Assembly (NCBI RefSeq): GCF_002355375.1
Contig: NZ_AP017312.1
Span: 1,381,001-1,445,000, forward strand
Source: Aneurinibacillus soli
GTDB taxonomy: Bacteria > Bacillota > Bacilli > Aneurinibacillales > Aneurinibacillaceae
Length of the DNA: 64,000 bases
Direction of reading: 5' to 3'
Part shown: piece after piece, positions 1 through 64,000 of the stretch
How the letters are laid out: each line of letters starts with the position of its first letter
Numbering within the stretch: position 1 is the first letter of the stretch
Program-made: the position numbers and the translations under genes
Notes under the pieces: model-generated
The model's input: the letters and a program-made list of their open reading frames with translations, nothing else
What the model was told of the DNA's origin: nothing
Database searches by the model: none

Positions 1-2
1 TT

Positions 3-533
3 TTCCTATGGAGTAGAGGAGAAGCACCACAGATTGATCCGTATGCGCATGTAAAAAAATATGAGCCCGCCCTGCATAGCGAGCTGACGCGGTACGGTTT
101 GGAGCAGCAAACCGATGTCTTGTTAGCACTGATGTATCAGGAAAGCCAGGGCAAAGGTGGAGACCCGATGCAGGCATCCGAATCAGCAGGATTGTCGCCG
201 AACACCATTACAGATCCCAAACAAAGCATCCGGCAGGGCGTTCGTCATTTTCATAACGTGTATATATATGGTAAGAAGAAGCATGTAGATATGGCGACGA
301 TTATTCAGGCGTACAACATGGGGCCTGGCTATATTGACTTTGTGGCTGCACATGGCCAGAAGCACTCCGAAGAACTGGCCAGACAGTACTCTGCGATTCA
401 AGTAAAAAAAGCGCCGAATGTATACAAATGCGGTGATGATCAGGGAAACTTTCGGTATCCATATTGCTATGGGGACTTTTCGTATACAACAAAAATACTA
501 CAGGTAGAACCAAAAATAAAAGGAGAACTGTAG
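3..533 (+). CDS. Lysozyme-like muramidase domain protein (5' end outside window)
   Basis: The reading frame is open from the first bases of the window, so the gene begins upstream and only its C-terminal part of about 176 residues is present. The sequence has the bacterial lysozyme-like pattern: a catalytic-type ALMYQESQGKG near the start, MQASES, then an AYNMGPGYIDF motif typical of the CwlT N-terminal/YocA muramidase fold, which cleaves peptidoglycan glycan strands. An internal TTG at 99 could be mistaken for a start, but the family domain already begins before it (EPALHSELTRYGLEQQTDVLLALM). It would act outside the membrane; any signal peptide or anchor lies upstream. Assignment is from motif recognition only. 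Confidence 0.75.
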   Translation, partial: FLWSRGEAPQIDPYAHVKKYEPALHSELTRYGLEQQTDVLLALMYQESQGKGGDPMQASESAGLSPNTITDPKQSIRQGVRHFHNVYIYGKKKHVDMATIIQAYNMGPGYIDFVAAHGQKHSEELARQYSAIQVKKAPNVYKCGDDQGNFRYPYCYGDFSYTTKILQVEPKIKGEL

Positions 534-698
534 ATACCGGGCGATGGGGCAAAAGTAAAAACCGTAGCAGATGAAGGCTAGATGCTAGAAATTACTTTGA
601 AAAATAAATGACTCTTTCACTGTTACGGTTGCAAACTTATTCCGATATGTGGTATTAAAGAGTAAGATGACTTTTTTCCTAAGCTAAGAGGTGCTTCT

Positions 699-2873
699 AT
701 GGATACTGCTTTCGACAATCAATTTATTCTTGAAAAACTACATGCATTCACTTCATCTATTTCAGAAAATGAAACGCATCAGAACAAGCATGACGGAACC
801 ATGGAGCAGATTCATACACTTGTGAATAACTTTGCAGATGTATGGCGAGCACTAGATGAATCAACAATTGTGGCGCTGACGGATACAGCCGGAAAAATTA
901 TATACGCAAATGAAAAATTTTGCGAAATATCGAAATACTCAAGGGAAGAACTGATCGGAAATACCCATCGTTTGTTGAATTCAGGGTACCACGGACGAGA
1001 ATTTTTTCAGAAGATGTGGGACACTATTATCAGAGGCGAAGTATGGAGCGAAGAAGTAAAGAATAAAGCAAAAGACGGAACATTTTACTGGGTCAAAACA
1101 ACCGTTGTCCCGCTTCTTGATGATGACGGTATGCCGTATCGCTATATCACGTTTCGTACCGATATTACAGAAGGGAAAATGGCAGAAGAAAAGCTCCGCG
1201 AGGGTTTGAAAAACGATTTTATTCGCACAGTAAATGCGCTTCACAACATTGTATTCAAGCTCCACCGCAATGAAAATGGTGTGCCGGTTTACACTTTATT
1301 TGAAGGAAAGCTCGCTAGTCAGCTCGGTCTTCGTACCGGCAATGTACTTGGCAAAACTCCATATGACGTGTTTCCTATAGAGGTAGCAGAACTTATGGAT
1401 CAGCATAATCTTGAGGCATTTGACGGCAAGCGAGTGATCTATAATCATCGCTATATGAATCGTGATTTCCATACCACATTATCACCGATTATTGAAAATA
1501 ACAATGTCATTGAGATTATTGGTTCCACAAGTGAAATTACAGATTTGAAGCGTGCAGAGGAAATCATTCGTCGCATGGCGTATCAAGATTCTTTAACTAA
1601 ACTTCCGAATCGCAGGATGTTTACAGAAGATCTGACACGCGCCTTACAAAAAGCGAGTGAAGCAGATTATGAAATCGCTGTGCTGTTTATTGATCTTGAT
1701 CGCTTCAAACAGATTAATGATACGTTTGGTCATAGTATTGGGGACAAGCTGCTTGTGAATGTGGCAGAACGGCTGATTGAGTATATGACTGGAGATGGGC
1801 ATGTGTACCGCCTGGGTGGGGATGAATTTGTTGTACTTATCCGGGAAGTAGACGCGAAAGCAAGTGCGGAGATTGTCGCGCGTGAACTGCTTTATGCGTT
1901 TCGGACAACATTTCCGCTCGATCATCATGAGTTTTTCATTACGTGCAGTATTGGGATTGCCATCTATCCTTTTGCGGGGCTTGATATGGAATCGTTAATG
2001 AAGAACGCAGATACGGCGATGTATTATGCCAAAAATCATGGACGTAACGGGTATCGTTTCTATACACCTGAAATGAACGCTACATACGAAGATCATTTGC
2101 GGCTTGAGATTGACTTGCGTCGCGCGCTTGAGAACCAGGAGTTTGAGCTGTACTATCAACCTAAAGTGGACATTGATACCGGAAAGTTGACGGGGATGGA
2201 AGCTCTCTTGCGCTGGAATCATCCGAAAAAAGGCTATATTTCTCCTGCATCCTTTATTCCAATTGCGGAAGAGACGGGGCTTATTATCCCACTTGGAGAA
2301 TTGGTACTGAAAATGGCATGCGCCCAGAACAAAAAATGGATGGAAGCGGGATACCCTAAACTTTGTGTGGCTGTGAATGTATCAGCCATCCAATTTCAAC
2401 AGCCGGATTTTGTACTTCTTATCGAGATGATTCTGCAGTCGACTGGGCTTGATCCGGAATATCTTGAACTTGAAATGACAGAGAACAGCATGATGAATGA
2501 TGTGGAAGAGAGTCTGTCTACCCTTCGCGAACTGCATCAGCTCGGGATTTCGATTGCGATTGATGACTTCGGAACGGGATATTCGTCGCTCGGGTATTTG
2601 AAGAGATTCCCGATCAATGCATTAAAAGTCGACCGTTCTTTCGTCAAGGATGTTACGACGGATGCGGGAGATGCGGCGATTGTAAAAGCAGTGATCCATC
2701 TGGCGCACAGTATGGGACTTACTGTGGTGGCAGAAGGAGTGGAAACGGAGGAGGTTCTCCGCTTTTTGCGTGAACAAGAATGTGATGAGGTGCAGGGCTA
2801 TTATTATAGTCGGCCACTTCCAGAACGGGAGTTTACCGATCTTCTTGAAAGAGGTATATGTTTTACTTCCTAA
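699..2873 (+). CDS. PAS-PAS-GGDEF-EAL cyclic-di-GMP signalling protein
   Basis: Soluble 724-residue sensor enzyme. A PAS domain lies at about residues 50-165 (IVALTDTAGKIIYANEKF, then FYWVKTTVVPLLDDDG), followed by a second PAS-like segment at about 170-285. The diguanylate cyclase domain carries an intact RLGGDEFVVL near residue 372. The EAL phosphodiesterase domain (EALLRW at about 501, ELEMTENSM, DDFGTGYSS at about 621, VVAEGVET) keeps the metal and catalytic residues. No RxxD inhibitory site is visible just before GGDEF. Both c-di-GMP synthesis and breakdown are possible on paper; in composite proteins of this type the phosphodiesterase often dominates. There is no transmembrane segment, so the signal is probably cytoplasmic. 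The ATG has a GAGGTG-type ribosome binding site. Confidence 0.9.
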   Translation: MDTAFDNQFILEKLHAFTSSISENETHQNKHDGTMEQIHTLVNNFADVWRALDESTIVALTDTAGKIIYANEKFCEISKYSREELIGNTHRLLNSGYHGREFFQKMWDTIIRGEVWSEEVKNKAKDGTFYWVKTTVVPLLDDDGMPYRYITFRTDITEGKMAEEKLREGLKNDFIRTVNALHNIVFKLHRNENGVPVYTLFEGKLASQLGLRTGNVLGKTPYDVFPIEVAELMDQHNLEAFDGKRVIYNHRYMNRDFHTTLSPIIENNNVIEIIGSTSEITDLKRAEEIIRRMAYQDSLTKLPNRRMFTEDLTRALQKASEADYEIAVLFIDLDRFKQINDTFGHSIGDKLLVNVAERLIEYMTGDGHVYRLGGDEFVVLIREVDAKASAEIVARELLYAFRTTFPLDHHEFFITCSIGIAIYPFAGLDMESLMKNADTAMYYAKNHGRNGYRFYTPEMNATYEDHLRLEIDLRRALENQEFELYYQPKVDIDTGKLTGMEALLRWNHPKKGYISPASFIPIAEETGLIIPLGELVLKMACAQNKKWMEAGYPKLCVAVNVSAIQFQQPDFVLLIEMILQSTGLDPEYLELEMTENSMMNDVEESLSTLRELHQLGISIAIDDFGTGYSSLGYLKRFPINALKVDRSFVKDVTTDAGDAAIVKAVIHLAHSMGLTVVAEGVETEEVLRFLREQECDEVQGYYYSRPLPEREFTDLLERGICFTS

Positions 2874-2924
2874 TGTGCTGAAGGGGACGATAGTTCGTAT
2901 GCGAAGCAGGAAACAAAAAAAATT

Positions 2925-3476
2925 GTGGGCTTTCTTTTATTTCTTCTGGTGCTTGGGGCCGGGTATATTGGATGGGCCTATGAAAAAATGACAGAAGCGG
3001 CAAGTCGTCATGCAGAGCCTGGGATTCCGTATATGATTGTGCTGGGCGCTGCAGTGCATGGAGAGACAATGTCCTGGACGCTGCAAAACCGGATGGAAAC
3101 CGCGCTTGCCTACCTGCGTGCCAATCCGCAGACGAAAGCGATCGTATCCGGCGGGCAGGGAAGAGGCGAAGACGTCACGGAAGCGAGTGTCATGCAGAAG
3201 TTTTTGCTTGCGAATGGCATTGCCTCAGAACGGGTTCTGCTAGAAGATAAGTCAACTTCCACAGCGGAAAATATTCGCTTCTCGCATAAGTTTTTGACAG
3301 GAAATCGTGTGGTGCTTGTGACGAATGATTTTCATGCGTACCGGGCGTTATGGCTGGCAGAGCGGGAAGGGATGCAGGCGGATATATTAATTGCACCAAC
3401 GCCGCCGATTGTGCGTACGCAAATGTGGCTGCGTGAATATGTAGCACTAGGTAAATCACTCTTATTTGATCGTTAA
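2925..3476 (+). CDS. DUF218 (SanA/ElyC/YdcF-like) membrane-anchored protein, likely frameshifted start
   Basis: DUF218-fold protein: IVLGAAVHGE, AIVSGGQGRGEDVTEA, the STSTAENIRFS motif, VVLVTNDFHAYRA. Family members are anchored by one N-terminal helix and are linked to envelope functions. The open frame starts at a poorly supported GTG (2925), directly at the hydrophobic helix, without the usual basic head. A well-placed ATG at 2899 with an AAGGGGA Shine-Dalgarno encodes MRSRKQKK in another frame. That frame joins this one across a run of eight A (2915-2922), giving MRSRKQKKIVGFLLFLLVLG, a normal signal anchor. The gene may therefore depend on slippage, or the A-run may be a sequencing or natural indel. 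It lies 26 nt (to the ATG) after the EAL gene. Confidence 0.8.
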   Translation: MGFLLFLLVLGAGYIGWAYEKMTEAASRHAEPGIPYMIVLGAAVHGETMSWTLQNRMETALAYLRANPQTKAIVSGGQGRGEDVTEASVMQKFLLANGIASERVLLEDKSTSTAENIRFSHKFLTGNRVVLVTNDFHAYRALWLAEREGMQADILIAPTPPIVRTQMWLREYVALGKSLLFDR

Positions 3477-3515
3477 AAAACGCTGTAGAGCCGGGGGGCT
3501 ATACAGCGTTTTTTT
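3475..3515. terminator. Bidirectional intrinsic terminator
   Basis: AAAAAACGCTGTA pairs with TACAGCGTTTTTTT around a GC-rich loop. It sits between the convergent DUF218 gene and the YcdB-like gene and has a U-run in both directions. Confidence 0.85.
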
Positions 3516-3520
3516 CATGT

Positions 3521-5224
3521 TTAGTAATTGTCCGATTCGAAGGGAACCGTCGTATAGGTACCGGTCCGGGCATCCACATAGGAATCGCCTGGAATCGGTC
3601 CTGTAATGCGGTATACAAGTACAGGAGACGGGGCTCGCTGCCCGAAATAATCAGGCCACATATATTCTAACATAAGCTTTGTGTTCTGAGAAAACGTGCG
3701 GGCTACATCAGCGCGAGATGCGAGAGAAGATGCAGGCGGCAGGCTAGGAGCCGGGCGCTCGGGTGATAAAGAAAAGCTGGTGATTTCGCCTGCTGTATTT
3801 ACGGTAACAAAGCTAGAGCGGTCACGTATCGGAATTCCGTCTTTCTGCTCAGTAAAGCGGAACTCATACTCTCCCATCTGGTTTTCTTGTACGAAAGTCT
3901 GGATTTTTGTTTTGTCTGCCCAGAATGGGAGAGTCTCCTTTTCACTGGAATGAAAATAATAGACTTTCATGGAATCAGCAGTAGTGGACACATAAGTTTG
4001 GATAAATTGAGCCGCTTTCTCGAACGCTTCTTCCTTTGTGACCATCTGATCTTCCTGACCTGTTTTCGTTACATCTACATGTAGAATTTGTTTAGTTACT
4101 TTATCGATCATAACATTAGCAGCGGCATTCGTATCATCGTTCCACCACGTATAAGCTACTGCCGTATTGACATATTGAGGATGAACGATCTTCTGCTCTT
4201 GCTCATCCACCTTCCAGCCGCTTACATCTACTCCGCATACGTTGAGGAGAACATGGGCTGCTTCTTCCTGAGAGGAAGCGTGCAGTTTTTGTTCCGCCGG
4301 TGCAAGAGATATCTGTTTCCATGGTTCAAACCGATTTTCCGATTCGTTCTGTACGTCACCTGTTACAAGGTCAACCGCTTTGCCGGTAAAAGCGTTCACT
4401 GCAACCGGGAGATTCATATCATAGCGAAGCACGGGTTGAATCGTTTTTATCCCATTTTTTCCTTGCGTATAGGAAGGCTGCTGTTCCACATAGGAAAGGG
4501 ATACACGTTCCGGCGTGAACAGATGCTTTTTCAACGTATCCGTTTTGAGTGCATCCTTTGGATCAGGCAACACAGCTTGCGAAAGGGATGGCGGATTGTA
4601 TTCAAAGCGTACAACATGCCCGGTAGCATCGACATCCATACGCGGTCCGACGCCGCCCGTAGACGTTGGAATTCCGTTAATGAGTAGCGGGAATTCGACA
4701 GTTCGGTGTGCCCATGTCGATTTAGTCCCATCCGGGTATTGAATAGACGAGGAGCCTCGGCCGTTTGAGACAGGAGTTCCGAATTGGGACAGTTGTTTCG
4801 AGCCGAACCAATTAAATAGAAACTTCTGTGCTTGTTCTTTGGCGAAGGAAGCGGAAGGTTCTAAAGACGAGCTTCGATCATGAAATTGGAAAGAAAAGCT
4901 TCGTAGTTCGCCTGTCTTACTACGGATATCGATATAGGCACTCGATAAGGGCGTTGGATCCTCTCCTTCGAGCATACGAATCGTTGTAATGCCGGTCTGG
5001 TCAGATGTAGAGCAGTTTTTAAGCTGTAGCTTTTTTAATTTTGGTTCCATTGTAAATAGCCGATCCAGTGTTTTCTGGACGGCAGGTGTAAGCTGACTTT
5101 TACTTGCAGATTGTATGGTTAAAGGCATACTCCCTGTGGCAGCTGCCTCGGCCGGAATGGCAGAGAGAGTTGTCCCGAGGCCGGTAAGCAGCAGAGCTGC
5201 TGCCAGGCAGGTGTTCCGTTTCAT
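3521..5224 (-). CDS. Secreted YcdB/YcdC-domain (DUF4901) protein
   Basis: A 567-residue exported protein. The N-terminus is a classic Sec signal peptide (basic MKRN, hydrophobic core, cleavage after PAEA at about residue 27). The rest resembles the YcdB/YcdC repeat family: two similar halves of about 250 residues with PepSY-like segments (KEEAFEKAAQFIQTYVS; DVDATGHVVRFEYNPPSL). Such proteins occur in many spore formers, usually without known activity; they may be protease-propeptide-like. No catalytic motif was seen. The ATG is preceded by AAGGGGGAAAGG. It is monocistronic and convergent with the DUF218 gene. Confidence 0.7.
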   Translation of the reverse strand: MKRNTCLAAALLLTGLGTTLSAIPAEAAATGSMPLTIQSASKSQLTPAVQKTLDRLFTMEPKLKKLQLKNCSTSDQTGITTIRMLEGEDPTPLSSAYIDIRSKTGELRSFSFQFHDRSSSLEPSASFAKEQAQKFLFNWFGSKQLSQFGTPVSNGRGSSSIQYPDGTKSTWAHRTVEFPLLINGIPTSTGGVGPRMDVDATGHVVRFEYNPPSLSQAVLPDPKDALKTDTLKKHLFTPERVSLSYVEQQPSYTQGKNGIKTIQPVLRYDMNLPVAVNAFTGKAVDLVTGDVQNESENRFEPWKQISLAPAEQKLHASSQEEAAHVLLNVCGVDVSGWKVDEQEQKIVHPQYVNTAVAYTWWNDDTNAAANVMIDKVTKQILHVDVTKTGQEDQMVTKEEAFEKAAQFIQTYVSTTADSMKVYYFHSSEKETLPFWADKTKIQTFVQENQMGEYEFRFTEQKDGIPIRDRSSFVTVNTAGEITSFSLSPERPAPSLPPASSLASRADVARTFSQNTKLMLEYMWPDYFGQRAPSPVLVYRITGPIPGDSYVDARTGTYTTVPFESDNY

Positions 5225-5432
5225 AACCTTTCCCCCTTGATTCTCTCTTTAATAAGTTCGTTCAATTTTCCTCTATTGTATGATAGCGGAAGCAATATAT
5301 TTCAATGATACTTCATAAAAGAAAGATTGCAAGAGAAGCTCTCTCATTTTTCTGCAAAAATAAGTGAGGAGAAGGTATTCGCCTTTTCTCATCGTATTGT
5401 GCAGGTGCCTCTCTCCTTATTATATGAACAGG

Positions 5433-5441
5433 CATATGATA
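5433..5441 (+). promoter_or_regulatory. Possible sigma-K/sigma-E type -10 element
   Basis: CATATGATA fits the mother-cell sigma-K -10 pattern CATANNNTA, 28 nt before the ATG of the Arg-rich small gene. The -35 position (about 5412-5416) lacks the expected AC core, so support is partial. Confidence 0.35.
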
Positions 5442-5468
5442 AAGAAGAAAGAGAGAGGAGGTAAGCTC

Positions 5469-5594
5469 ATGAGTCCTCGCCGCCGACCAGTCCGACGTAC
5501 ACGAGTCGTGATTCTGCATGAAGGTCAATCTGTTCGATTCTTGTGTAATGGACGCCGCATTATCGTCCGTTGCCGTCGCCGTCGCTTATTTTAA
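5469..5594 (+). CDS. Arg-rich 41-residue protein, probable spore-associated
   Basis: The ATG at 5469 is preceded by a very strong GAGAGAGGAGG Shine-Dalgarno. The 41-residue product is extremely basic: MSPRRRPVRRTRVV near the start and VRCRRRRLF at the end, with an HEGQSVRFLCNGRR middle. A mother-cell-type -10 (CATATGATA) lies upstream and a good terminator follows. Short Arg-rich tails of this type occur in Bacillales coat proteins, and the CotX-like protein at 12.6-13.1 kb has a similar basic head. Nucleic-acid binding is another possibility. No family was recognised; the gene call rests on the RBS, promoter and terminator framing. Confidence 0.6.
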   Translation: MSPRRRPVRRTRVVILHEGQSVRFLCNGRRIIVRCRRRRLF

Positions 5595-5602
5595 TGATGG
5601 AG

Positions 5603-5632
5603 AAAGCGCCTGAGTTGTTACAGGCGCTTTTT
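5603..5632 (+). terminator. Intrinsic terminator after the Arg-rich gene
   Basis: AAAGCGCCTG / CAGGCGCTTTTT with a short AT loop, 8 nt past the stop codon. Confidence 0.85.
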
Positions 5633-5710
5633 CATGTCAAGCTTGAAGCAGGATATACCAGACCGGGAGCAGAAAAGTATGAGTAAGTGATGGTAAAGGG
5701 GATGAACCAA

Positions 5711-6691
5711 GTGTCAAAACAACGATCCGCGCAGCTGAAAGAGCGACTCGTACTACCTGTTATAACGGCCCCGATGTTTTTGGTTTCAAGTCCGGAAATG
5801 ATTATTGCGGGATGCAAGGCCGGGATTATCAGCTCATTTCCGCTCCTGAATGCCCGCACGACAGATATTTTAGAACAATGGATGGAGCATATTACACAAG
5901 AGTTGGCGCAGGGGGCATGTGAGGATACCGCACGGCAGGTGGTTCCCTGGGCGGTAAATCTTATCGTACATCGGACGAATCAGCGGTATGAAGCCGATCT
6001 GGAATTGATCAAGAAGTACAAGCCACCGATTGTGATTACATCACTGGGAAACCCTCAGTCAGTTGTGAATATCGTACATGAATATGGAGGGCTCGTTTTT
6101 TCCGACGTGATCAATCTGACTCATGCTAGAAAAGCAGCTAAGATAGGAATCGATGGATTAATTCTTGTTTGCAATGGGGCCGGGGGACATGCGGGAACGC
6201 TTAATCCGGTTGCTTTCCTCGGAGCGGTAAAAGAATTTTGGGATGGCATTACGATTGTAGCCGGTTGCATCTCTCGTGGACAGGATATTCTGGCGATGGA
6301 AGTGCTTGGTGCTGATATGGTGTATATGGGAACACGCTTTATTGCTACGTCTGAAAGCTTTGCAAGTGAGGCGTATCAAAATATGCTGCAAGAATCTACT
6401 CTGGAAGATTTGATTTATACGGATGCGTTTAGTGGTGTAAATGCTAATTATCTCGTACCAAGTATTCGTAATGCAGGGCTTGATCCGAATCATCTGCAAA
6501 GGAAGGAATCGATGGATTTCTCTTTTTCACAAGTAGATGAAACAGAAGCAAAGGCGTGGAAACATATTTGGTCCGCAGGGCAGGGGGTAGGAGCAATTAA
6601 GAAGACGATGTCGATTGCTGACGTTGTGGCGGAGCTGCGAGAAGAATATGAGCAAGCGTATGCTGCATTAGTAGCGGGATATTCCAAGTAG
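5711..6691 (+). CDS. Nitronate monooxygenase-family FMN oxidoreductase
   Basis: TIM-barrel flavoprotein of the 2-nitropropane dioxygenase/nitronate monooxygenase family. Supporting features are TAPMFLVSSPEM at the N-terminus, the flavin-phosphate loop LVCNGAGGHAGT, VAGCISRGQDI, and GADMVYMGTRFIAT with the SxESFASEAY segment. The family oxidises nitronates or acts as an enoyl-type reductase on other substrates; the substrate here is unknown. The GTG at 5711 was chosen because AAAGGGG lies about 9 nt upstream. Upstream in-frame starts (5687 GTG, 5690 and 5702 ATG) have no spaced Shine-Dalgarno. A second family member begins at 63765. It is a single-gene unit with its own terminator. Confidence 0.82.
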   Translation: MSKQRSAQLKERLVLPVITAPMFLVSSPEMIIAGCKAGIISSFPLLNARTTDILEQWMEHITQELAQGACEDTARQVVPWAVNLIVHRTNQRYEADLELIKKYKPPIVITSLGNPQSVVNIVHEYGGLVFSDVINLTHARKAAKIGIDGLILVCNGAGGHAGTLNPVAFLGAVKEFWDGITIVAGCISRGQDILAMEVLGADMVYMGTRFIATSESFASEAYQNMLQESTLEDLIYTDAFSGVNANYLVPSIRNAGLDPNHLQRKESMDFSFSQVDETEAKAWKHIWSAGQGVGAIKKTMSIADVVAELREEYEQAYAALVAGYSK

Positions 6692-6703
6692 ATCGCACTC
6701 ACC

Positions 6704-6736
6704 AAGTCACTCTCCGGAGTGGCTTTTTAGTTTTTT
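6704..6736 (+). terminator. Intrinsic terminator
   Basis: AGTCACTC / GAGTGGCT hairpin followed by TTTT and a further T-run, just after the flavin oxidoreductase gene. Confidence 0.75.
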
Positions 6737-6750
6737 GGAGCGTAGTATTT

Positions 6751-6785
6751 ACACGAAGCCCTTCTACAAAGAAAGGCTTCGTGTG
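6751..6785. terminator. Hairpin at the 3' end of the chemoreceptor gene
   Basis: ACACGAAGCC (6751-6760) pairs with GGCTTCGTGT (6775-6784), immediately downstream of the minus-strand chemoreceptor. The U-run is weak, so terminator strength is uncertain. Confidence 0.5.
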
Positions 6786-6791
6786 TGTAGA

Positions 6792-8483
6792 TTAAAATTT
6801 AAATTGGTGTGTAAGTCTGTGTAATTCCTGTGACATGAGGTTAAGCTGATTAACTGATGTCGTTATTTCTTCCATGGAGGCGGTTTGCTCTTCCGTAGCG
6901 GCTACAACTTGTTGATTCATGCCTGAACTTTCTTCGGACAAATGTGAGATCTCCATAATCTGAGGCATCATTGTCTGCGAGTATTCGCTAACCTGAGTCA
7001 TTAATAAAACAACATCACGTGTACATGATTGAATCGTGTCTATTGTATCAGCGATACTATGGAAAGCGGAACCGGTTTGTTCCGCCATATGCAAGCCGGT
7101 TTCAACAGCTTTAGTACCCGTGTGCATGGACTCAATGGCGTGCTTTGTTTCATTCTGAATGCCATGAATGACAGACTGAATTTGATCAGCTGCAATACTG
7201 GATTGCTCAGCTAGTTTTCGTACTTCATCAGCAACGACAGAAAATCCTTTGCCGTGTTCGCCTGCTCTAGCTGCTTCAATCGCAGCGTTGAGAGCGAGCA
7301 AGTTCGTTTGTGCAGCAATCTTACTCATGATGCCAATAATTGTAGTGATTTCTTCTGCTTTTTCTCCTAATCCATTTATAACTCCTGCGGTAGCTTGTAC
7401 ACTCTGCTGCATTTGATGTAACTGCGTAAGAGTTTGTTGAACCAGCTTTGTGCCGTTGATTGACTTTTCTTCAGCTGATAGGGTAATGTCAGCTACGGTT
7501 TCGATAGAATGTGTTGCTTCTTTTATTGCTTGAGAAATGCCGGATACCGTTCTTACTGCCTGGTCTGCGTCTTCCACTTGTCGGTCAAGGCCAGTTGCTA
7601 TTTCCTGTACGGCAAGTGTAATTTGTTCGGTAGCTCGATTTGTTTGTTCGGCGCTAGCCGCGACTTCCTGCGAAGTAGAAGCGACAAGCTTGGCGTTTTG
7701 TTCAAACTGTTGAATTAAATAGTGAAGATTACCTACCATCTTATTGAAAGATGCAGCAACATCTCCGAGTTCATCCCCTCTATTTAATACGATACGTTGA
7801 GATAAATCAGCCCCGCCTTCTGCAATCTCACTTAACCGATCTCGCAACAAGTATAGTGGTTGAATGATTGAGCGCAAGATGAAAAATCCGATAATCAATC
7901 CGGATACGATCAATAGACTGATCACACTTCCAAGCAGAATTCTTTGATTGGATTCTGTTCTTTGTAATGTTAGATGATGTTCTTGTGTTTGCTTTTCAGT
8001 GGCTTTAACTAGATTATCGACGGCCGGGTCAAGTCCTTTTTTGCGAATGGTTCGCTCTTCTTGAAAGTGGATCTGGGATGCTTGAATTTTATCTCCATGA
8101 TTATACGTTGATATCATATGCTCATTTGCGGTTATGTACGCTTGGTACTGTTTATTTATCTCCTCTATTCCTTGTTTATCTTCGGAAAGAGATGCTGAAA
8201 GAGTACCGAGTTGCGTGATGTATGTTGTAATATCCGTTGCTTTCTTTTTGATTTCTTGTGGATATTCGGCTTTTCCTGTTAACAGAAAAGCACGTTCATC
8301 ATTGGAAATACCCGTAAGGCGATATTGAATCGATTTAAGCGTAACGCGCATTTGTTCGATTTCTAGCATTTCTTTCGTTTTTTCTTGAATCTTGCTCGAT
8401 GTAACAAACTGATAGATGCCTATACTGATAAGCGCAACTATTAGGACAACGAGTGCCCCAATAAGTTTGGTTCTAATCTTCAA
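6792..8483 (-). CDS. Methyl-accepting chemotaxis protein
   Basis: A 563-residue transmembrane chemoreceptor. TM1 lies at about residues 7-29; a periplasmic-side helical sensor follows at about 30-185 (four-helix-bundle/CHASE3 type, with a [16 protein letters not shown] segment). TM2 is at about 186-207, then HAMP ([19 protein letters not shown]) and a long cytoplasmic signalling coiled coil. Its hairpin tip is near-invariant: [20 protein letters not shown] followed by [20 protein letters not shown], which docks CheA/CheW. The start is TTG with AATGGAGGT about 11 nt upstream. It is monocistronic. The ligand cannot be read from the sequence. Confidence 0.93.
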
Positions 8484-8644
8484 TGTTCAGCCAACCTCCA
8501 TTTGTAACAAAAGTGAATGATCATAGTGTTTATATTAGTATAATAGACTTATGTCATAAAAGAAATTTTTTAAATAAACTAATTATTCTGTGTTCTAGAT
8601 TTGGAATTTTTGGTTAGCTCATTCATTTGCATCGGATTTTAGCG

Positions 8645-8712
8645 TTTAAGGATCTTGGTTTCACACTGGAGCAAATATAGAGGCAAGGTTGGAACAGATC
8701 GACGAACTGCAC
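8645..8712 (+). pseudogene. Possible relic of a MerR-family regulator
   Basis: In the otherwise gene-free 8484-8817 gap, 8645-8677 reads FKDLGFTLEQI in one frame. After a stop and frame change, 8680-8712 reads EARLEQIDELH. These resemble the wing-to-dimerisation-helix part and the C-terminal coiled coil of MerR regulators. There is no start, DNA-binding helix or RBS. This looks like decayed debris; the match is short and could be chance. The rest of the gap holds only the hairpin at 8739-8782. Confidence 0.35.
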
Positions 8713-8738
8713 GTACTATGTAATTCTCTGAATAAGAA

Positions 8739-8782
8739 TCAGCTATCCTCTCTGTGTAGTTTTACAGAAAGGATAGCTGATT
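8739..8782 (-). terminator. Hairpin downstream of glyA
   Basis: TCAGCTATCCTCTCTGT pairs with ACAGAAAGGATAGCTGA with one mismatch. It sits 36 nt past the glyA stop; the U-run is short. Confidence 0.6.
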
Positions 8783-8817
8783 TCTCGCCTTATACTATAA
8801 ATTGAGTTTGATTTTTA

Positions 8818-10068
8818 TTATGACTTGCATAGCTCAGTGTATATCGGAAACGTGGCACAAAGTTCCGTGACATGGTTACGAACGTTCTGTTTAATCGTTT
8901 CATTATATGGATTCTTGAGAGCTTGTTCCATTAAACTAGCAATTTCCTTCATGGCTTGCTTGTTCATTCCGCGTGTTGTTACAGCTGGTGTACCAACACG
9001 GATGCCGCTTGTTATAGATGGACTCAACGTATCAAACGGTACTGAATTTTTATTAGTGGAAATCCACACGTCATCTAATATCTTTTCTGCATCTTCACCT
9101 GTGAGGTTGTAGTTTCTTATATCAATAAGAATAAGGTGATTATCAGTACCTCCAGATACCAAATTAAAATCTCTTCCTGTTAATTCTTCAGCTAATGTTT
9201 GAGCATTAACGATAATATTTTTTGCATACTCCTTAAAGCTTGGTTGTGATGCTTCGCTGAGTGCAACAGCTTTACCAGCAATGACATGCATTAAAGGACC
9301 ACCTTGCATTCCAGGGAAAATAGATTTATCAATCGCTTTCGCGTGTTCTTTTTTACATAGAATCATTCCTCCGCGAGGCCCGCGCAATGTTTTGTGTGTT
9401 GTGGTTGTTACAAAATCTGCGAAGGGAACGGGACTTGGGTGAAGTCCTGCTGCAACAAGTCCAGCAATATGAGCCATATCTACCAGTAAAAGTGCTCCGG
9501 ATTCTTTTGCGATTGAACCAAATATTTCAAAGTCAATAACCCGAGAATATGAGCTTGCTCCGGCAACAATTAACTTTGGTCGATGTTTTAGCGCTAAGTG
9601 CCGTACTTGATCATAGTCGATCCGCATCGTTTCTGGATTTAGGCCATATTCGATGAAGGTAAATTGCTTACCAGAAAAGTTTACAGGACTGCCATGTGTA
9701 AGGTGGCCACCATGGGATAAATTCATTCCTAATACTGTATCCCCTTGTTGTAAACACGCGAAGTAAACGGCCATATTTGCCTGTGATCCAGAATGTGGCT
9801 GGACATTTGCATATTCGGCACCAAATAAATCTTTTGCCCTTTCTTGTGCTATTTTCTCGATCACGTCTACAAATTCGCATCCCCCATAATAACGTTTGGC
9901 TGGATACCCTTCCGCATATTTATTCGTTAAAATACTTCCTACAGCTTCTAATACAGCTTGACTAACAAAGTTTTCTGAGGCAATTAATTCAATACGGGAT
10001 TGCTGGCGTTCAAATTCTTTTTGGATGATTTCTGAAACCTGTACATCACATGAAGTAAGTGTATTCAT
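8818..10068 (-). CDS. glyA: Serine hydroxymethyltransferase
   Basis: PLP enzyme that interconverts serine and glycine with tetrahydrofolate one-carbon transfer. The 416-residue length is standard. IELIASENF (substrate/folate pocket), [41 protein letters not shown] and [14 protein letters not shown] with the PLP lysine at K226 are all intact. It is divergently transcribed from a MocR-type PLP-dependent regulator, and direct repeats lie between them, so expression probably responds to an amino acid or PLP signal. Bacilli usually carry a housekeeping glyA near upp; this copy sits in a regulatory pair and may be a paralogue serving glycine/serine catabolism (inference). Confidence 0.93.
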
Positions 10069-10120
10069 GATTAGTCCCCCTATTTTGTGGATTTATGTGC
10101 AATATAGCATTTGGGGTAGC

Positions 10121-10148
10121 AGAACAGTAAACTATAAAATAGAACAGT
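10121..10148. promoter_or_regulatory. Direct repeat AGAACAGT, candidate MocR operator
   Basis: AGAACAGT occurs at 10121-10128 and again at 10141-10148, exactly 20 bp apart (two helical turns), in the glyA/mocR divergent intergenic region. Two same-face direct repeats are typical for MocR/PdxR-type regulators. Confidence 0.6.
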
Positions 10149-10163
10149 GGTGGGGAGAGTACT

Positions 10164-11579
10164 ATGCATATACCTATTAATCGAGAAGACAGTGAATCCC
10201 TGATTAGTCAAATTGTATCGGGATTTCAGGATCGCATTCGATCGAATCTTATATCTCCTGGACAAAAACTTCCATCAGTAAGACAGCTTGCTAAGCAGCT
10301 GCATGTAAGTCAGATGACCGTAGTAAACGCTTATCATCAATTACAAGCAGAAGGATGGATTGTACAGCATCACGGAAAAGGGACATACGTACAATCCAAT
10401 ATAGAAGATCGTTCTACGCCTAATGAATGGGACTGGCAAAGTATGTTGGTAGATTATGTTCCACGGGCTCAATTTCACAAAACGAGCAGGCTGCTTGTTC
10501 CTGATCAATTAATTTCGCTATCTTTTTCTTCTCTTCATCCTGACCTTCTTCCGTCTGACGATCTGATAAAAGGAGTTCAGGAAGAGCTGATACAAAATCC
10601 GTCCATGTTGTTGTCGTATGGGAATGTTCAAGGGGAGGAGCAGGTCCGAAATATTGTTGGTGATTATTTAAATCAAAATCCGCAAGAAATTATATTAACG
10701 GGAGGATCACAACAAGCCATAAATCTTTGTGCACGCACATTTGTTGGCTCAGGAGATGTTGTTTTCATGGAGGCCCCGACTTATCCGGCAGCGATCGATG
10801 TTTTCCGCGTGCAGGGGGCTAGGATTATACAAATTCCCACTGATAATAAGGGAATTCAATTTAATAAATTAATTAAATTATGTGACAAAGTGACGCCGAA
10901 GTTATTTTATATCATCCCTTCTTTTCATAATCCAACCGGAAGAGTCATGAGCAAAGCTGAAAGAGAAGAATTATTACATATTGCTGAATCGTATCAATGT
11001 CTCATACTTGAAGACGATCCCTGGAGTGATATTTATTATAATGCTCCACCTCCTGTATCGATTTATGAAATGGATACGAGAGGTACCGTTATTTATATTA
11101 AAGGCTTCAGTAAAACAATTGCTCCCGGCGCCCGAATTTCAACTCTTTCGGCGAAGGGGCGGATATTTGATCGGTTATTAGCGATGAAATCACTACATGA
11201 TTCAGGTACATCATTATTATCGCAATATACATTAGCTGCCTACTTACGATCAGGTTTAGCAGATAAAAATTTCAGTATTGTAAGAGAAAAATTAGGGCAG
11301 CGCCTGAAAGTAGCTTTGAATACTTTAGATAAATATGGACCTCACGATCTAAAGTGGGGAAATGTAGAAGGGGGTCTTAATATTTGGCTGACATTGCCGA
11401 AAGGGAAAAATGCTGATGATATTGTAAGAAAATCTTACGAAAAAGGGGTTTCTGTCTTACCCGGCACTGCTTTCTTTCCCCATGAAGTAACACAACAGCA
11501 TATTAGAATGACTTTTTCGTATACAAGTATGGAGGATATGAAAACCGGAATTAAAATACTTTGCGATACGGTAATGTGA
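10164..11579 (+). CDS. MocR-type GntR regulator with aminotransferase-like domain
   Basis: 471 residues. The N-terminal GntR winged helix spans about residues 5-75 (LISPGQKLPSVRQLAKQLHV, MTVVNAYHQLQAEGWI). A fold-type I aminotransferase domain follows (GGSQQAINLC, EDDPWSDIYY, and the PLP-lysine motif IKGFSKTIAPGARI). MocR proteins bind PLP and an amino compound to switch transcription and are usually not enzymes. Divergence from glyA and the 20-bp-spaced repeats argue that glyA is its target. The RBS is GGGGAGA. The region is more AT-rich than the 23-42 kb core. Confidence 0.9.
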   Translation: MHIPINREDSESLISQIVSGFQDRIRSNLISPGQKLPSVRQLAKQLHVSQMTVVNAYHQLQAEGWIVQHHGKGTYVQSNIEDRSTPNEWDWQSMLVDYVPRAQFHKTSRLLVPDQLISLSFSSLHPDLLPSDDLIKGVQEELIQNPSMLLSYGNVQGEEQVRNIVGDYLNQNPQEIILTGGSQQAINLCARTFVGSGDVVFMEAPTYPAAIDVFRVQGARIIQIPTDNKGIQFNKLIKLCDKVTPKLFYIIPSFHNPTGRVMSKAEREELLHIAESYQCLILEDDPWSDIYYNAPPPVSIYEMDTRGTVIYIKGFSKTIAPGARISTLSAKGRIFDRLLAMKSLHDSGTSLLSQYTLAAYLRSGLADKNFSIVREKLGQRLKVALNTLDKYGPHDLKWGNVEGGLNIWLTLPKGKNADDIVRKSYEKGVSVLPGTAFFPHEVTQQHIRMTFSYTSMEDMKTGIKILCDTVM

Positions 11580-11645
11580 ACTCGAAATAAAGCTTCGTTT
11601 ATTTTATAATGATTACGTCACAAAACTTTTTTTGGGGGTGTAAAG

Positions 11646-11738
11646 ATGGCAAATCAGATTAGATTGCCACAGTCTGCAGCGTCTCATGCAAAGCCCAGTA
11701 TTGGAAAGACGATACTTTGCATGGGGTGGATGAAATAA
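11646..11738 (+). other. 30-codon ORF overlapping two hairpins; function unknown
   Basis: An ATG at 11646 follows GGGGGTGTAAAG and would encode a 30-residue peptide (MANQIRLPQSAASHAKPSIG, then KTILCMGWMK). The same DNA folds: TGGCAA (11647-11652) with TTGCCA (11664-11669), and CATGCAAAG (11685-11693) with CTTTGCATG (11715-11723). It may be a leader peptide, a small structured RNA or the remains of a gene. No known riboswitch consensus was recognised. Confidence 0.3.
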
Positions 11739-11825
11739 AATCGCCCAGGTGAGCTTATATCACATTTCTAGTATTTGGCTTTGCACCTTATTTTCATTCT
11801 AAAAAAGAATAAGGGGCTAGCAGAA

Positions 11826-11978
11826 ATGAAATATGTAAAAGCAACCGCTATTTTACCCGAAAAGCTACTAGTAGAAATTCAAAAGTATGTTCAAGGCCAA
11901 ACCATATATATTCCTAAACCAGAAACAACTTATCAAAAATGGGGTACACGCTCTGGAGGGAGAAAGTTAAGAGTCTAA
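11826..11978 (+). CDS. CD3324-family protein, C-terminally truncated
   Basis: A 50-residue product starting MKYVKATAILPEKLLVEIQK, then IYIPKPETTYQKWGTRSGGRKL, which matches the N-terminal half of the CD3324 family (small Mor-like proteins of about 85-90 residues ending in a helix-turn-helix). Here the protein stops at ...RKLRV, so the expected HTH half is missing. The family-like sequence ends right where FusB-like coding sequence begins in another frame. It is best read as a gene cut by a deletion. The RBS (AAGGGG) is present, so a short peptide could still be made. Confidence 0.6.
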   Translation: MKYVKATAILPEKLLVEIQKYVQGQTIYIPKPETTYQKWGTRSGGRKLRV

Positions 11979-11988
11979 AATAGTACAA

Positions 11989-12498
11989 TTGTTTCCTGAT
12001 GCTACGGATATACAAAAACAAATGATGGAGAAGATTTCTACACTAAAAATCGAGGAAGAGTTTCGGGAGTATCTAGGCTCTTTAGTACCATATTTGGTGG
12101 AATTTCCACGAGTTACAGAAAAACAGATCAAGAAATTATTCCCCAAGAATAAGAAACTAAAGGTGCCAGATTTAGGAACGATCGATTTCCATTCGTTAAC
12201 GTACCTTGGTTGGATTGATATATCTACAAATAAGTTGTTCATTGTTTATAACTTGAATGGAGAAATAATTGGTGTGGAGGGTAAATACACCCTCACAAAT
12301 AGGAAAGACATGTGCTCGTTATGTAAAGGATACGGAGAAGTTGCATTAGTTTCAGCGATATCCAAAGCAAGAGTATCTAATTCGCCTGATTATTATAAAG
12401 CCGTTGGTAATTATATGTGTATTAACAGTCATGAATGTAATAAGAATATTACCGATGTTACTGATTTAGAAAGATTTATTCAGAATGTTTTAGGATAA
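11989..12498 (+). CDS. FusB/FusC-family EF-G-binding protein, N-terminally truncated
   Basis: Resembles FusB/FusC proteins, which bind EF-G and free ribosomes stalled by fusidic acid. The C-terminal zinc domain is complete: YLGWIDISTNKLFIVYNL, CSLCKGYGEVALVSA, GNYMCINSHECNKNITD. Family members have about 210 residues. Here only 169 follow a weak TTG, and in-frame family-like sequence (ESKIVQLFPDA) begins directly after a stop at 11968-11970. About 45 N-terminal residues are therefore missing. No Shine-Dalgarno lies at the TTG; a GGAGGGA at 11956-11962 is too far. This is probably a pseudogene fused to the CD3324-like fragment. Confidence 0.65.
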   Translation: MFPDATDIQKQMMEKISTLKIEEEFREYLGSLVPYLVEFPRVTEKQIKKLFPKNKKLKVPDLGTIDFHSLTYLGWIDISTNKLFIVYNLNGEIIGVEGKYTLTNRKDMCSLCKGYGEVALVSAISKARVSNSPDYYKAVGNYMCINSHECNKNITDVTDLERFIQNVLG

Positions 12499-12525
12499 AA
12501 AATTATGGATAGTACAGAACGTCCG

Positions 12526-12565
12526 AAAAATAAAAGAACGCCTGAAACCAGGCGTTCTTTTATTA
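12526..12565. terminator. Bidirectional intrinsic terminator
   Basis: AATAAAAGAACGCCTG pairs perfectly with CAGGCGTTCTTTTATT, between the FusB-like gene and the convergent coat gene. Confidence 0.85.
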
Positions 12566-12598
12566 TAAGTTGGATACACGATCCATTTCAGATGATTA

Positions 12599-13099
12599 TT
12601 AGAGGTTCATTTTTTTGATAAGGACACAGAGCATTTGTGAAAGCATCTGGATGTTGACAGACACATCAGTGTCTGTTGTGTCGACTGTTACACCTTTGGA
12701 ATTTTCGATGAGAGTTCTTTGGTGATTTGATTGCTTCACGAATGCTTTCTGGAACAGTTCTTGTGAAACTTCGTTCGCTACATTACCGTCTGCGATTGAC
12801 ATACTCATGATAGTTGCGATAGCGTATTGAAGTGAGTGTTGCATGTTGACAGCGGTTTTTGTGTCACGAGTTGTTACTTTAACATCACAAGAGTTGCGGA
12901 CGACAATTACCTCATCAGATGTTTGAATGGTGTCGGATTTTTGAACAGCTTCTTGTTCTACTCGTGCATTGTCACGTTCAAGTGGATGGCGGCAGTCACG
13001 AAGTGCATTGAATCGAAACCCACCGCGTACTACTCCTACAGAACGAATACCCCGACGATGGCGACGGCAACGGCAACCCTTTTTGTGTCTTCTTGTCAT
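12599..13099 (-). CDS. CotX-family spore coat protein
   Basis: A 166-residue insoluble-coat type protein. A very basic head (MTRRHKKGCRCRRHRRG) is followed by two copies of the Coat_X repeat at about residues 60-115 and 125-166. Both have the hydrophobic-acidic pattern: VVRNSCDVKVTTRDTKTAVN, and IENSKGVTVDTTDTDVSVNI. CotX-type proteins build the outer spore coat/crust. The ATG has AAGGAGGAAG, and a sigma-K promoter lies just upstream, which supports mother-cell expression late in sporulation. It is monocistronic with its own terminator. Confidence 0.85.
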   Translation of the reverse strand: MTRRHKKGCRCRRHRRGIRSVGVVRGGFRFNALRDCRHPLERDNARVEQEAVQKSDTIQTSDEVIVVRNSCDVKVTTRDTKTAVNMQHSLQYAIATIMSMSIADGNVANEVSQELFQKAFVKQSNHQRTLIENSKGVTVDTTDTDVSVNIQMLSQMLCVLIKKMNL

Positions 13100-13130
13100 T
13101 TGTTATCTTCCTCCTTGTTTGGATTTGTTA

Positions 13131-13158
13131 TATCCTATGGAAGTTTTATAGAGTTGGT
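13131..13158 (-). promoter_or_regulatory. Sigma-K promoter of the coat gene
   Basis: Reading the minus strand: ACC at 13158-13156, a 16-nt spacer, then CATAGGATA at 13139-13131. This fits the sigma-K consensus (AC core, about 16 nt, CATANNNTA) and lies about 30 nt before the coat gene ATG. Confidence 0.75.
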
Positions 13159-13217
13159 ATAGACAAATAGCCTGATGAAAACATACAAAAATTACTAGGG
13201 TTCATAGAGTGGAGTAA

Positions 13218-13262
13218 TGAAAAAAGCCAGACCTATCAGTTTGATAGGTCTGGCTTTTTTCA
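13218..13262. terminator. Bidirectional perfect-hairpin terminator
   Basis: GAAAAAAGCCAGACCTATCA pairs perfectly with its complement 4 nt later and has T-runs on both strands. It closes the small minus-strand gene that ends at 13263. Confidence 0.9.
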
Positions 13263-13478
13263 TTAGTTAGTGTCGTTCTTTGCTTCCTTTTCTTTAGCGA
13301 GAAAATCATTAACTTGCGTCTGCAAGCTTTCTACCATTCGTTTCAGCTGCTCTTTTTGTTTGTCCGGAATTTCCCGGTTCAGGCGAATGCCACGCCTGTT
13401 GAGTGCATCCGTTACAAGTAGATCAGCGATCGAGCGTGTGAAATCTGCATTCTTGTCTGATGGTTTCTGTTCGTCCAT
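13263..13478 (-). CDS. Small charged protein (71 aa), possibly spore-coat related
   Basis: The start ATG at 13478 was chosen because GGGGAGGGAACC precedes it; a longer reading frame upstream lacks an RBS. The product is hydrophilic and helical: MDEQKPSDKNADFTRSIADL, LLVTDALNRRGIRL, and a C-terminal coiled-coil-like EQLKRMVESLQTQVNDFLAK. The layout (short N-tail, VTDAL..RGI, then a dimerising helix) recalls small coat proteins of the CotW kind, and it lies beside a coat gene, but the family was not firmly recognised. An excellent terminator follows. Confidence 0.55.
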   Translation of the reverse strand: MDEQKPSDKNADFTRSIADLLVTDALNRRGIRLNREIPDKQKEQLKRMVESLQTQVNDFLAKEKEAKNDTN

Positions 13479-13569
13479 ATCGGTTCCCTCCCCGCATTCG
13501 TGTACGTGCTTACTTTCACGATATGCGGGAGCAGGCAAGAGGTGAAGAGAATAGGCAAATGCGGAATAC

Positions 13570-13953
13570 TTAGTTGTATTCTACTTCGCCATGCTTCATA
13601 TCAATCAAAGAGCCGCGAGATAATGACATCATAAGAACGGCAATCATTTCGTGCATAATAATCGTATGGTTGTTGTTGGATTCCTGCATGAATGTGCGAA
13701 GCTGTTCGCGTACGGCAGGCACGCCGGTTACTTCAATAATAATATCGACTTCTTCTCCACGTTCTACGAGTTCCATAAAGTTCGTCGTAGTAGGGATGTT
13801 CTGATTGCAGGCAAATACGACGCCCGGTGCATCTTCCTGAAGGTCGGCCACTCCAAGTACTGTAACAAATGGAGCTTCTGCAAGTTGTTTTAAAAGCGGA
13901 GCCCCTGTCTCCCCGCCCCCGATTACGACAATACTAATTTTCCCGTCTTTCAT
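13570..13953 (-). CDS. Stand-alone Rossmann-fold nucleotide-binding protein
   Basis: 127 residues that begin with a dinucleotide-binding loop (ISIVVIGGGETGAPLLKQLA), a second strand VTVLGVADL, and a DIIIEVTGVPAVREQL segment as in the NAD-binding half of homoserine-dehydrogenase-like enzymes. No catalytic domain follows; the chain ends in a helix with HEMIAVLMMSLSRG. It may be a redox or nucleotide sensor, or an N-terminal domain that elsewhere is fused to regulators. RBS AGGGAGGAAAC. Function unknown. Confidence 0.65.
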   Translation of the reverse strand: MKDGKISIVVIGGGETGAPLLKQLAEAPFVTVLGVADLQEDAPGVVFACNQNIPTTTNFMELVERGEEVDIIIEVTGVPAVREQLRTFMQESNNNHTIIMHEMIAVLMMSLSRGSLIDMKHGEVEYN

Positions 13954-14028
13954 TCTGTTTCCTCCCTGTAGGTACCTATCTAATCCCTAAAACATTATAT
14001 ATCCAAAAAGTACCACATGCAATATGCA

Positions 14029-14068
14029 AAAAGCGGGTGGAATCCTGAGATTCTCACCCGCTTCTTTT
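14029..14068 (-). terminator. Terminator of the cold-shock gene
   Basis: On the minus strand, AAGCGGGTG pairs with CACCCGCTT, extended by GAATC/GATTC pairs, ending in TTTTT. It lies just past the csp stop. Confidence 0.75.
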
Positions 14069-14092
14069 ATAATCTGCTGTTACAGATATAAA

Positions 14093-14293
14093 TTACAGTT
14101 TTACAACGTTAGCAGCTTGCGGTCCACGGTTGCCATCAACGATTTCGAATTGAACGCTTTGGCCTTCTTCGAGGGATTTGAATCCGTCGCCTTGGATAGC
14201 AGAGAAGTGAACGAATACATCGTTGCCGCCTTCAACTTCGATAAATCCAAAACCTTTTTCAGCATTAAACCATTTAACTGTACCTGTATTCAT
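14093..14293 (-). CDS. Cold-shock protein (CspA/CspB family)
   Basis: 66-residue OB-fold RNA/ssDNA-binding protein: [20 protein letters not shown] carries RNP1 (KGFGFI), DVFVHFSAI carries RNP2, and the end is [10 protein letters not shown]. The ATG at 14293 was chosen for its GGAGG eight nt upstream; a longer in-frame start adds residues unlike the family. These proteins act as RNA chaperones and some are transcription antiterminators. A large hairpin with a U-tract lies in the leader at 14357-14416 and may control expression. Confidence 0.95.
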
Positions 14294-14356
14294 GTAAAAA
14301 ACCTCCAAAATGATAACTAGTAGTATGTAGTTTTTTATTCACCGAGGCAAATAAAA

Positions 14357-14416
14357 AATTCACATACTTATAAAGAGTGTCTTCCCAAAAATCTCACCCT
14401 TTATAAGATGTGAATT
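14357..14416 (-). promoter_or_regulatory. Terminator-like hairpin in the csp leader
   Basis: AATTCACAT-A-CTTATAAAG-A-GTG pairs with CAC-C-CTTTATAAG-ATGTGAATT, arms of about 22 nt. On the csp strand it is followed by TTTTTTATTT, about 60 nt before the csp ATG. No minus-strand gene lies upstream, so the hairpin may be a leader attenuator or a promoter-region cruciform. Confidence 0.55.
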
Positions 14417-14555
14417 GGAAACTTCATCAACTGTTATTCAAGATGGTTTCATTATATCATGTCATAAATGGGAATGCAATGCATGAATGCAGGCAGGAAT
14501 ACAAGGATCGGATAAGATATGGTAAGCTAGAAAAAAACACGGAAGAGGATGGAGT

Positions 14556-15806
14556 ATGAAGAAAGAAGCAAAATATATTGCAGGTATCTCGCTGGGAATT
14601 ATGGGGGCGGGATTTGCCGCAACGCTCCCGTTCCATGATCGGCTTGTGGCCGGAATTATAAATGGGGGATTCGAAGCCGGATTAGTTGGGGGACTCGCAG
14701 ACTGGTTTGCTGTAACAGCACTGTTCCGCCATCCAATGGGACTGCCGATTCCACACACTGCCCTTTTGCCGCGCAACCGTAAGCGGATTACGGATGCGCT
14801 TGTTCATACCCTGGAGAATGACTGGCTCACAAAAGAAAGCATTGAGGCCAAAATTCGTGAAGTTCATATTACGGACAAGCTGCTTGATTTGCTGGAAAGT
14901 GAGATGAAAGGTTCAGCGTTCCGGGAAGCCGTGCAAACGGTAGTGGTTCGGGTGATTCACTCTGTGGATACGGCTGTATTTGTGCCGGTACTTGCACAGA
15001 TGGGGCGGGATTACATCCGTAGCATCGATGCGAAGAAGCTGCTGGATCGCCTGATTGAAGAAGCAGTCACAGGGGAGTATGACAGTAAGCTGTTTGATTT
15101 TGCTGTAGGTCGGGCGTCGGACTGGGCGGTGCGCACGGAAACAAAGCATAAGCTTGGCTCGATGGCACTTTCCGCGCTGAACAACCTGGAGCTTGACGGA
15201 TTTATGCAGTTCGCACTTAAATCGTTTGCCGGTATGTTAAATGAAGAGAAGCTTGGTAGTATCCTGCAGAATCTGATCGTGCGTGGCTGTGATGATTTGC
15301 GTCGCCCAGGAAACAAAAATCGGCAGGCCGTTCTTCTCTATATACGGGGCGAATTAGAGAAAGCAGGCGAGCATGAGGGACTGCTAAAAACAGTTGATCG
15401 TGCTAAGGAAGTGATTCTTACCCACATTGATCTGGAAGAAAGAATTGCGGATATGCTTGCCCGGCTTAAAGAGAAGGCTCTTGTGTATGTACAGACAGAT
15501 GCATTTCTTGATGGACAGGCGTTACCACTATTATCAGGTTTGCTTGCGGATGTAAAGAAAGATCGTGAGCTGCTAGACCGTCTGGAGGAGTGGACAAAGC
15601 GTCAGTTGGTTACGCTTATTGGTCGCAACCATTCGAAGATTGGCCTGCTCGTGCGCGAAAATCTTGATAAGCTTGATAATGAGACGCTGATTGAGATGAT
15701 GGAAGATAAAATAGGGAAAGATATTCAATGGATTCGTGTGAACGGTGCCGTATGCGGTTTTTTGATTGGCCTTGTGCTGGCTGGTGTCCGCGCACTGGCA
15801 TCTTGA
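14556..15806 (+). CDS. DUF445 family membrane protein
   Basis: 416 residues. The N-terminal glycine-rich hydrophobic segment (IAGISLGIMGAGFAATLPF, LVAGIINGGFEAGLVGGLAD) and the signature WFAVTALFRHPMGLPIPHTA define DUF445, followed by RNRKRITDAL and long amphipathic helices. A C-terminal hydrophobic helix (VCGFLIGLVLAGVRAL) closes it. The function of the family is unknown; membrane association is expected. RBS GGAAGAGGATGGAG. A terminator follows, but the kinase gene just downstream may still be partly co-expressed. Confidence 0.85.
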   Translation: MKKEAKYIAGISLGIMGAGFAATLPFHDRLVAGIINGGFEAGLVGGLADWFAVTALFRHPMGLPIPHTALLPRNRKRITDALVHTLENDWLTKESIEAKIREVHITDKLLDLLESEMKGSAFREAVQTVVVRVIHSVDTAVFVPVLAQMGRDYIRSIDAKKLLDRLIEEAVTGEYDSKLFDFAVGRASDWAVRTETKHKLGSMALSALNNLELDGFMQFALKSFAGMLNEEKLGSILQNLIVRGCDDLRRPGNKNRQAVLLYIRGELEKAGEHEGLLKTVDRAKEVILTHIDLEERIADMLARLKEKALVYVQTDAFLDGQALPLLSGLLADVKKDRELLDRLEEWTKRQLVTLIGRNHSKIGLLVRENLDKLDNETLIEMMEDKIGKDIQWIRVNGAVCGFLIGLVLAGVRALAS

Positions 15807-15807
15807 C

Positions 15808-15837
15808 CGAAGAAGCTCCAGATTGGGGCTTCTTTTT
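15808..15837 (+). terminator. Intrinsic terminator
   Basis: AAGAAGCTCC / GGGGCTTCTT hairpin followed by TTT, directly after the DUF445 gene and before the kinase RBS. Confidence 0.65.
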
Positions 15838-15861
15838 CTGCATCGAAGGAGGATACATACG

Positions 15862-17181
15862 GTGAGAAGCAAGTTTTTCATGATTTTGTTGCTGGTTGGT
15901 GCTACGATGCTGTTCGGAGAGCTCAAGTTTCAGCCGTTCAATAGTGAATTTCGCATTAGTTTTGGCAGTGCGTTTTTCTTTTTTGCGCTTATCTGGGTTC
16001 GTGAAATTCCGATTTTGCTGACGTCTGTGCTGGCCGGGAGCGCCGTAGTCGGATTCCGAATTTTTCTTGATTTTATTTTTCCCGTTCATCCGTTCTCTGT
16101 GCACGAAAGTGTGCTGACTCATCTGCCTTCCCTGGCATTTTATATGGCGTTTGGACTTATCATGTGGATGGGGCGGGCCTGGCGCTATTTGCAGCAGCCG
16201 ATTCGTTTGGCCCTGATTGGGGTTGCAGCTGATTTTTTGGGCAATGTGACAGAATTAATCGTCCGCAAAAGTTTGTCGTACGGTTATATGTACGTGCCGG
16301 TTGTCTGGCAGAATGAATATTTTCTCCTCATTTTGGCTTTTGTCCGTAGTTTTCTGATTGTTGGTTTCTTTAATATTATTGAAATCCGGCATTTGCGGGA
16401 AATTCATGAAGAGCAGCAGCTTCGATTTGAGAAACTGCTGATGATTGGGAGTGACTTACACGTAGAAGCGCTCTATCTAAAAAAGATGATGGGCCACATT
16501 GAACAGGTTACACGCAACAGCTATCACTTGTACCGGGATGTGAAGCAGTACGAAGCGGACAGTGTGCTACCTAAGAAAGAACCTCCTCTGTCACGCCGCG
16601 CGCTGTTTATTGCGGAAGAGGTGCATGAGATTAAAAAAGACTCCCAGCGCATCTTAAGCGGAATGAGTAAAATCATCCAGCAGGAAGAAGCGGCAAGCCG
16701 ACTTGGGTTGCGAGACATACTTCGTCTTGTGCTGAATGCGAATGATAAATATGCCCGCATGCTGGGTAAAAAAATACAATTCTTTACGGATATTCAGGTT
16801 GCGCTCGTAACGGAGGAAGTATATTCACTTCTATCTGTGCTGAATAATTTATTGTCCAATGCGATCGAGGCCATTGAGGAAGAAGGGCGCATTACTCTTC
16901 GTATACGGCGTGAGGGAAATATGTTTATGTTCGCCGTGAGTGACAGTGGAAGTGGGATTGCCGAAGGAGAGGAAGACTATATTTTCAATCCAGGCTATAC
17001 GACAAAGTATGATGAGCAGGGCAATGCGTCCACAGGTATTGGACTGGCCCACGCTCGGCATATTGTCGAGCAGCTCGGAGGTACACTCACAGTCAGTCGT
17101 GGACAGGCCCCTGAAGTTACAACATTCATTGTGCGTCTTCCGGTTGGAGTTCTGCGCAAAAGAGAGGGAGAAAACGTATGA
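15862..17181 (+). CDS. GlnK(YcbA)-like sensor histidine kinase
   Basis: 439 residues from a GTG preceded by AAGGAGG. About six membrane helices occupy residues 1-185 (for example FFMILLLVGATMLFG, LLILAFVRSFLIVGFFN). A cytoplasmic coiled linker leads to the H-box EEVHEIKKD (phospho-accepting His). The GHKL ATPase domain has an N-box NNLLSNAIEAIEEE, a G1 box VSDSGSGI, and a G2 box STGIGLAHARHIVEQLGG. The next gene encodes a YcbB-domain response regulator and overlaps by 4 nt, the same pairing as B. subtilis GlnK-GlnL, which controls glutaminase and glutamine transport. No glsA/glnT neighbour is seen, so the target here is not evident. Confidence 0.88.
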   Translation: MRSKFFMILLLVGATMLFGELKFQPFNSEFRISFGSAFFFFALIWVREIPILLTSVLAGSAVVGFRIFLDFIFPVHPFSVHESVLTHLPSLAFYMAFGLIMWMGRAWRYLQQPIRLALIGVAADFLGNVTELIVRKSLSYGYMYVPVVWQNEYFLLILAFVRSFLIVGFFNIIEIRHLREIHEEQQLRFEKLLMIGSDLHVEALYLKKMMGHIEQVTRNSYHLYRDVKQYEADSVLPKKEPPLSRRALFIAEEVHEIKKDSQRILSGMSKIIQQEEAASRLGLRDILRLVLNANDKYARMLGKKIQFFTDIQVALVTEEVYSLLSVLNNLLSNAIEAIEEEGRITLRIRREGNMFMFAVSDSGSGIAEGEEDYIFNPGYTTKYDEQGNASTGIGLAHARHIVEQLGGTLTVSRGQAPEVTTFIVRLPVGVLRKREGENV

Positions 17182-18074
17182 GATTTCGTTTTTTTATTAT
17201 TGATGATGATCCATCTTCACGTAAGATGCTGCATAACGCGATTGAGTACGAAGACCTGGGTGATATTGTCGGGGAGGCAGAGGACGGATTTGGCGCGGAG
17301 CCTTCGATTTTGATGAAAAAGTGTGACATTATCCTTATTGATCTGCTTATGCCTAAGCAGGATGGTATTGAAACGATAGAGCGATTACGGGAAATGGGAT
17401 ACGAAGGTAAGTTTATTATGATTTCGCAGGTAGAGCATAAGGACATGGTGGCGGAAGCGTACAGCAAAGGGGTGGAGTATTTTATCCATAAGCCTATCAA
17501 TCGGATTGAAGTGTTGTCTGTCATTAAAAAGGTGATGGAGCACATCAAGCTCGAACGCTCGTTGCAGGGTATTCGGTATACGCTTTCATTTCTGGATATG
17601 TCATCGCAGCAGGTTGAAGCAGGGCGCCGGGAGAGAAGCAGTCGTTCGTTTACCCGGAGTGTGCTCGCAGACTTTGGGATAGTTGGGGAATCAGGAAGCC
17701 GTGATCTCGTCAGTCTGATCGAATATTTGCTTAAGAAGTACGGGAAGGAGCGACTTAGGGACTTCTCGGCGCTCAAGGATGTATTTACGGAGTATGTGAC
17801 CGATACACAGGCGGAAGATGTGCAGCGAGAGGTAAAGGCGATGGAGCAGCGCATTCGCCGTGCCGTCGCACGGGCCCTGCAGAATCTTGCTTCGCTCGGG
17901 CTTGAAGATTATAGCAACCCCAAATTTGAGCTGTATGCATCGAAATACTTTGATTTTGCTGACGTGCGTCAGAAGATGCGGGAGATTGAGCAGGAGGAAG
18001 AGGTGTCTCGTGTGCGGTTGAATGTGAAGAAATTTATTTTTACGTTATATTTAGAGACAAAAGAACATGCATAG
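17178..18074 (+). CDS. GlnL(YcbB)-like response regulator
   Basis: 298 residues. The receiver domain (1-120) has the acidic pair in FFIIDDDPSSRK, the phospho-Asp in IILIDLLMPKQDG and the Lys in EYFIHKPIN. The output is the YcbB DNA-binding domain typical of GlnL (SRDLVSLIEYLLKKYGKERL, AVARALQNLASLGLEDYSNP, FELYASKYFDF). Its ATG overlaps the kinase stop (ATGA), so the two are translated together. The regulator presumably activates nitrogen or amino-acid genes elsewhere; no candidate operator could be tested here. Confidence 0.88.
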   Translation: MRFRFFIIDDDPSSRKMLHNAIEYEDLGDIVGEAEDGFGAEPSILMKKCDIILIDLLMPKQDGIETIERLREMGYEGKFIMISQVEHKDMVAEAYSKGVEYFIHKPINRIEVLSVIKKVMEHIKLERSLQGIRYTLSFLDMSSQQVEAGRRERSSRSFTRSVLADFGIVGESGSRDLVSLIEYLLKKYGKERLRDFSALKDVFTEYVTDTQAEDVQREVKAMEQRIRRAVARALQNLASLGLEDYSNPKFELYASKYFDFADVRQKMREIEQEEEVSRVRLNVKKFIFTLYLETKEHA

Positions 18075-18226
18075 ATGTAATTCCTTGCCCCCGATACGCA
18101 GAAAACTGGTATGATAAATACGCAGCGAATGCGATTGCTGATATCCATTCGCCCAATCGTTACATACGATGAAGAAAGTGGGCACAGGCATAAGCTTGGC
18201 CTAAGACGTTTAAGGAGGCTTTACCG

Positions 18227-19303
18227 GTGGGAACTAAACAAAGAGTAGGGATTATCTACGGAGGCAAGTCAAGCGAGCATGAGGTGTCGATTCATACGGC
18301 GCATTCCATTATTCAAGCGGTCGATAAGGAGCGCTATGAAGTTCTGCCGATCTATGTGGATGTAACGGGGAAATGGGTGCAGGGACCGTGGGTGGCGGAT
18401 GTGCCACAACAGGCAGAAGAACTGCGCTATACACTCGATCAATATGAGGCCCCGGACGTATTCGCACTGGCAGAGAATGTAGACGTAATCTTTCCGGTTA
18501 TTCATGGACCGAATGGGGAAGATGGTACGTTGCAGGGTATGCTTGAGCTGCTTGATGTGCCATATGTTGGTTCCGGCGTTCTTGGGTCTTCCCTTGGTAT
18601 GGATAAAGTCATGATGAAGGAAGTATTTGCGAGTGCGGGTCTACCGCAGGGCGCATACCGCAGTTTTCTGCGCAGTGAGCTTCATGCAGATATGGACGGC
18701 ATCTGCGACCGCATCGTGGCCGAGCTTGGCCTGCCATGCTTTGTGAAGCCGGCCAATATGGGTTCAAGTGTTGGGATCAGCAAGGCAAAAGACCGGGACG
18801 GCCTGATTGAAGCGCTTAAGTTTGCGGCGCGTTTTGACCGGAAAGTGATCGTAGAAGAATTCATCGCTGGCCGCGAGCTGGAAATCGCCGTGCTTGGGAA
18901 TGACACCCCGGATGCATCCGTTGTTGGGGAAATCATTTTTGGTAATGAATTTTATGATTATGAAGCGAAATACAAAAGTAATAATACCCGCCTTGATATT
19001 CCAGCGTTTGTGCCGGACTCTGTTGTGACGCGCATGCAGGAACTGTCGGTGAAGGCTTTTATCGCGCTCGATTGCAGCGGGTTATCCCGCGTTGATTTCT
19101 TCTGGAATGAAGAACGGGATGAGCTCTACATTAATGAAATTAACACACTGCCGGGCTTCACGCCATTCAGTATGTATCCGATGATGTGGAAGGCGGCAGG
19201 CGTAGAATATGCTGAACTAATTGATCGTCTGATCGGGTTTGCGATTGAGCGCTATACCGAGAAGAAAGAAAATGAACTAGTAGCCGAGAAGTTCATGGAA
19301 TAG
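18227..19303 (+). CDS. ddl: D-alanine--D-alanine ligase
   Basis: 358-residue ATP-grasp ligase that joins two D-Ala for peptidoglycan precursors. Motifs: GGKSSEHEVSIHTA near the N-terminus, VIFPVIHGPNGEDGTLQGML, PCFVKPANMGSSVGISKA, EEFIAGRELEIAVLG, the omega-loop FYDYEAKY with tyrosine (dipeptide rather than depsipeptide type), and INEINTLPGFTPFSMYP. The GTG start has TAAGGAGG. Its usual partner murF lies 2.3 kb away on the other strand. A terminator follows. Confidence 0.95.
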   Translation: MGTKQRVGIIYGGKSSEHEVSIHTAHSIIQAVDKERYEVLPIYVDVTGKWVQGPWVADVPQQAEELRYTLDQYEAPDVFALAENVDVIFPVIHGPNGEDGTLQGMLELLDVPYVGSGVLGSSLGMDKVMMKEVFASAGLPQGAYRSFLRSELHADMDGICDRIVAELGLPCFVKPANMGSSVGISKAKDRDGLIEALKFAARFDRKVIVEEFIAGRELEIAVLGNDTPDASVVGEIIFGNEFYDYEAKYKSNNTRLDIPAFVPDSVVTRMQELSVKAFIALDCSGLSRVDFFWNEERDELYINEINTLPGFTPFSMYPMMWKAAGVEYAELIDRLIGFAIERYTEKKENELVAEKFME

Positions 19304-19315
19304 TTGTACATGGGT

Positions 19316-19352
19316 AAAAAGAGGAGCGGGCATCTGTCTGCTCCTCTTTTTT
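19316..19352. terminator. Bidirectional intrinsic terminator
   Basis: AAAAAGAGGAGC / GCTCCTCTTTTTT between ddl and the convergent LysR gene. Confidence 0.85.
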
Positions 19353-19358
19353 AGGTTA

Positions 19359-20252
19359 CTAGTATGCGAATTGTTCATGAAGTTCTTGCTTGAGATATTG
19401 ATAAAGTTTCAAGCCTGCCGACGTCAACGGATATTCTGATGTGTTGCAGAGGATACCGAAAGTCATGTCGATAAAACTGCCGCTTATCGTCCGTACCGCG
19501 GTTCCTGGAGGAACTAGTTTCAAAACGATTTTGGGAACCAGGGCGATACCCAATCCGCTTGCGACGTAATATTTCAAAGCGGTCATACTTCCTATCTCCA
19601 TAGTATTTAGTTGTACAGCCCCTGATTCTTGTAATGCCATTTCAAGTTTTCTGCGGTATGGACAGGTTGCTGACGTAATGAGCAGACGATGTCCTTGAAT
19701 ATCATCCGGTGCTATCACGGCTTTCTGAGCAAGCGGATGGTTCTCTGGCATTAATACCGCAAACTCTTCCTTAAATAAAGGTTCAAAATAGAGAGAAGCT
19801 CCTAGATCCGGTGCCGAGCATAGTGCCAAATCAATATCACCGTTGAGAAGTCGATCGCTTAACGTTGGTGTGTTCGCAAAGTCCACAGTGACACGTATTT
19901 TAGGAAAATGAGATAAAAACCGCTCCAAAATACCAGGTAATCGATAGCTACCAGTTGGTTCTGTCACCCCTAAACGAATATTTCCTGCTTCGCCTAATTG
20001 TAAATCCAACAAGTTCGTCTGTAATTGTTCCATATTCCTTATGATTTGCAGACTTTTTTCATGAAACAGTCTGCCGGCTTCAGTTAATCGAATTTTCTTC
20101 CCGCGCTCGATCAACTGAACGCCTAGGTTGGATTCTAATTTTTGAATTTGCATCGTGACGGTAGATTGAGCATAATTCATTTCTTCGGCTGCACGATTGA
20201 AACTTCCGTAATTCACTATCATTTGAAAGGTTTTTAATGTTTTAAGATCCAT
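19359..20252 (-). CDS. LysR-family transcriptional regulator
   Basis: 297 residues from the ATG at 20252 (AGAGGT upstream); a longer in-frame start would add 13 non-family residues. The N-terminal HTH reads MDLKTLKTFQMIVNYGSFNR, AAEEMNYAQSTVTMQIQKLE. The C-terminal substrate-binding domain (residues about 90-290) includes EFAVLMPENHPLA and YYVASGLGIALVPK. It is divergent from an SDR gene and probably regulates it and itself; half-sites with a GTTCAATT core lie between them. The effector is unknown. Confidence 0.88.
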   Translation of the reverse strand: MDLKTLKTFQMIVNYGSFNRAAEEMNYAQSTVTMQIQKLESNLGVQLIERGKKIRLTEAGRLFHEKSLQIIRNMEQLQTNLLDLQLGEAGNIRLGVTEPTGSYRLPGILERFLSHFPKIRVTVDFANTPTLSDRLLNGDIDLALCSAPDLGASLYFEPLFKEEFAVLMPENHPLAQKAVIAPDDIQGHRLLITSATCPYRRKLEMALQESGAVQLNTMEIGSMTALKYYVASGLGIALVPKIVLKLVPPGTAVRTISGSFIDMTFGILCNTSEYPLTSAGLKLYQYLKQELHEQFAY

Positions 20253-20271
20253 CGTAGTACCTCTAGTATTA

Positions 20272-20311
20272 AGTTCAATTTTTTTGAACAAAACATTTAA
20301 TTAGTTCAATT
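20272..20311. promoter_or_regulatory. Candidate LysR operator
   Basis: GTTCA (20273-20277) faces TGAAC (20285-20289), giving a TTCAA-N-TTGAA dyad. A further direct copy of AGTTCAATT lies at 20303-20311. It is placed in the divergent LysR/SDR promoter region. Confidence 0.5.
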
Positions 20312-20374
20312 ATACAAATCAGAGATGACGATATACAATCATTTATATCAAGAAAAATAGGGAGATGACTGAAA

Positions 20375-21115
20375 ATGATTTTAAACAATAAGGTAGCGCT
20401 CGTTACCGGTGGTGGTACAGGAATCGGTAGAGCTACATGCTTCGCACTGGCTAAGCGTGGTGCAACTGTTGTGGTGAATTATTCGCGCTCTACTGTCGAT
20501 GTAGAAGAAACCGTACAAATCATCAATAACGAGGGTGGGCGAGCAATAGCTATACGAGCCGATGTTTCCAAAGACAAGGAAGTAAGGGAGATGGTCGGTG
20601 CAATTGACGCAAGATTCGGAACCATAGATTTGCTTGTGAATAATGCTAGCATCACGCGGCACATTCCGCTAGACGATATGGAGGCGGCGACAGAGGAAGT
20701 ATGGGATGAGCTTTATAATGTTAATGTCAAAGGAATGTTTTACTGCGCCAGAGCCGTTGCCCCTTTTATGAAGAAAAACAAGCAAGGAGCAATCGTCAAT
20801 CTTGGCAGTATAGCCGGACAAACAGGGGTAGGCTCTTCGCTTCCATATGCCGTATCCAAAGCCGCCGTTCACGGTCTTACTAAATCATTAGCACATACCT
20901 TAGCTCCGGACATCAGAGTTTGCTGCGTTGTGCCAGGAGCCGTTGCGACAAGATGGTGGGCTGGCAAGGAAGAACAAATGAAGAAGTTAGCGCCTAATCT
21001 TCTGTTGCAACGCATTGCATCACCCGAAGATATTGCTCAAATGATCTGTGCGGTCTTGGAGCAAGAGGCGATGACAGGTCAAATCATTACAGTAGACAGC
21101 GGGCAAACACTGTAA
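20375..21115 (+). CDS. Short-chain dehydrogenase/reductase (FabG-like)
   Basis: 246-residue classical SDR. Cofactor motif TGGGTGIG at residues 11-18; NYSRS at 35-39 suggests NADP preference; NNAS at 89-92; catalytic Ser145 and YAVSK (Tyr158, Lys162). It most resembles 3-oxoacyl-ACP reductase/glucose-1-dehydrogenase-type enzymes, but the substrate cannot be assigned. It has no other fatty-acid genes beside it and is paired with a divergent LysR regulator, so an inducible oxidoreductase is more likely than housekeeping FabG (inference). Confidence 0.85.
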   Translation: MILNNKVALVTGGGTGIGRATCFALAKRGATVVVNYSRSTVDVEETVQIINNEGGRAIAIRADVSKDKEVREMVGAIDARFGTIDLLVNNASITRHIPLDDMEAATEEVWDELYNVNVKGMFYCARAVAPFMKKNKQGAIVNLGSIAGQTGVGSSLPYAVSKAAVHGLTKSLAHTLAPDIRVCCVVPGAVATRWWAGKEEQMKKLAPNLLLQRIASPEDIAQMICAVLEQEAMTGQIITVDSGQTL

Positions 21116-21179
21116 CCAACATGAAATAACGAAAGATGTATGATAGTAGGATGCGAAAGTCTGGTAGAGGGGAGACAAC

Positions 21180-21590
21180 ATGAACGAGCAAGAGGGACAT
21201 CCGGTTATTTTATTTGATGGTGTGTGTAATTTGTGTGAGGGTAGCGTCCGGTTTATTATTCAGCGCGATCCGGATGCCGTGTTTCGGTTTGCAGCGCTGC
21301 AGTCGAAGACAGGTGCAAGACTTCTGCAGACACATCATTTAGATGCTGCTATGCCGGATAGCGTAGTTGTAATTGAGAGAGGGAAGCTGTATACGCACTC
21401 GACGGCAGCCCTGCGAATTTGCCGTCATTTATCGGGTCTGTGGCCGCTTTTGTATGGATTCACTATTGTTCCTCGAGTACTGCGCGACAGTGTATATCGA
21501 TGGGTGGCACGTAATCGTTATCGATGGTTTGGCAAAAAAGAAGCGTGCCTGATGCCGACACCGGACATACAAGCACGCTTTCTGGAATAA
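21180..21590 (+). CDS. DCC-family thiol-disulfide oxidoreductase (YuxK-like)
   Basis: 136 residues with the family signature ILFDGVCNLCEGSVRFIIQRD (DxxCxxC) and FAALQSKTG, then a downstream LSGLWPLLYGFTIVPRVLRD segment. DCC proteins are predicted thioredoxin-like; their physiological role is unsettled. The RBS AGAGGGGAGA is strong. It is convergent with murF, which ends 8 bp away. Confidence 0.85.
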   Translation: MNEQEGHPVILFDGVCNLCEGSVRFIIQRDPDAVFRFAALQSKTGARLLQTHHLDAAMPDSVVVIERGKLYTHSTAALRICRHLSGLWPLLYGFTIVPRVLRDSVYRWVARNRYRWFGKKEACLMPTPDIQARFLE

Positions 21591-21598
21591 GTAGATCG

Positions 21599-22981
21599 TT
21601 AGCGGAGTGCGTCGAGCAGCGTCTCCATTTTCATGCCGCGCGATGCTTTTAGGAGCAGCGCATACTGATCGTTTTTGAAGGCTTCAAGATAGGCGGCGGC
21701 ATCTTCCTTAGACGCAAAATAATGAGCTCCTTCGCCGTATCCTTCTGCCAGGTAGCGGGCAGCATCACCAATGGCAACGAGTGTGAATGAAGTATTGAGA
21801 GCGCGAAGCTTCTCGCCCACTTCACGGTGGTAGGCTGTACTCTGTGCGCCAAGCTCAAACATGTCGCCGAGCACAAGCACCTTCTTCCGTTCCGGATAAA
21901 CGGACAGGAACGTGTTAACGGCTGCCATCATCGAAGACGGGCTGGCATTGTATGCATCGTTAATAATAAGTAGCCCGTTTGCACCTTCACTCCGCTCAAA
22001 CCGCATCGCAGAGATGGATAGGTTTGCAAGTTGATGAGTGATCTCTTCTTCGCTCAACCCGAGTTTACGTGCAATGAAAATGCCAGGAAGCGCGTTGGAT
22101 ACATTATAATCGCCAAATAACGGCATGAAGCAGCGGAATTGTCCTTCCGCGTATGTGACTGTGAAATGACTACCGTTCTCATCAGAGGACAAATCAGATG
22201 CGGTAATATCAGCTGTGACTACATCCTCACCATCGTGTTGCACATGATAGAAGTACGTTTTGCACGGATTGAGCGGGGCGAGTGCAGATACGAGGCTGTT
22301 GTCTAGATTCAAACAGGCGAAGCCATCCGGATTTGTATGACCGAGCAGTTCCCCTTTCGCCTGTGCGATAGCTTCTCTTGATTCGAAAAATTCGATGTGT
22401 GCATCATTCACATTCGTAATGACGCTGAATGTGGGGCGCACGATGCCTGCGAGCAGATCAATCTCTCCAGCGTGATTCATGCCGAGTTCGAGCACAGCTG
22501 CTTCTGTATCGGGTGTGATCTGTAGCAGGGAAAGTGGAACACCGAGATGATTGTTGAAGTTTTTGTATGTTTTATATACATGTTTGCTTCCGGACAGCAG
22601 ATGGGCCAGAATATCTTTGGTTGTTGTCTTGCCGTTGCTGCCGGTAATGGCCGCGATAGGGATAGATAGGCGATTGCGATAGATACGCGCTAGTTGTTGG
22701 AATGCTTTTTCTGTATCGGGCACGAGAATAAGCGCGAATGAATTCGGTACATTGGCGGCTAAGGCAAGTTCCTGATTGGAGACAAATGCCGCGACAGCTC
22801 CTTTATCAGCAGCGGCGGCCAGGAATTCGTGGCCATCGCGTGCGCCACTTGTCAGCGCGACGAATAGCGAACCGTCCGTAAGTTGACGCGAATCAAAATG
22901 AATGGATGTAACGATGGTTCCCTCATTTCCCTGTATAAGCGCGCCTTCTGTAATGGCTGTGATTTCTTCCACTGTGAACAT
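21599..22981 (-). CDS. murF: UDP-N-acetylmuramoyl-tripeptide--D-alanyl-D-alanine ligase
   Basis: 460 residues from the ATG at 22981, which follows GGGAGGGACA. Mur-ligase with an N-terminal substrate domain (SIHFDSRQLTDGSLFVAL), the ATP loop AAITGSNGKTTTKDILAHL, NNHLGVPLSLL, ELGMNHAGEIDLLA, and the C-terminal NDAYNASPSSMMAA and VLGDMFELG motifs. It adds D-Ala-D-Ala to the muropeptide, directly after Ddl in the pathway. In many Bacillales ddl and murF are adjacent; here they are separated and inverted. Confidence 0.95.
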   Translation of the reverse strand: MFTVEEITAITEGALIQGNEGTIVTSIHFDSRQLTDGSLFVALTSGARDGHEFLAAAADKGAVAAFVSNQELALAANVPNSFALILVPDTEKAFQQLARIYRNRLSIPIAAITGSNGKTTTKDILAHLLSGSKHVYKTYKNFNNHLGVPLSLLQITPDTEAAVLELGMNHAGEIDLLAGIVRPTFSVITNVNDAHIEFFESREAIAQAKGELLGHTNPDGFACLNLDNSLVSALAPLNPCKTYFYHVQHDGEDVVTADITASDLSSDENGSHFTVTYAEGQFRCFMPLFGDYNVSNALPGIFIARKLGLSEEEITHQLANLSISAMRFERSEGANGLLIINDAYNASPSSMMAAVNTFLSVYPERKKVLVLGDMFELGAQSTAYHREVGEKLRALNTSFTLVAIGDAARYLAEGYGEGAHYFASKEDAAAYLEAFKNDQYALLLKASRGMKMETLLDALR

Positions 22982-23095
22982 AAATTGTCCCTCCCGCATC
23001 AAGTTTCCCTCCAATGCTATCACCATCCTGAAGGGTGGGCAAGGGTGATCAGCCCTTGATTTTGAAAGAAAAAAACAAAAAGTGTCGCTTGAATA

Positions 23096-23124
23096 TTGAC
23101 CTGCCGAGGTGTATATAATATAAT
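23096..23124 (+). promoter_or_regulatory. Sigma-A promoter of rpsU
   Basis: TTGACC at 23096-23101, a 17-nt spacer, TATAAT at 23119-23124. Confidence 0.8.
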
Positions 23125-23199
23125 GTTTTTTGACGACTTTTCCAGTGCGTTTTTGTACTGTGTCGTTGTTTATGGTTAAGGCGGAGGGAGGGGAAACAA

Positions 23200-23373
23200 A
23201 TGGCAGAAGTTCGTATACGTAAAAACGAGTCGTTAGACCAAGCGTTGCGCCGATTCAAACGTGACTGCTCCAAAGATGGCGTTCTTGCTGAGGTTAAAAA
23301 GCGCAGACACTATGAAAAGCCTAGTATCAAACGCAAGAAAAAGTCCGAGGCAGCTCGCAAGCGCAAGTTTTAG
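23200..23373 (+). CDS. rpsU: 30S ribosomal protein S21
   Basis: 57-residue, highly basic small-subunit protein: [20 protein letters not shown], then [20 protein letters not shown]. It binds the 30S platform near the anti-Shine-Dalgarno. The RBS GGAGGGAGGGG and a near-consensus promoter indicate high expression. It heads an operon with yqeY, as in other Bacillales. Confidence 0.97.
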
Positions 23374-23385
23374 GAGGAATAAGTA

Positions 23386-23829
23386 ATGAGACTCGTCGAA
23401 CGTCTTACTGATGACATGAAGCAAGCGATGAAAAGCAAAGACAAGCTTAAACTTTCCGTTATCCGCATGGTGAAATCCGCGATTAAGAACGAGGAAATTA
23501 ACCATGGCAAGGAGTTGTCTGACGATGAAGTTTTAACGGTCTTGACTCGCGAGCTCAAACAAAGACGCGATTCCCTCCAAGAATTCGAAAAAGCTGGTCG
23601 TGACGACCTTGCAGCAGCCTCACGTGATGAGATTGCTGTATTAATGGAATATATGCCTGAACAGCTTGGAGAAGAGGACATTCGTAAACTGGTCGCAGAA
23701 GCGATTGAGCAGACGAGTGCTTCTTCTAAGAAAGACATGGGTAAAGTGATGGGCGTTCTGATGCCGAAGGTTAAAGGACGCGCGGATGGTGCACTTGTCA
23801 ATAAAGTCGTTCAGGAACTCTTACAGTAG
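23386..23829 (+). CDS. yqeY: GatB/YqeY domain protein
   Basis: 147-residue all-helical protein: LTDDMKQAMKSKDKLKLSVI, KNEEINHGKELSDDEV, YMPEQLGEEDIRKLVAEAI, and KKDMGKVMGVLMPKVKGRAD. The domain resembles the tail of the GatB amidotransferase subunit and may bind tRNA; the exact role of the stand-alone form is not known. It begins 12 nt after rpsU and ends in a strong terminator, so the pair forms a dicistron. Confidence 0.93.
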   Translation: MRLVERLTDDMKQAMKSKDKLKLSVIRMVKSAIKNEEINHGKELSDDEVLTVLTRELKQRRDSLQEFEKAGRDDLAAASRDEIAVLMEYMPEQLGEEDIRKLVAEAIEQTSASSKKDMGKVMGVLMPKVKGRADGALVNKVVQELLQ

Positions 23830-23841
23830 GACGAACTGTTC

Positions 23842-23874
23842 AAAAAGCCTTCCCAATTTTGGGGAGGCTTTTTT
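23842..23874 (+). terminator. Terminator of rpsU-yqeY
   Basis: AAAAAGCCT...AGGCTTTTTT with inner TCCC/GGGGA pairing. Confidence 0.85.
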
Positions 23875-23966
23875 AATATTGTCGAAGATTGCCGTAGAAT
23901 GTCATTCTACTATCTATTATAATTGATAGGTAATAAAAAGGAATGTAAGGAGAGGGTTGCAGGAAT

Positions 23967-24983
23967 ATGATGGAAGCCCAACAAAAGGTATATAAGCAGA
24001 AAGAAGCTCCTTTGCTCCGTACGCAGAAAAAGCCGAAGCGAATCTTGCGTACCATTGCGGGTTTGTTTTTGCTGTTATTTTATTTTACCCTATCATCGTT
24101 TGCGCTTGTGCTATATGGTCCGTTTGAGAATATGCGCCGGACGGTTGTCGGTGCTGTATTAACAAGCCGCCATCCACAATACATCGAACCATTCTATTCA
24201 GCGGAGACGCTGAATAAATACCGTCCAATTTCGATGGAGACGATGAGTGAAGGAACGATGCATGCGGGGAACTTCTCGCAGGTTCACGATGCCGGGATTG
24301 ATGTGATTCCGATCACGACAACGAAGTATTCCGGTTCTCTGCTGGTCATTAAGGACCCGAAGCGGTTGCATGTGGCTGTGACGAAAGATCTCGGCAATGT
24401 CGGTGAAACCGTAAGCGGTATGGTGAAGCGGGAGAATGCAATTGCCGGCATTAATGCGGGTGGATTTTATGATGTTAAAGGGAAAGGGACAGGTGGTATG
24501 CCGCTCGGTGTTACCTTATCACGCGGCAAATACATCGGCGGTTATCAGGGGATTGCGCAGCCTATGATCGGTCTGACTAAAGAAGGGGCGCTTGTGGTCG
24601 GCAAATACAAATACGAAGAGTTGCAGAAGCTTGGTGTACAGGATGCTGTATCATTCGGGCCGCAGCTTGTGCGTGACGGACAACCGTTCCTCAAAGAGGA
24701 AGATGATTCATGGGGCATTGCACCGCGCTCGGCGATTGGTCAGCGTGAGGATGGTGCGATTCTTCTACTGGCCCTCTCAGGACGAGGAAAGAACGGGATT
24801 GGTGCGAGCCTGCTTGATTGTGAAGAAGTGATGATTGAGAACGGTGCGACTGTTGCTGCTAATCTGGACGGTGGGTACAGTACGGAGTTGTATTATAAAA
24901 ATGAATTTCTTGTTGAGCCATCCAATCCGCTTGGAGAACGTTATGTGGCTACTAGCTTTATTGTGGATGGGGTGGGGAAATAA
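23967..24983 (+). CDS. Phosphodiester glycosidase (NAGPA-domain) membrane protein
   Basis: 338 residues. A basic cytoplasmic head and one transmembrane helix at about 30-50 (GLFLLLFYFTLSSFALVLYG) anchor an outer NAGPA domain (about 90-335): AIAGINAGGFYDVKGKG, GGMPLGVTLSRGKY, DAVSFGPQLVRDG, PRSAIGQREDGAILLLALSG and NGATVAANLDGGYSTELYY. The domain hydrolyses N-acetylglucosamine phosphodiesters in characterised members; in Bacillota it may trim cell-wall or exopolysaccharide sugars. It overlaps the next gene by one base (TAATGA). Confidence 0.88.
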   Translation: MMEAQQKVYKQKEAPLLRTQKKPKRILRTIAGLFLLLFYFTLSSFALVLYGPFENMRRTVVGAVLTSRHPQYIEPFYSAETLNKYRPISMETMSEGTMHAGNFSQVHDAGIDVIPITTTKYSGSLLVIKDPKRLHVAVTKDLGNVGETVSGMVKRENAIAGINAGGFYDVKGKGTGGMPLGVTLSRGKYIGGYQGIAQPMIGLTKEGALVVGKYKYEELQKLGVQDAVSFGPQLVRDGQPFLKEEDDSWGIAPRSAIGQREDGAILLLALSGRGKNGIGASLLDCEEVMIENGATVAANLDGGYSTELYYKNEFLVEPSNPLGERYVATSFIVDGVGK

Positions 24984-25972
24984 TGAAGCAGAAGAAAAAG
25001 TCGGGTTTCAAAAAATGGGGAATTGCTTTTGTTGTGCTGAGTGTGCTTCAGTTTGGATCGATGTATGGCATTGATCTCTTCTTAAAGCCGCCATCGCTTG
25101 AAGCTGCTATGAAAAAAGCGGGCGGTGCAGTAGCGGCTACGGCTACACCTGTTGAAAGTCGGGTTAGTGTCCCGGGGACTGCTGTGCTTTCGGCGTTGAC
25201 AGAAGATCAGCGGCATGTCGCTTACACGACAGCGGATAATCGCCTGCAGATTGAAGATAAAACGGGGATTATTTTCGATCAGGATGTCGGGGATGTCACA
25301 TTTATGAAGTGGCTCGAACCGTCTGATACGTTGATTTATTTTGTCAAAGGAAAATCGACGCTGACTGGCTACCTCATACGAGCAGGTGCTAACAGTGAGA
25401 TGAAGCCGGTAGAGGTACACCAATGGTCTTCGAAACAACGGGAAGTAGAAGCTGTGTACTTCTCGCCGTATCTTGAGTTCGTCTATATCGAGATGAACAA
25501 TGGTAGTTATGACGAAGTGTATAAATATAAGGCGAGCACAGGAATTCATCGTCTCTCACTTGGGAATGTTGTGATTGATCACATTGATTACAATCCAACA
25601 GAGGATAAGCTCGTGATGACGACAGATACAGGGAAGGTATGGACGTATGAGGGCGACCGCCTGCGTCGTCCGGATGGTTCGAAGGTGATCGAAAAAGACC
25701 AGCAGCCAGCCACCGTGGAACAGAAGAAGTCGTCGTCTCAACCGGATGAACCGAGGAAAACAAGAGCGAAGAAATCGGATAATGCGAAGAATGAGAACAC
25801 AAAGTCGAATGAGATGAATGTGAAGTCGGTAACTGAAGCACAAAAATCTGACAAATTAAATAAATCAGATAAATCAAAAACAGAAGGACAGCCGCCGCAG
25901 GAGCCATCCGTGAATGGGACGGACAATCTTGCACCTGTCGGACCAAATGATGTAAAGAGCGAGGCGAAATAA
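24983..25972 (+). CDS. Membrane-anchored protein with propeller-like domain and charged tail
   Basis: 329 residues with no firm family. Residues 1-30 are a basic head plus one transmembrane helix (WGIAFVVLSVLQFGSMYGI). The outer part (about 60-240) has short repeated strands such as RHVAYTTADNRLQIEDKTGI and EDKLVMTTDTGKVWTYEG, suggestive of a TolB/beta-propeller-like fold. The last 90 residues are a low-complexity Lys/Ser/Asn/Glu linker, likely disordered. Translational coupling to the NAGPA gene (shared TAATGA) suggests the two act together at the envelope. Function unknown. Confidence 0.75.
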   Translation: MKQKKKSGFKKWGIAFVVLSVLQFGSMYGIDLFLKPPSLEAAMKKAGGAVAATATPVESRVSVPGTAVLSALTEDQRHVAYTTADNRLQIEDKTGIIFDQDVGDVTFMKWLEPSDTLIYFVKGKSTLTGYLIRAGANSEMKPVEVHQWSSKQREVEAVYFSPYLEFVYIEMNNGSYDEVYKYKASTGIHRLSLGNVVIDHIDYNPTEDKLVMTTDTGKVWTYEGDRLRRPDGSKVIEKDQQPATVEQKKSSSQPDEPRKTRAKKSDNAKNENTKSNEMNVKSVTEAQKSDKLNKSDKSKTEGQPPQEPSVNGTDNLAPVGPNDVKSEAK

Positions 25973-25989
25973 GCCTCGCTCTTTTTTTT
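25954..25989 (+). terminator. Intrinsic terminator
   Basis: AGAGCGAGGC / GCCTCGCTCT followed by eight T; its 5' arm overlaps the end of the preceding gene. Confidence 0.9.
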
Positions 25990-26089
25990 AGCTGTGTTTC
26001 CTCTCATATTTTTCCGGGCTCGCTCATAACGTGAAGAGTAAGAACGAACGACGTTCCTCTTCTGGACGTGAAGAGAGGGGGCCTGGTGC

Positions 26090-26371
26090 GTGAAAAAATG
26101 GAGCGAAAAATGGCGACGGTTTGCAACCGGCGTACTGGATATGCCGAGTGATCTTATGATGGAAATGCCGCGCATTACAATGATCGGACAGTTGCAGATG
26201 TATATTGAGAATCACCGCGGAGTCCTTTGGTTCAGCAATCAGGAACTCCGTTTGCTTTTGACAAAAGGACAATTGCTTATTCGCGGAGAGAATCTTGTGA
26301 TCCGCGCCATTTTGCCAGAGGAAGTGCTTGTCGAAGGAGTCGTCAGCCAGGTGCTGTTTATAGACGAATAA
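26090..26371 (+). CDS. yqfC: Sporulation protein YqfC
   Basis: 93-residue YabP/YqfC-family protein: LDMPSDLMMEMPRITMIGQL, MYIENHRGVLWFSNQELRL, and the final GQLLIRGENLVI. YqfC and YqfD form a mother-cell (sigma-E) unit needed for engulfment/forespore signalling in B. subtilis. The start is GTG with GAGAGGGGG upstream. yqfD follows 22 nt later. Confidence 0.92.
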   Translation: MKKWSEKWRRFATGVLDMPSDLMMEMPRITMIGQLQMYIENHRGVLWFSNQELRLLLTKGQLLIRGENLVIRAILPEEVLVEGVVSQVLFIDE

Positions 26372-26393
26372 GGGGCGGGAGGGAGACAGACCG

Positions 26394-27593
26394 ATGAAAA
26401 ACGGAGTCAACTGGTTTCAGGGTTATCTCGTGCTTCGTGTGCGTGGTCGACGCCTGGAACGTTTTTTGAACCGGGTCGTTGGAGATGGGATACATGTATG
26501 GGACATTCACCGTACAAGCGAGGAAGCTTATATGAGTATACCGCTGGACAGCTTCTTTGCCCTTCGCCCGTTTCTTAGGGAGACAGGCTGCCGGGTGCAT
26601 GTTGTGCGTCGTGTTGGTCTGCCATTCGTGCTGCGCAAACTGCGTACCCGGTTTATGTTTGGGACAGGTATCGTTTTGTTTATTCTTGGTGTGTACATGC
26701 TCTCCCAGATTGTTTGGCGTGTTGAAGTAGTGGGGAATGAGCGCATTCCTGCGTTTCAAATTCAGGAAATGGCAGCTCGGGCCGGAGTGAAGCCCGGTGT
26801 ATTCACATTCCAGATTCCGGAACCGAAAGAGATGCAGCGTCGCCTGTTGCTGGATATGCCGAATGCTTCCTGGATCGGGTTTGAGATGAAGGGGACGACC
26901 GCAATTATTCGCGTCGTGGAGAAGGTGCTGCCCACGCCGCGCGACACGACTGCGCCTCGCCATATTATCGCCACCAAAAAAGCGATTGTCCATTCGATCT
27001 TCGCAGAGTCGGGCCGTCCGCTTGTACGCCCCCAGAGCTGGGTAAACAAAGGAGACATTCTTATCTCTGGTGCCTTAGGCAATGAGGAGCAGATGCAGCT
27101 TGTGGCAGCCAAAGGAATCGTGGAGGGCGAGACATGGTATGAATCGGAAGTGACTGTGCCGATCAAGCAGAAGCGTCCGGTTTTGACAGGAGAGGCTTAT
27201 ACAAGACGCTATCTTATGTTTGGAACATATGAAGTGAAGATTCAGGGGTTCGGTGCTCCGGAGTATAAGCAGTCTGTCCGAAGTGAAGATACGGATTGGA
27301 TTTCTACGGGAGAGCGGGTTTTCCCACTCGGAATGAAAACAGAAGTTGTGCGGCAAAATGAAAGTATTACCATCACCTTAACCGAAAAAGAAGCGATAGA
27401 AATCGGCAAGAAATACGCCCGAGAAAATCTGGTGAAACGCCTGAAAAAAGGCGGATATATCAAAACGGAAAAAGTTTTGCACGAAAACCAAGAGAATGGT
27501 AAAGTTTATATGAAGCTTCATTTTGTTGTAGTAGAAGATATTGCAGCCGAACAACCGATTACAGAGCAGCCTATTACGAGCGAAGGGGACTGA
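26394..27593 (+). CDS. yqfD: Sporulation membrane protein YqfD
   Basis: 399 residues. The cytoplasmic start FQGYLVLRVRGRRLERFLNR is followed by a single transmembrane helix at about 86-108 (MFGTGIVLFILGVYMLSQIV) and an outer domain with VVGNERIPAFQIQEMAARAG, EVTVPIKQKRPVLTGEAY and repeated small beta-rich elements. Family members are sigma-E dependent and localise to the outer forespore membrane. It runs directly into phoH. Confidence 0.93.
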   Translation: MKNGVNWFQGYLVLRVRGRRLERFLNRVVGDGIHVWDIHRTSEEAYMSIPLDSFFALRPFLRETGCRVHVVRRVGLPFVLRKLRTRFMFGTGIVLFILGVYMLSQIVWRVEVVGNERIPAFQIQEMAARAGVKPGVFTFQIPEPKEMQRRLLLDMPNASWIGFEMKGTTAIIRVVEKVLPTPRDTTAPRHIIATKKAIVHSIFAESGRPLVRPQSWVNKGDILISGALGNEEQMQLVAAKGIVEGETWYESEVTVPIKQKRPVLTGEAYTRRYLMFGTYEVKIQGFGAPEYKQSVRSEDTDWISTGERVFPLGMKTEVVRQNESITITLTEKEAIEIGKKYARENLVKRLKKGGYIKTEKVLHENQENGKVYMKLHFVVVEDIAAEQPITEQPITSEGD

Positions 27594-27599
27594 GGTCTT

Positions 27600-28571
27600 T
27601 TGCATTCAGAAGAGACAAGCAAAACGATACGCCTAGAAAGTGCGGAAGAAGCAAGCCTGTTATTCGGGCCGCACGACTCACATCTGAAAGAAATCGAAAA
27701 TGCAACGGATGCTCGCATTTTCGCGCGTAGTGAAGAGATTACGATTACCGGATCTGCTGACGAAGTGGAACGCAGCGTGAAGCTGTTCGGTGTGCTAGCC
27801 GGACTTTTGCGGCGCGGAAGCAAACTGTCGCTTCAGGATGTGATGTATGCGATTCAGCTTTCCAAAGAAGATGCACTGGAAGAACTTATTGAATTGTATG
27901 ATCAGCCGATTGCAATGTCGCTTAAGGGCAAGCCCATTCGCGTTAAAACACTCGGACAGCGCTATTATGTGACATCAATTAAGAAAAACGATGTCGTCTT
28001 CGGGATTGGGCCAGCTGGTACAGGGAAGACATATCTGGCAGTAGTGATGGCTGTTACAGCACTGAAAGCGAATAAAGTGAAACGTATTGTATTGACACGT
28101 CCAGCTGTAGAAGCTGGAGAGAATCTTGGATTTTTGCCAGGTGATCTCCAGGAGAAGGTTGATCCGTACTTGCGTCCGCTGTATGATGCGCTCGAAGATC
28201 TTTTGAGTGCGGAGCAGGTGACGAAGTACAGAGAGCGCGGCATTATTGAAGTGGCTCCGCTTGCTTATATGCGTGGCCGGACGCTTGATGACTCTTTCAT
28301 TATTCTCGATGAAGCGCAAAATACAACACCGGAACAGATGAAAATGTTTCTAACCCGCCTTGGCTTTGGTTCGAAAATGGTTATTACTGGAGACGTTACA
28401 CAGGTCGATCTGCCACGCGGCAAGAAGTCAGGCCTACAGGAAGCGGCCCGTATTCTGGAAGGGCTGAATGGGATGTCCTTCGTTTACTTAACCGGGCTGG
28501 ATGTTGTTCGTCATCCGCTCGTACAAAAAATTATTACAGCGTATGAGCAGGAGAGCGAAGCATCCCGCTAA
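27600..28571 (+). CDS. phoH: PhoH-like ATPase
   Basis: 323 residues from a TTG 6 nt after the yqfD stop. A KH-like N-terminal region is followed by a P-loop NTPase: Walker A GIGPAGTGKTYLA at about 138, Walker B FIILDEAQNTTPEQMKMFLT at about 235, and sensor motifs TGDVTQVDLPRGKKSGL. PhoH2-like proteins are ATPases with RNA-linked roles; in this gene order the protein is linked with YbeY and Era in ribosome/RNA maturation. Confidence 0.94.
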   Translation: MHSEETSKTIRLESAEEASLLFGPHDSHLKEIENATDARIFARSEEITITGSADEVERSVKLFGVLAGLLRRGSKLSLQDVMYAIQLSKEDALEELIELYDQPIAMSLKGKPIRVKTLGQRYYVTSIKKNDVVFGIGPAGTGKTYLAVVMAVTALKANKVKRIVLTRPAVEAGENLGFLPGDLQEKVDPYLRPLYDALEDLLSAEQVTKYRERGIIEVAPLAYMRGRTLDDSFIILDEAQNTTPEQMKMFLTRLGFGSKMVITGDVTQVDLPRGKKSGLQEAARILEGLNGMSFVYLTGLDVVRHPLVQKIITAYEQESEASR

Positions 28572-28586
28572 AAGGGGTGGTACGAG

Positions 28587-30704
28587 ATGAAAGCAAGATT
28601 GCGGCAGTTGTTCCGCGCTGTTCCGGATACATGGAAGACAAGTGCTACGATTCGCCGCCTGCTATTTATAGTGCTTGGTTTGTTGATTTATTTGCCAATC
28701 ATGAGTGACGTTTTGCCAAAAACGTTCGACTTGAACGTGAATATGGTCAGCAGTGTTACCTTAACGGCCCCTGTTACGGTCGAGGATGGAGAGGCGACAG
28801 AGCAGGCGCGTATGAAAGCGGTACGGGAGGTACAGCCTGTTTATGCGCGGAATGATGAAATTACGGGTCATCAGCTAAAGCTGGTGTCTTTCGTTTTCAA
28901 AAAGGTTGCAGAATTGCAGGGGCAGACTGATACAACTCCAGAGGCAAAGCTGAAGGATCTGAAAGAAAGCAGTCCGTTTGCTCTGCCAGGAGATGCGATG
29001 TCAGTTCTTCTTGCGATGTCAGCTCCCTCTCTTAATGCGGCAGCACAGGAGACTGCTAAGGTGGTAACAGCTGTCATGCAGAAGGGGATTGATTCAAACA
29101 TAGCGCGTGAAGAAGTACAGCAGCGGGTTAATCAGCAGCTTGTGCTGGCGGATTTAGACAGTCGGACGCGTAAAGTCGTACGGGAAGTCACGATCGCAAG
29201 CGTTGCCCCCAATGTAATGATTGATGAAGATGCAACGAATACGCTGAAAGAAACAGTACGCCGATCGGTCAAGCCTACCATGATCTACAAGGGGGAAGTG
29301 CTTGTCGAGAAAGGGCAATATATTTCCGAACAGGTGTATCACAAGCTGAATGCAGCGGGTCTGCTGGAAAAAAACGCAAGCAAGCTCCCGTTTCTTGGAC
29401 TGGCGCTGTGCACCGGTTTTTTTGTTGTGTTCCTCGAGTTTTATTTATCACAGGCGCATCGGGAAATATATAGGGACAATACAAAAATTTTGCTTCTCGG
29501 CTCGATTATTTTCCTGACCATTATGGTGATGAAGATGACAAGTCTAGGCAAAGGAATTGATTTCTTCTTGCCAGGGTATTGCGTGCCGGTGGCGCTCGGT
29601 TCGATGCTGATTGCGATTTTATTGGATACGCAGCTAGCTGTTGTATGCAGTGTGCTGTTTGCGTTTGTATCTGGCATTGTGTTTAACTATGAAAGCCTGC
29701 TCCCCATTGATTTTCGTTATGTGTTGTACGGATTTTCCAGTGGAGTTGCCGGTGCTTATTCACTTGGCAAGGCAACCAAACGCACTCGTATTCTACAGGC
29801 GGGCTCCCTTGTGGCGGTTGTCAATGTACTGGCCATCGTGGCGTTGTACTTACTTTTATCCTCTTCAGCAGGCTGGCGTGATCTATTGATGCAATCAGTG
29901 TTTGGCATAGTAAGTGGGATGCTCGCGGCTGTGTTAACGATTGGCTTTCTGCCGTTTTTTGAAGGGATATTCGGGATTTTGTCTCCGATGCGTCTGATTG
30001 AATTGTCGAATCCGAATCAGCCATTGATGCGCCGCCTGCTAATGGAGACACCGGGAACGTATCATCATAGCATGATGGTGGCGAATCTGTCGGAAGCAGC
30101 GTGTGAGGCCGTAGGGGCGGATGGATTGCTTGCCCGTGTTGGAGCGTATTATCATGATGTTGGGAAAATGAAGCGACCACATTTCTTTGTGGAGAATCAG
30201 ATGAATCGTGAGAATCCGCATGATACCTTAGCACCGGGACTGAGCAAGCGTATCATTCTTGCGCATGTGGAAGACGGGGTGAAAATGCTTGGGGAGCATA
30301 ACATCCCGAAGCAGATTGTAGATTTTGCCCAACAACATCACGGCACGACACTGCTGAAGTTTTTTTATCATAAAGTATCCAAGCTCTCTGAAACACCGGT
30401 TCCCGAAGCGGAGTATCGGTATCCGGGACCGAAAGCACAGACGCGCGAGACGGCGATTGTCGGCATTTGTGATAGTGCAGAAGCAGCTGTGCGTTCGCTT
30501 GCCAATCCTACGCCAGAGCGTATTGAGCAACTCGTCCGACGCATTATTTCGGATCGGCTTGAAGACGGTCAATTTAACGAGTGTGATCTGACGATGCAAG
30601 AACTTGAGACGGTAACCAAATCAATTTGTGAAACACTTCAGGGCTTTTTCCATAATCGGATTGAATATCCGGATGATAAACAGGTGGCGGTGAAACAGGC
30701 ATGA
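28587..30704 (+). CDS. pgpH: Cyclic-di-AMP phosphodiesterase PgpH (YqfF)
   Basis: 705 residues. TM1 lies at about 26-42, then a large extracytoplasmic 7TMR-HDED domain (about 45-265), about six further transmembrane helices (270-460) and a cytoplasmic HD domain. HD motifs: GTYHHSMMVANLSEAA, then YYHDVGKMKRPHFFVENQ, LAHVEDGVKMLGEHN and FAQQHHGTTLLKFFYHK, all metal ligands present. The enzyme breaks down c-di-AMP, which controls potassium and osmotic balance. It overlaps ybeY by 4 nt (ATGA). Confidence 0.95.
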   Translation: MKARLRQLFRAVPDTWKTSATIRRLLFIVLGLLIYLPIMSDVLPKTFDLNVNMVSSVTLTAPVTVEDGEATEQARMKAVREVQPVYARNDEITGHQLKLVSFVFKKVAELQGQTDTTPEAKLKDLKESSPFALPGDAMSVLLAMSAPSLNAAAQETAKVVTAVMQKGIDSNIAREEVQQRVNQQLVLADLDSRTRKVVREVTIASVAPNVMIDEDATNTLKETVRRSVKPTMIYKGEVLVEKGQYISEQVYHKLNAAGLLEKNASKLPFLGLALCTGFFVVFLEFYLSQAHREIYRDNTKILLLGSIIFLTIMVMKMTSLGKGIDFFLPGYCVPVALGSMLIAILLDTQLAVVCSVLFAFVSGIVFNYESLLPIDFRYVLYGFSSGVAGAYSLGKATKRTRILQAGSLVAVVNVLAIVALYLLLSSSAGWRDLLMQSVFGIVSGMLAAVLTIGFLPFFEGIFGILSPMRLIELSNPNQPLMRRLLMETPGTYHHSMMVANLSEAACEAVGADGLLARVGAYYHDVGKMKRPHFFVENQMNRENPHDTLAPGLSKRIILAHVEDGVKMLGEHNIPKQIVDFAQQHHGTTLLKFFYHKVSKLSETPVPEAEYRYPGPKAQTRETAIVGICDSAEAAVRSLANPTPERIEQLVRRIISDRLEDGQFNECDLTMQELETVTKSICETLQGFFHNRIEYPDDKQVAVKQA

Positions 30705-31183
30705 AAATCGATGTAGAATTCATTCAGGAATATGAACCAGACGTGTCGGACGAGCTTCTTGCAACACTTGCAAGGGTTCTTGAAGCAGCGGCTGAACTGG
30801 AAGAAGTAGATGGGGAAGTGACGGTTACATTTGTGGATAATGAAAGCATCCATGAGCTGAACCGGGATTATCGGGGGATTGATCGTCCGACTGATGTGCT
30901 TTCCTTCGCCATGAATGAAGAGGGCGAGGATGAGATGGAGATCATCCTCGATGAAGAGATGGATGAGCTGCCGAATATGCTTGGTGACATTGTAATTTCG
31001 ATTCCGAAGGCATATGAGCAGGCAGACGAATACGGCCATTCTTTTGAGCGCGAGATGGGCTTTTTGGTCGCGCACGGTTTTCTACATTTGCTCGGCTATG
31101 ACCATGAGACTGAGGAAGAAGAGAAAGAAATGTTTGCCCGCCAGGATGAGATTTTGAGCCGGGTGCGCCTTGTGCGTGAATAG
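30701..31183 (+). CDS. ybeY: Endoribonuclease YbeY
   Basis: 160 residues with the zinc motif HGFLHLLGYDHETEEE (three His), plus TDVLSFAMNE and the conserved Arg of ELNRDYRGIDRPTD. It matures 16S rRNA and acts in ribosome quality control. Tightly packed between pgpH and dgkA. Confidence 0.96.
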   Translation: MKIDVEFIQEYEPDVSDELLATLARVLEAAAELEEVDGEVTVTFVDNESIHELNRDYRGIDRPTDVLSFAMNEEGEDEMEIILDEEMDELPNMLGDIVISIPKAYEQADEYGHSFEREMGFLVAHGFLHLLGYDHETEEEEKEMFARQDEILSRVRLVRE

Positions 31184-31192
31184 GACGAACTG

Positions 31193-32923
<1,731 letters not shown>

Positions 32924-33025
32924 AGCATTCTGGTAAAAGTTCCAATGGATAACGTATCTTATCCGGGGTCATGCTAATGGTAAGTTGTCGCTCATGCTCT
33001 ATCTCTTCCGAAAGGATGGATACAA

Positions 33026-33178
33026 ATGACGAGAGATTTTTACTGGAGTTATTTCACCCGTACAGGCAATATCGATGCGTATATGTTGTATGCAGAAGAG
33101 ATGGGCGCTGTGGGTGAGATGCAGCATACCGATTCTTTTGAAGATGCTGGCATGGAGGACGCTTTGCGCTTGCCATAA
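33026..33178 (+). CDS. yqzL: YqzL-family small protein
   Basis: 50 residues: MTRDFYWSYFTRTGNIDAYM, then LYAEEMGAVGEMQ and an acidic tail. This matches the YqzL family that lies between era and recO across Bacillales. The RBS AAAGGATGG is present, and position and sequence agree. Function unknown. Confidence 0.88.
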   Translation: MTRDFYWSYFTRTGNIDAYMLYAEEMGAVGEMQHTDSFEDAGMEDALRLP

Positions 33179-33211
33179 AAAAATGACGGCCCGGGCAGAG
33201 GAGAGTAGCAT

Positions 33212-33991
33212 ATGATTGGAAAAGCGGAAGGCATTGTAGTCCGCACAACCGATTATGGGGAAGCGAATAAAATCCTAACGGTTTATACGCGCGAAGCCGG
33301 AAAGATCAGCCTCATGGCCCGTGGTGCCAAAAAAACGAAAAGTCGTTTTACAGCCGTATCGCAACCTTTTACGTACGGCTATTTTCTTTATCATGCCAGC
33401 TCAGGAATGGGCTCCCTTCAGCAGGGGGAGTTAATTAGCTCATTTCGGACAATTCGTGAGGATTTGGAGAAGACAGCATACGCTGTTTATCTCATGGAAC
33501 TGCTTGATCGATTGACGGAAGATAAAGAGGCAAATGGTTATTTGTTTGATATGCTACTGCATGCACTTAAGTGGATAGAAGAAGGAAAAGACCCGGACAT
33601 TATCGCCAGGCTGTTCGAAATGAAAATGCTGTATGTAGCTGGATGCCACCCGCAACTTGATGCCTGTGTATCGTGCGGGGTGCATGATGCGCCGTTTTAC
33701 TTTAGTGTTGTAGAAAATGGCTTGATTTGTCCGGCATGCACAAGGGATGATCGCTCGCTTATGGCAGTTGGCCCTGGCACGGTCAAGCTTTTGCGCATGT
33801 TTCAGCATATCCATATGCCACAGCTTGGGAACATCAACGTAAAGCCAGAGACAAAACAGCAGTTGCGTTACATTATGTACGCACTGCTAGAAGACTGTAC
33901 AGGACTGTATCTAAAATCTCGGCGTTTTCTTGATCAGCTCGAAAATCTTGGTTTTACCACGCCACCGGAGCGTTCCGGGGACAAGAGTTGA
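33212..33991 (+). CDS. recO: DNA repair protein RecO
   Basis: 259 residues. OB-fold N-terminus (AEGIVVRTTDYGEANKILTV, GKISLMARGAKKTKSRF) and a four-cysteine zinc site CVSCGVHDAP...GLICPAC near residues 152-173. RecO helps load RecA in recombinational repair. RBS CAGAGGAGAG. The glyQS promoter -35 overlaps its stop codon. Confidence 0.95.
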   Translation: MIGKAEGIVVRTTDYGEANKILTVYTREAGKISLMARGAKKTKSRFTAVSQPFTYGYFLYHASSGMGSLQQGELISSFRTIREDLEKTAYAVYLMELLDRLTEDKEANGYLFDMLLHALKWIEEGKDPDIIARLFEMKMLYVAGCHPQLDACVSCGVHDAPFYFSVVENGLICPACTRDDRSLMAVGPGTVKLLRMFQHIHMPQLGNINVKPETKQQLRYIMYALLEDCTGLYLKSRRFLDQLENLGFTTPPERSGDKS

Positions 33992-34017
33992 CAACGGGCG
34001 GTACAATCCTTTATAGT
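33988..34017 (+). promoter_or_regulatory. Sigma-A promoter of glyQS
   Basis: TTGACA (33988-33993) overlaps the recO stop codon; 18 nt later comes TATAGT (34012-34017), followed by the T-box leader. Confidence 0.8.
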
Positions 34018-34031
34018 ATGTTACAAATTCA

Positions 34032-34253
34032 AGTATGTGCAATGACGGAGAAGAGTACTCAGGTTAGGTGCCCACATGTAAGCGAGTCGGGGATAGTGGA
34101 AGCCCGGCGGTAGCCTCTGACGAATGGCACTCCCGAGCACTTAGAACGTATGAGCGGACAGGTATATGCCTGTCAAATAGGGTGGAACCGCGGGATCAAC
34201 TCCCGTCCCTATGTGCAGAGCTTCTGCATATAGAGACGGGAGTTTTTTGCGTT
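34032..34253 (+). promoter_or_regulatory. Glycyl T-box leader with GGC specifier
   Basis: The T-box AGGGTGGAACCGCG (34179-34192) is a full consensus match. GGC in ATGGCACTCCCG (34126-34128) sits where the specifier loop on the 3' side of Stem I is expected and is a glycine codon. The competing terminator is AACTCCCGTCCCTATG... with its complement ...AGACGGGAGTTTTTT (34198-34249). Uncharged tRNA-Gly would favour the antiterminator and allow glyQS transcription. Confidence 0.92.
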
Positions 34254-34292
34254 CCCTCGCTACAATATCGGACAAGGAAAGAAGGTAGAAAC

Positions 34293-35168
34293 ATGAACTT
34301 CCAGGATATTATCCTAACCCTGCAGAATTTCTGGGCAAAGCAGAACTGTCTTATTGTCCAGCCGTATGACACTGAGAAAGGTGCGGGTACGATGAACCCG
34401 ATGACATTTCTCCGCTCTATCGGCCCTGAGCCGTGGAATGTCGCATACGTAGAACCATCCCGCCGTCCGGCAGACGGACGCTACGGAGAAAACCCGAACC
34501 GTCTGTATCAACATCACCAGTTCCAGGTCATTATGAAGCCGTCTCCGGACAACATTCAGGAGCTGTATCTTGAGAGCCTTGAGAAGCTTGGGATTAATCC
34601 GCTCGATCACGACATTCGTTTTGTCGAGGACAACTGGGAATCGCCAACACTTGGTGCCTGGGGACTTGGCTGGGAAGTATGGCTTGATGGCATGGAAGTT
34701 ACACAGTTTACCTACTTCCAGCAGGTGGGTGGCATTGACTGTAACCCGGTTGCGGTTGAGATCACATACGGCCTGGAGCGTCTTGCATCGTACATTCAGG
34801 AAAAAGAGAACGTATTCGATCTGGAATGGGTCGCAGGCGTTACATATGGTGACGTGTTCAAGCAGCCGGAATACGAGCATTCCAAATATACATTTGAACT
34901 ATCCGATGCTAAAATGCTGTTTGATTTGTTTAGCACATACGAAGCAGAAGCGAAACGTTGCATGGAGCAGAAACTTGTGTTCCCGGCGTATGATTATGTA
35001 TTGAAATGCTCCCATACGTTTAACCTGCTTGACGCACGCGGTGCGATCAGCGTAACAGAGCGGACGGGCTACATCGGACGCGTGCGCAATCTGGCGCGTG
35101 AAGTGGCACACACATACTACCAGGTGCGGGAAGACCTCGGTTTCCCGATGCTGAAAAAGGGGGAATAA
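34293..35168 (+). CDS. glyQ: Glycyl-tRNA synthetase alpha subunit
   Basis: 291 residues from the ATG at 34293 (AAGAAGGT upstream); any longer in-frame start would fall in the T-box leader. Class II catalytic subunit: [80 protein letters not shown]. It pairs with glyS as an alpha2beta2 enzyme under the T-box. Confidence 0.97.
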
Positions 35169-35171
35169 TGC

Positions 35172-37253
35172 ATGAGCGCGACAAGAACATTGCTGCTTGA
35201 AATCGGAACAGAAGAAATGCCAGCCCGCTTTGTGGCCGGGGCATGTGAACAGTTAAAAGACAAGATCGAAAAATGGTTATCGACGAATCGTATCACATAT
35301 GGAGCGGTTGTCGGCTATGAAACACCGCGCCGTTTTACGGTGATGGTAACAGACGTAAGTGAAGCACAGGCGGACATTAACGAAGAATTACGTGGTCCGG
35401 CTAAAAAGATTGCGATTGACGAAAACGGAGAATGGACCAAAGCGGCGCTCGGTTTTGCACGCGGCAAGGGATTGAGCCCGGAAGATCTGTATATGCAAGA
35501 AGCAGGCGGTGTGGAATATGTATTCGCCCGCAAGCATCAAGCAGGCGGTGCAACAGCAGAGTTGCTTCCGCAGCTGCAGGATGTTATCGCTGGTCTGTCT
35601 TTCCCGAAAAACATGCGCTGGGGCGCATACGATCTCAAATTCGTTCGTCCGATTCGCTGGATGATCGCCCTGTTTGGCGAAGATATTATTCCAATGGAGC
35701 TTACAGGCATTAAAACGGGTCGCCAGACAGAGGGGCACCGCTTTCTTGGCAAGCCTGTTACGATTGAGACACCGGAGCAGTACGTATCGGCCCTTGCTGA
35801 GCAGTACGTGCTTGTCGATCCTGAAGAACGCAAAGAGCGCATTCTGCGTCAAATGAAAGAATTGGAAGTCGAAAAAGGCTGGGTGATTCCAGTGGATGAG
35901 GACTTGCTTGATGAAGTCATTCATCTGGTCGAATATCCGACTGTGTTATCCGGCAGCTTCGAAGAAGAATACCTGCATATCCCACGCCAGGTACTTGTCA
36001 CATCCATGCGGGAACATCAGCGCTACTTCCCGGTGGAAAACGCGTCAGGAGAACTTCTGCCGCATTTCGTAACGGTGCGTAACGGGGATGCAAGAAGCCT
36101 TGATGTGGTGGCGAAAGGAAACGAAAAAGTACTTCGTGCCCGCCTCTCTGACGCTCGCTTCTTCTATGAAGAAGACCAGAAAATGAAAATTGACGACGCG
36201 CTTGCTCGTTTAGAAAATGTCGTGTTCCACGAAGAACTTGGCACAATCGGTGACAAGATTCGCCGCATTCAAGATGGAGCTGCTCAAATTGCGGCAAAAG
36301 CGGGTCTGTCCGCTTCGGAAACAGACAAGCTTGCCCGTGCAGCCGCGATCAGCAAGTTTGATCTCGTAAGCCAGATGGTATACGAATTCCCAGAACTGCA
36401 GGGCATCATGGGGGAACGTTATGCTCGTCTTGCCGGGGAAGATGAAACGGTAGCCCAAGCGATTTTTGAACATTATTTACCACGCTTTGCAGGCGATATT
36501 CTGCCGCAGACAAATGAAGGGGCTGTATTGAGCATGGCGGATAAGCTTGACACGATCGTCGGTTGCTTCGCAATCGGCATCGTGCCAACTGGCTCGCAGG
36601 ACCCGTATGCGCTGCGCCGTCAGGCTTCTGGTATCGTGCAGATTCTGCTCGACAAAAAGCTTGTCGTGTCACTGTCTGACTTGTTTGCGGTGGCGCTTGA
36701 TATTCTTGCTAGCAAGTCACTTCTCAAGCGTGATCGTGCCGAAATTGAGCGTGATCTGCATGACTTCTTTGCGCTTCGCCTGAAAAACATGCTTCAGGAG
36801 CAGGGAGTACGCTATGATGTCATTGATGCGATTCTGACAGCGAACGCATCTCGTGTCACAGAGACGCTTGCCCGTGCAGCTGCGCTGATGGACGATGTAG
36901 AAAAAGACGCATTCAAAGGCATTGTGGAATCGTTCAATCGCGTGAATAACCTGGCGCAAAAAGCAGCAGGAAGCAACGTAAATGTGGACTTGTTCGAAAC
37001 AGATGCGGAGCGCAATATGTGGAACTCGTTCCAAAGCATCGAAGAGAAAACAGCACCGATGCTGGCAGGCGGTCAGTTTGCCGATGTGCTCGCGACGATG
37101 GCTGAACTAAAACCGGCGATTGATGCGTTCTTTGATCAAGTAATGGTTATGGTTGATAACGAAGCCGTGAAGCAGAACCGTCTCGCATTGCTTGCTACTA
37201 TTGCGGCATTTGTATTTGGTTTTGCTGACTTCAGCAAGATTGTATTTGCGTAA
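35172..37253 (+). CDS. glyS: Glycyl-tRNA synthetase beta subunit
   Basis: 693 residues; starts 3 nt after glyQ. LLLEIGTEEMPARFVAGAC, PKNMRWGAYDLKFVRPIRWM, HQRYFPVENASGELLPHFV, LSDARFFYEEDQKMKID, and an HD-like EFPELQGIMGERYARLAGED region are typical. The C-terminal anticodon-binding-type domain ends at about 690. It is needed for tRNA recognition. Confidence 0.97.
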   Translation: MSATRTLLLEIGTEEMPARFVAGACEQLKDKIEKWLSTNRITYGAVVGYETPRRFTVMVTDVSEAQADINEELRGPAKKIAIDENGEWTKAALGFARGKGLSPEDLYMQEAGGVEYVFARKHQAGGATAELLPQLQDVIAGLSFPKNMRWGAYDLKFVRPIRWMIALFGEDIIPMELTGIKTGRQTEGHRFLGKPVTIETPEQYVSALAEQYVLVDPEERKERILRQMKELEVEKGWVIPVDEDLLDEVIHLVEYPTVLSGSFEEEYLHIPRQVLVTSMREHQRYFPVENASGELLPHFVTVRNGDARSLDVVAKGNEKVLRARLSDARFFYEEDQKMKIDDALARLENVVFHEELGTIGDKIRRIQDGAAQIAAKAGLSASETDKLARAAAISKFDLVSQMVYEFPELQGIMGERYARLAGEDETVAQAIFEHYLPRFAGDILPQTNEGAVLSMADKLDTIVGCFAIGIVPTGSQDPYALRRQASGIVQILLDKKLVVSLSDLFAVALDILASKSLLKRDRAEIERDLHDFFALRLKNMLQEQGVRYDVIDAILTANASRVTETLARAAALMDDVEKDAFKGIVESFNRVNNLAQKAAGSNVNVDLFETDAERNMWNSFQSIEEKTAPMLAGGQFADVLATMAELKPAIDAFFDQVMVMVDNEAVKQNRLALLATIAAFVFGFADFSKIVFA

Positions 37254-37265
37254 CGTTTACATCGT

Positions 37266-37321
37266 AAAAAAAGAGGCTATCTCGAACGTCATCATATGAC
37301 AGTGAGGCTAGCCTCTTTTTC
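37266..37321 (+). terminator. Terminator of glyQS
   Basis: AAAAAAGAGGCTA / TAGCCTCTTTTT with a long AT-rich loop. Confidence 0.8.
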
Positions 37322-37361
37322 GTTGCGGTTCAACAAATTACTTTATCCGTACAAAATCCAC

Positions 37362-37401
37362 TTGCAGGATCAGATGAATTTTATATAGTATATACTATAT
37401 A
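37362..37401 (+). promoter_or_regulatory. ccpN promoter with overlapping palindrome
   Basis: TTGCAG (37362-37367), 16 nt, TATAGT (37384-37389). A perfect 20-bp palindrome TATATAGTATATACTATATA (37382-37401) covers the -10. It resembles the AT-rich sites bound by CcpN, so autorepression is plausible. Confidence 0.6.
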
Positions 37402-37440
37402 GGAAAAAAACGAAGGTATAGTATAACACTTTATCTCCGA

Positions 37441-38097
37441 GTGGAGGTGAGCGAGATCGAACTCACAAAAAGACAGGAACATATTGTCGAGATTGTAAAA
37501 GGCGAGGGGCCGATTACAGGGGAGCAAATTGCGGAGCGGCTATCGCTTACGCGGGCGACACTGCGGCCGGACCTGGCGATTTTGACGATGGCCGGATTTC
37601 TGGATGCACGCCCGCGTGTCGGATATTTTTATACCGGAAAAGACAGCAACCAGTTGATTAAAGAAGAGGTCAGCCGTAAAATCGTGAAAGACTATAAAGC
37701 ACCTCCGATTATCATTCAAGAATCTAGCTCCGTATATGATGCGATCTGTACACTGTTTCTCGAAGATGTCGGTACGCTGTTTGTCGTAAACAGCAAAAAT
37801 CATCTGGCTGGGGTTGTCTCTCGTAAAGACTTGCTTCGCGCCGCACTAGGGAAGCAAAACCTTGAAGATATGCCAGTCAGTATTATCATGACCCGGATGC
37901 CAAATATTGTGGTTAGCCTGCCGGAAGATAGCCTGCTTGACGCGGCCAAGAAGTTGATTGACTACCAGATTGATTCCCTGCCGGTTGTCCGTCCGGTACA
38001 GGATGGTAGCCGAAGCGCATATGAAGTAGTAGGACGGGTGACGAAGACGACAATCACACGCGGCTTTGTGGAGTTTGGCAATGAAGTCAGCGTGTAA
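37441..38097 (+). CDS. ccpN: CcpN-type transcriptional repressor (HTH-CBS)
   Basis: 218 residues. A DeoR-like HTH (about 5-65: ELTKRQEHIVEIVKGEGPIT, RLSLTRATLRPDLAILTMAG) is followed by two CBS domains (about 80-205: SSVYDAICTLFLEDVGTLFV, VVSRKDLLRAAL, SLPEDSLLDAAKKLIDYQID). CcpN represses gluconeogenic genes on glycolytic carbon and senses ATP/ADP in B. subtilis. The next gene, ppsR, is its usual partner. The start is GTG at 37441 or 37447; neither has a clear RBS. Confidence 0.92.
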   Translation: MEVSEIELTKRQEHIVEIVKGEGPITGEQIAERLSLTRATLRPDLAILTMAGFLDARPRVGYFYTGKDSNQLIKEEVSRKIVKDYKAPPIIIQESSSVYDAICTLFLEDVGTLFVVNSKNHLAGVVSRKDLLRAALGKQNLEDMPVSIIMTRMPNIVVSLPEDSLLDAAKKLIDYQIDSLPVVRPVQDGSRSAYEVVGRVTKTTITRGFVEFGNEVSV

Positions 38098-38113
38098 AAT
38101 GTAAGGAGGATGT

Positions 38114-38944
38114 ATGTTTCCCCCATTCTTCAATGAATCGACTGTATATGTTGTATCTGACTCTGTAGGCGAGACAGCCGAGTTTGTTGTGAAGGCGGCT
38201 GCCAGCCAATTTGCCAGTGAATCGTTGCACATCCGCAAGTTTCCATATATCGAAGACGAAGGCACATTGAACGAAATTATTCGCGCGGCTGCTGATACGA
38301 AAGCCATTATTGCGTATACCATTGTCATCCCGCATCTGCGTACGTATATGGAACAGAAGGCGGCGGAAGCAGGGGTAACAGCGGTTGATCTAATGAGCCC
38401 GATCGTCGGTGCTCTTGAGAAGTACTTGGATCGTGAACCTAGCTGTAAGCCGGGACTGGTTCGCCAACTGGATGAAGACTATTTCCGTAAGGTCGATGCT
38501 ATCGAGTTCGCGGTTAAGTATGACGATGGCCGAGATCCACGTGGTATTTTGCGAGCGGATGTCATTCTAATCGGAGTATCTCGTACATCAAAGACACCGT
38601 TGTCGATGTATCTTGCTAATAAGCGTTACAAAGCGGCGAATGTCCCGCTTGTTCCGGAAGTAGCACCACCCGAGGAGCTGTTTCTTGTTCCAAAAGAGCG
38701 TTGTATTGGCCTGGTGATTGAGCCGGATCAATTGAACATGATCCGAACTGAACGACTGAAATCACTTGGTCTGACAGCGCAGGCGAACTATGCCAGCATG
38801 GAACGCATCAAGGTAGAGCTTGCGTATTCCCGGACGATTCTGGAGAAGGTCGGCTGTGTGGTGCTGGATGTGTCGAATAAAGCTGTCGAAGAGACGGCTA
38901 CCTTGATCATGAGCATGCTGAAGCAGAATCAGCGAGGTTCATAA
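38114..38944 (+). CDS. ppsR: Pyruvate, phosphate dikinase regulatory protein (YqfL)
   Basis: 276-residue DUF299 bifunctional kinase/pyrophosphorylase: [20 protein letters not shown], the P-loop-like [20 protein letters not shown], and [14 protein letters not shown]. It switches PPDK (or PEP synthase) on and off by threonine phosphorylation. The RBS AAGGAGGATGT lies 16 nt after ccpN; the two genes control carbon flow between pyruvate and PEP. Confidence 0.95.
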
Positions 38945-38971
38945 AAGAGCGCAGCTTTGCTGCGTTTTTTG
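38943..38971 (+). terminator. Terminator after ppsR
   Basis: GCGCAGC-TTT-GCTGCG followed by TTTTTT. The remaining gap to dnaG (to 39235) has an imperfect hairpin CTTATTTA/TAAATAAG (38991-39022) and a possible -10 TATACT near 39090. Confidence 0.8.
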
Positions 38972-39235
38972 TTTTTTCTGTATTGACAAACTTATTTACC
39001 GCGAGCAGGAAAAATAAATAAGCATGTAGAATACTACGTTTTATAACGCAGACACTGTAGGTAGTGCGTTACACGCCTGCTGAACCGGGTATACTAAAGA
39101 AAACGGGCAATTTCGACAAAATACGCGAAAATTTTTAAGTGAACGGCAGGAAAATGCGAGATTTTGCCGAATACTATTATCTCATTGCCTGAATCCGGTA
39201 TCAGGTAGCGAGATAAGGAAGTACAGGTGAAGAAC

Positions 39236-41056
39236 ATGGCTGGACGAATTCCGGAAGAGATCATTGAACAGGTACGCACGAAGAGCGACATTGTAGATGT
39301 GATTGGACAGTATGTTCATCTGAAGAAGACTGGACGCAATTATTTCGGTCTCTGTCCATTCCATTCTGAGAAAAGTCCTTCCTTTGCGGTACATCCTGAT
39401 AAGCAGCTGTTCCGTTGTTATGGATGTGGAGAGGCGGGGAATGTTCTTTCTTTTGTCATGAAAGTAGAAGGTCTGGAGTTCCCAGAAGCGGTGCGTCAGC
39501 TAGGGAGTCGGGTTGGAATTGAGGTTCCGCACCAGCAGGACAGACCTGAAGATGACCGAATACGGCGCAAGAAAGACACGATGCTTTCCGCCCACGATTT
39601 TGCAGCGAAGCTGTACCATCATCTTTTACGGAATACGGATCATGGTGAGAACGCACGAAATTATCTCTTGAACAGACAGATACAACTTGCTACAATTGAA
39701 GAGTTTGCTTTAGGGTACAGCCCGGATAGCTGGAACACGCTTCTGTACCAGCTTGAGAAGCGTGAATACCCTCTGCCTCTAATGGAGGAAGCCGGCCTTC
39801 TCAGTCGCAGTGAGAACGGTGAACGGTTATTTGATAAATTCCGGGGGCGCGTCATGTTCCCGATTCATGATTCGCAGGGACAGGTTGTGGCATTTGGCGC
39901 TCGTGCGCTTGGTGATGCCCAGCCGAAATACTTGAACAGTCCGGAAACACCATTGTTTAACAAAAGCCAGCTTTTGTTTAATCTGCATCGCGCCAGGACT
40001 TCTATTCGGAAGCAGCAGGAAGCGGTGCTGTTTGAAGGATATGTCGATGTCATATCAGCGTGGCAGGCCGGCATTCAAAATGGGGTTGCGTCTCTTGGAA
40101 CATCCCTTACAGAACAGCAGGCTCGAATTATACGGCGAAATAGCGAACACGTCACGATCTGTTATGATTCGGATCAGGCGGGGACCCTCGCAGCATTCAA
40201 GGCGGCTGATCTTCTCGAGAAAGCAGGCTGCTTTGTAAAAGTTGCCCAGATGCCCGGCGGGATGGACCCGGATGACTATATTCGCAAATATGGCGGAGAA
40301 CGATTCCGTAATGATATTCTGCTACATGCTTCTTCGGTCATGGCATTTCGGCTGCAGGTGATTCGCAGTCGCTATGCGCTTTCGGATGAGACTGAACGGA
40401 TGCAGTATATTCATGAAGCGCTCACGGAGATTTCACATCTTCCGAGTGCGGTTGAGCGTGACCACTACATGCGGCAGCTTGCTGAAGAATTCCATCTCTC
40501 TCTGGATGCACTTAAACTTGAACAAAAGAAAGTGTTCAAAACGCAAAAAAAGACCAATAACAGGGATAATCTCAAAGAGGGATGGAATAATAGTATAGAT
40601 AATAGCAGACATGTGGCGGCAAAGCCGCTTCTGCCGGCGTATTTGACTGCAGAGAAACACTTGCTAGCGCTTATGATGCAGAGTGCAGAGATTACCGAGC
40701 AGGTACAGGCTCAGATCGGGGCGGATTTTGCAGTGGACGATCACGTAGCACTGGCTGCACATCTGTACCGCTATTACGCTCAAGGATATGATTCCGATAC
40801 AGCTCGTTTTGTCTCGTTCTTACAGGACAGGCGGCTGATTGACCGGGCTTCTGAACTGGCCCTGCTCGATGTGGACGCTTCGACTGTCACAGCCCGGCAG
40901 CTTGCTGATTACGTACGGCAGGTGCTTACGTATCCAAAACGGATGCAGATAGAGGAATTAAACAGGGAAAAAAACACACAAGAACGTGCGGGTAACGCAC
41001 TTGCGGCGGCACGGATCGGAATGGAAATCATCCGTCTGCAGCAATCTCTAAAATAA
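39236..41056 (+). CDS. dnaG: DNA primase
   Basis: 606 residues from the ATG at 39236 (MAGRIPEEIIEQVRTKSDIV is the family start; an in-frame GTG at 39227 is possible). Zinc domain CPFHSEKSPSF...CYGCGEAGNV (about 40-65), primase core with TOPRIM (EAVLFEGYVDVISAWQAG; VTICYDSDQAGTLAA), and a C-terminal DnaB-binding helical domain. It makes RNA primers at the replication fork and is the first gene of the macromolecular-synthesis operon with sigA. Confidence 0.97.
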   Translation: MAGRIPEEIIEQVRTKSDIVDVIGQYVHLKKTGRNYFGLCPFHSEKSPSFAVHPDKQLFRCYGCGEAGNVLSFVMKVEGLEFPEAVRQLGSRVGIEVPHQQDRPEDDRIRRKKDTMLSAHDFAAKLYHHLLRNTDHGENARNYLLNRQIQLATIEEFALGYSPDSWNTLLYQLEKREYPLPLMEEAGLLSRSENGERLFDKFRGRVMFPIHDSQGQVVAFGARALGDAQPKYLNSPETPLFNKSQLLFNLHRARTSIRKQQEAVLFEGYVDVISAWQAGIQNGVASLGTSLTEQQARIIRRNSEHVTICYDSDQAGTLAAFKAADLLEKAGCFVKVAQMPGGMDPDDYIRKYGGERFRNDILLHASSVMAFRLQVIRSRYALSDETERMQYIHEALTEISHLPSAVERDHYMRQLAEEFHLSLDALKLEQKKVFKTQKKTNNRDNLKEGWNNSIDNSRHVAAKPLLPAYLTAEKHLLALMMQSAEITEQVQAQIGADFAVDDHVALAAHLYRYYAQGYDSDTARFVSFLQDRRLIDRASELALLDVDASTVTARQLADYVRQVLTYPKRMQIEELNREKNTQERAGNALAAARIGMEIIRLQQSLK

Positions 41057-41089
41057 CAAAAGTCAAGCCCGTTGGAAGGAGGGAACACC

Positions 41090-42220
41090 ATGACGAAAAA
41101 AGCAGAAAGCAAGCCTGAGGTGGAAGTAACCCTCGACCAGGTGAAGGAACAGTTAATTGGCCAGGGTAAAAAGCGGGGCACGCTTACGTATAAAGAAATC
41201 ATGGAACGCCTCTCTACCTTTGATCAGGATTCGGATCAGATTGATGAATTTTTCGAATATTTAACTGATCAAGGCATTGAGGTCAGCAATGAATCAGAAG
41301 AAGATGATGAAGAACCGATCATCCCACGCGATGAAGAGAATGAGGAGAACGAAGATTATACATTCGATGATCTATCCGTGCCACCGGGTATTAAGATCAA
41401 CGATCCGGTTCGGATGTATCTGAAAGAAATCGGTCGGGTTCCTCTTCTGTCTGCCCAGGAAGAGATTCAACTGGCAAAGCGCATTGAAACTGGTGATGAA
41501 GAAGCGAAGCGTCGTCTGGCAGAAGCGAATCTTCGTCTTGTTGTCAGCATTGCGAAGCGCTATGTAGGCCGTGGTATGCTGTTCCTTGATTTGATTCAGG
41601 AAGGCAACATGGGTTTGATTAAAGCGGTAGAAAAGTTCGATTACCAGAAGGGCTACAAGTTTAGTACGTATGCAACATGGTGGATTCGCCAGGCTATCAC
41701 GCGTGCGATCGCGGACCAGGCGCGAACCATTCGGATTCCTGTGCATATGGTCGAGACGATTAACAAACTGATTCGTGTTTCCCGCCAGCTGCTTCAGGAG
41801 CTTGGTCGTGAACCGTCTCCAGAAGAGATCGCAGAAAAAATGGACCTTACGCCAGAAAAGGTTCGCGAAATTATGAAAATTGCGCAGGAACCGGTATCTC
41901 TTGAAACACCAATCGGGGAAGAGGACGATTCTCACCTTGGTGATTTCATTGAAGACCAGGATGCATTGGCTCCATCGGATGCGGCAGCTTATGAGCTACT
42001 TAAAGAACAGCTAGAAGATGTTCTCGACACACTGACAGAACGGGAAGAAAATGTACTTCGTCTTCGCTTTGGCCTTGATGATGGTCGTACTCGCACACTG
42101 GAAGAAGTGGGCAAAGTATTCGGTGTAACACGGGAGCGTATTCGTCAAATTGAAGCAAAAGCACTGCGCAAGCTTCGTCACCCAAGCCGAAGCAAACGGC
42201 TGAAAGACTTCCTAGAATAA
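41090..42220 (+). CDS. sigA: RNA polymerase primary sigma factor SigA
   Basis: 376 residues from the ATG at 41090, preceded by GGAAGGAGGG. Region 1.1 and an acidic linker come first, then 1.2 ([20 protein letters not shown]), 2.1-2.4 ([40 protein letters not shown]), region 3 ([20 protein letters not shown]) and region 4 HTH ([20 protein letters not shown]). It recognises the TTGACA/TATAAT promoters seen in this window. Confidence 0.98.
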
Positions 42221-42238
42221 GCGTCATATGAATTGATA

Positions 42239-42276
42239 CAGCCTGCGTGAATGATGATCCGTAGGCTTTTTTTTTT
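42239..42276 (+). terminator. Terminator after sigA
   Basis: AGCCTGCG / CGTAGGCT hairpin followed by ten T. Confidence 0.8.
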
Positions 42277-42303
42277 GAATTCACCCCAGGGGAGGACCTG
42301 CTG

Positions 42304-43185
42304 ATGAACGAACAGAAAAAGAAAATCATCATTGGTGAGATCGAATACTGGCGTAGAACGCACCTGCTGCCAGGCAAGTATTGTGATTTCCTGCTTAATT
42401 TATATACGGAAGGTGAAAGCGCTGGCCGCCATACAGGGGATGAGAAGTCACAGAACCAGATTGCAGCTTCATCAGGTTCACCTTCATTGCCCGCCTTTTC
42501 CCTACCGAATATTCGAATAAGCTGGGTATTGAGTGCGCTTCCAATTGCCGTGTTGTTGTATCTTGCTTTTCATTTTACCGATTTTACTTTGACAATGCAA
42601 ATGACACTGATTGGATTTTTTACCCTTTTGTTTTATTTGATGGCGTTTTTAACGCGAAGACAGCCATTTTCCAACCATCTTTGTTTAGGGATTGCTTCTC
42701 TTCTGCTTGCGGTAGGAGGCATGCATATTCTTAAACTGCTTGGATATGGCTCTGCAATCGTTGTCTTCTTCCTGGCAGGATGCTGCCTTGTCTGGTTCAT
42801 CAGTGGAATTATCAGCGGGAAGCGATATATTTCATTTTGTGGGCTGCTTGGACTGCTTGGGATATACGGCTGGATCACACAGATGGAGCTTGCAACTTTG
42901 TTTTCATGGTGGCGGATCGAGGCGTTCTGGCTTCCGGTGTCCATTGTGCTCATTGCATTCGGGCTCATATGGAAACGGCGCCAGGAGCAGATGTCGGGCA
43001 TGTTGTTTTTTGCCGGGATGGTGGCTCTGTTCGGGTCTGAGGCTGTGGCGATGCTGACTGATAGTGCTGACAAAAATATTCTGCTGTACTTGATTTACGT
43101 AAAACTGTTCATAGCGCTGTTTCTTCTGCTTTCGCTGAAAAATTTTTGGTGGGGCTGGGTAAGCAAGCAGCCGCTTTCTTCGTAG
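42304..43185 (+). CDS. Polytopic membrane protein, DUF2157-like
   Basis: 293 residues. A soluble N-terminal segment (IGEIEYWRRTHLLPGKYCDF) recalls the DUF2157 head. About eight hydrophobic helices follow from residue 75, for example WVLSALPIAVLLYLAFHF, LIGFFTLLFYLMAFL, AIVVFFLAGCCLVWFISGI and KLFIALFLLLSL. No transporter or enzyme motif was seen. RBS GGGGAGGA. Between sigA and the fatty-acid genes, with its own terminator. Confidence 0.7.
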   Translation: MNEQKKKIIIGEIEYWRRTHLLPGKYCDFLLNLYTEGESAGRHTGDEKSQNQIAASSGSPSLPAFSLPNIRISWVLSALPIAVLLYLAFHFTDFTLTMQMTLIGFFTLLFYLMAFLTRRQPFSNHLCLGIASLLLAVGGMHILKLLGYGSAIVVFFLAGCCLVWFISGIISGKRYISFCGLLGLLGIYGWITQMELATLFSWWRIEAFWLPVSIVLIAFGLIWKRRQEQMSGMLFFAGMVALFGSEAVAMLTDSADKNILLYLIYVKLFIALFLLLSLKNFWWGWVSKQPLSS

Positions 43186-43216
43186 CCGGTCAATTTGACC
43201 GGCTTGTTTATTTTTA
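43184..43216 (+). terminator. Intrinsic terminator
   Basis: AGCCGGTCAA / TTGACCGGCT hairpin, then TTGTTTATTTTT. Confidence 0.75.
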
Positions 43217-43235
43217 TACAAAGAAATAAGAAAAA

Positions 43236-43249
43236 TGAAAACGTTTGCT
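43236..43249. promoter_or_regulatory. cre (CcpA) site, full consensus match
   Basis: TGAAAACGTTTGCT fits TGWAARCGYTWNCW at every position. It lies about 140 nt before the acyl-CoA dehydrogenase gene. Confidence 0.75.
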
Positions 43250-43317
43250 TAATTTAGCAGGAAACTCTGGTGAAATATAGAATATACATAATTATGAATA
43301 TTTTAATTAATTAGAAT

Positions 43318-43331
43318 TGTAAACGGTTTCT
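43318..43331. promoter_or_regulatory. Second cre-like site
   Basis: TGTAAACGGTTTCT matches the cre consensus with one mismatch, about 55 nt before the acyl-CoA dehydrogenase start and well placed to block transcription. Confidence 0.6.
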
Positions 43332-43387
43332 GTGTGCTGTGAACCTGAGCTACCGCTCAATTACAAACAAGAAAGGTCGGAGAGAGT

Positions 43388-44530
43388 ATGAATTTCACCC
43401 TGACAGACGAACAGAAAATGATTAAGAATACGATTCGTGATTTTGCGGAAGGCGAAGTCGAGCCGGGTGCATCGGAACGTGATCGTACAGGAGAGTTTCC
43501 GCTTGAAGCCTTCAAGAAGATGGCGGAACTTGATTTAATGGGATTGCCATTCCCGGAAGAGTACGGCGGTGCAGGAGCTGACACAATCAGTTTTGCGATT
43601 GTAGTGGAAGAACTGAGCCGTGTGTGTGCATCGACAGGCATTACATATTCAGCGCACGTTTCGCTTGGTGGTGCACCAATCAACATGTTTGGAACACATG
43701 AGCAGAAAGTGAAGTACCTCACGCCGGTTGCACGGGGTGAATACTTTGGCGCATTTGGGCTGACTGAACCGAATGCCGGATCAGACGCAGGGGGTACGCG
43801 TACCGTTGCGATACAGGATGGCAATGAATGGGTGATCAATGGCTCGAAATGTTACATTACGAACGCTAGCTATGCGAAAAATCTCGCACTGACTGCTGTT
43901 ACTGATAAAGAAAAAGGAACAAGCGGCATTACGGCATTTATTGTACCGACTGATGCGCCAGGGTTCTCGGTTGTGGATGACTATGAGAAGTTGGGACTGA
44001 ATGCGTCTAATACAACGCAATTGTTTATGGAAGATGTACGGGTGCCAGAAGAAAATATGCTTGGTAAACGCGGAGAAGGCTTCAAACAGTTCTTAGCTGT
44101 GCTTGACGGTGGCCGTATCGGCATTGGAGCTATGTCAGTAGGTGTGGCACAAGGCGCATATGAGAAAGCGCTTGCGTATGCGAATGAGCGGATGCAGTTC
44201 GGACGAAGTTTGTCGAAGTTCCAAGCGATCCAATTCAAGCTTGCTGATATGGCGATGAACATTGAATTGGCACGTACAATGGTGTATAAAGCGGCGTGGT
44301 TGAAAGATAACGGTCGTAAATTTACAAAGGAAGCAGCGATGGCGAAGCTGTTTGCTTCCGAGATTTGCATGCGCGTCTGTGATCAGGCGATTCAGATTCA
44401 CGGTGGCAATGGATATATGCGTGAATACCAGGTGGAGCGCTTCTTCCGTGATGCAAAGCTGCTTGAGATTGGAGAGGGAACATCTGAAGTGCTACGTATG
44501 GTCATTGCCCGCCAGATTGGCTGTCAATAA
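43388..44530 (+). CDS. Acyl-CoA dehydrogenase
   Basis: 380-residue flavoenzyme of the short/branched-chain class. FAFGLTEPNAGSDAGGTRT-type signature (FGAFGLTEPNAGSDAG), ITNASYAKN, IAMSVGVAQGAYEKALAYAN-type core, IHGGNGYMREYQVERFFRDA, and the catalytic-Glu segment LLEIGEGTSEVLRMVIARQI are present. It performs the first step of beta-oxidation with an ETF acceptor. The downstream ligase gene, 23 nt away, supplies acyl-CoA. Two cre sites predict glucose repression through CcpA. Confidence 0.93.
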   Translation: MNFTLTDEQKMIKNTIRDFAEGEVEPGASERDRTGEFPLEAFKKMAELDLMGLPFPEEYGGAGADTISFAIVVEELSRVCASTGITYSAHVSLGGAPINMFGTHEQKVKYLTPVARGEYFGAFGLTEPNAGSDAGGTRTVAIQDGNEWVINGSKCYITNASYAKNLALTAVTDKEKGTSGITAFIVPTDAPGFSVVDDYEKLGLNASNTTQLFMEDVRVPEENMLGKRGEGFKQFLAVLDGGRIGIGAMSVGVAQGAYEKALAYANERMQFGRSLSKFQAIQFKLADMAMNIELARTMVYKAAWLKDNGRKFTKEAAMAKLFASEICMRVCDQAIQIHGGNGYMREYQVERFFRDAKLLEIGEGTSEVLRMVIARQIGCQ

Positions 44531-44553
44531 TTTAATACGAGGGAGGAATTATC

Positions 44554-46194
44554 TTGAGTGAGCCGGTATCGATTACAATTGGGGATTTGCTCGATCAGAC
44601 GGCTGCCCAGCTTCCAGACAAGGAAGCTGTTGTGTATCCAGAACTAGGGTTGCGTTATACGTTTTCCGAGTTCCAAACTCTATGCAATCAGGTAGCCCGC
44701 GGTTTACTCGCTCTGGGGATTCAACCAGGTGAGAATATCGCTGCTTGGACGAGCAATCTGCCGGAGTGGATAACCGTCCAGTTCGGGTCCGCCAAGATGG
44801 GGGCAGTACTCGTAACGGTGAATACGAGTTATCGTACACATGAATTGGAGTATTTGCTTCGCCAGTCCGAATCCACGACCCTTATATTGATGGAAGAATT
44901 CCGTGGCGTAAGCTATGTGGATATGATATATGAGATTTGTCCCGAGCTTGCGGACTGTGAGCCGGGGCAGCTTAAGGCGAAACACCTCCCACATCTGCGC
45001 AATGTCATTCTAATCGGGAAGACACGTAGGCAGGGAATGTATATGTGGTCAGATGTTTTGGAGAAAGCGGCCATAGTATCTGAAGACGAGCGAGTTCAAG
45101 TTCAGAATTCCTTGCAGCCGGATGAAGTGATTAACATGCAGTATACATCCGGTACAACGGGTTTCCCTAAGGGAGTCATGCTGTCGCATAAAAATATTGT
45201 GAACAATGCAATTAACGTGGCAGGCTGTCAGAACATGACGGAAGCAGATCGGGTCTGCATTCCGGTTCCGTTCTTCCATTGCTTTGGTTGCGTTATGGGC
45301 ACGCTGGCATGTGTGGCTACAGGTGCTACCATGGTTCCGATCATCTCGTTTGATCCGCTTAGCGTACTTCAGGCGGTGCAGGATGAGAAATGTACAGCAC
45401 TGTACGGTGTACCGACGATGTTTATTGCGGAGCTGAATCATCCGGATTTTGAGCAGTTCGATCTGCGTTCCCTTCGAACCGGCATTATGGCGGGATCACC
45501 GTGTCCGGCCGAAGTGATGAAAAAGGTCGTCGATGTAATGGGTGCCCGCGAGATTACGATTGCATATGGGCAGACAGAGTCCGCACCGGTGATTACGCAG
45601 ACGCGTCCGAATGACACGATTGATCAGCGCGTGTCGACCGTGGGCCGCGTTCTTCCACATGTCGAAGCGAAAATTGTGGACCCGGCAACAGGTGAGGAGC
45701 TCGGAGTTGGGGAGCAGGGCGAGCTTTGCACCCGTGGCGTACATGTCATGAAAGGCTACTATAACATGCCGGAACAGACGACGCGGGCAATTGATCATGA
45801 AGGTTGGCTGCATACCGGAGACCTGGCGACAGTAGACGAGGATGGATACTATCGGATTACGGGTCGACTCAAAGACATGATCATTCGCGGCGGAGAAAAT
45901 GTCTATCCGCGTGAGATTGAAGAATTCCTCTATACACATGACCAGATTGTAGACGTACAGGTTGTTGGGTTACCGGACGAGCTGTACGGTGAGCAGATTC
46001 TTGCGTGCATTAAAGTCAAGGAAGGCGAAGTGCTCACAGTGGAAGAAGTGAAAGAATATTGCCGGGGTAAAATTGCTCGCTACAAAATCCCGCATTATGT
46101 ACAGATTGTAGAGGAGTATCCGATGACGGCATCCGGTAAAATTCAAAAATTCCGTCTGCGTGAACAGGCGATTGCGGTGCTTGGGATTAAATAA
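44554..46194 (+). CDS. AMP-dependent acyl-CoA synthetase (AMP-binding)
   Basis: 546 residues from a TTG with GGGAGGA. Motifs: P-loop YTSGTTGFPKGVMLSHKN, YGQTESAPVITQ, HTGDLATVDEDGYYRITGR, RGGENVYPREIEEFL, and the catalytic lysine in MTASGKIQKFRLRE. It activates a carboxylic acid (probably medium-to-long fatty acid, judging by similarity to the FadD/YngI type) to its CoA thioester. It forms an operon with the acyl-CoA dehydrogenase. Confidence 0.92.
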   Translation: MSEPVSITIGDLLDQTAAQLPDKEAVVYPELGLRYTFSEFQTLCNQVARGLLALGIQPGENIAAWTSNLPEWITVQFGSAKMGAVLVTVNTSYRTHELEYLLRQSESTTLILMEEFRGVSYVDMIYEICPELADCEPGQLKAKHLPHLRNVILIGKTRRQGMYMWSDVLEKAAIVSEDERVQVQNSLQPDEVINMQYTSGTTGFPKGVMLSHKNIVNNAINVAGCQNMTEADRVCIPVPFFHCFGCVMGTLACVATGATMVPIISFDPLSVLQAVQDEKCTALYGVPTMFIAELNHPDFEQFDLRSLRTGIMAGSPCPAEVMKKVVDVMGAREITIAYGQTESAPVITQTRPNDTIDQRVSTVGRVLPHVEAKIVDPATGEELGVGEQGELCTRGVHVMKGYYNMPEQTTRAIDHEGWLHTGDLATVDEDGYYRITGRLKDMIIRGGENVYPREIEEFLYTHDQIVDVQVVGLPDELYGEQILACIKVKEGEVLTVEEVKEYCRGKIARYKIPHYVQIVEEYPMTASGKIQKFRLREQAIAVLGIK

Positions 46195-46203
46195 GTTGCC
46201 GTG

Positions 46204-46482
46204 AGTTTGTTTGATGAGGTTGATGTCGGCAAAGTTTGGTGGCGGGAAGCGGAGAAGAGAGAAGTTCGTCACTTGATTATGCGCTGCAAGGGAGCATGAC
46301 TGGCCGCTCCAGGAGGCAGGCAGACGTACCCGCAAAGGGGGCCAATGATGGTTTGCTTCGTTGCTTGCGGGCAAAAGCTCGTCTGCCTACCTCCTTCCGC
46401 TGGGTGGGCGCATAAAAGCGTTCCGTACTTTCTCTCTTCTCCGCTCCCGGCACACTTTGCTGCTTAAACCTTTAAACAAACT
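46204..46482. repeat. Long imperfect palindromic element, copy A
   Basis: A 279-nt dyad fills most of the 46195-46734 gap. Nested stems: AGTTTGTTT (46204) with AAACAAACT (46474); GCAAAGT (46229) with ACTTTGC (46454); GCGGAGAAGAGAG (46249) with CTCTCTTCTCCGC (46431); TTATGCGC (46277) with GCGCATAA (46408); AGGAGGCAGGCAGACG (46311) with CGTCTGCCTACCTCCT (46380); CCCGCAA (46329) with TTGCGGG (46365). Loop motifs TGCAAGG, GGCCGCT and CCTTCCGCTGGGTGG recur in copy B (57206-57450). It could be a structured RNA or a palindromic repeat. A terminator follows at 46521. Confidence 0.7.
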
Positions 46483-46520
46483 ATTGCACTAGCTTCATGC
46501 TGTATATGTATATACCAGGG

Positions 46521-46566
46521 GATGTCTCGAAAGTCATGTAAGTGACGGGCGAGGCGTCTTTTTTAT
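46521..46566 (+). terminator. Intrinsic terminator after palindromic copy A
   Basis: GATGTCTCG (46521-46529) with CGAGGCGTC (46550-46558), inner GTCA/TGAC, then TTTTTTATTT. Confidence 0.7.
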
Positions 46567-46633
46567 TTAGGGGTAGAGGGAGCATTCTTTTATTCTATAA
46601 TACAACATGGGAAGGTTGTGCATTTTTTGCACG

Positions 46634-46699
46634 TTGACAATGATTATCATGTTCGTTATCATTGTCGTCAGTTGAATAATATTGATTATCAATATTATT
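46634..46699 (+). promoter_or_regulatory. Sigma-A promoter overlapped by two Fur-box-like dyads
   Basis: TTGACA (46634-46639), 17 nt, TATCAT (46657-46662). The promoter carries GACAATGAT...ATCATTGTC (46636-46666). A perfect 25-bp palindrome, AATAATATTGAT-T-ATCAATATTATT, follows at 46675-46699. Both resemble the GATAATGATAATCATTATC Fur box. Confidence 0.7.
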
Positions 46700-46734
46700 T
46701 TTTACTTAACAAGTACTATATAAGGTGGGGTATC

Positions 46735-47253
46735 ATGGGGAATATTTTAGAGAACAGGACGATTGAAGAAAATTTTTTTGAAATTGCACAAGATTTTCAA
46801 AGTAAATTAGACATCATTCAATCTTCCCATAAAATAGAAATCAACATTCTTAAAGAAAACGTTGAACATTTAAATCAACATCTTATTCAAATCCAAGAGC
46901 TGCTAAAAAAAGATAAAAATAAAAAAATGAATATATCAATTAATTGGTATAAATTTTTTAGAACTTCACATCTTTATATCGGGTTAAGCACTTCTATTTT
47001 AATGATAATCGTTTGTATTGCAGGTCTTATCTTTAGACACCCAACTTTATTTGGAATTAGCACAACAATCTCAAGTTTAAATTCGGGGATGTTTATTATT
47101 GGGAATTATAAAATAGACTTTACTTTCTTAGTGGATATAATGGCTATCACTTTACTATATTTAATAGGTAGTGGCATCGGAATGTGGTATTATCCTAAAA
47201 TGTTGAAAAAACGAAAAGAAAAAATTAAAAAAGAGATGAAAAAGGTAGCGTAG
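46735..47253 (+). CDS. PepSY-TM-like small membrane protein, predicted Fur-regulated
   Basis: 172 residues from the ATG at 46735, which follows AAGGTGGGG. An N-terminal coiled coil (about 15-60) precedes a PepSY-associated transmembrane-like module: WYKFFRTSHLYIGLSTSILM (His79) with TM1 at 80-100, an outer loop of about 33 residues, TM2 at 134-153 (DIMAITLLYLIGSGIGMWYY), and a Lys-rich tail. Larger PepSY-TM proteins accompany siderophore or ferric reduction systems. The Fur-like dyads in its promoter support an iron-related role. The gene is strikingly AT-rich compared with its neighbours, which suggests acquisition. Confidence 0.65.
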   Translation: MGNILENRTIEENFFEIAQDFQSKLDIIQSSHKIEINILKENVEHLNQHLIQIQELLKKDKNKKMNISINWYKFFRTSHLYIGLSTSILMIIVCIAGLIFRHPTLFGISTTISSLNSGMFIIGNYKIDFTFLVDIMAITLLYLIGSGIGMWYYPKMLKKRKEKIKKEMKKVA

Positions 47254-47337
47254 TTATTATCAACTCAATTTTCGTAACATAAATCAGGTAAGTAAACTTT
47301 GGTGTAGATAGGTAAAGTTGAAATCCATTGCTGGAAT

Positions 47338-47370
47338 AAAAAAGCCTCCCGCTTATGGGTGGCTTTTTTT
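47338..47370 (+). terminator. Intrinsic terminator
   Basis: AAAAAAGCCTCCC / GGGTGGCTTTTTTT. Confidence 0.8.
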
Positions 47371-47481
47371 ATGTTTCCTACATCGCCCATGTCAAGCAAC
47401 TTTTAAAGACAGCGTTTCTCTTCCGATGCCCCATATGGTAAGCTAATGAAGAACGTTCCAGATTGAGGAGAGAAGCAACGT

Positions 47482-48210
47482 ATGATTGAGATTTCACAGC
47501 GATTACAACGGATTGGCGATCGAGTGGAGCATGGAAGCCGCGTGGCTGACATTGGCTCTGACCACGCGTATCTGCCGACTTATTTAATACAGCAGGGGAT
47601 TGCCGCTTCCTGCATTGCAGGTGAGGTAAATAAAGGGCCGTGGCAGTCTGCCGCACGCCAGATACAATCAGCAGGACTGACAGACCGGATCGAAGCCCGC
47701 CTTGGGGACGGGCTGGCTGTGCTTGAACCAGGAGAAGTAGACGTGGTGTGCATCTCCGGCATGGGTGGAAGTCTAATTGCCTCGATTCTTGGAGCGGGGG
47801 AAGCGAAGCTTGTTGGTGTCAGACAGCTCATATTGCAGCCAAATGTCGCAGCTCCCCTTGTGCGCCGCTGGCTGATGGAGCACGGTTGGCAGCTTGTCGC
47901 GGAAGACATTCTTGAAGAAGACGGAATTATTTATGAAATTCTGGAGGCACGACCGGGCGATCCGATGCTTCCATATGAGGACAGTACGCGAACGCCGGCA
48001 GACCTCGTAGAGATAGGCCCCCACTTGTGGCATAAGAAATCCCCGGTGCTGCATAAGAAATGGTCACTTGAGTGTGCCAAGCTGCGGATGGTGCTTGACC
48101 AGATGACCAAAGCGAAAAGTGCAGAGGCCGAAAGCCGCAGGGAGGAAATGGAGAAGAGATTGAATTGGATGGAGGAGATGCTTGCGTGTATGCAAACGGA
48201 CAGCGTATAA
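47482..48210 (+). CDS. trmK: tRNA (adenine(22)-N(1))-methyltransferase TrmK (YqfN)
   Basis: 242 residues. SAM-binding ADIGSDHAYLPTYLIQQG near residue 22, VEVNKGPWQSA-like second acidic strand (GEVNKGPWQSAARQIQ), and VDVVCISGMGGSLIASIL with the conserved GMGG. The C-terminus is a coiled coil. It makes m1A22 in tRNA. Its end overlaps the Nif3-like gene, as in other Bacillales downstream of sigA. Confidence 0.94.
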   Translation: MIEISQRLQRIGDRVEHGSRVADIGSDHAYLPTYLIQQGIAASCIAGEVNKGPWQSAARQIQSAGLTDRIEARLGDGLAVLEPGEVDVVCISGMGGSLIASILGAGEAKLVGVRQLILQPNVAAPLVRRWLMEHGWQLVAEDILEEDGIIYEILEARPGDPMLPYEDSTRTPADLVEIGPHLWHKKSPVLHKKWSLECAKLRMVLDQMTKAKSAEAESRREEMEKRLNWMEEMLACMQTDSV

Positions 48211-49301
48211 TCCAATACTTTGAACAATTTGCCCCGAAGCATCTGGCGATGGAAGGGGATAAAATCGGGCTACAGGTCGGCACCTTGCAAAAAGAAGTTA
48301 AGAAAGTAATGATTGCCCTCGATATACTGGAGAATGTAGTCGATGAAGCAATTGCAGAGGGTGTAGATTTGATTATTGCACATCATGCCGTTATTTTCCG
48401 TCCGCTCAAAAATTTGCGCACCGACTTGCCGGCAGGCCGTCTATATGAGAAGCTCATCAAACATGATATCGCCGTATATATCGCGCATACAAATCTTGAT
48501 GTAGCAGAAGGTGGCATTAACGATCTGATGGCCGAAGCACTTGGGCTAACTGACGTGGACATACTAGAGAAGTGGCATGAACAGAAGTTGAAAAAAATCG
48601 TCGTCTATGTCCCGGTATCGCATGTGGATGTGGTACGTAATGCTATGACACAGGCCGGAGCGGGATGGATCGGTCAGTATAGCCATTGCTCGTTCAGTGT
48701 AAGTGGAACGGGCACGTTTATGCCGCATGAAGGTACGACTCCCTACATTGGAGAGCAGGATAAACTCGAGCAAGTGGAAGAAGTACGGTTGGAGACGATT
48801 ATGCCCGGAGACATACAGACGCGCGTCGTGAAAGCGATGACAGCAGCGCATCCGTATGAAGAAGTTGCCTATGACATCTACCCGGTTGAGCAGGCAGGCA
48901 CAACATGGGGCATTGGCCGCATTGGGAAATTGCCACAGGCGATGGAACTCGGGGCATTTGCCGAGCAGGTGAAGAAAGCATTCGGCGTATCCGGTGCGCG
49001 TGTTGTTGGAGAGCTGGACCGCCCGGTGCGCAAGGTGGCCGTTCTCGGTGGCGATGGCAACAGCTTTGTCTCGAAAGCGATGTTTCGTGGGGCGGATGTA
49101 CTTGTGACCGGCGATATTTATTACCATACCGCGCACGATGCGATGGCAGGAGGTCTCTCGATTGTAGACCCGGGTCATAATGTTGAAAAGATTATGAAGC
49201 AGGGCGTGCAGAAGGTGCTTGCAAAGCGTCTGCACGACGATCATCTGGATACAGAAGTAATTGTATCCCGTGTAAATACAGACCCGTTTACTTTTGTATA
49301 A
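48186..49301 (+). CDS. yqfO: Nif3-like dinuclear metal centre protein (YqfO)
   Basis: 371 residues from the GTG at 48186 with GGAGGA 9 nt upstream; an upstream TTG at 48165 lacks an RBS. Nif3 motifs: AMEGDKIGLQVGTLQKEVKK, DLIIAHHAVIFRPLKNL, VYIAHTNLDVAEGGINDLMA and, after a PII-like insert (KKIVVYVPVSHVDVVRNAMT), VAVLGGDGNSFVSKAMFRGA, DVLVTGDIYYHTAHDAM, VDPGHNVEKI. The metal ligands are intact. Its biological function is still debated (proposed metal chaperone or hydrolase). Confidence 0.93.
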   Translation: MYANGQRIIQYFEQFAPKHLAMEGDKIGLQVGTLQKEVKKVMIALDILENVVDEAIAEGVDLIIAHHAVIFRPLKNLRTDLPAGRLYEKLIKHDIAVYIAHTNLDVAEGGINDLMAEALGLTDVDILEKWHEQKLKKIVVYVPVSHVDVVRNAMTQAGAGWIGQYSHCSFSVSGTGTFMPHEGTTPYIGEQDKLEQVEEVRLETIMPGDIQTRVVKAMTAAHPYEEVAYDIYPVEQAGTTWGIGRIGKLPQAMELGAFAEQVKKAFGVSGARVVGELDRPVRKVAVLGGDGNSFVSKAMFRGADVLVTGDIYYHTAHDAMAGGLSIVDPGHNVEKIMKQGVQKVLAKRLHDDHLDTEVIVSRVNTDPFTFV

Positions 49302-49334
49302 GATAAAGAAGAGGAGAGAAGAGAAATACCAACT

Positions 49335-49841
49335 ATGAAAGAAGCACGATCATTGCTGATATGGAATCGGGTGCGCCAGGAATGTAGTCGAATTGAAGAG
49401 AAGCTCGCATTACTTAAGGCGGAAGAACGAGAGCTTATGGAACGGAGACGGGCTGCTGAGCAGAAAATCACGTCTATCGGGACACCTTCGGATGACGATA
49501 TTGATGGCAAAATCAATCTTGCGTTGGCACAGCAGGAACTATGGCTTGTGAACAAAGATGAAGAGCGTTTTTTTGAGCGCCGTTTCACCGAAGAATCCAG
49601 TCTTAGGGAAAAGAAGAGGGAGAAGGAGGCGGAAGCAAAACGCTATAAAGCAGCGCTTTCCGCAGATACACTCGCGTTGTATCACCGTGTTATCGATCTC
49701 ATCCCGGATAATCCGGTTGTAGAAGTGCGCCGTCGTTCTTGCATGGGGTGCTATCTGCCTCTGTCTGCTGCACAGATGGAAGAGTGGGAACGCGGGCGGC
49801 GTTTGATTGTATGCGGGGAATGTGGGCGTATTCTTGTCTAG
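49335..49841 (+). CDS. Coiled-coil zinc-ribbon protein
   Basis: 168 residues: a long Glu/Arg-rich coiled coil (about 10-115, EEKLALLKAEERELMERRRA) followed by a C4 zinc ribbon (RSCMGCYLPLS...LIVCGECGRILV). It belongs to the CdsZ/C4-type zinc ribbon family that often follows yqfO. Proposed nucleic-acid or protein adaptor; role not established. RBS GAGGAGAGAAG. Confidence 0.82.
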   Translation: MKEARSLLIWNRVRQECSRIEEKLALLKAEERELMERRRAAEQKITSIGTPSDDDIDGKINLALAQQELWLVNKDEERFFERRFTEESSLREKKREKEAEAKRYKAALSADTLALYHRVIDLIPDNPVVEVRRRSCMGCYLPLSAAQMEEWERGRRLIVCGECGRILV

Positions 49842-49878
49842 TATATAGGATGGAATCAAACGGAAAACATTTTTTCGT

Positions 49879-49915
49879 GCAAAAAGGCTGATATCTTTTT
49901 GCGGCGTGTTATAAT
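49879..49915 (+). promoter_or_regulatory. Inverted repeat and -10 before the desaturase gene
   Basis: GCAAAAAG (49879-49886) faces CTTTTTGC (49895-49902). TATAAT at 49910-49915 is a likely -10; no good -35 is seen. The dyad overlaps the -35 region and may be an operator. Confidence 0.4.
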
Positions 49916-49996
49916 GGCGGTACTATGCTTCATATAAATGCACTGTGAATATATAAGAAATAAGCATAAATTTTTTACGAGAAAAGAGGAGTCGCC

Positions 49997-50899
49997 TTGC
50001 TTTTAACAAGTCATTTAGACCATCGTTTGGAAAAAAAGTTCAAAGAGCTGTATGAGACCCATCTAGAGCGTTCGAGAGCGATCGACTGGAGCTACCATGA
50101 GTTTTTGCCGTGGGATCAGGGCCAAGATTTCAAACGCGTTCCATATGAACCGGGACAGGGTAACCTGACAGAGAGCTTGCGCATTGCTGTCGAAACGGCA
50201 CTGCTGACCGAAGTGAATCTGCCGTGGTTTACTAGCTACCTGAACGAAACGTTTCGCGGTTCATTCAGCGTAATGCACGATTTTATCCATACATGGACAG
50301 CAGAGGAAGATCAGCACTCCAGTCTGTTAGAGACGTATTTACTGCTGACGCGCAATGGCGACCCGCGTAGCATTCATGACCTGCGCAAGCAGACCGTCGA
50401 ACACGGCTGGGTTGGACATTTTACAACACCGTTGGAGACGCTTGCATATACAACCTTGCAGGAGCTAGCTACAATGGTATTCTACAATAACGTAGCCCGT
50501 GTAGCGCGAGAAGAGGACCCGATTCTGTCGACACTTCTGCGCCGCCTGTCTAAAGATGAGGTGCTGCACTATGCGTTTTATCGTGATGCAGTAAAAGCGC
50601 ATCTTGAAGTAGACGAGAATTACGTATACCATCTTGCCGGGGTTATGATTAACTTCACAATGCCAGGCGCTGTAATGCCAGATTACGATGGGCGGATGAA
50701 TGTCATTGCCAAGGAAGCATATGGCCCGATTGAATATTTTGATCAGGTTTATGAAGTGCTGATGGATTACTGGGGGATTGAATCACTCCGTCCAAGTGCG
50801 CCGGAAGCAGAAGAAGCACGTCAGCGCATCATCGTCCATTATGGTCGCTTAAAACGAGTCTGCACCCGTCTGCGTGCCGCAAAACAAAAAAATCGCTAA
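49997..50899 (+). CDS. Acyl-ACP desaturase-like (ferritin-fold di-iron) protein
   Basis: 300 residues from a TTG with AGAGGAG upstream. The four-helix di-iron pattern is present: Glu in ALLTEVNLPWF, EEDQHSSLLETYL (ExxH), Glu in TLQELATMVFY, and SKDEVLHYAFYRDAVKAHLE (ExxH). This is the soluble acyl-ACP desaturase type known from plants and actinobacteria, distinct from the membrane Des enzyme of B. subtilis. It probably introduces a double bond into fatty acids for membrane fluidity. Monocistronic. Confidence 0.85.
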   Translation: MLLTSHLDHRLEKKFKELYETHLERSRAIDWSYHEFLPWDQGQDFKRVPYEPGQGNLTESLRIAVETALLTEVNLPWFTSYLNETFRGSFSVMHDFIHTWTAEEDQHSSLLETYLLLTRNGDPRSIHDLRKQTVEHGWVGHFTTPLETLAYTTLQELATMVFYNNVARVAREEDPILSTLLRRLSKDEVLHYAFYRDAVKAHLEVDENYVYHLAGVMINFTMPGAVMPDYDGRMNVIAKEAYGPIEYFDQVYEVLMDYWGIESLRPSAPEAEEARQRIIVHYGRLKRVCTRLRAAKQKNR

Positions 50900-50917
50900 G
50901 TAAACAACATGTTGTAC

Positions 50918-50944
50918 AAGCCCGGAAGCGATTCCGGGCTTTTG
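50918..50944 (+). terminator. Intrinsic terminator
   Basis: AAGCCCGGA / TCCGGGCTT plus a short T-run. Confidence 0.75.
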
Positions 50945-50970
50945 TGTAGGGAAAAAAGGGGGGGGAAGAA

Positions 50971-52161
50971 ATGAATAATGAGATGACCGCTATTGTTGAG
51001 AAGATGCGAGAGTTCCGGTTGGATGCAGGGATTACACTCCAGGAGATTGAGCAGGGAACGGGCATCTCGATTCAGCGTTTGAAGCGGATTGAGAAGGGGG
51101 CAAGCCCGCTTACGGTAGAAGAAATGGAAGAACTTCTTTCATTTTATCAACTGGACGCGAATGAAGTGCTCTCTTATGGAAGTTTGCAGGCGCAGAAAGT
51201 GCAGAAGCAGAGTCGCCTGACAAAAGGAGTGATCTGGGCTGCAATTCTTGTAGTAGCAGGATATGGAGGCTATCAAGGATATCAAGTATTTACAGCAGGG
51301 AAAGCGGCGGTAGCTGTGACAGATGCCGTTCCTGCTGTAGCAAAAGAAGAGAAAGTAAACGATCTGTTATCTTCTCAAAAAAGTGTGGCGAAACCAACTG
51401 CTGAGTCGAAAAAAGCAGCTGCTATCAAAGCGCAGCCTGCTCTTTTCAGGCTGGCTGTCTCGGGTGACACCGCATATCGTAGTGCTTCGGTTCGTCCGGT
51501 AGCGGGGACAGACTTTCATCTGATCCCGGTATACGGATTTACGCCAGGTGGTGACATTCCAGCTTGGCTTACACAGACAGCGAAGAATGGGGCAGCGGGC
51601 ATTGATATAGCGAATAGTGATGTGTTGGCGGGAAAAGCACGCGAGCAGGTGACAGCAGAAGTAAAACGGCTGCGCAGTCAGAACATCCCGGTACTTGGAT
51701 TTGGCACGCAGGCAGAAGCATTTGCACCGTATATTCGTGAAAAAAATGGAACGAAATATGGCATGCTTGCCTTCTCGCGCATTGTTCCTTCCGTGGATTG
51801 GAAAGCAGAGGCAGGACAAGCGGGGGTAGCGGATGCGTATGGTACGCACATTTTGGATGATATTCGCCGTGCCAAAAAGCAGGCAGACGTAGTTGTCGTC
51901 AACATGTTCTGGGGAGCATCGGATAGTACGACGCCTGAGCGCTACCAGAAAGACATGGCGCAGGAGCTTATTGATGCTGGGGCGGACGTCATTATTGGAC
52001 ATCGGGCGCAGTCTGTGCAGCCATATGAAGTATATAAAGGAAAATACGTGTTTTATAATATTGGTTCTCAGCAGCTGGAGCTTGGATTCGACGGTAAAAC
52101 GCTAAAGGAAGCAGCCTTAGTAAATGGCTCCAATAAAAAAATAATTGCAATCCAGAAATAA
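50971..52161 (+). CDS. HTH-TM-degenerate CapA (PGA_cap-like) fusion protein
   Basis: 396 residues. An N-terminal XRE/RodZ-like HTH at about 8-68 (REFRLDAGITLQEIEQGTGI, QRLKRIEKGASPLT) is followed by a single transmembrane helix at about 87-104 (GVIWAAILVVAGYGGYQGY), an Ala/Lys-rich linker, and an outer domain (about 160-390) that matches the C-terminal half of CapA/PgsA-type metallophosphoesterases: IREKNGTKYGMLAFSRI, QADVVVVNMFWGAS, AQELIDAGADVIIGHRAQSV, YKGKYVFYNIGSQQLELG. Ligand positions normally His/Asn (HWG, GHHPH, GN) read FWG, GHRAQ and GS, so catalysis is doubtful. It may be a membrane sensor linking surface polymer to the cytoplasm (inference). Confidence 0.75.
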   Translation: MNNEMTAIVEKMREFRLDAGITLQEIEQGTGISIQRLKRIEKGASPLTVEEMEELLSFYQLDANEVLSYGSLQAQKVQKQSRLTKGVIWAAILVVAGYGGYQGYQVFTAGKAAVAVTDAVPAVAKEEKVNDLLSSQKSVAKPTAESKKAAAIKAQPALFRLAVSGDTAYRSASVRPVAGTDFHLIPVYGFTPGGDIPAWLTQTAKNGAAGIDIANSDVLAGKAREQVTAEVKRLRSQNIPVLGFGTQAEAFAPYIREKNGTKYGMLAFSRIVPSVDWKAEAGQAGVADAYGTHILDDIRRAKKQADVVVVNMFWGASDSTTPERYQKDMAQELIDAGADVIIGHRAQSVQPYEVYKGKYVFYNIGSQQLELGFDGKTLKEAALVNGSNKKIIAIQK

Positions 52162-52186
52162 AAGATAATTTATAAAATAAAATACA

Positions 52187-52215
52187 TTGCTCTTTATGTA
52201 TAAACTTTGTATAAT
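52187..52215 (+). promoter_or_regulatory. Sigma-A promoter of the solute-binding lipoprotein
   Basis: TTGCTC (52187-52192), 17 nt, TATAAT (52210-52215). Confidence 0.65.
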
Positions 52216-52262
52216 TATCACTACATACTAATAATTATACTGTTCGTAAAGGGGAATTTATC

Positions 52263-53045
52263 ATGAAGATGTGGAAGAGAGCGAGTATTTCGTTCCTCAT
52301 TGTTGCAATGGGAGCACTGACTGCTGCATGCGGGAAAACAGAAGAAGCAAAGCCTGCTGCTGATAGCAAAAAAATTGTGGCGGTAACACATGCCCAGTTC
52401 CCGCCGTTTGAGTATATGAGTCCGGATGGCAAGCCGGAGGGCTTTGATGTCGATGTCATCAAGGCGATTGGAAAAGAAGTTGGGCTTGATGTTGATGTAC
52501 AGGATGCAAGCTTTGATGGGGCACAAGAGCAAGTGAAAAGTGGAAAAGCCCAGATTGCGATTGCTGCGATTACGATTAACGACAAGCGTAAGAAACAATA
52601 CGCTTTCTCTGATCCGTATTTTGAAGCGAAACAGCTGATTATGGTTCCAGAAGGTTCGCCTGTAAAATCGTTAAAAGATGTGAAAGACAAGCGTGTAGGG
52701 GTTCAACTGTCTACAACAGGTGCGCTGATTGCAGAAGGAGTACTCGGCAAAGGCAATGTGAATTTGAAGCAGTTTGATGACCTTCCGTCTGCGATGGATG
52801 ATTTGTACAACAAGCGGATTGATGTCGTGATTGGTGATAATGTTCCCATGTTGACGCAGATGAAAAAGACAAACAAACCAGGTTTTATAACCATTGAGGA
52901 TCCATCGATGCCGAAGGAAAACTATGGAATCATGATGAATCAGAACGACAAAGCATTTGTTGCCAAAATCAACGAAGGTCTGAAAAAGATCAAACAAAAC
53001 GGCACATATAGTGAACTGTACAAAAAATACTTTGGGCAAAAATAA
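52263..53045 (+). CDS. Amino-acid ABC transporter substrate-binding lipoprotein
   Basis: 260-residue SBP_bac_3 protein. Lipobox LTAAC at about residue 21; then VAVTHAQFPPFEYMSPDGKP, EGFDVDVIKAIGKEVGLDVD, IAIAAITINDKRKKQYAFSD, VGVQLSTTGALIAEG and a terminal NGTYSELYKKYFG. It probably binds a polar amino acid. No permease or ATPase gene is adjacent, so partners must be encoded elsewhere. RBS AAAGGGGA. Confidence 0.92.
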   Translation: MKMWKRASISFLIVAMGALTAACGKTEEAKPAADSKKIVAVTHAQFPPFEYMSPDGKPEGFDVDVIKAIGKEVGLDVDVQDASFDGAQEQVKSGKAQIAIAAITINDKRKKQYAFSDPYFEAKQLIMVPEGSPVKSLKDVKDKRVGVQLSTTGALIAEGVLGKGNVNLKQFDDLPSAMDDLYNKRIDVVIGDNVPMLTQMKKTNKPGFITIEDPSMPKENYGIMMNQNDKAFVAKINEGLKKIKQNGTYSELYKKYFGQK

Positions 53046-53054
53046 GCTGGAAAT

Positions 53055-53083
53055 AGAGAGAATCCACGGATTCTCTTTTTTTA
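53055..53083 (+). terminator. Intrinsic terminator
   Basis: GAGAATCC / GGATTCTC followed by TTTTTTT. Confidence 0.85.
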
Positions 53084-53147
53084 TTCCCAAATTCCTGCTA
53101 TTCCTGCTACAATAAAGAATGTCCTATACAGGTAAAGGAGATTGACT

Positions 53148-53861
53148 TTGACGATGAGAAAAAAATGGACAATGGCGGCGACCGCGCTGTTTGTCTCGGT
53201 CAGCTTGTTAACGACCGGATGCAACACACGGGTCATCGAGCATGAGAACCAGGCGTTAAAAACGGAACTCGATACAGTTAAGAAACAATTGGATACTACA
53301 CGCCAGCAAGTAAAAACGGCGGAAGATGCAAAATCGAAAATGGAAAGAGTGGCAGCACTTACGAAAAGCCCGGATGTAGACGAAACAACGCTACCGCAGC
53401 TTGCCTACATTCAGGCAGAGGCAGCGCAAACGGCATTTTATGGTGTATATGGCACGGGGATGCCGCAGGCCGCATCGGATGTAGACTCTGTGCGAAAGCT
53501 CGTACTCAAGCAGTATCGTAACATGCTTGCTCCGATTGCAGTGGACGATTTCATTAATAGTGAGTCCAAACGTTTGCAGAGCGCCTGGACAAGCCGAGCA
53601 GCGGCGGCTCCACTACAGGATCGCCTAAAGCAGGTATCGTTGAAGGAGAAACAGGACAAATCTGCTGTAGTCGAAGCAATCGTAACGCGAACCCCGCTTT
53701 CGGCTACTTCGACTCCAGCTCCGACAGGCGATGTATTAATGACGATTATGATGGAAAAAACCGAATATGGATGGAAGCTGAGCTCTATGCAGATAGGTCC
53801 GGTTCCGCCGGTTCAGCCTGCTGAAATGCCTGCTGATCCAACACAAAATAAAAACTCTTGA
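53148..53861 (+). CDS. Putative lipoprotein with coiled-coil stalk
   Basis: 237 residues from a TTG (53148, 7 nt after AAAGGAG) or 235 from the ATG at 53154. The signal peptide ends in the lipobox LTTGC. A short coiled coil follows (ENQALKTELDTVKKQLDTTR), then a globular domain with SRAAAAPLQDRLKQVSLKEK and a Pro-rich tail. No known family was recognised. It would be anchored to the outer face of the membrane. Confidence 0.7.
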   Translation: MTMRKKWTMAATALFVSVSLLTTGCNTRVIEHENQALKTELDTVKKQLDTTRQQVKTAEDAKSKMERVAALTKSPDVDETTLPQLAYIQAEAAQTAFYGVYGTGMPQAASDVDSVRKLVLKQYRNMLAPIAVDDFINSESKRLQSAWTSRAAAAPLQDRLKQVSLKEKQDKSAVVEAIVTRTPLSATSTPAPTGDVLMTIMMEKTEYGWKLSSMQIGPVPPVQPAEMPADPTQNKNS

Positions 53862-53886
53862 ACCATCAGGCTCAAGAGTTTTTTTC
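53852..53886. terminator. Bidirectional intrinsic terminator
   Basis: AAAACTCTTGA / TCAAGAGTTTTTTT between the lipoprotein gene and the convergent tldE. Confidence 0.85.
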
Positions 53887-53894
53887 GTGAATAA

Positions 53895-55196
53895 CTAGCT
53901 GGATACTGAAATCGCTGGAAATAAAATCGAGGGTGCACCGAACTGGCTGTGGCCGCTTGGCATGGAGAACTCGAAGTCAGTTGCTTTTACTGCGGGCTGG
54001 CTAAACAGGTCAAAGAAATTGTGGGCGATCGTAATGTCTTTGACCGGAGAGGCGAGCTGGCCGTTCTCAATTCGGTACCCTTGTGCTGCAAGTGAGAAAT
54101 CGCCGGAGATCGCATTTGTGCCAGAATGAAGGCCCTGTACGTCCGTAATGTAGAGGCCGCTGCCCATATCCGCAAACAGTGCTGCTAACTCCTGTGTGCC
54201 ATTCGGAATTTGTAAGCGGTGTGGTGCGATTTGTACGGTGCCCTTGTAGCTGCGCAGCCCGTGTGCAGTCGGTGTCTGCTTCATCTCAGCTGCCGTTTTC
54301 AGGCTATGCAGGTAACTCTCGATCACACCGTCACGCACGAGATGAAGCGTACGGGTATCGACTCCTTCGTCGTCAAACAGGATGCGCTCATGGCCGGAAT
54401 AAGGATCGTCAAGCAGATCGAGTGAGCCGAACAGTTTCTCCCCGAGCATGCCTTCTAAGCGCGATGTACCCTGTAGGACGTTGCGTGCTGAGAAAATACT
54501 GCTATATACACCAAGTAGCGAGCAGATGATGCGTCGGTCGAGCACAACCGGGTATGATCCAGTTGGTACGGCCTTGCCGCCGAGCTTGCGGCGTGCTTTG
54601 CCTGCTGCTTCTTCAATGAGTGAATCAAGCGATACATGCCGCAAGTCTCCGATGTAGTAGGAACTGTCGGTTTCTACATCATCACCGCGTTTTACGATGA
54701 CAGACAAATATGCCATGCTATAGTTGGAACGGTACGACTTGTTTAGCCCGTACGTATTGGCAATACGGCGCATGCCGTCCCCCGAGCTGATCATCGCATA
54801 GCTGACATCTGATACGTCAGCGGCCTGTCGCGCTCTGCTCTCAAGTTCGAGGGCCAGTGCGATTTTCTCTTCTTCTGTTATGTCAGGCTGGCTATCATGC
54901 CAGCTACCTTCCTGCTTTTCTGCGAGAAGAGGTTCCCGTTCATGAATAAGAGATGCGTTATCTTTGACCATATCAAGCAGCGCTTCTGCTTCAGATGGAT
55001 GAACGCGCTCCGTATACGCATAGCCGGTTCCGCTCTGATACGTGCCGCGCACACCGATGCCCGCTGTATTGGTCTTTTTGTACGATTCGATTTTGCCTTC
55101 GTACGCTTGAACGCTGAAGTTTGTCGATTCACTCGTTAGAGCTTCGAGTTCGGTAATATGTTTTTTCTGAGCAAGTGCAAATAATTGTTCGATCAT
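53895..55196 (-). CDS. tldE: TldE/PmbA-family protease subunit
   Basis: 433 residues. It shows the TldE/PmbA fold: SVQAYEGKIESYKKTNTAGI, GVRGTYQSGTGYAYTER, YPVVLDRRIICSLLGVYSSI, LFDDEGVDTRTLHLVRDGVI and GDFSLAAQGYRIENGQLASP. The HExxxH metal site is in its partner TldD. TldD/TldE together degrade unfolded peptides and process some peptide natural products. It overlaps tldD by 4 nt and is translated after it. Confidence 0.92.
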   Translation of the reverse strand: MIEQLFALAQKKHITELEALTSESTNFSVQAYEGKIESYKKTNTAGIGVRGTYQSGTGYAYTERVHPSEAEALLDMVKDNASLIHEREPLLAEKQEGSWHDSQPDITEEEKIALALELESRARQAADVSDVSYAMISSGDGMRRIANTYGLNKSYRSNYSMAYLSVIVKRGDDVETDSSYYIGDLRHVSLDSLIEEAAGKARRKLGGKAVPTGSYPVVLDRRIICSLLGVYSSIFSARNVLQGTSRLEGMLGEKLFGSLDLLDDPYSGHERILFDDEGVDTRTLHLVRDGVIESYLHSLKTAAEMKQTPTAHGLRSYKGTVQIAPHRLQIPNGTQELAALFADMGSGLYITDVQGLHSGTNAISGDFSLAAQGYRIENGQLASPVKDITIAHNFFDLFSQPAVKATDFEFSMPSGHSQFGAPSILFPAISVSS

Positions 55197-56578
55197 TGGC
55201 TACCTCCTACTGTCAGCTGAGATACGCGCAGAGCCGGCTGACCAACGTTTACCGGGATGGAGCCGCTAACGGAGCCACACATGCCCTGGCCTGGCAGGAA
55301 GTTATCGCCGACCATATCGACATCGTACATCGTCTGACGCCCATTTCCGATCAGGGTGGCCCCTTTAACCGGATAGGTCAGCTGACCGTTCTCAATCATA
55401 TAGCCTTCAAGCACTGCGAAGTTAAAATCACCTGTTGTCGTATTCACGCTGCCGCCGCCCATCGTTTTGGCGTACAGGCCGTGTGCAGTCGATGTGATCA
55501 TATCCGCGAGCTTATCTGAACCGGGTAGAATATACGTATTGGTCATACGGGATGTCGGAGCGTAGCGGTACGATTGACGACGTGCCGAGCCAGTTGGCGC
55601 CATATTCATCCGGCGTCCGTTCAATTTATCCACAAGATACCCCTTGAGAACACCTTTCTCGATCAGTACATTGCGGTGGCTGTGTGTGCCTTCGTCGTCG
55701 ACATGGAGGGAGCCCCATTCATTCGTGATCGTGCCGTCGTCTACCGCTGAGATTTTCGAGCTGACGACCTGCTGGCCTAGTTTGCCTGCATAAGGACCTT
55801 TGCCTTTGGCAACCGCTGTTGCTTCCATACCGTGTCCGCACGCTTCATGAAAAATAACGCCACCAAAACCATTGTCGATTACAACAGGCATTTTACCGCC
55901 TGGACAAGGTTTGGCTTCCAGCATACGAACGGCGATGTCTGCCGCATCTTCGGCGAGAGCACGCAAGTCGATTTCGTTATAGAATTCAAATCCCTTCTGG
56001 GCGCCGGGCGCAATATAGCCGCGCTGCTTCTGGTTATCTTCTGTCGCAATAGCCTCGATAAACAGACGAGTACGGACGCGTTTATCTTCGGCCCATAATC
56101 CTTCTGAATTGGCGATCAGGATATTTTGTGTTTCATCAAAATAGCGTGCCTGCACTTGCGTAATCGCGGTGTGATACGCCATCGCATGGTGGCTGACTTC
56201 CGCGAGCACGTCTCGCTTGCGATAAATCGAAACAACGCGCGGATCAATGAGCGCGATATGACGGGGCACGATGAGTTCTTTGTGGAACGTGATTGTGCGA
56301 TTCGCCTGTGTTCCCTGTTTCGCAGCTAGAGACAGGCGGCGTGCTGTATCAATCAGGTGAGCTTCGTCTTCATTGCTTGTATATGTGTACAAGTAGTCAA
56401 GGCCATGAAAAATCCGAATTCCAATGCCAAAATCTTGGCCGGAGCGGGCTTTTTCTACCTCGCCTTTTACCATTGAGATGTTTTGCTCGATTCGATTCTC
56501 GACAAAAACTTCTGCAAAATCTCCTCCGTGCGAAAGCGCGGCCTGCAGAACGCGCTCCACAGTGATTGGTGTTAGCAT
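55193..56578 (-). CDS. tldD: TldD-family metalloprotease subunit
   Basis: 461 residues from the ATG at 56578, preceded by AAGGGGAGAG; an upstream in-frame start lacks support. The active site reads GGVIFHEACGHGMEATAVAK (HExxxH), with the later VDDGTITNEWGSLHVDDEG segment and GLYAKTMGGGSVNTTTGDFN. Forms a heterodimer with TldE. No natural-product cluster is adjacent, so a general peptide-degrading role is likely. Confidence 0.94.
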   Translation of the reverse strand: MLTPITVERVLQAALSHGGDFAEVFVENRIEQNISMVKGEVEKARSGQDFGIGIRIFHGLDYLYTYTSNEDEAHLIDTARRLSLAAKQGTQANRTITFHKELIVPRHIALIDPRVVSIYRKRDVLAEVSHHAMAYHTAITQVQARYFDETQNILIANSEGLWAEDKRVRTRLFIEAIATEDNQKQRGYIAPGAQKGFEFYNEIDLRALAEDAADIAVRMLEAKPCPGGKMPVVIDNGFGGVIFHEACGHGMEATAVAKGKGPYAGKLGQQVVSSKISAVDDGTITNEWGSLHVDDEGTHSHRNVLIEKGVLKGYLVDKLNGRRMNMAPTGSARRQSYRYAPTSRMTNTYILPGSDKLADMITSTAHGLYAKTMGGGSVNTTTGDFNFAVLEGYMIENGQLTYPVKGATLIGNGRQTMYDVDMVGDNFLPGQGMCGSVSGSIPVNVGQPALRVSQLTVGGSQ

Positions 56579-56664
56579 GGCGACTCTCCCCTTTCTGTGC
56601 GAATATACTGGTAGTATTCTTATTTTATGATATGAAAAGGTTTTACGGAAGGATTTGTCGGAGG

Positions 56665-56970
56665 ATGTATTACGTCTATATCGTACAATGTTGTGACGGA
56701 ACGCTGTATACGGGTTCCACGAATGATGTATGCGCCCGCCTGCGTAAGCATAATGAAGGCAAAGGGGCAAAGTACACGCGTGGTCGCACCCCGGTAGTAC
56801 CGGTGTATGTAGAAGAGTTGCCGGATAAAAGTGCGGCGCTTAAGCGCGAATGCGAATTGAAAAAATATTCACGAAAACAGAAAGAAAAATTGATTGCAGC
56901 CCATACAGAAAATGCGGTTATTTTTGGGGGAAACGAGCATCTTAAGTACGGGGGTGATACAAATGGCTAA
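56665..56970 (+). CDS. GIY-YIG nuclease-family protein (YazA/UPF0213)
   Basis: 101 residues. MYYVYIVQCCDGTLYTGSTN is the GIY-YIG motif, followed by DVCARLRKHNEGKGAKYTRG and the ELKKYSRKQKEKLI tail. The ATG at 56665 matches the family start, with GGAAGGA about 11 nt upstream; an ATG at 56632 would add 11 residues. Stand-alone members are predicted structure-specific nucleases. The last 8 nt overlap the SASP gene. Confidence 0.88.
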   Translation: MYYVYIVQCCDGTLYTGSTNDVCARLRKHNEGKGAKYTRGRTPVVPVYVEELPDKSAALKRECELKKYSRKQKEKLIAAHTENAVIFGGNEHLKYGGDTNG

Positions 56971-57154
56971 ACGTTCTAAAGCAAACACAAACGTAGATCA
57001 GGTGCGCCAGCAAAATGCAGCTTCCCAAATGGGAAACTCCGACACTGAGTTCGCAAGCGAAACAGATGTGCAGGCAGTGCGTCAGGCGAACCAGCAGTCT
57101 GCTGCGAAAGTGCAGCAGAACAATCAGCAGAGCAACCAGAACAATCAGTTCTAG
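56963..57154 (+). CDS. Gamma-type small acid-soluble spore protein
   Basis: 63 residues, Gln/Asn-rich: ANTNVDQVRQQNAASQMGNS, then TEFASETDVQAVRQANQQSA. The TEFASETD segment is the GPR germination-protease cleavage site typical of gamma-SASP (SspE family). It is made in the forespore and serves as an amino-acid store at germination. RBS GGGGGTGAT. Confidence 0.88.
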   Translation: MAKRSKANTNVDQVRQQNAASQMGNSDTEFASETDVQAVRQANQQSAAKVQQNNQQSNQNNQF

Positions 57155-57169
57155 GTTCTGCATTACAGC

Positions 57170-57204
57170 AGAGACTCCGGGAATCCGGGGTCTTTTCTTT
57201 TTTT
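57170..57204 (+). terminator. Intrinsic terminator after the SASP gene
   Basis: GACTCCGG / CCGGGGTC hairpin, then TTTTCTTTTTTT. Confidence 0.75.
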
Positions 57205-57205
57205 G

Positions 57206-57450
57206 AAATCGGCATCGCGTGGTGGTGGGAGTAGAGAAGAGAGAAGCCGTTCGCTTGGTACGCTTTGCAAGGATGTGTAGACGGGCCGCTTCAGGAGCCC
57301 GGCGAACTCGCCCGCAAAAGAGGACCCGCGATGTTATTTCACGGAAGGATTGCGGGCAAAGGCTCGTTCGCCGCTCTCCTTCCGCTGGGTGGAAAGCGTA
57401 CAGGCGCTCTCTTGCTTCTCTCTTCTCTCCTCCCAACAAAGCTGGGATTT
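57206..57450. repeat. Long imperfect palindromic element, copy B
   Basis: This 245-nt dyad fills most of the 57155-57608 gap. Stems: AAATC (57206) with GATTT (57446); GAGAAGAGAGAAG (57234) with CTTCTCTCTTCTC (57415); GTACGCTTT (57258) with AAAGCGTAC (57393); AGGAG...GGCGAACG-type arm (57293) with CGTTCGCC...CTCCT (57365); GCCCGCAA (57310) with TTGCGGGC (57350). TGCAAGG, GGCCGCT and CTCCTTCCGCTGGGTGG are shared with copy A, while the helix bases differ by paired changes. No coding sequence was seen. Downstream, 57513-57605 has a 30-codon ORF with weak support. Confidence 0.7.
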
Positions 57451-57608
57451 AAAAAAGTAAAATCCAACATGTAGAGAGAAGATATGCTTTTCTATAGGCA
57501 GAGGTTATAACGATGATAATATCTATATATTTGGATTATGGTGCATCTTCTATTATGATGGATGAAGACAGTGAAATGGTTCTATTTCATATAGCGGAGG
57601 GGTAGCGG

Positions 57609-58301
57609 GTGGAAAATAGACGAGAGAATGTTATGACGAAATTTGATGAAATAGCGAGCAAGTATGATGAACAGCGAAAAAAGCTGATTCCGTGCTTTGA
57701 TGATTTTTATAGCATTGCAGTCTCTGTTGCCAAAGCAGCAAACGATTCTCCGAATATCCTGGATGTAGGGGCGGGTACAGGGCTTCTTTCTGCTTTTATA
57801 TTGGAGAAGTATCCGCAAGCAAACGTAACGCTTATTGATATTTCCGAAAAAATGCTAGAAGTAGCAAAGGTTCGATTTGAGAAGTATCAAAATGTGACAT
57901 ACATTGTAGATGATTATACGAAGCATGATTTTACTGAAAAGTTTGACGTAGTAATTTCCTCTCTTTCCATTCATCATTTAACAGGGATAGAAAAGAAGGG
58001 TTTATACGAGCGTATTTTCTCTTGGTTGAAAGCAGACGGAGTGTTCGTAAATGCGGATCAGGTTCTGGGCAGTACCCCGTATATTGATGAGCTTTACAAA
58101 ACGGATTGGAAGCAAAAAGTGGAGAGCAGCGGGATGGATAGACACGAAATTATATCCACTTATGAAAGGACGAAACTGGATAAAATGTCAACGCTGAACG
58201 AGCAGCTGGATTGGCTAAAAGAAGCTGGATTTTCGGATGCGGATTGTGTGTATAAGTATTTTAACTTTGTGGTTTTATACGGAAGGAAATTAGCCGACTG
58301 A
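57609..58301 (+). CDS. Class I SAM-dependent methyltransferase
   Basis: 230 residues from a GTG with GGAGGGG 8 nt upstream. SAM-binding motif ILDVGAGTGLLSAFILEKYP near residue 50, the acidic strand end VTLIDISEKMLEVAKVRFEK, and DVVISSLSIHHLTGIEKKGL (motif IV), with LKADGVFVNADQ. The substrate is unknown; small-molecule type. AT-richer than the core genes. Confidence 0.85.
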   Translation: MENRRENVMTKFDEIASKYDEQRKKLIPCFDDFYSIAVSVAKAANDSPNILDVGAGTGLLSAFILEKYPQANVTLIDISEKMLEVAKVRFEKYQNVTYIVDDYTKHDFTEKFDVVISSLSIHHLTGIEKKGLYERIFSWLKADGVFVNADQVLGSTPYIDELYKTDWKQKVESSGMDRHEIISTYERTKLDKMSTLNEQLDWLKEAGFSDADCVYKYFNFVVLYGRKLAD

Positions 58302-58319
58302 TAAGGAGCAAAGAATAGG

Positions 58320-58562
58320 ATGCCTATAACGTCATTAGTCATAATTGGTTTTTTGGCAGTGGTTGTAAGCACGATAGCATTGCTGATTAGAAATCCATTT
58401 GCAAAGAAAGTAACGACCAGTAAAATGGCTGAAAAGCTAAAGGGGACAGATTGGTTTCAAAGTCACTGGAAAGCCGGATTATTTTTGTTCGGTATAAATG
58501 CCGGCCTTTTTTTCGGCACAGGTTTCCTGCTTCTTAATTACCGGTTTTGCGGCTGGGGATAA
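58320..58562 (+). CDS. Small two-helix membrane protein
   Basis: 80 residues: TM1 at about 4-23 (TSLVIIGFLAVVVSTIALLI), a short basic loop (NPFAKKVTTSKMAEKLKG) and TM2 at about 52-70 (AGLFLFGINAGLFFGTGFLL). RBS AAGGAGC, 18 nt after the methyltransferase stop, so possibly co-transcribed. No family recognised. Confidence 0.55.
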   Translation: MPITSLVIIGFLAVVVSTIALLIRNPFAKKVTTSKMAEKLKGTDWFQSHWKAGLFLFGINAGLFFGTGFLLLNYRFCGWG

Positions 58563-58619
58563 AACAGACAATTTGTAGCTACTGACAGGGAGTATGAGTA
58601 AATAATCTTTAAAACATTC

Positions 58620-58648
58620 TTGACTGAGCAGGTTGGCTGATATAAAAT
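58620..58648 (+). promoter_or_regulatory. Sigma-A promoter of the tRNA cluster
   Basis: TTGACT (58620-58625), 17 nt, TAAAAT (58643-58648), 35 nt before tRNA-Cys. Confidence 0.65.
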
Positions 58649-58682
58649 AAATCTTGTCGCTGAAATTAAAAAACAGCATAAA

Positions 58683-58757
58683 GGGAGTATAGCCAAGTGG
58701 TAAGGCAAAGGTCTGCAAAACCTTTATTCCCCGGTTCAAATCCGGGTACTCCCTCCA
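58683..58757 (+). tRNA. tRNA-Cys(GCA)
   Basis: GGGAGTA/TACTCCC acceptor, anticodon GCA in GTCTGCAAAACC, GGTTCAAATCC T-loop, U73, and an encoded CCA. Confidence 0.95.
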
Positions 58758-58765
58758 TACAGCCT

Positions 58766-58848
58766 GCGGTCGTGGTGGAATTGGCAGACACGCTATCTTG
58801 AGGGGGTAGTGATCTATGATCGTGCGAGTTCGAGTCTCGCCGACCGCA
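58766..58848 (+). tRNA. tRNA-Leu(GAG), copy 1
   Basis: GCGGTCG/CGACCGC acceptor, anticodon stem CTATC/GGTAG with GAG loop, short type II variable arm, GTTCGAGTC T-loop. CCA is not encoded. Confidence 0.93.
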
Positions 58849-58886
58849 TCCTGATCTAGTATCCGACACAACATCAATCATAAAAT

Positions 58887-58963
58887 GGACTCATAGCTCA
58901 GTTGGTTAGAGCGCTACGTTGACATCGTAGAGGTCGCTGGTTCGAATCCAGTTGAGTCCACCA
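58887..58963 (+). tRNA. tRNA-Val(GAC), copy 1
   Basis: GGACTCA/TGAGTCC acceptor, anticodon stem CTACG/CGTAG around TTGACAT (GAC), T-stem CTGG/CCAG, CCA encoded. Confidence 0.94.
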
Positions 58964-59011
58964 TATTGTTTTAAGCAAACAGGATTTTTTAAATTGAAGA
59001 ATTTTTAATCT

Positions 59012-59094
59012 GCGGTCGTGGTGGAATTGGCAGACACGCTATCTTGAGGGGGTAGTGATCTATGATCGTGCGAGTTCGAGTCTCGCCGACCGCA
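59012..59094 (+). tRNA. tRNA-Leu(GAG), copy 2
   Basis: Identical to copy 1, exactly 246 bp downstream of it. CCA not encoded. Confidence 0.93.
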
Positions 59095-59132
59095 TCCTGA
59101 TTTAGTATCTGACACAACATCAACCATAAAAC

Positions 59133-59206
59133 GGACTCATAGCTCAGTTGGTTAGAGCGCTACGTTGACATCGTAGAGGTCGTTGGTTCGAATCCAATTG
59201 AGTCCA
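59133..59206 (+). tRNA. tRNA-Val(GAC), copy 2
   Basis: Same as copy 1 except for a compensated T-stem pair (TTGG/CCAA). The 3' bases read TCA, so CCA is no longer encoded. Also 246 bp from copy 1. Confidence 0.92.
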
Positions 59207-59225
59207 TCATACACATGAACGTAAA

Positions 59226-59263
59226 CAAAAGAGCCTACTCGCGGAGTGGGCTCTTTTGTTTTT
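59226..59263 (+). terminator. Terminator of the tRNA cluster
   Basis: AAAAGAGCC-TACTC / GAGTGGGCTCTTTT then TTTTTG. Confidence 0.85.
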
Positions 59264-59310
59264 GTGTGCTAAATGTATGAAATCATCGATTCCTATTAGC
59301 ACAAGAGTGT

Positions 59311-60057
59311 TTATTTTAAATACCATTTAATCGCATTCTTATATAAAACTTTTTCGGCTTGTTCTTCTCCAAGAGTGTTGTAAATCAGTTCAATATCAGA
59401 ATGATTATACGGTCTCTTTGCTCTCGTTGATGGTAAGTCCGTCCCAAACATTAAAGCATCTGGATTTACCGAATAAATTGAACGGATAGCCTGTTCTACA
59501 TGAAGTTCAACCCTACCAAAGCCCGTCGCTTTAACTCTAACCCCTTTATCTACTAAAGATAGAAGATGTTTAAATCCTTCTTTTGATAAACCCAAATGGT
59601 CTATCGAAACAGCAGGAAGAGTGTTCAATGTTGATGCAATTTCAGGTAAAGAATTGGAGTCAATATATAATTCTGCGTGCCAGCCTACTAACTCATACAC
59701 CCTTCTTGCAAAGTAGTCTAAACGAGAAATATCTTCTGAACCTCCTCGCTTGACATTAAAACGAATTGCTCTGACACCATAGTTATCAAGTTTTATGATT
59801 TCTTCATCTGATGTATCATGAGGCAATTGAGTTACACCAACAAAATTCGTACCGAGTTTTTGTAGTGAATCAATCAAATAAGATTGGTCAAATCCTTGAA
59901 ACGAGCCAGATACTATTGCACCCCCTTTACTATGTAACTCCTGCACATTATTTAGATAGTCTTGGCAGGTAAAAGTATTCGGTAAAAATCCTTGATTTTC
60001 GATTAAAGGAAAACGGGGGTCAATGATATGTAAATGAGTATCAAATATTGTACGCAT
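59311..60057 (-). CDS. Amidohydrolase 2-family metal-dependent hydrolase
   Basis: 248 residues: IFDTHLHIIDPRFP (HxH metal pair), then VRAIRFNVKRGG, HAELYIDSN, VSIDHLGLSKEGF and ALMFGTDLPSTR (terminal Asp), consistent with the TIM-barrel Amidohydro_2 group that includes lactonases and decarboxylases. The substrate is unknown. It sits between the tRNA cluster and the permease, on the same strand as the permease and 53 nt downstream of it, so it could be co-transcribed. Confidence 0.85.
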   Translation of the reverse strand: MRTIFDTHLHIIDPRFPLIENQGFLPNTFTCQDYLNNVQELHSKGGAIVSGSFQGFDQSYLIDSLQKLGTNFVGVTQLPHDTSDEEIIKLDNYGVRAIRFNVKRGGSEDISRLDYFARRVYELVGWHAELYIDSNSLPEIASTLNTLPAVSIDHLGLSKEGFKHLLSLVDKGVRVKATGFGRVELHVEQAIRSIYSVNPDALMFGTDLPSTRAKRPYNHSDIELIYNTLGEEQAEKVLYKNAIKWYLK

Positions 60058-60110
60058 AAAACCACCCTTTCTTCTTTTCTTTCAAGGCAATCAATCATAT
60101 AAAAAGATAG

Positions 60111-61457
60111 CTACTGTATGGATTCTGTTTCTTCAAAATGAAACTGCGGCGGTTTATGTCGGAATGCTTTCGTCATATAAACCAGATACAATAATCCGAG
60201 CGTACTCCACGCGAGACCGAGCATAACGGATTTGGCATCTAGATGTGCCCAGATAAAACCGATGAAGCTGATCCCGATTAAAGGCAGAACCATATAGTTT
60301 AGCATGGCTTTCCATCCACGTTCTTTGCGGCGTACCATATAGTGCACGATAACGGATAGATTGACAAACGTAAACGCCGTCAGCGCGCCAAAATTAATAA
60401 ATGATGTAGCGGTAATCAAGTCCAGGCACAGTGCGGTTAGCGATGTCAGAGCGATGAGGACTACGTTATACACGGGTACACCAAGGCGCGGATGCACATA
60501 GCCGAAGATGCGTTCTGGTAGCACTCGATCACGTCCCATTGCATACAGCAGACGGGATGCGCTTACACTTGATGCGATACCGGATGCAAGTGTTGAAGTA
60601 AGAGCTGCTGCAAGAAATACGGCCTGGAACAGCGTGCCGCCAATTGTTAATGCGATTTCGGGAGATGCAGCTTCTGGATCATGAAACACGGAAATATCCG
60701 GGAACAACAGCTGGGTAAAATACGAGACAGTCGTAAACAGCATACCACCGATTAGCGCGGCGAGAAATATAGCACGCGGAATGGTTTGACGCGGATTAGG
60801 TGTTTCTTCCGACAGCGTGGTAACGGCATCAAATCCAAGAAAAGCAAAGCAGAGAATGGATGCGCCTGACAGAAGAGCTGCTGCTTGCATATCCGGTGCA
60901 TAAAATGGATGCATCGAGAAGAGGTTCTCCCCTTTGCCAAGCAGGCCGCGAATGGCCAGCGTAGCGAATAAAATACAGACAAGAAACTGGAACAAAACAA
61001 GAATGGCGTTAATTGATACTGTGATCGTCACGCGAGACAGATTCACAAGCAAAAGTACAGCGATGAATCCCACAATCCATATCCAGCCCGGTACGTTTGG
61101 GAATGCGGCGGATAGATAAATTTTGGTCAGCAGGGCATTAATCATCGGCAGAAATATATAGTCAAGCAGTGCTGCCCAGCCGACCAGAAATCCGAGGTAT
61201 GGATGCATGGTTTTCTGTGTATATGTATAAGCTGATCCCGCACTTGGATATACTCGCACCATCTTGCCATAGCTTGCTGCTGTAAATAAGATCGCGGCGA
61301 GTGTCAGCACATACGCCATAGGCACATGCCCGCCCGTCTCTTCTGAAACAATACCGTATGTATCGAAAACAGCCATTGGTGCCATGTAGCCAAGGCCGAT
61401 GAATACGATATGCCATAATTTTAATGATTTTTGTAAATGATGATTCTTTTCTTCCAA
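60111..61457 (-). CDS. APC-superfamily amino acid permease
   Basis: 448 residues from a TTG with AAGGGAG upstream. Twelve predicted helices. LWHIVFIGLGYMAPMAVFDT at the start is the APC helix-1 substrate loop; later AFLGFDAVTTLSEETPNPRQ and SASRLLYAMGRDRVLPERIF are conserved APC segments. Similar proteins (YbaT/GerAB-like-APC) import amino acids or polyamines by proton symport. The ligand is not evident. Confidence 0.9.
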   Translation of the reverse strand: MEEKNHHLQKSLKLWHIVFIGLGYMAPMAVFDTYGIVSEETGGHVPMAYVLTLAAILFTAASYGKMVRVYPSAGSAYTYTQKTMHPYLGFLVGWAALLDYIFLPMINALLTKIYLSAAFPNVPGWIWIVGFIAVLLLVNLSRVTITVSINAILVLFQFLVCILFATLAIRGLLGKGENLFSMHPFYAPDMQAAALLSGASILCFAFLGFDAVTTLSEETPNPRQTIPRAIFLAALIGGMLFTTVSYFTQLLFPDISVFHDPEAASPEIALTIGGTLFQAVFLAAALTSTLASGIASSVSASRLLYAMGRDRVLPERIFGYVHPRLGVPVYNVVLIALTSLTALCLDLITATSFINFGALTAFTFVNLSVIVHYMVRRKERGWKAMLNYMVLPLIGISFIGFIWAHLDAKSVMLGLAWSTLGLLYLVYMTKAFRHKPPQFHFEETESIQ

Positions 61458-61504
61458 CCGTATATTCTCCCTTCAAAAAAACGTTTTGCAAAGGATAAGT
61501 GTAC

Positions 61505-61538
61505 CATAAAAGCCGAGCATTTTTATGCCCGGCTTTGC
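61505..61538 (-). terminator. Terminator of the PPOX-fold gene
   Basis: On the minus strand AAAGCCGGGCATAAAAATGC pairs within itself (GCCGGGC / GCTCGGC type arms) and ends in TTTTAT. Confidence 0.7.
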
Positions 61539-61575
61539 AAATTTATACTTCTATTCCGATATGTGCGGACACGTA

Positions 61576-62148
61576 TTATACATCCGACTCAACGGTTCTT
61601 CCTGGATAAAACATGTGTTCTTCACTGCGCGGGACGAGCTTGCCAGAGATATGGACAGGCGTGAGCCGATAGACGAGTGTTGGACTGCCCATACTGGAAC
61701 GGTACCCGTCCACATGAGCGGAAGCGAGCGCATTATTGTAGTAACCCGGCACATATTTATCCAGCATCGCCTGCATGGCGGCGGTTGCTTCTGTTAGGTC
61801 TATGACACGCTCCGGGCATCCGAACACCATTACACTACGATAAGCGGTGCCTGTATGAGCGGGAACCGGATGCGTAATCGTGCCCCAATCTTCGACAACA
61901 GTAAAGCAGAGCGTACTTGTGTTGGTGTTCAGTGTTTCATATTTGCGGCCACCCTGACTGCCGTGAAAATAAATATGGCCGTTATACCAGGTGAAGTTAA
62001 GCGGGACGACGTATGTACCGTTCTCGTCTTGCAGACCGAGAAAGCCAGTGCGGGAAGTAGTAAGGCAGGCATCAATCTGGGCTGTGTCTTGCAGGTCTTT
62101 TTGCGAGCGACGCATTGGTGGCATAGTAGATGAGTGCGGGTGTTTCAT
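61576..62148 (-). CDS. Pyridoxamine 5'-phosphate oxidase-fold protein
   Basis: 190 residues from the ATG at 62148 (GAGGAGG upstream). Split-barrel flavin-binding fold: TGFLGLQDENGTYVVPLNFT, WYNGHIYFHGSQGGRKYETL, STLCFTVVEDWGTI and AYRSVMVFGCPERV. It belongs to the NimA/Pyridox_ox_2-like group that binds FMN, haem or F420; not the PdxH enzyme itself. It is divergent from a MocR regulator with a shared dyad, so B6- or amine-linked control is likely. Confidence 0.85.
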   Translation of the reverse strand: MKHPHSSTMPPMRRSQKDLQDTAQIDACLTTSRTGFLGLQDENGTYVVPLNFTWYNGHIYFHGSQGGRKYETLNTNTSTLCFTVVEDWGTITHPVPAHTGTAYRSVMVFGCPERVIDLTEATAAMQAMLDKYVPGYYNNALASAHVDGYRSSMGSPTLVYRLTPVHISGKLVPRSEEHMFYPGRTVESDV

Positions 62149-62185
62149 ATGAATTCCTCCTCGAATGATAGGTTGTAGAGGGTGT

Positions 62186-62218
62186 ATTGTTCTGCTAGTG
62201 TGAATATACCAGAACAAT
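62186..62218. promoter_or_regulatory. Inverted repeat, candidate operator of the second MocR
   Basis: ATTGTTCTG (62186-62194) faces CAGAACAAT (62210-62218) with a 15-nt gap, in the divergent region. The CAGAACA core is also found in the glyA/mocR repeats at 10.1 kb. Confidence 0.6.
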
Positions 62219-62254
62219 GCACACAAATTTTTACGAGTATAAAGAGGAGGAAGA

Positions 62255-63694
62255 GTGTTGTCAATCCCGTATTTTCAGCTACATCGAAGAAGTTCTGTTC
62301 CGCTGGCAGAACAAATAGCAGAACAATTGCTGCGGGCCATTCGCACCCGACGGCTTACGGCGGGCCAGTCACTTCCGTCTGTACGTGAACTGGCAGCAAG
62401 TCTTAGTGTGAGTATGGAAACTGCGCAGAAAGCATATCGAATTCTCAAAGATGATGGCTGGATTGAGAGTCGTCCGCGCCACGGTACAGTCGTATCTCAT
62501 GCACTGCCGAATTCACTTGTTATGCTGTCTCCGAAGCGTGTAGAAACACGTGGCAGCTTGATGGAACAGGTCCGGGCATATCGGCATGCATCCGGGCTGA
62601 TTCCGGTCTCTGGCGTTTCGTTTCCCCCTGCGGATACAGCATTTATGCGCGCTTGGAAGCAGTCGATGGCCGATGTGTTTGCCTGCACATTTGTCCGGGA
62701 AGAAGGGGAACCGTTCGGGATTATTGAACTTCGGGAACGAATTCAAGGATTGGTTGCCGGGCGTGGCATGTGGGCGGATACAGAGGCAATCTGTATGGTG
62801 AATGGGACGCAGCAGGCACTCTGGCTACTCGCGGATCAATTCATAAAGCCTGGTGATGTGATTGGGGTGCCGGAGATGTGCTATCTGCCGGCGCGTGATG
62901 TGTTTCGTGACCGGGGTGCACGTGTTGTGCCGATTCCGCTCGGACGGGAAGGCATTGATGTTACGCGACTGGAAGATGTGTGCCGAAGAGAGAAGCTGAG
63001 TATGCTATATGCCATGCCGAATGCGCATTTTCCGACGGGTCTATCATGGTCGCAAACCGTAAAACAAAAGGTGCTTGCACTGGCATCAGCGTACGGATTC
63101 TCGATCCTTGAAGATGAGTATTTTGGTGAGCTGTACTTTACCCCGCTGCCGCCGCCGACGTTGTACAGTCTGGCGCAGGAAGAGTATGCGAAAGTTGATG
63201 TATTTTACATAAGTTCATTCAGCACGATGATTCATCCGAATTTGCGTCTCGGATATATGATTGCTCCGGAAAAGTATGTATCGCGCATTCGCCAGGCCAA
63301 ATATTTACTCGATGGAACGACATCCGTTATGGCACAGCAGGCGTTGCTTCTAGCGTGGGAGCGAGCTGATTTTACAGGTTATGTGGAGCGGCTGCGAACT
63401 ACGCTCAGGCAGGCGCGGGATGGTGCGATCGCAAGTATGCACCGCTGGATGCCGGATGGCTATCAATTTGAAGTCCCGATGATGGGCACGTGTACTTGGG
63501 TGTATGCACCGCCCGAATTTGACAGTCTGCGCTTTTTTGAACGCTGCTTGGCGCGCGGGGTGTATGTCCGTCCGGGTGATGCATTCGCGGTGGAAGATCC
63601 GATGCCGGGTTTTCAAGTGAAATTCGGCGCAGTGGAGCCACGTATGCTGGAGGAAGGGCTGCGCCGGATCGGGGAAGTACTGGCGCTTCAATAA
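62255..63694 (+). CDS. MocR-type GntR regulator with aminotransferase-like domain
   Basis: 479 residues from a GTG with GAGGAGGA. The winged helix ([40 protein letters not shown]) precedes an aminotransferase-like domain ([28 protein letters not shown], and [14 protein letters not shown], where the usual Lys-containing SFSKxxxPGLRxG motif reads [15 protein letters not shown]). The PLP lysine is replaced by Thr, so covalent PLP binding is doubtful. It likely controls the divergent PPOX gene. Confidence 0.85.
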
Positions 63695-63764
63695 TTGGAT
63701 TGTATTTTACTGGCAGATGTACTATGGTAAAAACAGATCAGTAGCACAAGAGGGGGAGAACGAG

Positions 63765-64000
63765 ATGGAAGGAAAGCTGTATACAGACGTATGCCGTATA
63801 CTCGGCATAACGTATCCGGTTTTACTAGCTGGAATGGCAGGCGGACCGACTACGCCCGAACTGGTGGCCGCTGTCTCAAAAGCAGGCGGGCTGGGCGCGT
63901 TTGGAGCGGCGTATATGGAACCAGAAGCGATTCGTCAGGCGATCAGGCGGGTGCGCGAGTTGACGGATCAGCCATTCGCTGTCAACTTGTTCGCGGTAGA
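63765..64000 (+). CDS. Nitronate monooxygenase-family protein (3' end outside window)
   Basis: The first 78 codons from ATG 63765 (RBS AGAGGGGGAGA): [40 protein letters not shown] and FAVNLFAV, the start of the NMO TIM barrel. The LAGMAGG and NLF motifs fit the canonical enzyme class better than the paralogue at 5.7 kb. The remainder lies beyond the window. Confidence 0.85.

What the first reader, a model, noticed from the sequence alone, without database searches (positions are those of the whole stretch)
46204..46482. Covarying palindromic element present in two copies (copy A)
Copies at 46204-46482 and 57206-57450 share loop motifs (TGCAAGG, GGCCGCT, CTCCTTCCGCTGGGTGG, GCGGGCAAA) in the same order, while the stems between them differ by matched changes: TTATGCGC/GCGCATAA versus GTACGCTTT/AAAGCGTAC, and CAGACG/CGTCTG versus GCGAACG/CGTTCGC. 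Paired substitutions with fixed loops indicate selection for RNA (or cruciform) structure, not coding. I recognise no named family. Copy A is followed by its own terminator, so it could be an independent noncoding RNA.
Basis: partly seen in the sequence, partly recalled or inferred. Interest (0 to 1): 0.85.

Follow-up and report, generated by a model that had tools for sequence, protein, structure and literature searches.

The report
Abundant long-hairpin repeats of Bacilli
The element is one of at least 158 copies in this genome of a long hairpin-forming DNA repeat that probably spreads like a small mobile element, and distant relatives with different stems but similar loop motifs occur, often in many copies, in other families of the class Bacilli.

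Summary
Copies A and B are two of at least 158 arms in this 4.12-Mb genome; a congener gives 92 matches. Each arm is a ~225-280-bp imperfect hairpin. Most lie as inverted, convergent pairs between genes: 51 pairs 105-212 bp apart, all "+ then -". Stems covary strongly and loop motifs stay nearly fixed. A reverse-strand model matches 36 of 250 Bacilli genomes; in a phylum-wide draw, only the window's own of 199. On 45 arms from 16 genomes, 154 cells change on both sides, against 41 in shuffles. Rfam 15 gave no match. Best reading: a REPIN-like, non-autonomous mobile repeat, recognised through internal loops of the folded hairpin, amplified separately in each lineage, often just behind intrinsic terminators. 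Mobility is inferred; the enzyme is unknown (RAYT-type and group II reverse transcriptases do not fit). Whether RNA or DNA is the working form is unresolved: a strand bias seen here is absent in two other lineages. The "independent noncoding RNA" reading is only partly supported.

The parts
46204..46482 (+). Copy A, full arm unit; ends AGTTTGTTT / AAACAAACT are complementary
   Evidence: R1 core 46261-46432, 150.1 bits
46275..46408 (-). Conserved core of copy A on the reverse strand (CCCAGCGGA ... GCCCGCAA ... TTTGCGGG ... GGAGCGG)
   Evidence: model R2, 107.3 bits
46521..46566 (+). Terminator hairpin with T-run behind copy A; in congener G006 the corresponding hairpin lies between two inverted arms
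   Evidence: the scan tool reports only its inner part, 46547-46559
46567..47391 (.). Stretch that stands where G006 has the inverted partner arm of copy A; carries an AT-rich ORF
   Evidence: (G006 L151 15312-15580 corresponds)
57172..57204 (+). Intrinsic terminator (AGACTCC...GGGGTCT, T-run) directly outside copy B
57206..57450 (+). Copy B, arm of type I; no partner arm detected in the window at E<=1
   Evidence: R1 core 57243-57418, 178.7 bits
57256..57393 (-). Conserved core of copy B on the reverse strand
   Evidence: model R2, 130.8 bits

Best explanation
A high-copy, non-autonomous mobile repeat of Bacilli. The unit is a long hairpin (arm); in this genus it usually occurs as an inverted pair of arms around a spacer, in a young class bounded in most copies by terminator-like hairpins (about 740 bp in all). 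Shown: copy number, pairing, covariation, nearly fixed loops, presence/absence differences at orthologous sites, lineage-specific sequence homogeneity, excess of terminators outside the arms. Inferred: a trans-acting enzyme recognises the folded arm (as RNA or single-stranded DNA) through the conserved internal loop (reverse strand: CCCAGCGGA opposite GGAGCGGACAG, with GCAA/TTTTGC above it) and copies or moves it; stems drift by paired changes in the master copies, so each lineage has its own stems. Landing behind terminators keeps neighbouring genes intact.
For: Copy number: at least 158 arms here, 92 matches in G006; R1 finds none in congeners G001, G004 and G005 (R2 later gave 2, 0 and 1 there). 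Pairing: of 58 opposite-strand neighbours within 1,700 nt, 51 are 105-212 nt apart and all 51 are '+ then -'. Of 53 neighbour pairs under 230 nt, 42 join one type I and one type II arm. In 21 young composites the spacer is about as conserved as the arms, and in most of them (by eye) related terminator hairpins stand inverted at both ends. Sites: of three G006 elements compared, two stand where G000 has only a terminator (741 and 770 kb), the third where G000 has an arm too. Homogeneity: median identity of cores within a genome 0.76-0.94, between genomes 0.61-0.71, where shuffled sequence gives 0.70. Structure. Location: 20 of 55 pairs lie between convergent genes against 44 of 366 background gene pairs; divergent 5 of 55 against 66 of 366 (ORF heuristic). 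Terminator with T-run in the outward flank of 49 of 154 arms, inward 5 of 154, random places 5 of 249.
Against: No transposase was linked to it. The two Y1 transposases of G000 and the one of G006 sit beside large ORFs that read like TnpB (by eye), as in ordinary IS605-type elements. No group II reverse transcriptase at E<=1e-20 in G000 or G006, the two richest genomes. No target-site duplication was seen in the sites read. Some differences are better explained by loss than by insertion: the 770-kb site by deletion between short direct repeats, L117 because G006 keeps the terminator and the first bases of the element. 105 of 154 arms fail the strict terminator test, and in the young class the terminators may be part of the element. 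The convergent pair is typical of this genus; elsewhere mostly single arms, a few pairs and a tandem series were seen.
Confidence: 0.6

Rival explanations
1. A structured noncoding RNA class: each arm is transcribed outward from the centre of the pair (reverse strand) and ends at the flanking terminator; the conserved internal loop binds a protein or ligand.
For: Strong covariation with nearly fixed loops across Bacilli lineages. In 181 arms, mostly of this genome, 49 core pairs hold 358 A.C against 127 G.T on the + strand, 37 pairs against 5, while unpaired columns show no such bias. The bias is the same in left (106:29) and right (107:31) arms and weaker but alike in the 26 arms of other genomes (54:32); a single transcript or single DNA strand across the pair would not give this. 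Reverse-strand folding has better z-scores for both window copies. One weak promoter-like site points at copy A on that strand.
Against: The strand bias is absent in 22 arms of G036 (27 GU: 32 AC) and 26 arms of G240/G204 (62:48), and a self-alignment count gave 10:9 (36 arms of other families) and 32:31 (60 of the 155 G000 arms). No sigma-70-like promoter in the composite scanned. Copy number runs from none found to more than 150 among congeners. No expression data.
Confidence: 0.22
2. Transcription-end modules: composites serve as bidirectional terminators, insulators or mRNA 3'-end stabilisers between convergent genes, kept for that role.
For: Enriched between convergent genes; terminators outside the arms or in the spacer; at sites without arms in the other genome a terminator is present (L010 in G006; 741 and 770 kb in G000).
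Against: A simple terminator suffices at those sites. This does not explain the internal-loop motifs or the lineage-specific homogeneity.
Confidence: 0.12
3. A group II (class C) intron-like or other retroelement derivative that homes to terminators.
For: Position just behind intrinsic terminators at a tight distance in the 49 arms that pass the test, as is known for class C introns (recalled).
Against: No group II reverse transcriptase at E<=1e-20 in G000 or G006, although 107 of 250 Bacilli have one; no Rfam group II match.
Confidence: 0.04

Closest known systems
REPINs / BIMEs (REP doublets mobilised by RAYTs; PMC3116915, PMC3733652: abstracts read)
   Same: High copy, extragenic, palindromic, inverted doublets with a spacer, often between convergent or co-directional genes; most arms here are in doublets
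   Different: Arms of 225-280 bp instead of 20-40 bp; no fixed GTAG tag seen; no RAYT found; conserved internal loops inside a long stem
bcr1-bcr18 repeats of the Bacillus cereus group (PMC6542083 and PMC2267715, passages read)
   Same: Intergenic, hairpin-forming, 100-400 bp, up to 130 copies (bcr1), mobile features
   Different: Described as restricted to the B. cereus group and linked to a TTTAT motif; this family spans several Bacilli families, lies as inverted pairs here, and has its own loop motifs. Sequences were not compared directly
MITEs in general
   Same: Non-coding, inverted-repeat ends, many copies
   Different: No target-site duplication and no parent insertion sequence identified
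Rfam families
   Same: A conserved structure with covariation
   Different: No match to the element in the window and none at gathering score in 19 loci of other genomes

Membership tests
REPIN / REP | Unit of 20-40 bp palindrome | tested here: not met
   Arms 225-280 bp
REPIN / REP | Inverted doublets in extragenic space | tested here: met
   51 close pairs, all '+ then -'; between ORFs
REPIN / REP | GTAG or CGTC tag at the foot of the hairpin | tested here: inconclusive
   By eye, GTGTAGTGG and GTGTGGTGG both occur at the foot; GTAG is not fixed; no count made
REPIN / REP | RAYT transposase in the genome | tested here: not met
   Y1_Tnp: 2 in G000 and 1 in G006, all beside ORFs that read like TnpB
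bcr1 group | TTTAT repeats at the ends; restriction to the B. cereus group | not tested
   No bcr sequence was fetched; the window's GTDB family also holds Aneurinibacillus tyrosinisolvens (G007), so it is not the B. cereus group (inferred)
MITE | Short direct duplication of the target | tested here: inconclusive
   None seen at the sites read, but boundaries are blurred by terminators
Group IIC intron | Group II reverse transcriptase / ribozyme core | tested here: not met
   No TIGR04416 match at E<=1e-20 in G000 or G006; no Rfam match
Known Rfam family | Score above gathering threshold | tested here: not met
   (19 of the 20 loci); E<=1 on copy A only a chance match at E 0.98
Independent noncoding RNA gene | Own promoter and transcript | tested here: inconclusive
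   No sigma-70-like promoter in one composite; one weak reverse-strand site beside copy A; transcripts not testable here

The most novel reading that the evidence does not exclude
A Bacilli-wide class of mobile structured RNAs, without a model in Rfam 15: long hairpins with an AGCGGA motif on both sides of an internal loop that act as cis elements for an unknown RNA- or ssDNA-handling enzyme, land behind transcription terminators and amplify to more than 150 copies, a bacterial counterpart of SINEs.
Probability: 0.25. Interest if true: 0.88.

Novelty: new variant of a known kind. Interest (0 to 1): 0.72.

Why it matters
The repeat makes up roughly 0.9% of this chromosome (158 arms x ~225 bp, my arithmetic) and recurs in several Bacilli families, yet Rfam gave no match and my literature searches listed no description. 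It offers a case where structure is conserved across lineages while most of the sequence is not. If a mobilising enzyme is found, it would be a new recognition system for long folded nucleic acids. It also matters for annotation: the arms contain open frames that are probably spurious. The IS110-family element found in the loop of an arm at three loci links it to RNA-guided transposition (recalled for that family).

Tried and rejected
Rfam at gathering score and at E<=1: nothing. Uma2 nuclease between two arms in L009: only one such gene in G000 and none in G006, so not systematic. IS200/RAYT and group II reverse transcriptase: do not fit. Plasmid searches with four arms: no match. Viral contigs pattern: 0. 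First genome-contig pattern: 0; second: 16 stretches, of which 13 are Aneurinibacillus tyrosinisolvens and 3 (a Rhizobiales isolate, Rhizobium herbae, Sphingobium cupriresistens) I judged chance hits by eye, since the rest of the arm is missing. A self-alignment count of wobble pairs contradicts the column-based count; I think it picks up fixed loop mismatches, but I did not prove this. Promoter in the spacer of one composite: none.

Rows dropped: 8 of 76 CM hits and 12 of 97 (all below 94 bits, weak or partial) were left out of the 155 arms; 26 of 42 hits were used as 'other genomes'; 2 of 53 pieces were left out of A1. For A2, 12 of 42 tried locus/strand entries gave no regular-expression match and were left out, as were L165 and two matches in the window without model support (15247, 36704); copy A was added by hand. 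The regular expression asks for parts of the loops, so the loop invariance seen in A2 is partly selected. A3 used 34 chosen sources (for example 3 of the 20 short G036 pieces and 3 of the 20 short G240 pieces, plus longer loci of both) and is fitted to R2. In R2 I set helix columns 9-10 with 200-201 in the wrong register (0% paired), so 13 of its 15 pairs are real.

Full report
Copies A (46204-46482) and B (57206-57450) share the quoted loops in the same order and differ by matched stem changes. Both fold better than all 200 shuffles on either strand. The window holds only these two copies.

It is a large family. Copy A as a BLAST query gives 57 pieces in its own genome, G000 (4,116,770 bp, one contig). 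From 53 of these pieces I aligned cores and kept 51 for alignment A1. RNAalifold on A1 predicts 26 pairs, 15 with a change on both sides in at least one sequence. A covariance model, R1, matches all 150 candidates scored in G000 and 92 of 150 in the congener G006, with 3 to 10 matches in four further genomes (G002, G003, G007, G009) and none in five: 6 of 11 genomes of the family. I located 155 distinct arms at 94 bits or more and 3 more in later stretches. The search scored at most 150 candidates, so the true number may be higher.

Most arms are paired. Of 58 opposite-strand neighbours within 1,700 nt, 51 lie 105-212 nt apart and every one of these is '+ then -'; the two '- then +' cases have gaps of 598 and 1,456. 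Two main arm types exist, and 42 of 53 close pairs join one of each. In a young class of 21 composites, about 740 bp is conserved in the consensus, including the spacer and a terminator-like hairpin at each end, the two being inverted relatives; in several single copies one of the end hairpins is missing, cut or different. In several older composites the spacer instead holds a terminator-like palindrome (L010, L012, L013, L017, L038). Copy A is such a case: its orthologue in G006, 90% identical, is followed by the same kind of terminator and then by an inverted partner arm. In the window the partner is gone, and 46567-47391 stands in its place.

Structure is under selection. With pairs defined by Watson-Crick matches only, 181 arms (155 of G000, 26 of other genomes) give 58 pairs and 9,433 paired cells against 974 mismatches (383 A.C, 284 G.T, 307 other). 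Between G000 and G006, 19 arm pairs at orthologous places differ at 161 of 1,836 stem positions and 344 of 1,870 unpaired ones; 36 pairs changed on both sides where independence predicts 7.1. But 31 of these 36 come from five arm pairs with 12 to 29 stem changes, which may not be true orthologues; the other 14 keep 5 double changes where I reckon about 1.9 expected. Arms are 0.71-0.95 identical between species and spacers 0.78-0.85 in the five composites compared; in two of the five the left arm is less conserved than the spacer. Selection on arms after insertion is therefore only weakly supported; most of the covariation may have arisen in the copies that amplify.

Which strand folds? Read on the reverse strand these are G-U wobbles. 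The bias is the same in left and right arms and in both types, so it follows each arm and not the composite. This points to the strand that runs outward from the pair. But 22 arms of G036 (27 GU, 32 AC) and 26 arms of G240 and G204 (62 GU, 48 AC) show no bias, and a self-alignment count showed none either, not even for G000. RNA versus DNA therefore stays open. Promoter scans do not help: none in one composite, one weak reverse-strand site beside copy A.

The family reaches far. A pattern scan of named genomes found 13 stretches in Aneurinibacillus tyrosinisolvens, which is G007 by its contig lengths. An alignment of 31 arms of five genomes on the reverse strand (A2) gives 90.7% paired cells and 76 cells with changes on both sides, against 19.4 in shuffles and at most 27 in slid controls. 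Model R2 matches 36 of 250 genomes of the class at E<=1e-5 (13 candidates scored per genome), 27 of them outside the window's family, and in a phylum-wide draw, which also held several Bacilli, only the window's own genome (1 of 199 at E<=1e-6). E-values are rough, and genomes with a single weak hit may be chance. With 150 candidates scored, ten selected carriers have 8 to 52 matches each: G036 52, G212 28, G240 27, G186 26, G136 14, G204, G050 and G107 13, G035 9, G203 8. On 45 arms of 16 genomes, 154 cells change on both sides against 41.2 in shuffles, and the covariation score is 0.627 against at most 0.136 when slid; A3 is fitted to the model, which favours its structure. Within G036 alone only 4 of 57 pairs, and within G240 with G204 22 of 83, show a doubly changed type in two or more arms. 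Nearly constant on the reverse strand are CCCAGCGGA, GCAA with TTTTGC opposite, GGAGCGGACAG and CTTCCCTGC. Cores of different genomes are no more alike than shuffled sequence (0.61-0.71 against 0.70), but cores of one genome are 0.76-0.94 alike. That is what repeated amplification within lineages would leave.

Where they sit. By an ORF heuristic, 20 of 55 pairs lie between convergent genes against 44 of 366 background gene pairs, and only 5 of 55 between divergent ones against 66 of 366. A strict hairpin-plus-T-run test finds a terminator in the outward flank of 49 of 154 arms, in the inward flank of 5 of 154 and at 5 of 249 random places; in the 49 the distance to the arm is tight. L191 in another family shows the same order: gene, terminator, T-run, arm, spacer, inverted arm.

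Movement. Three G006 elements were compared with G000. At 741 kb and 770 kb a composite stands where G000 has only a terminator; at 958 kb G000 has an arm as well. At 770 kb the G000 state can be derived by deletion between direct repeats inside the two palindromic terminators, so this site does not prove insertion. At L122 and L010 G000 has arms that G006 lacks, without a clear duplication of the target; at L117 G006 keeps the terminator and the first bases of the element and so looks like a loss. I therefore call mobility likely, not shown.

No enzyme was found. The Y1 transposases of G000 and G006 lie beside ORFs that read like TnpB. Group II reverse transcriptases occur in 107 of 250 Bacilli but not in G000 or G006. 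Uma2 is not systematic.

Literature. The searches listed no description of this family, as far as titles and abstract starts show; most subscription papers are not held. REP/REPIN (abstracts read) and bcr repeats (passages read) are the nearest known kinds. It works like a REPIN as far as arrangement goes; membership fails on unit length and on RAYT.

Verdict: a real, large and apparently undescribed repeat family with a conserved fold; best read as a REPIN-like mobile repeat with unusually long, loop-specific arms; an RNA role remains possible.

Noticed in passing
L030 about 3420-5055, L120 (ORF 3623-4879), L101 (split arm): An IS110-family element (418-aa transposase; DEDD_Tnp_IS110 and Transposase_20 domains in the L030 protein) interrupts the apical loop of a '-' arm; the two arm pieces start 1,651 nt apart in all three loci. 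The ORF was listed in L030 and L120; L101 is inferred. IS110 relatives are known (recalled) to target REP repeats by bridge RNA.
   Followed up: partly
window 46618-47253: AT-rich ORF (weak DUF2207_C/PepSY_TM similarity, below cut-off) stands where G006 has the partner arm; a palindromic AATGATTATCAT...GTTATCATT just upstream resembles a Fur box (recalled).
   Followed up: partly
window 14030-14356 (-): cspA thermoregulator family match just over its gathering score (78.2 against 78).
   Followed up: no
G186 C1 3468635, 3469157, 3469678: Three R2 arms in the same direction at 521-522-bp steps, a tandem array rather than an inverted pair.
   Followed up: no
L009 3056-4709: A Uma2-family nuclease gene lies between two inverted arms; the only such gene found in G000.
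   Followed up: partly
L107 and L141 (orthologous composite): Complementary decay: in G000 the left arm is intact and the right one weak; in G006 it is the reverse.
   Followed up: no
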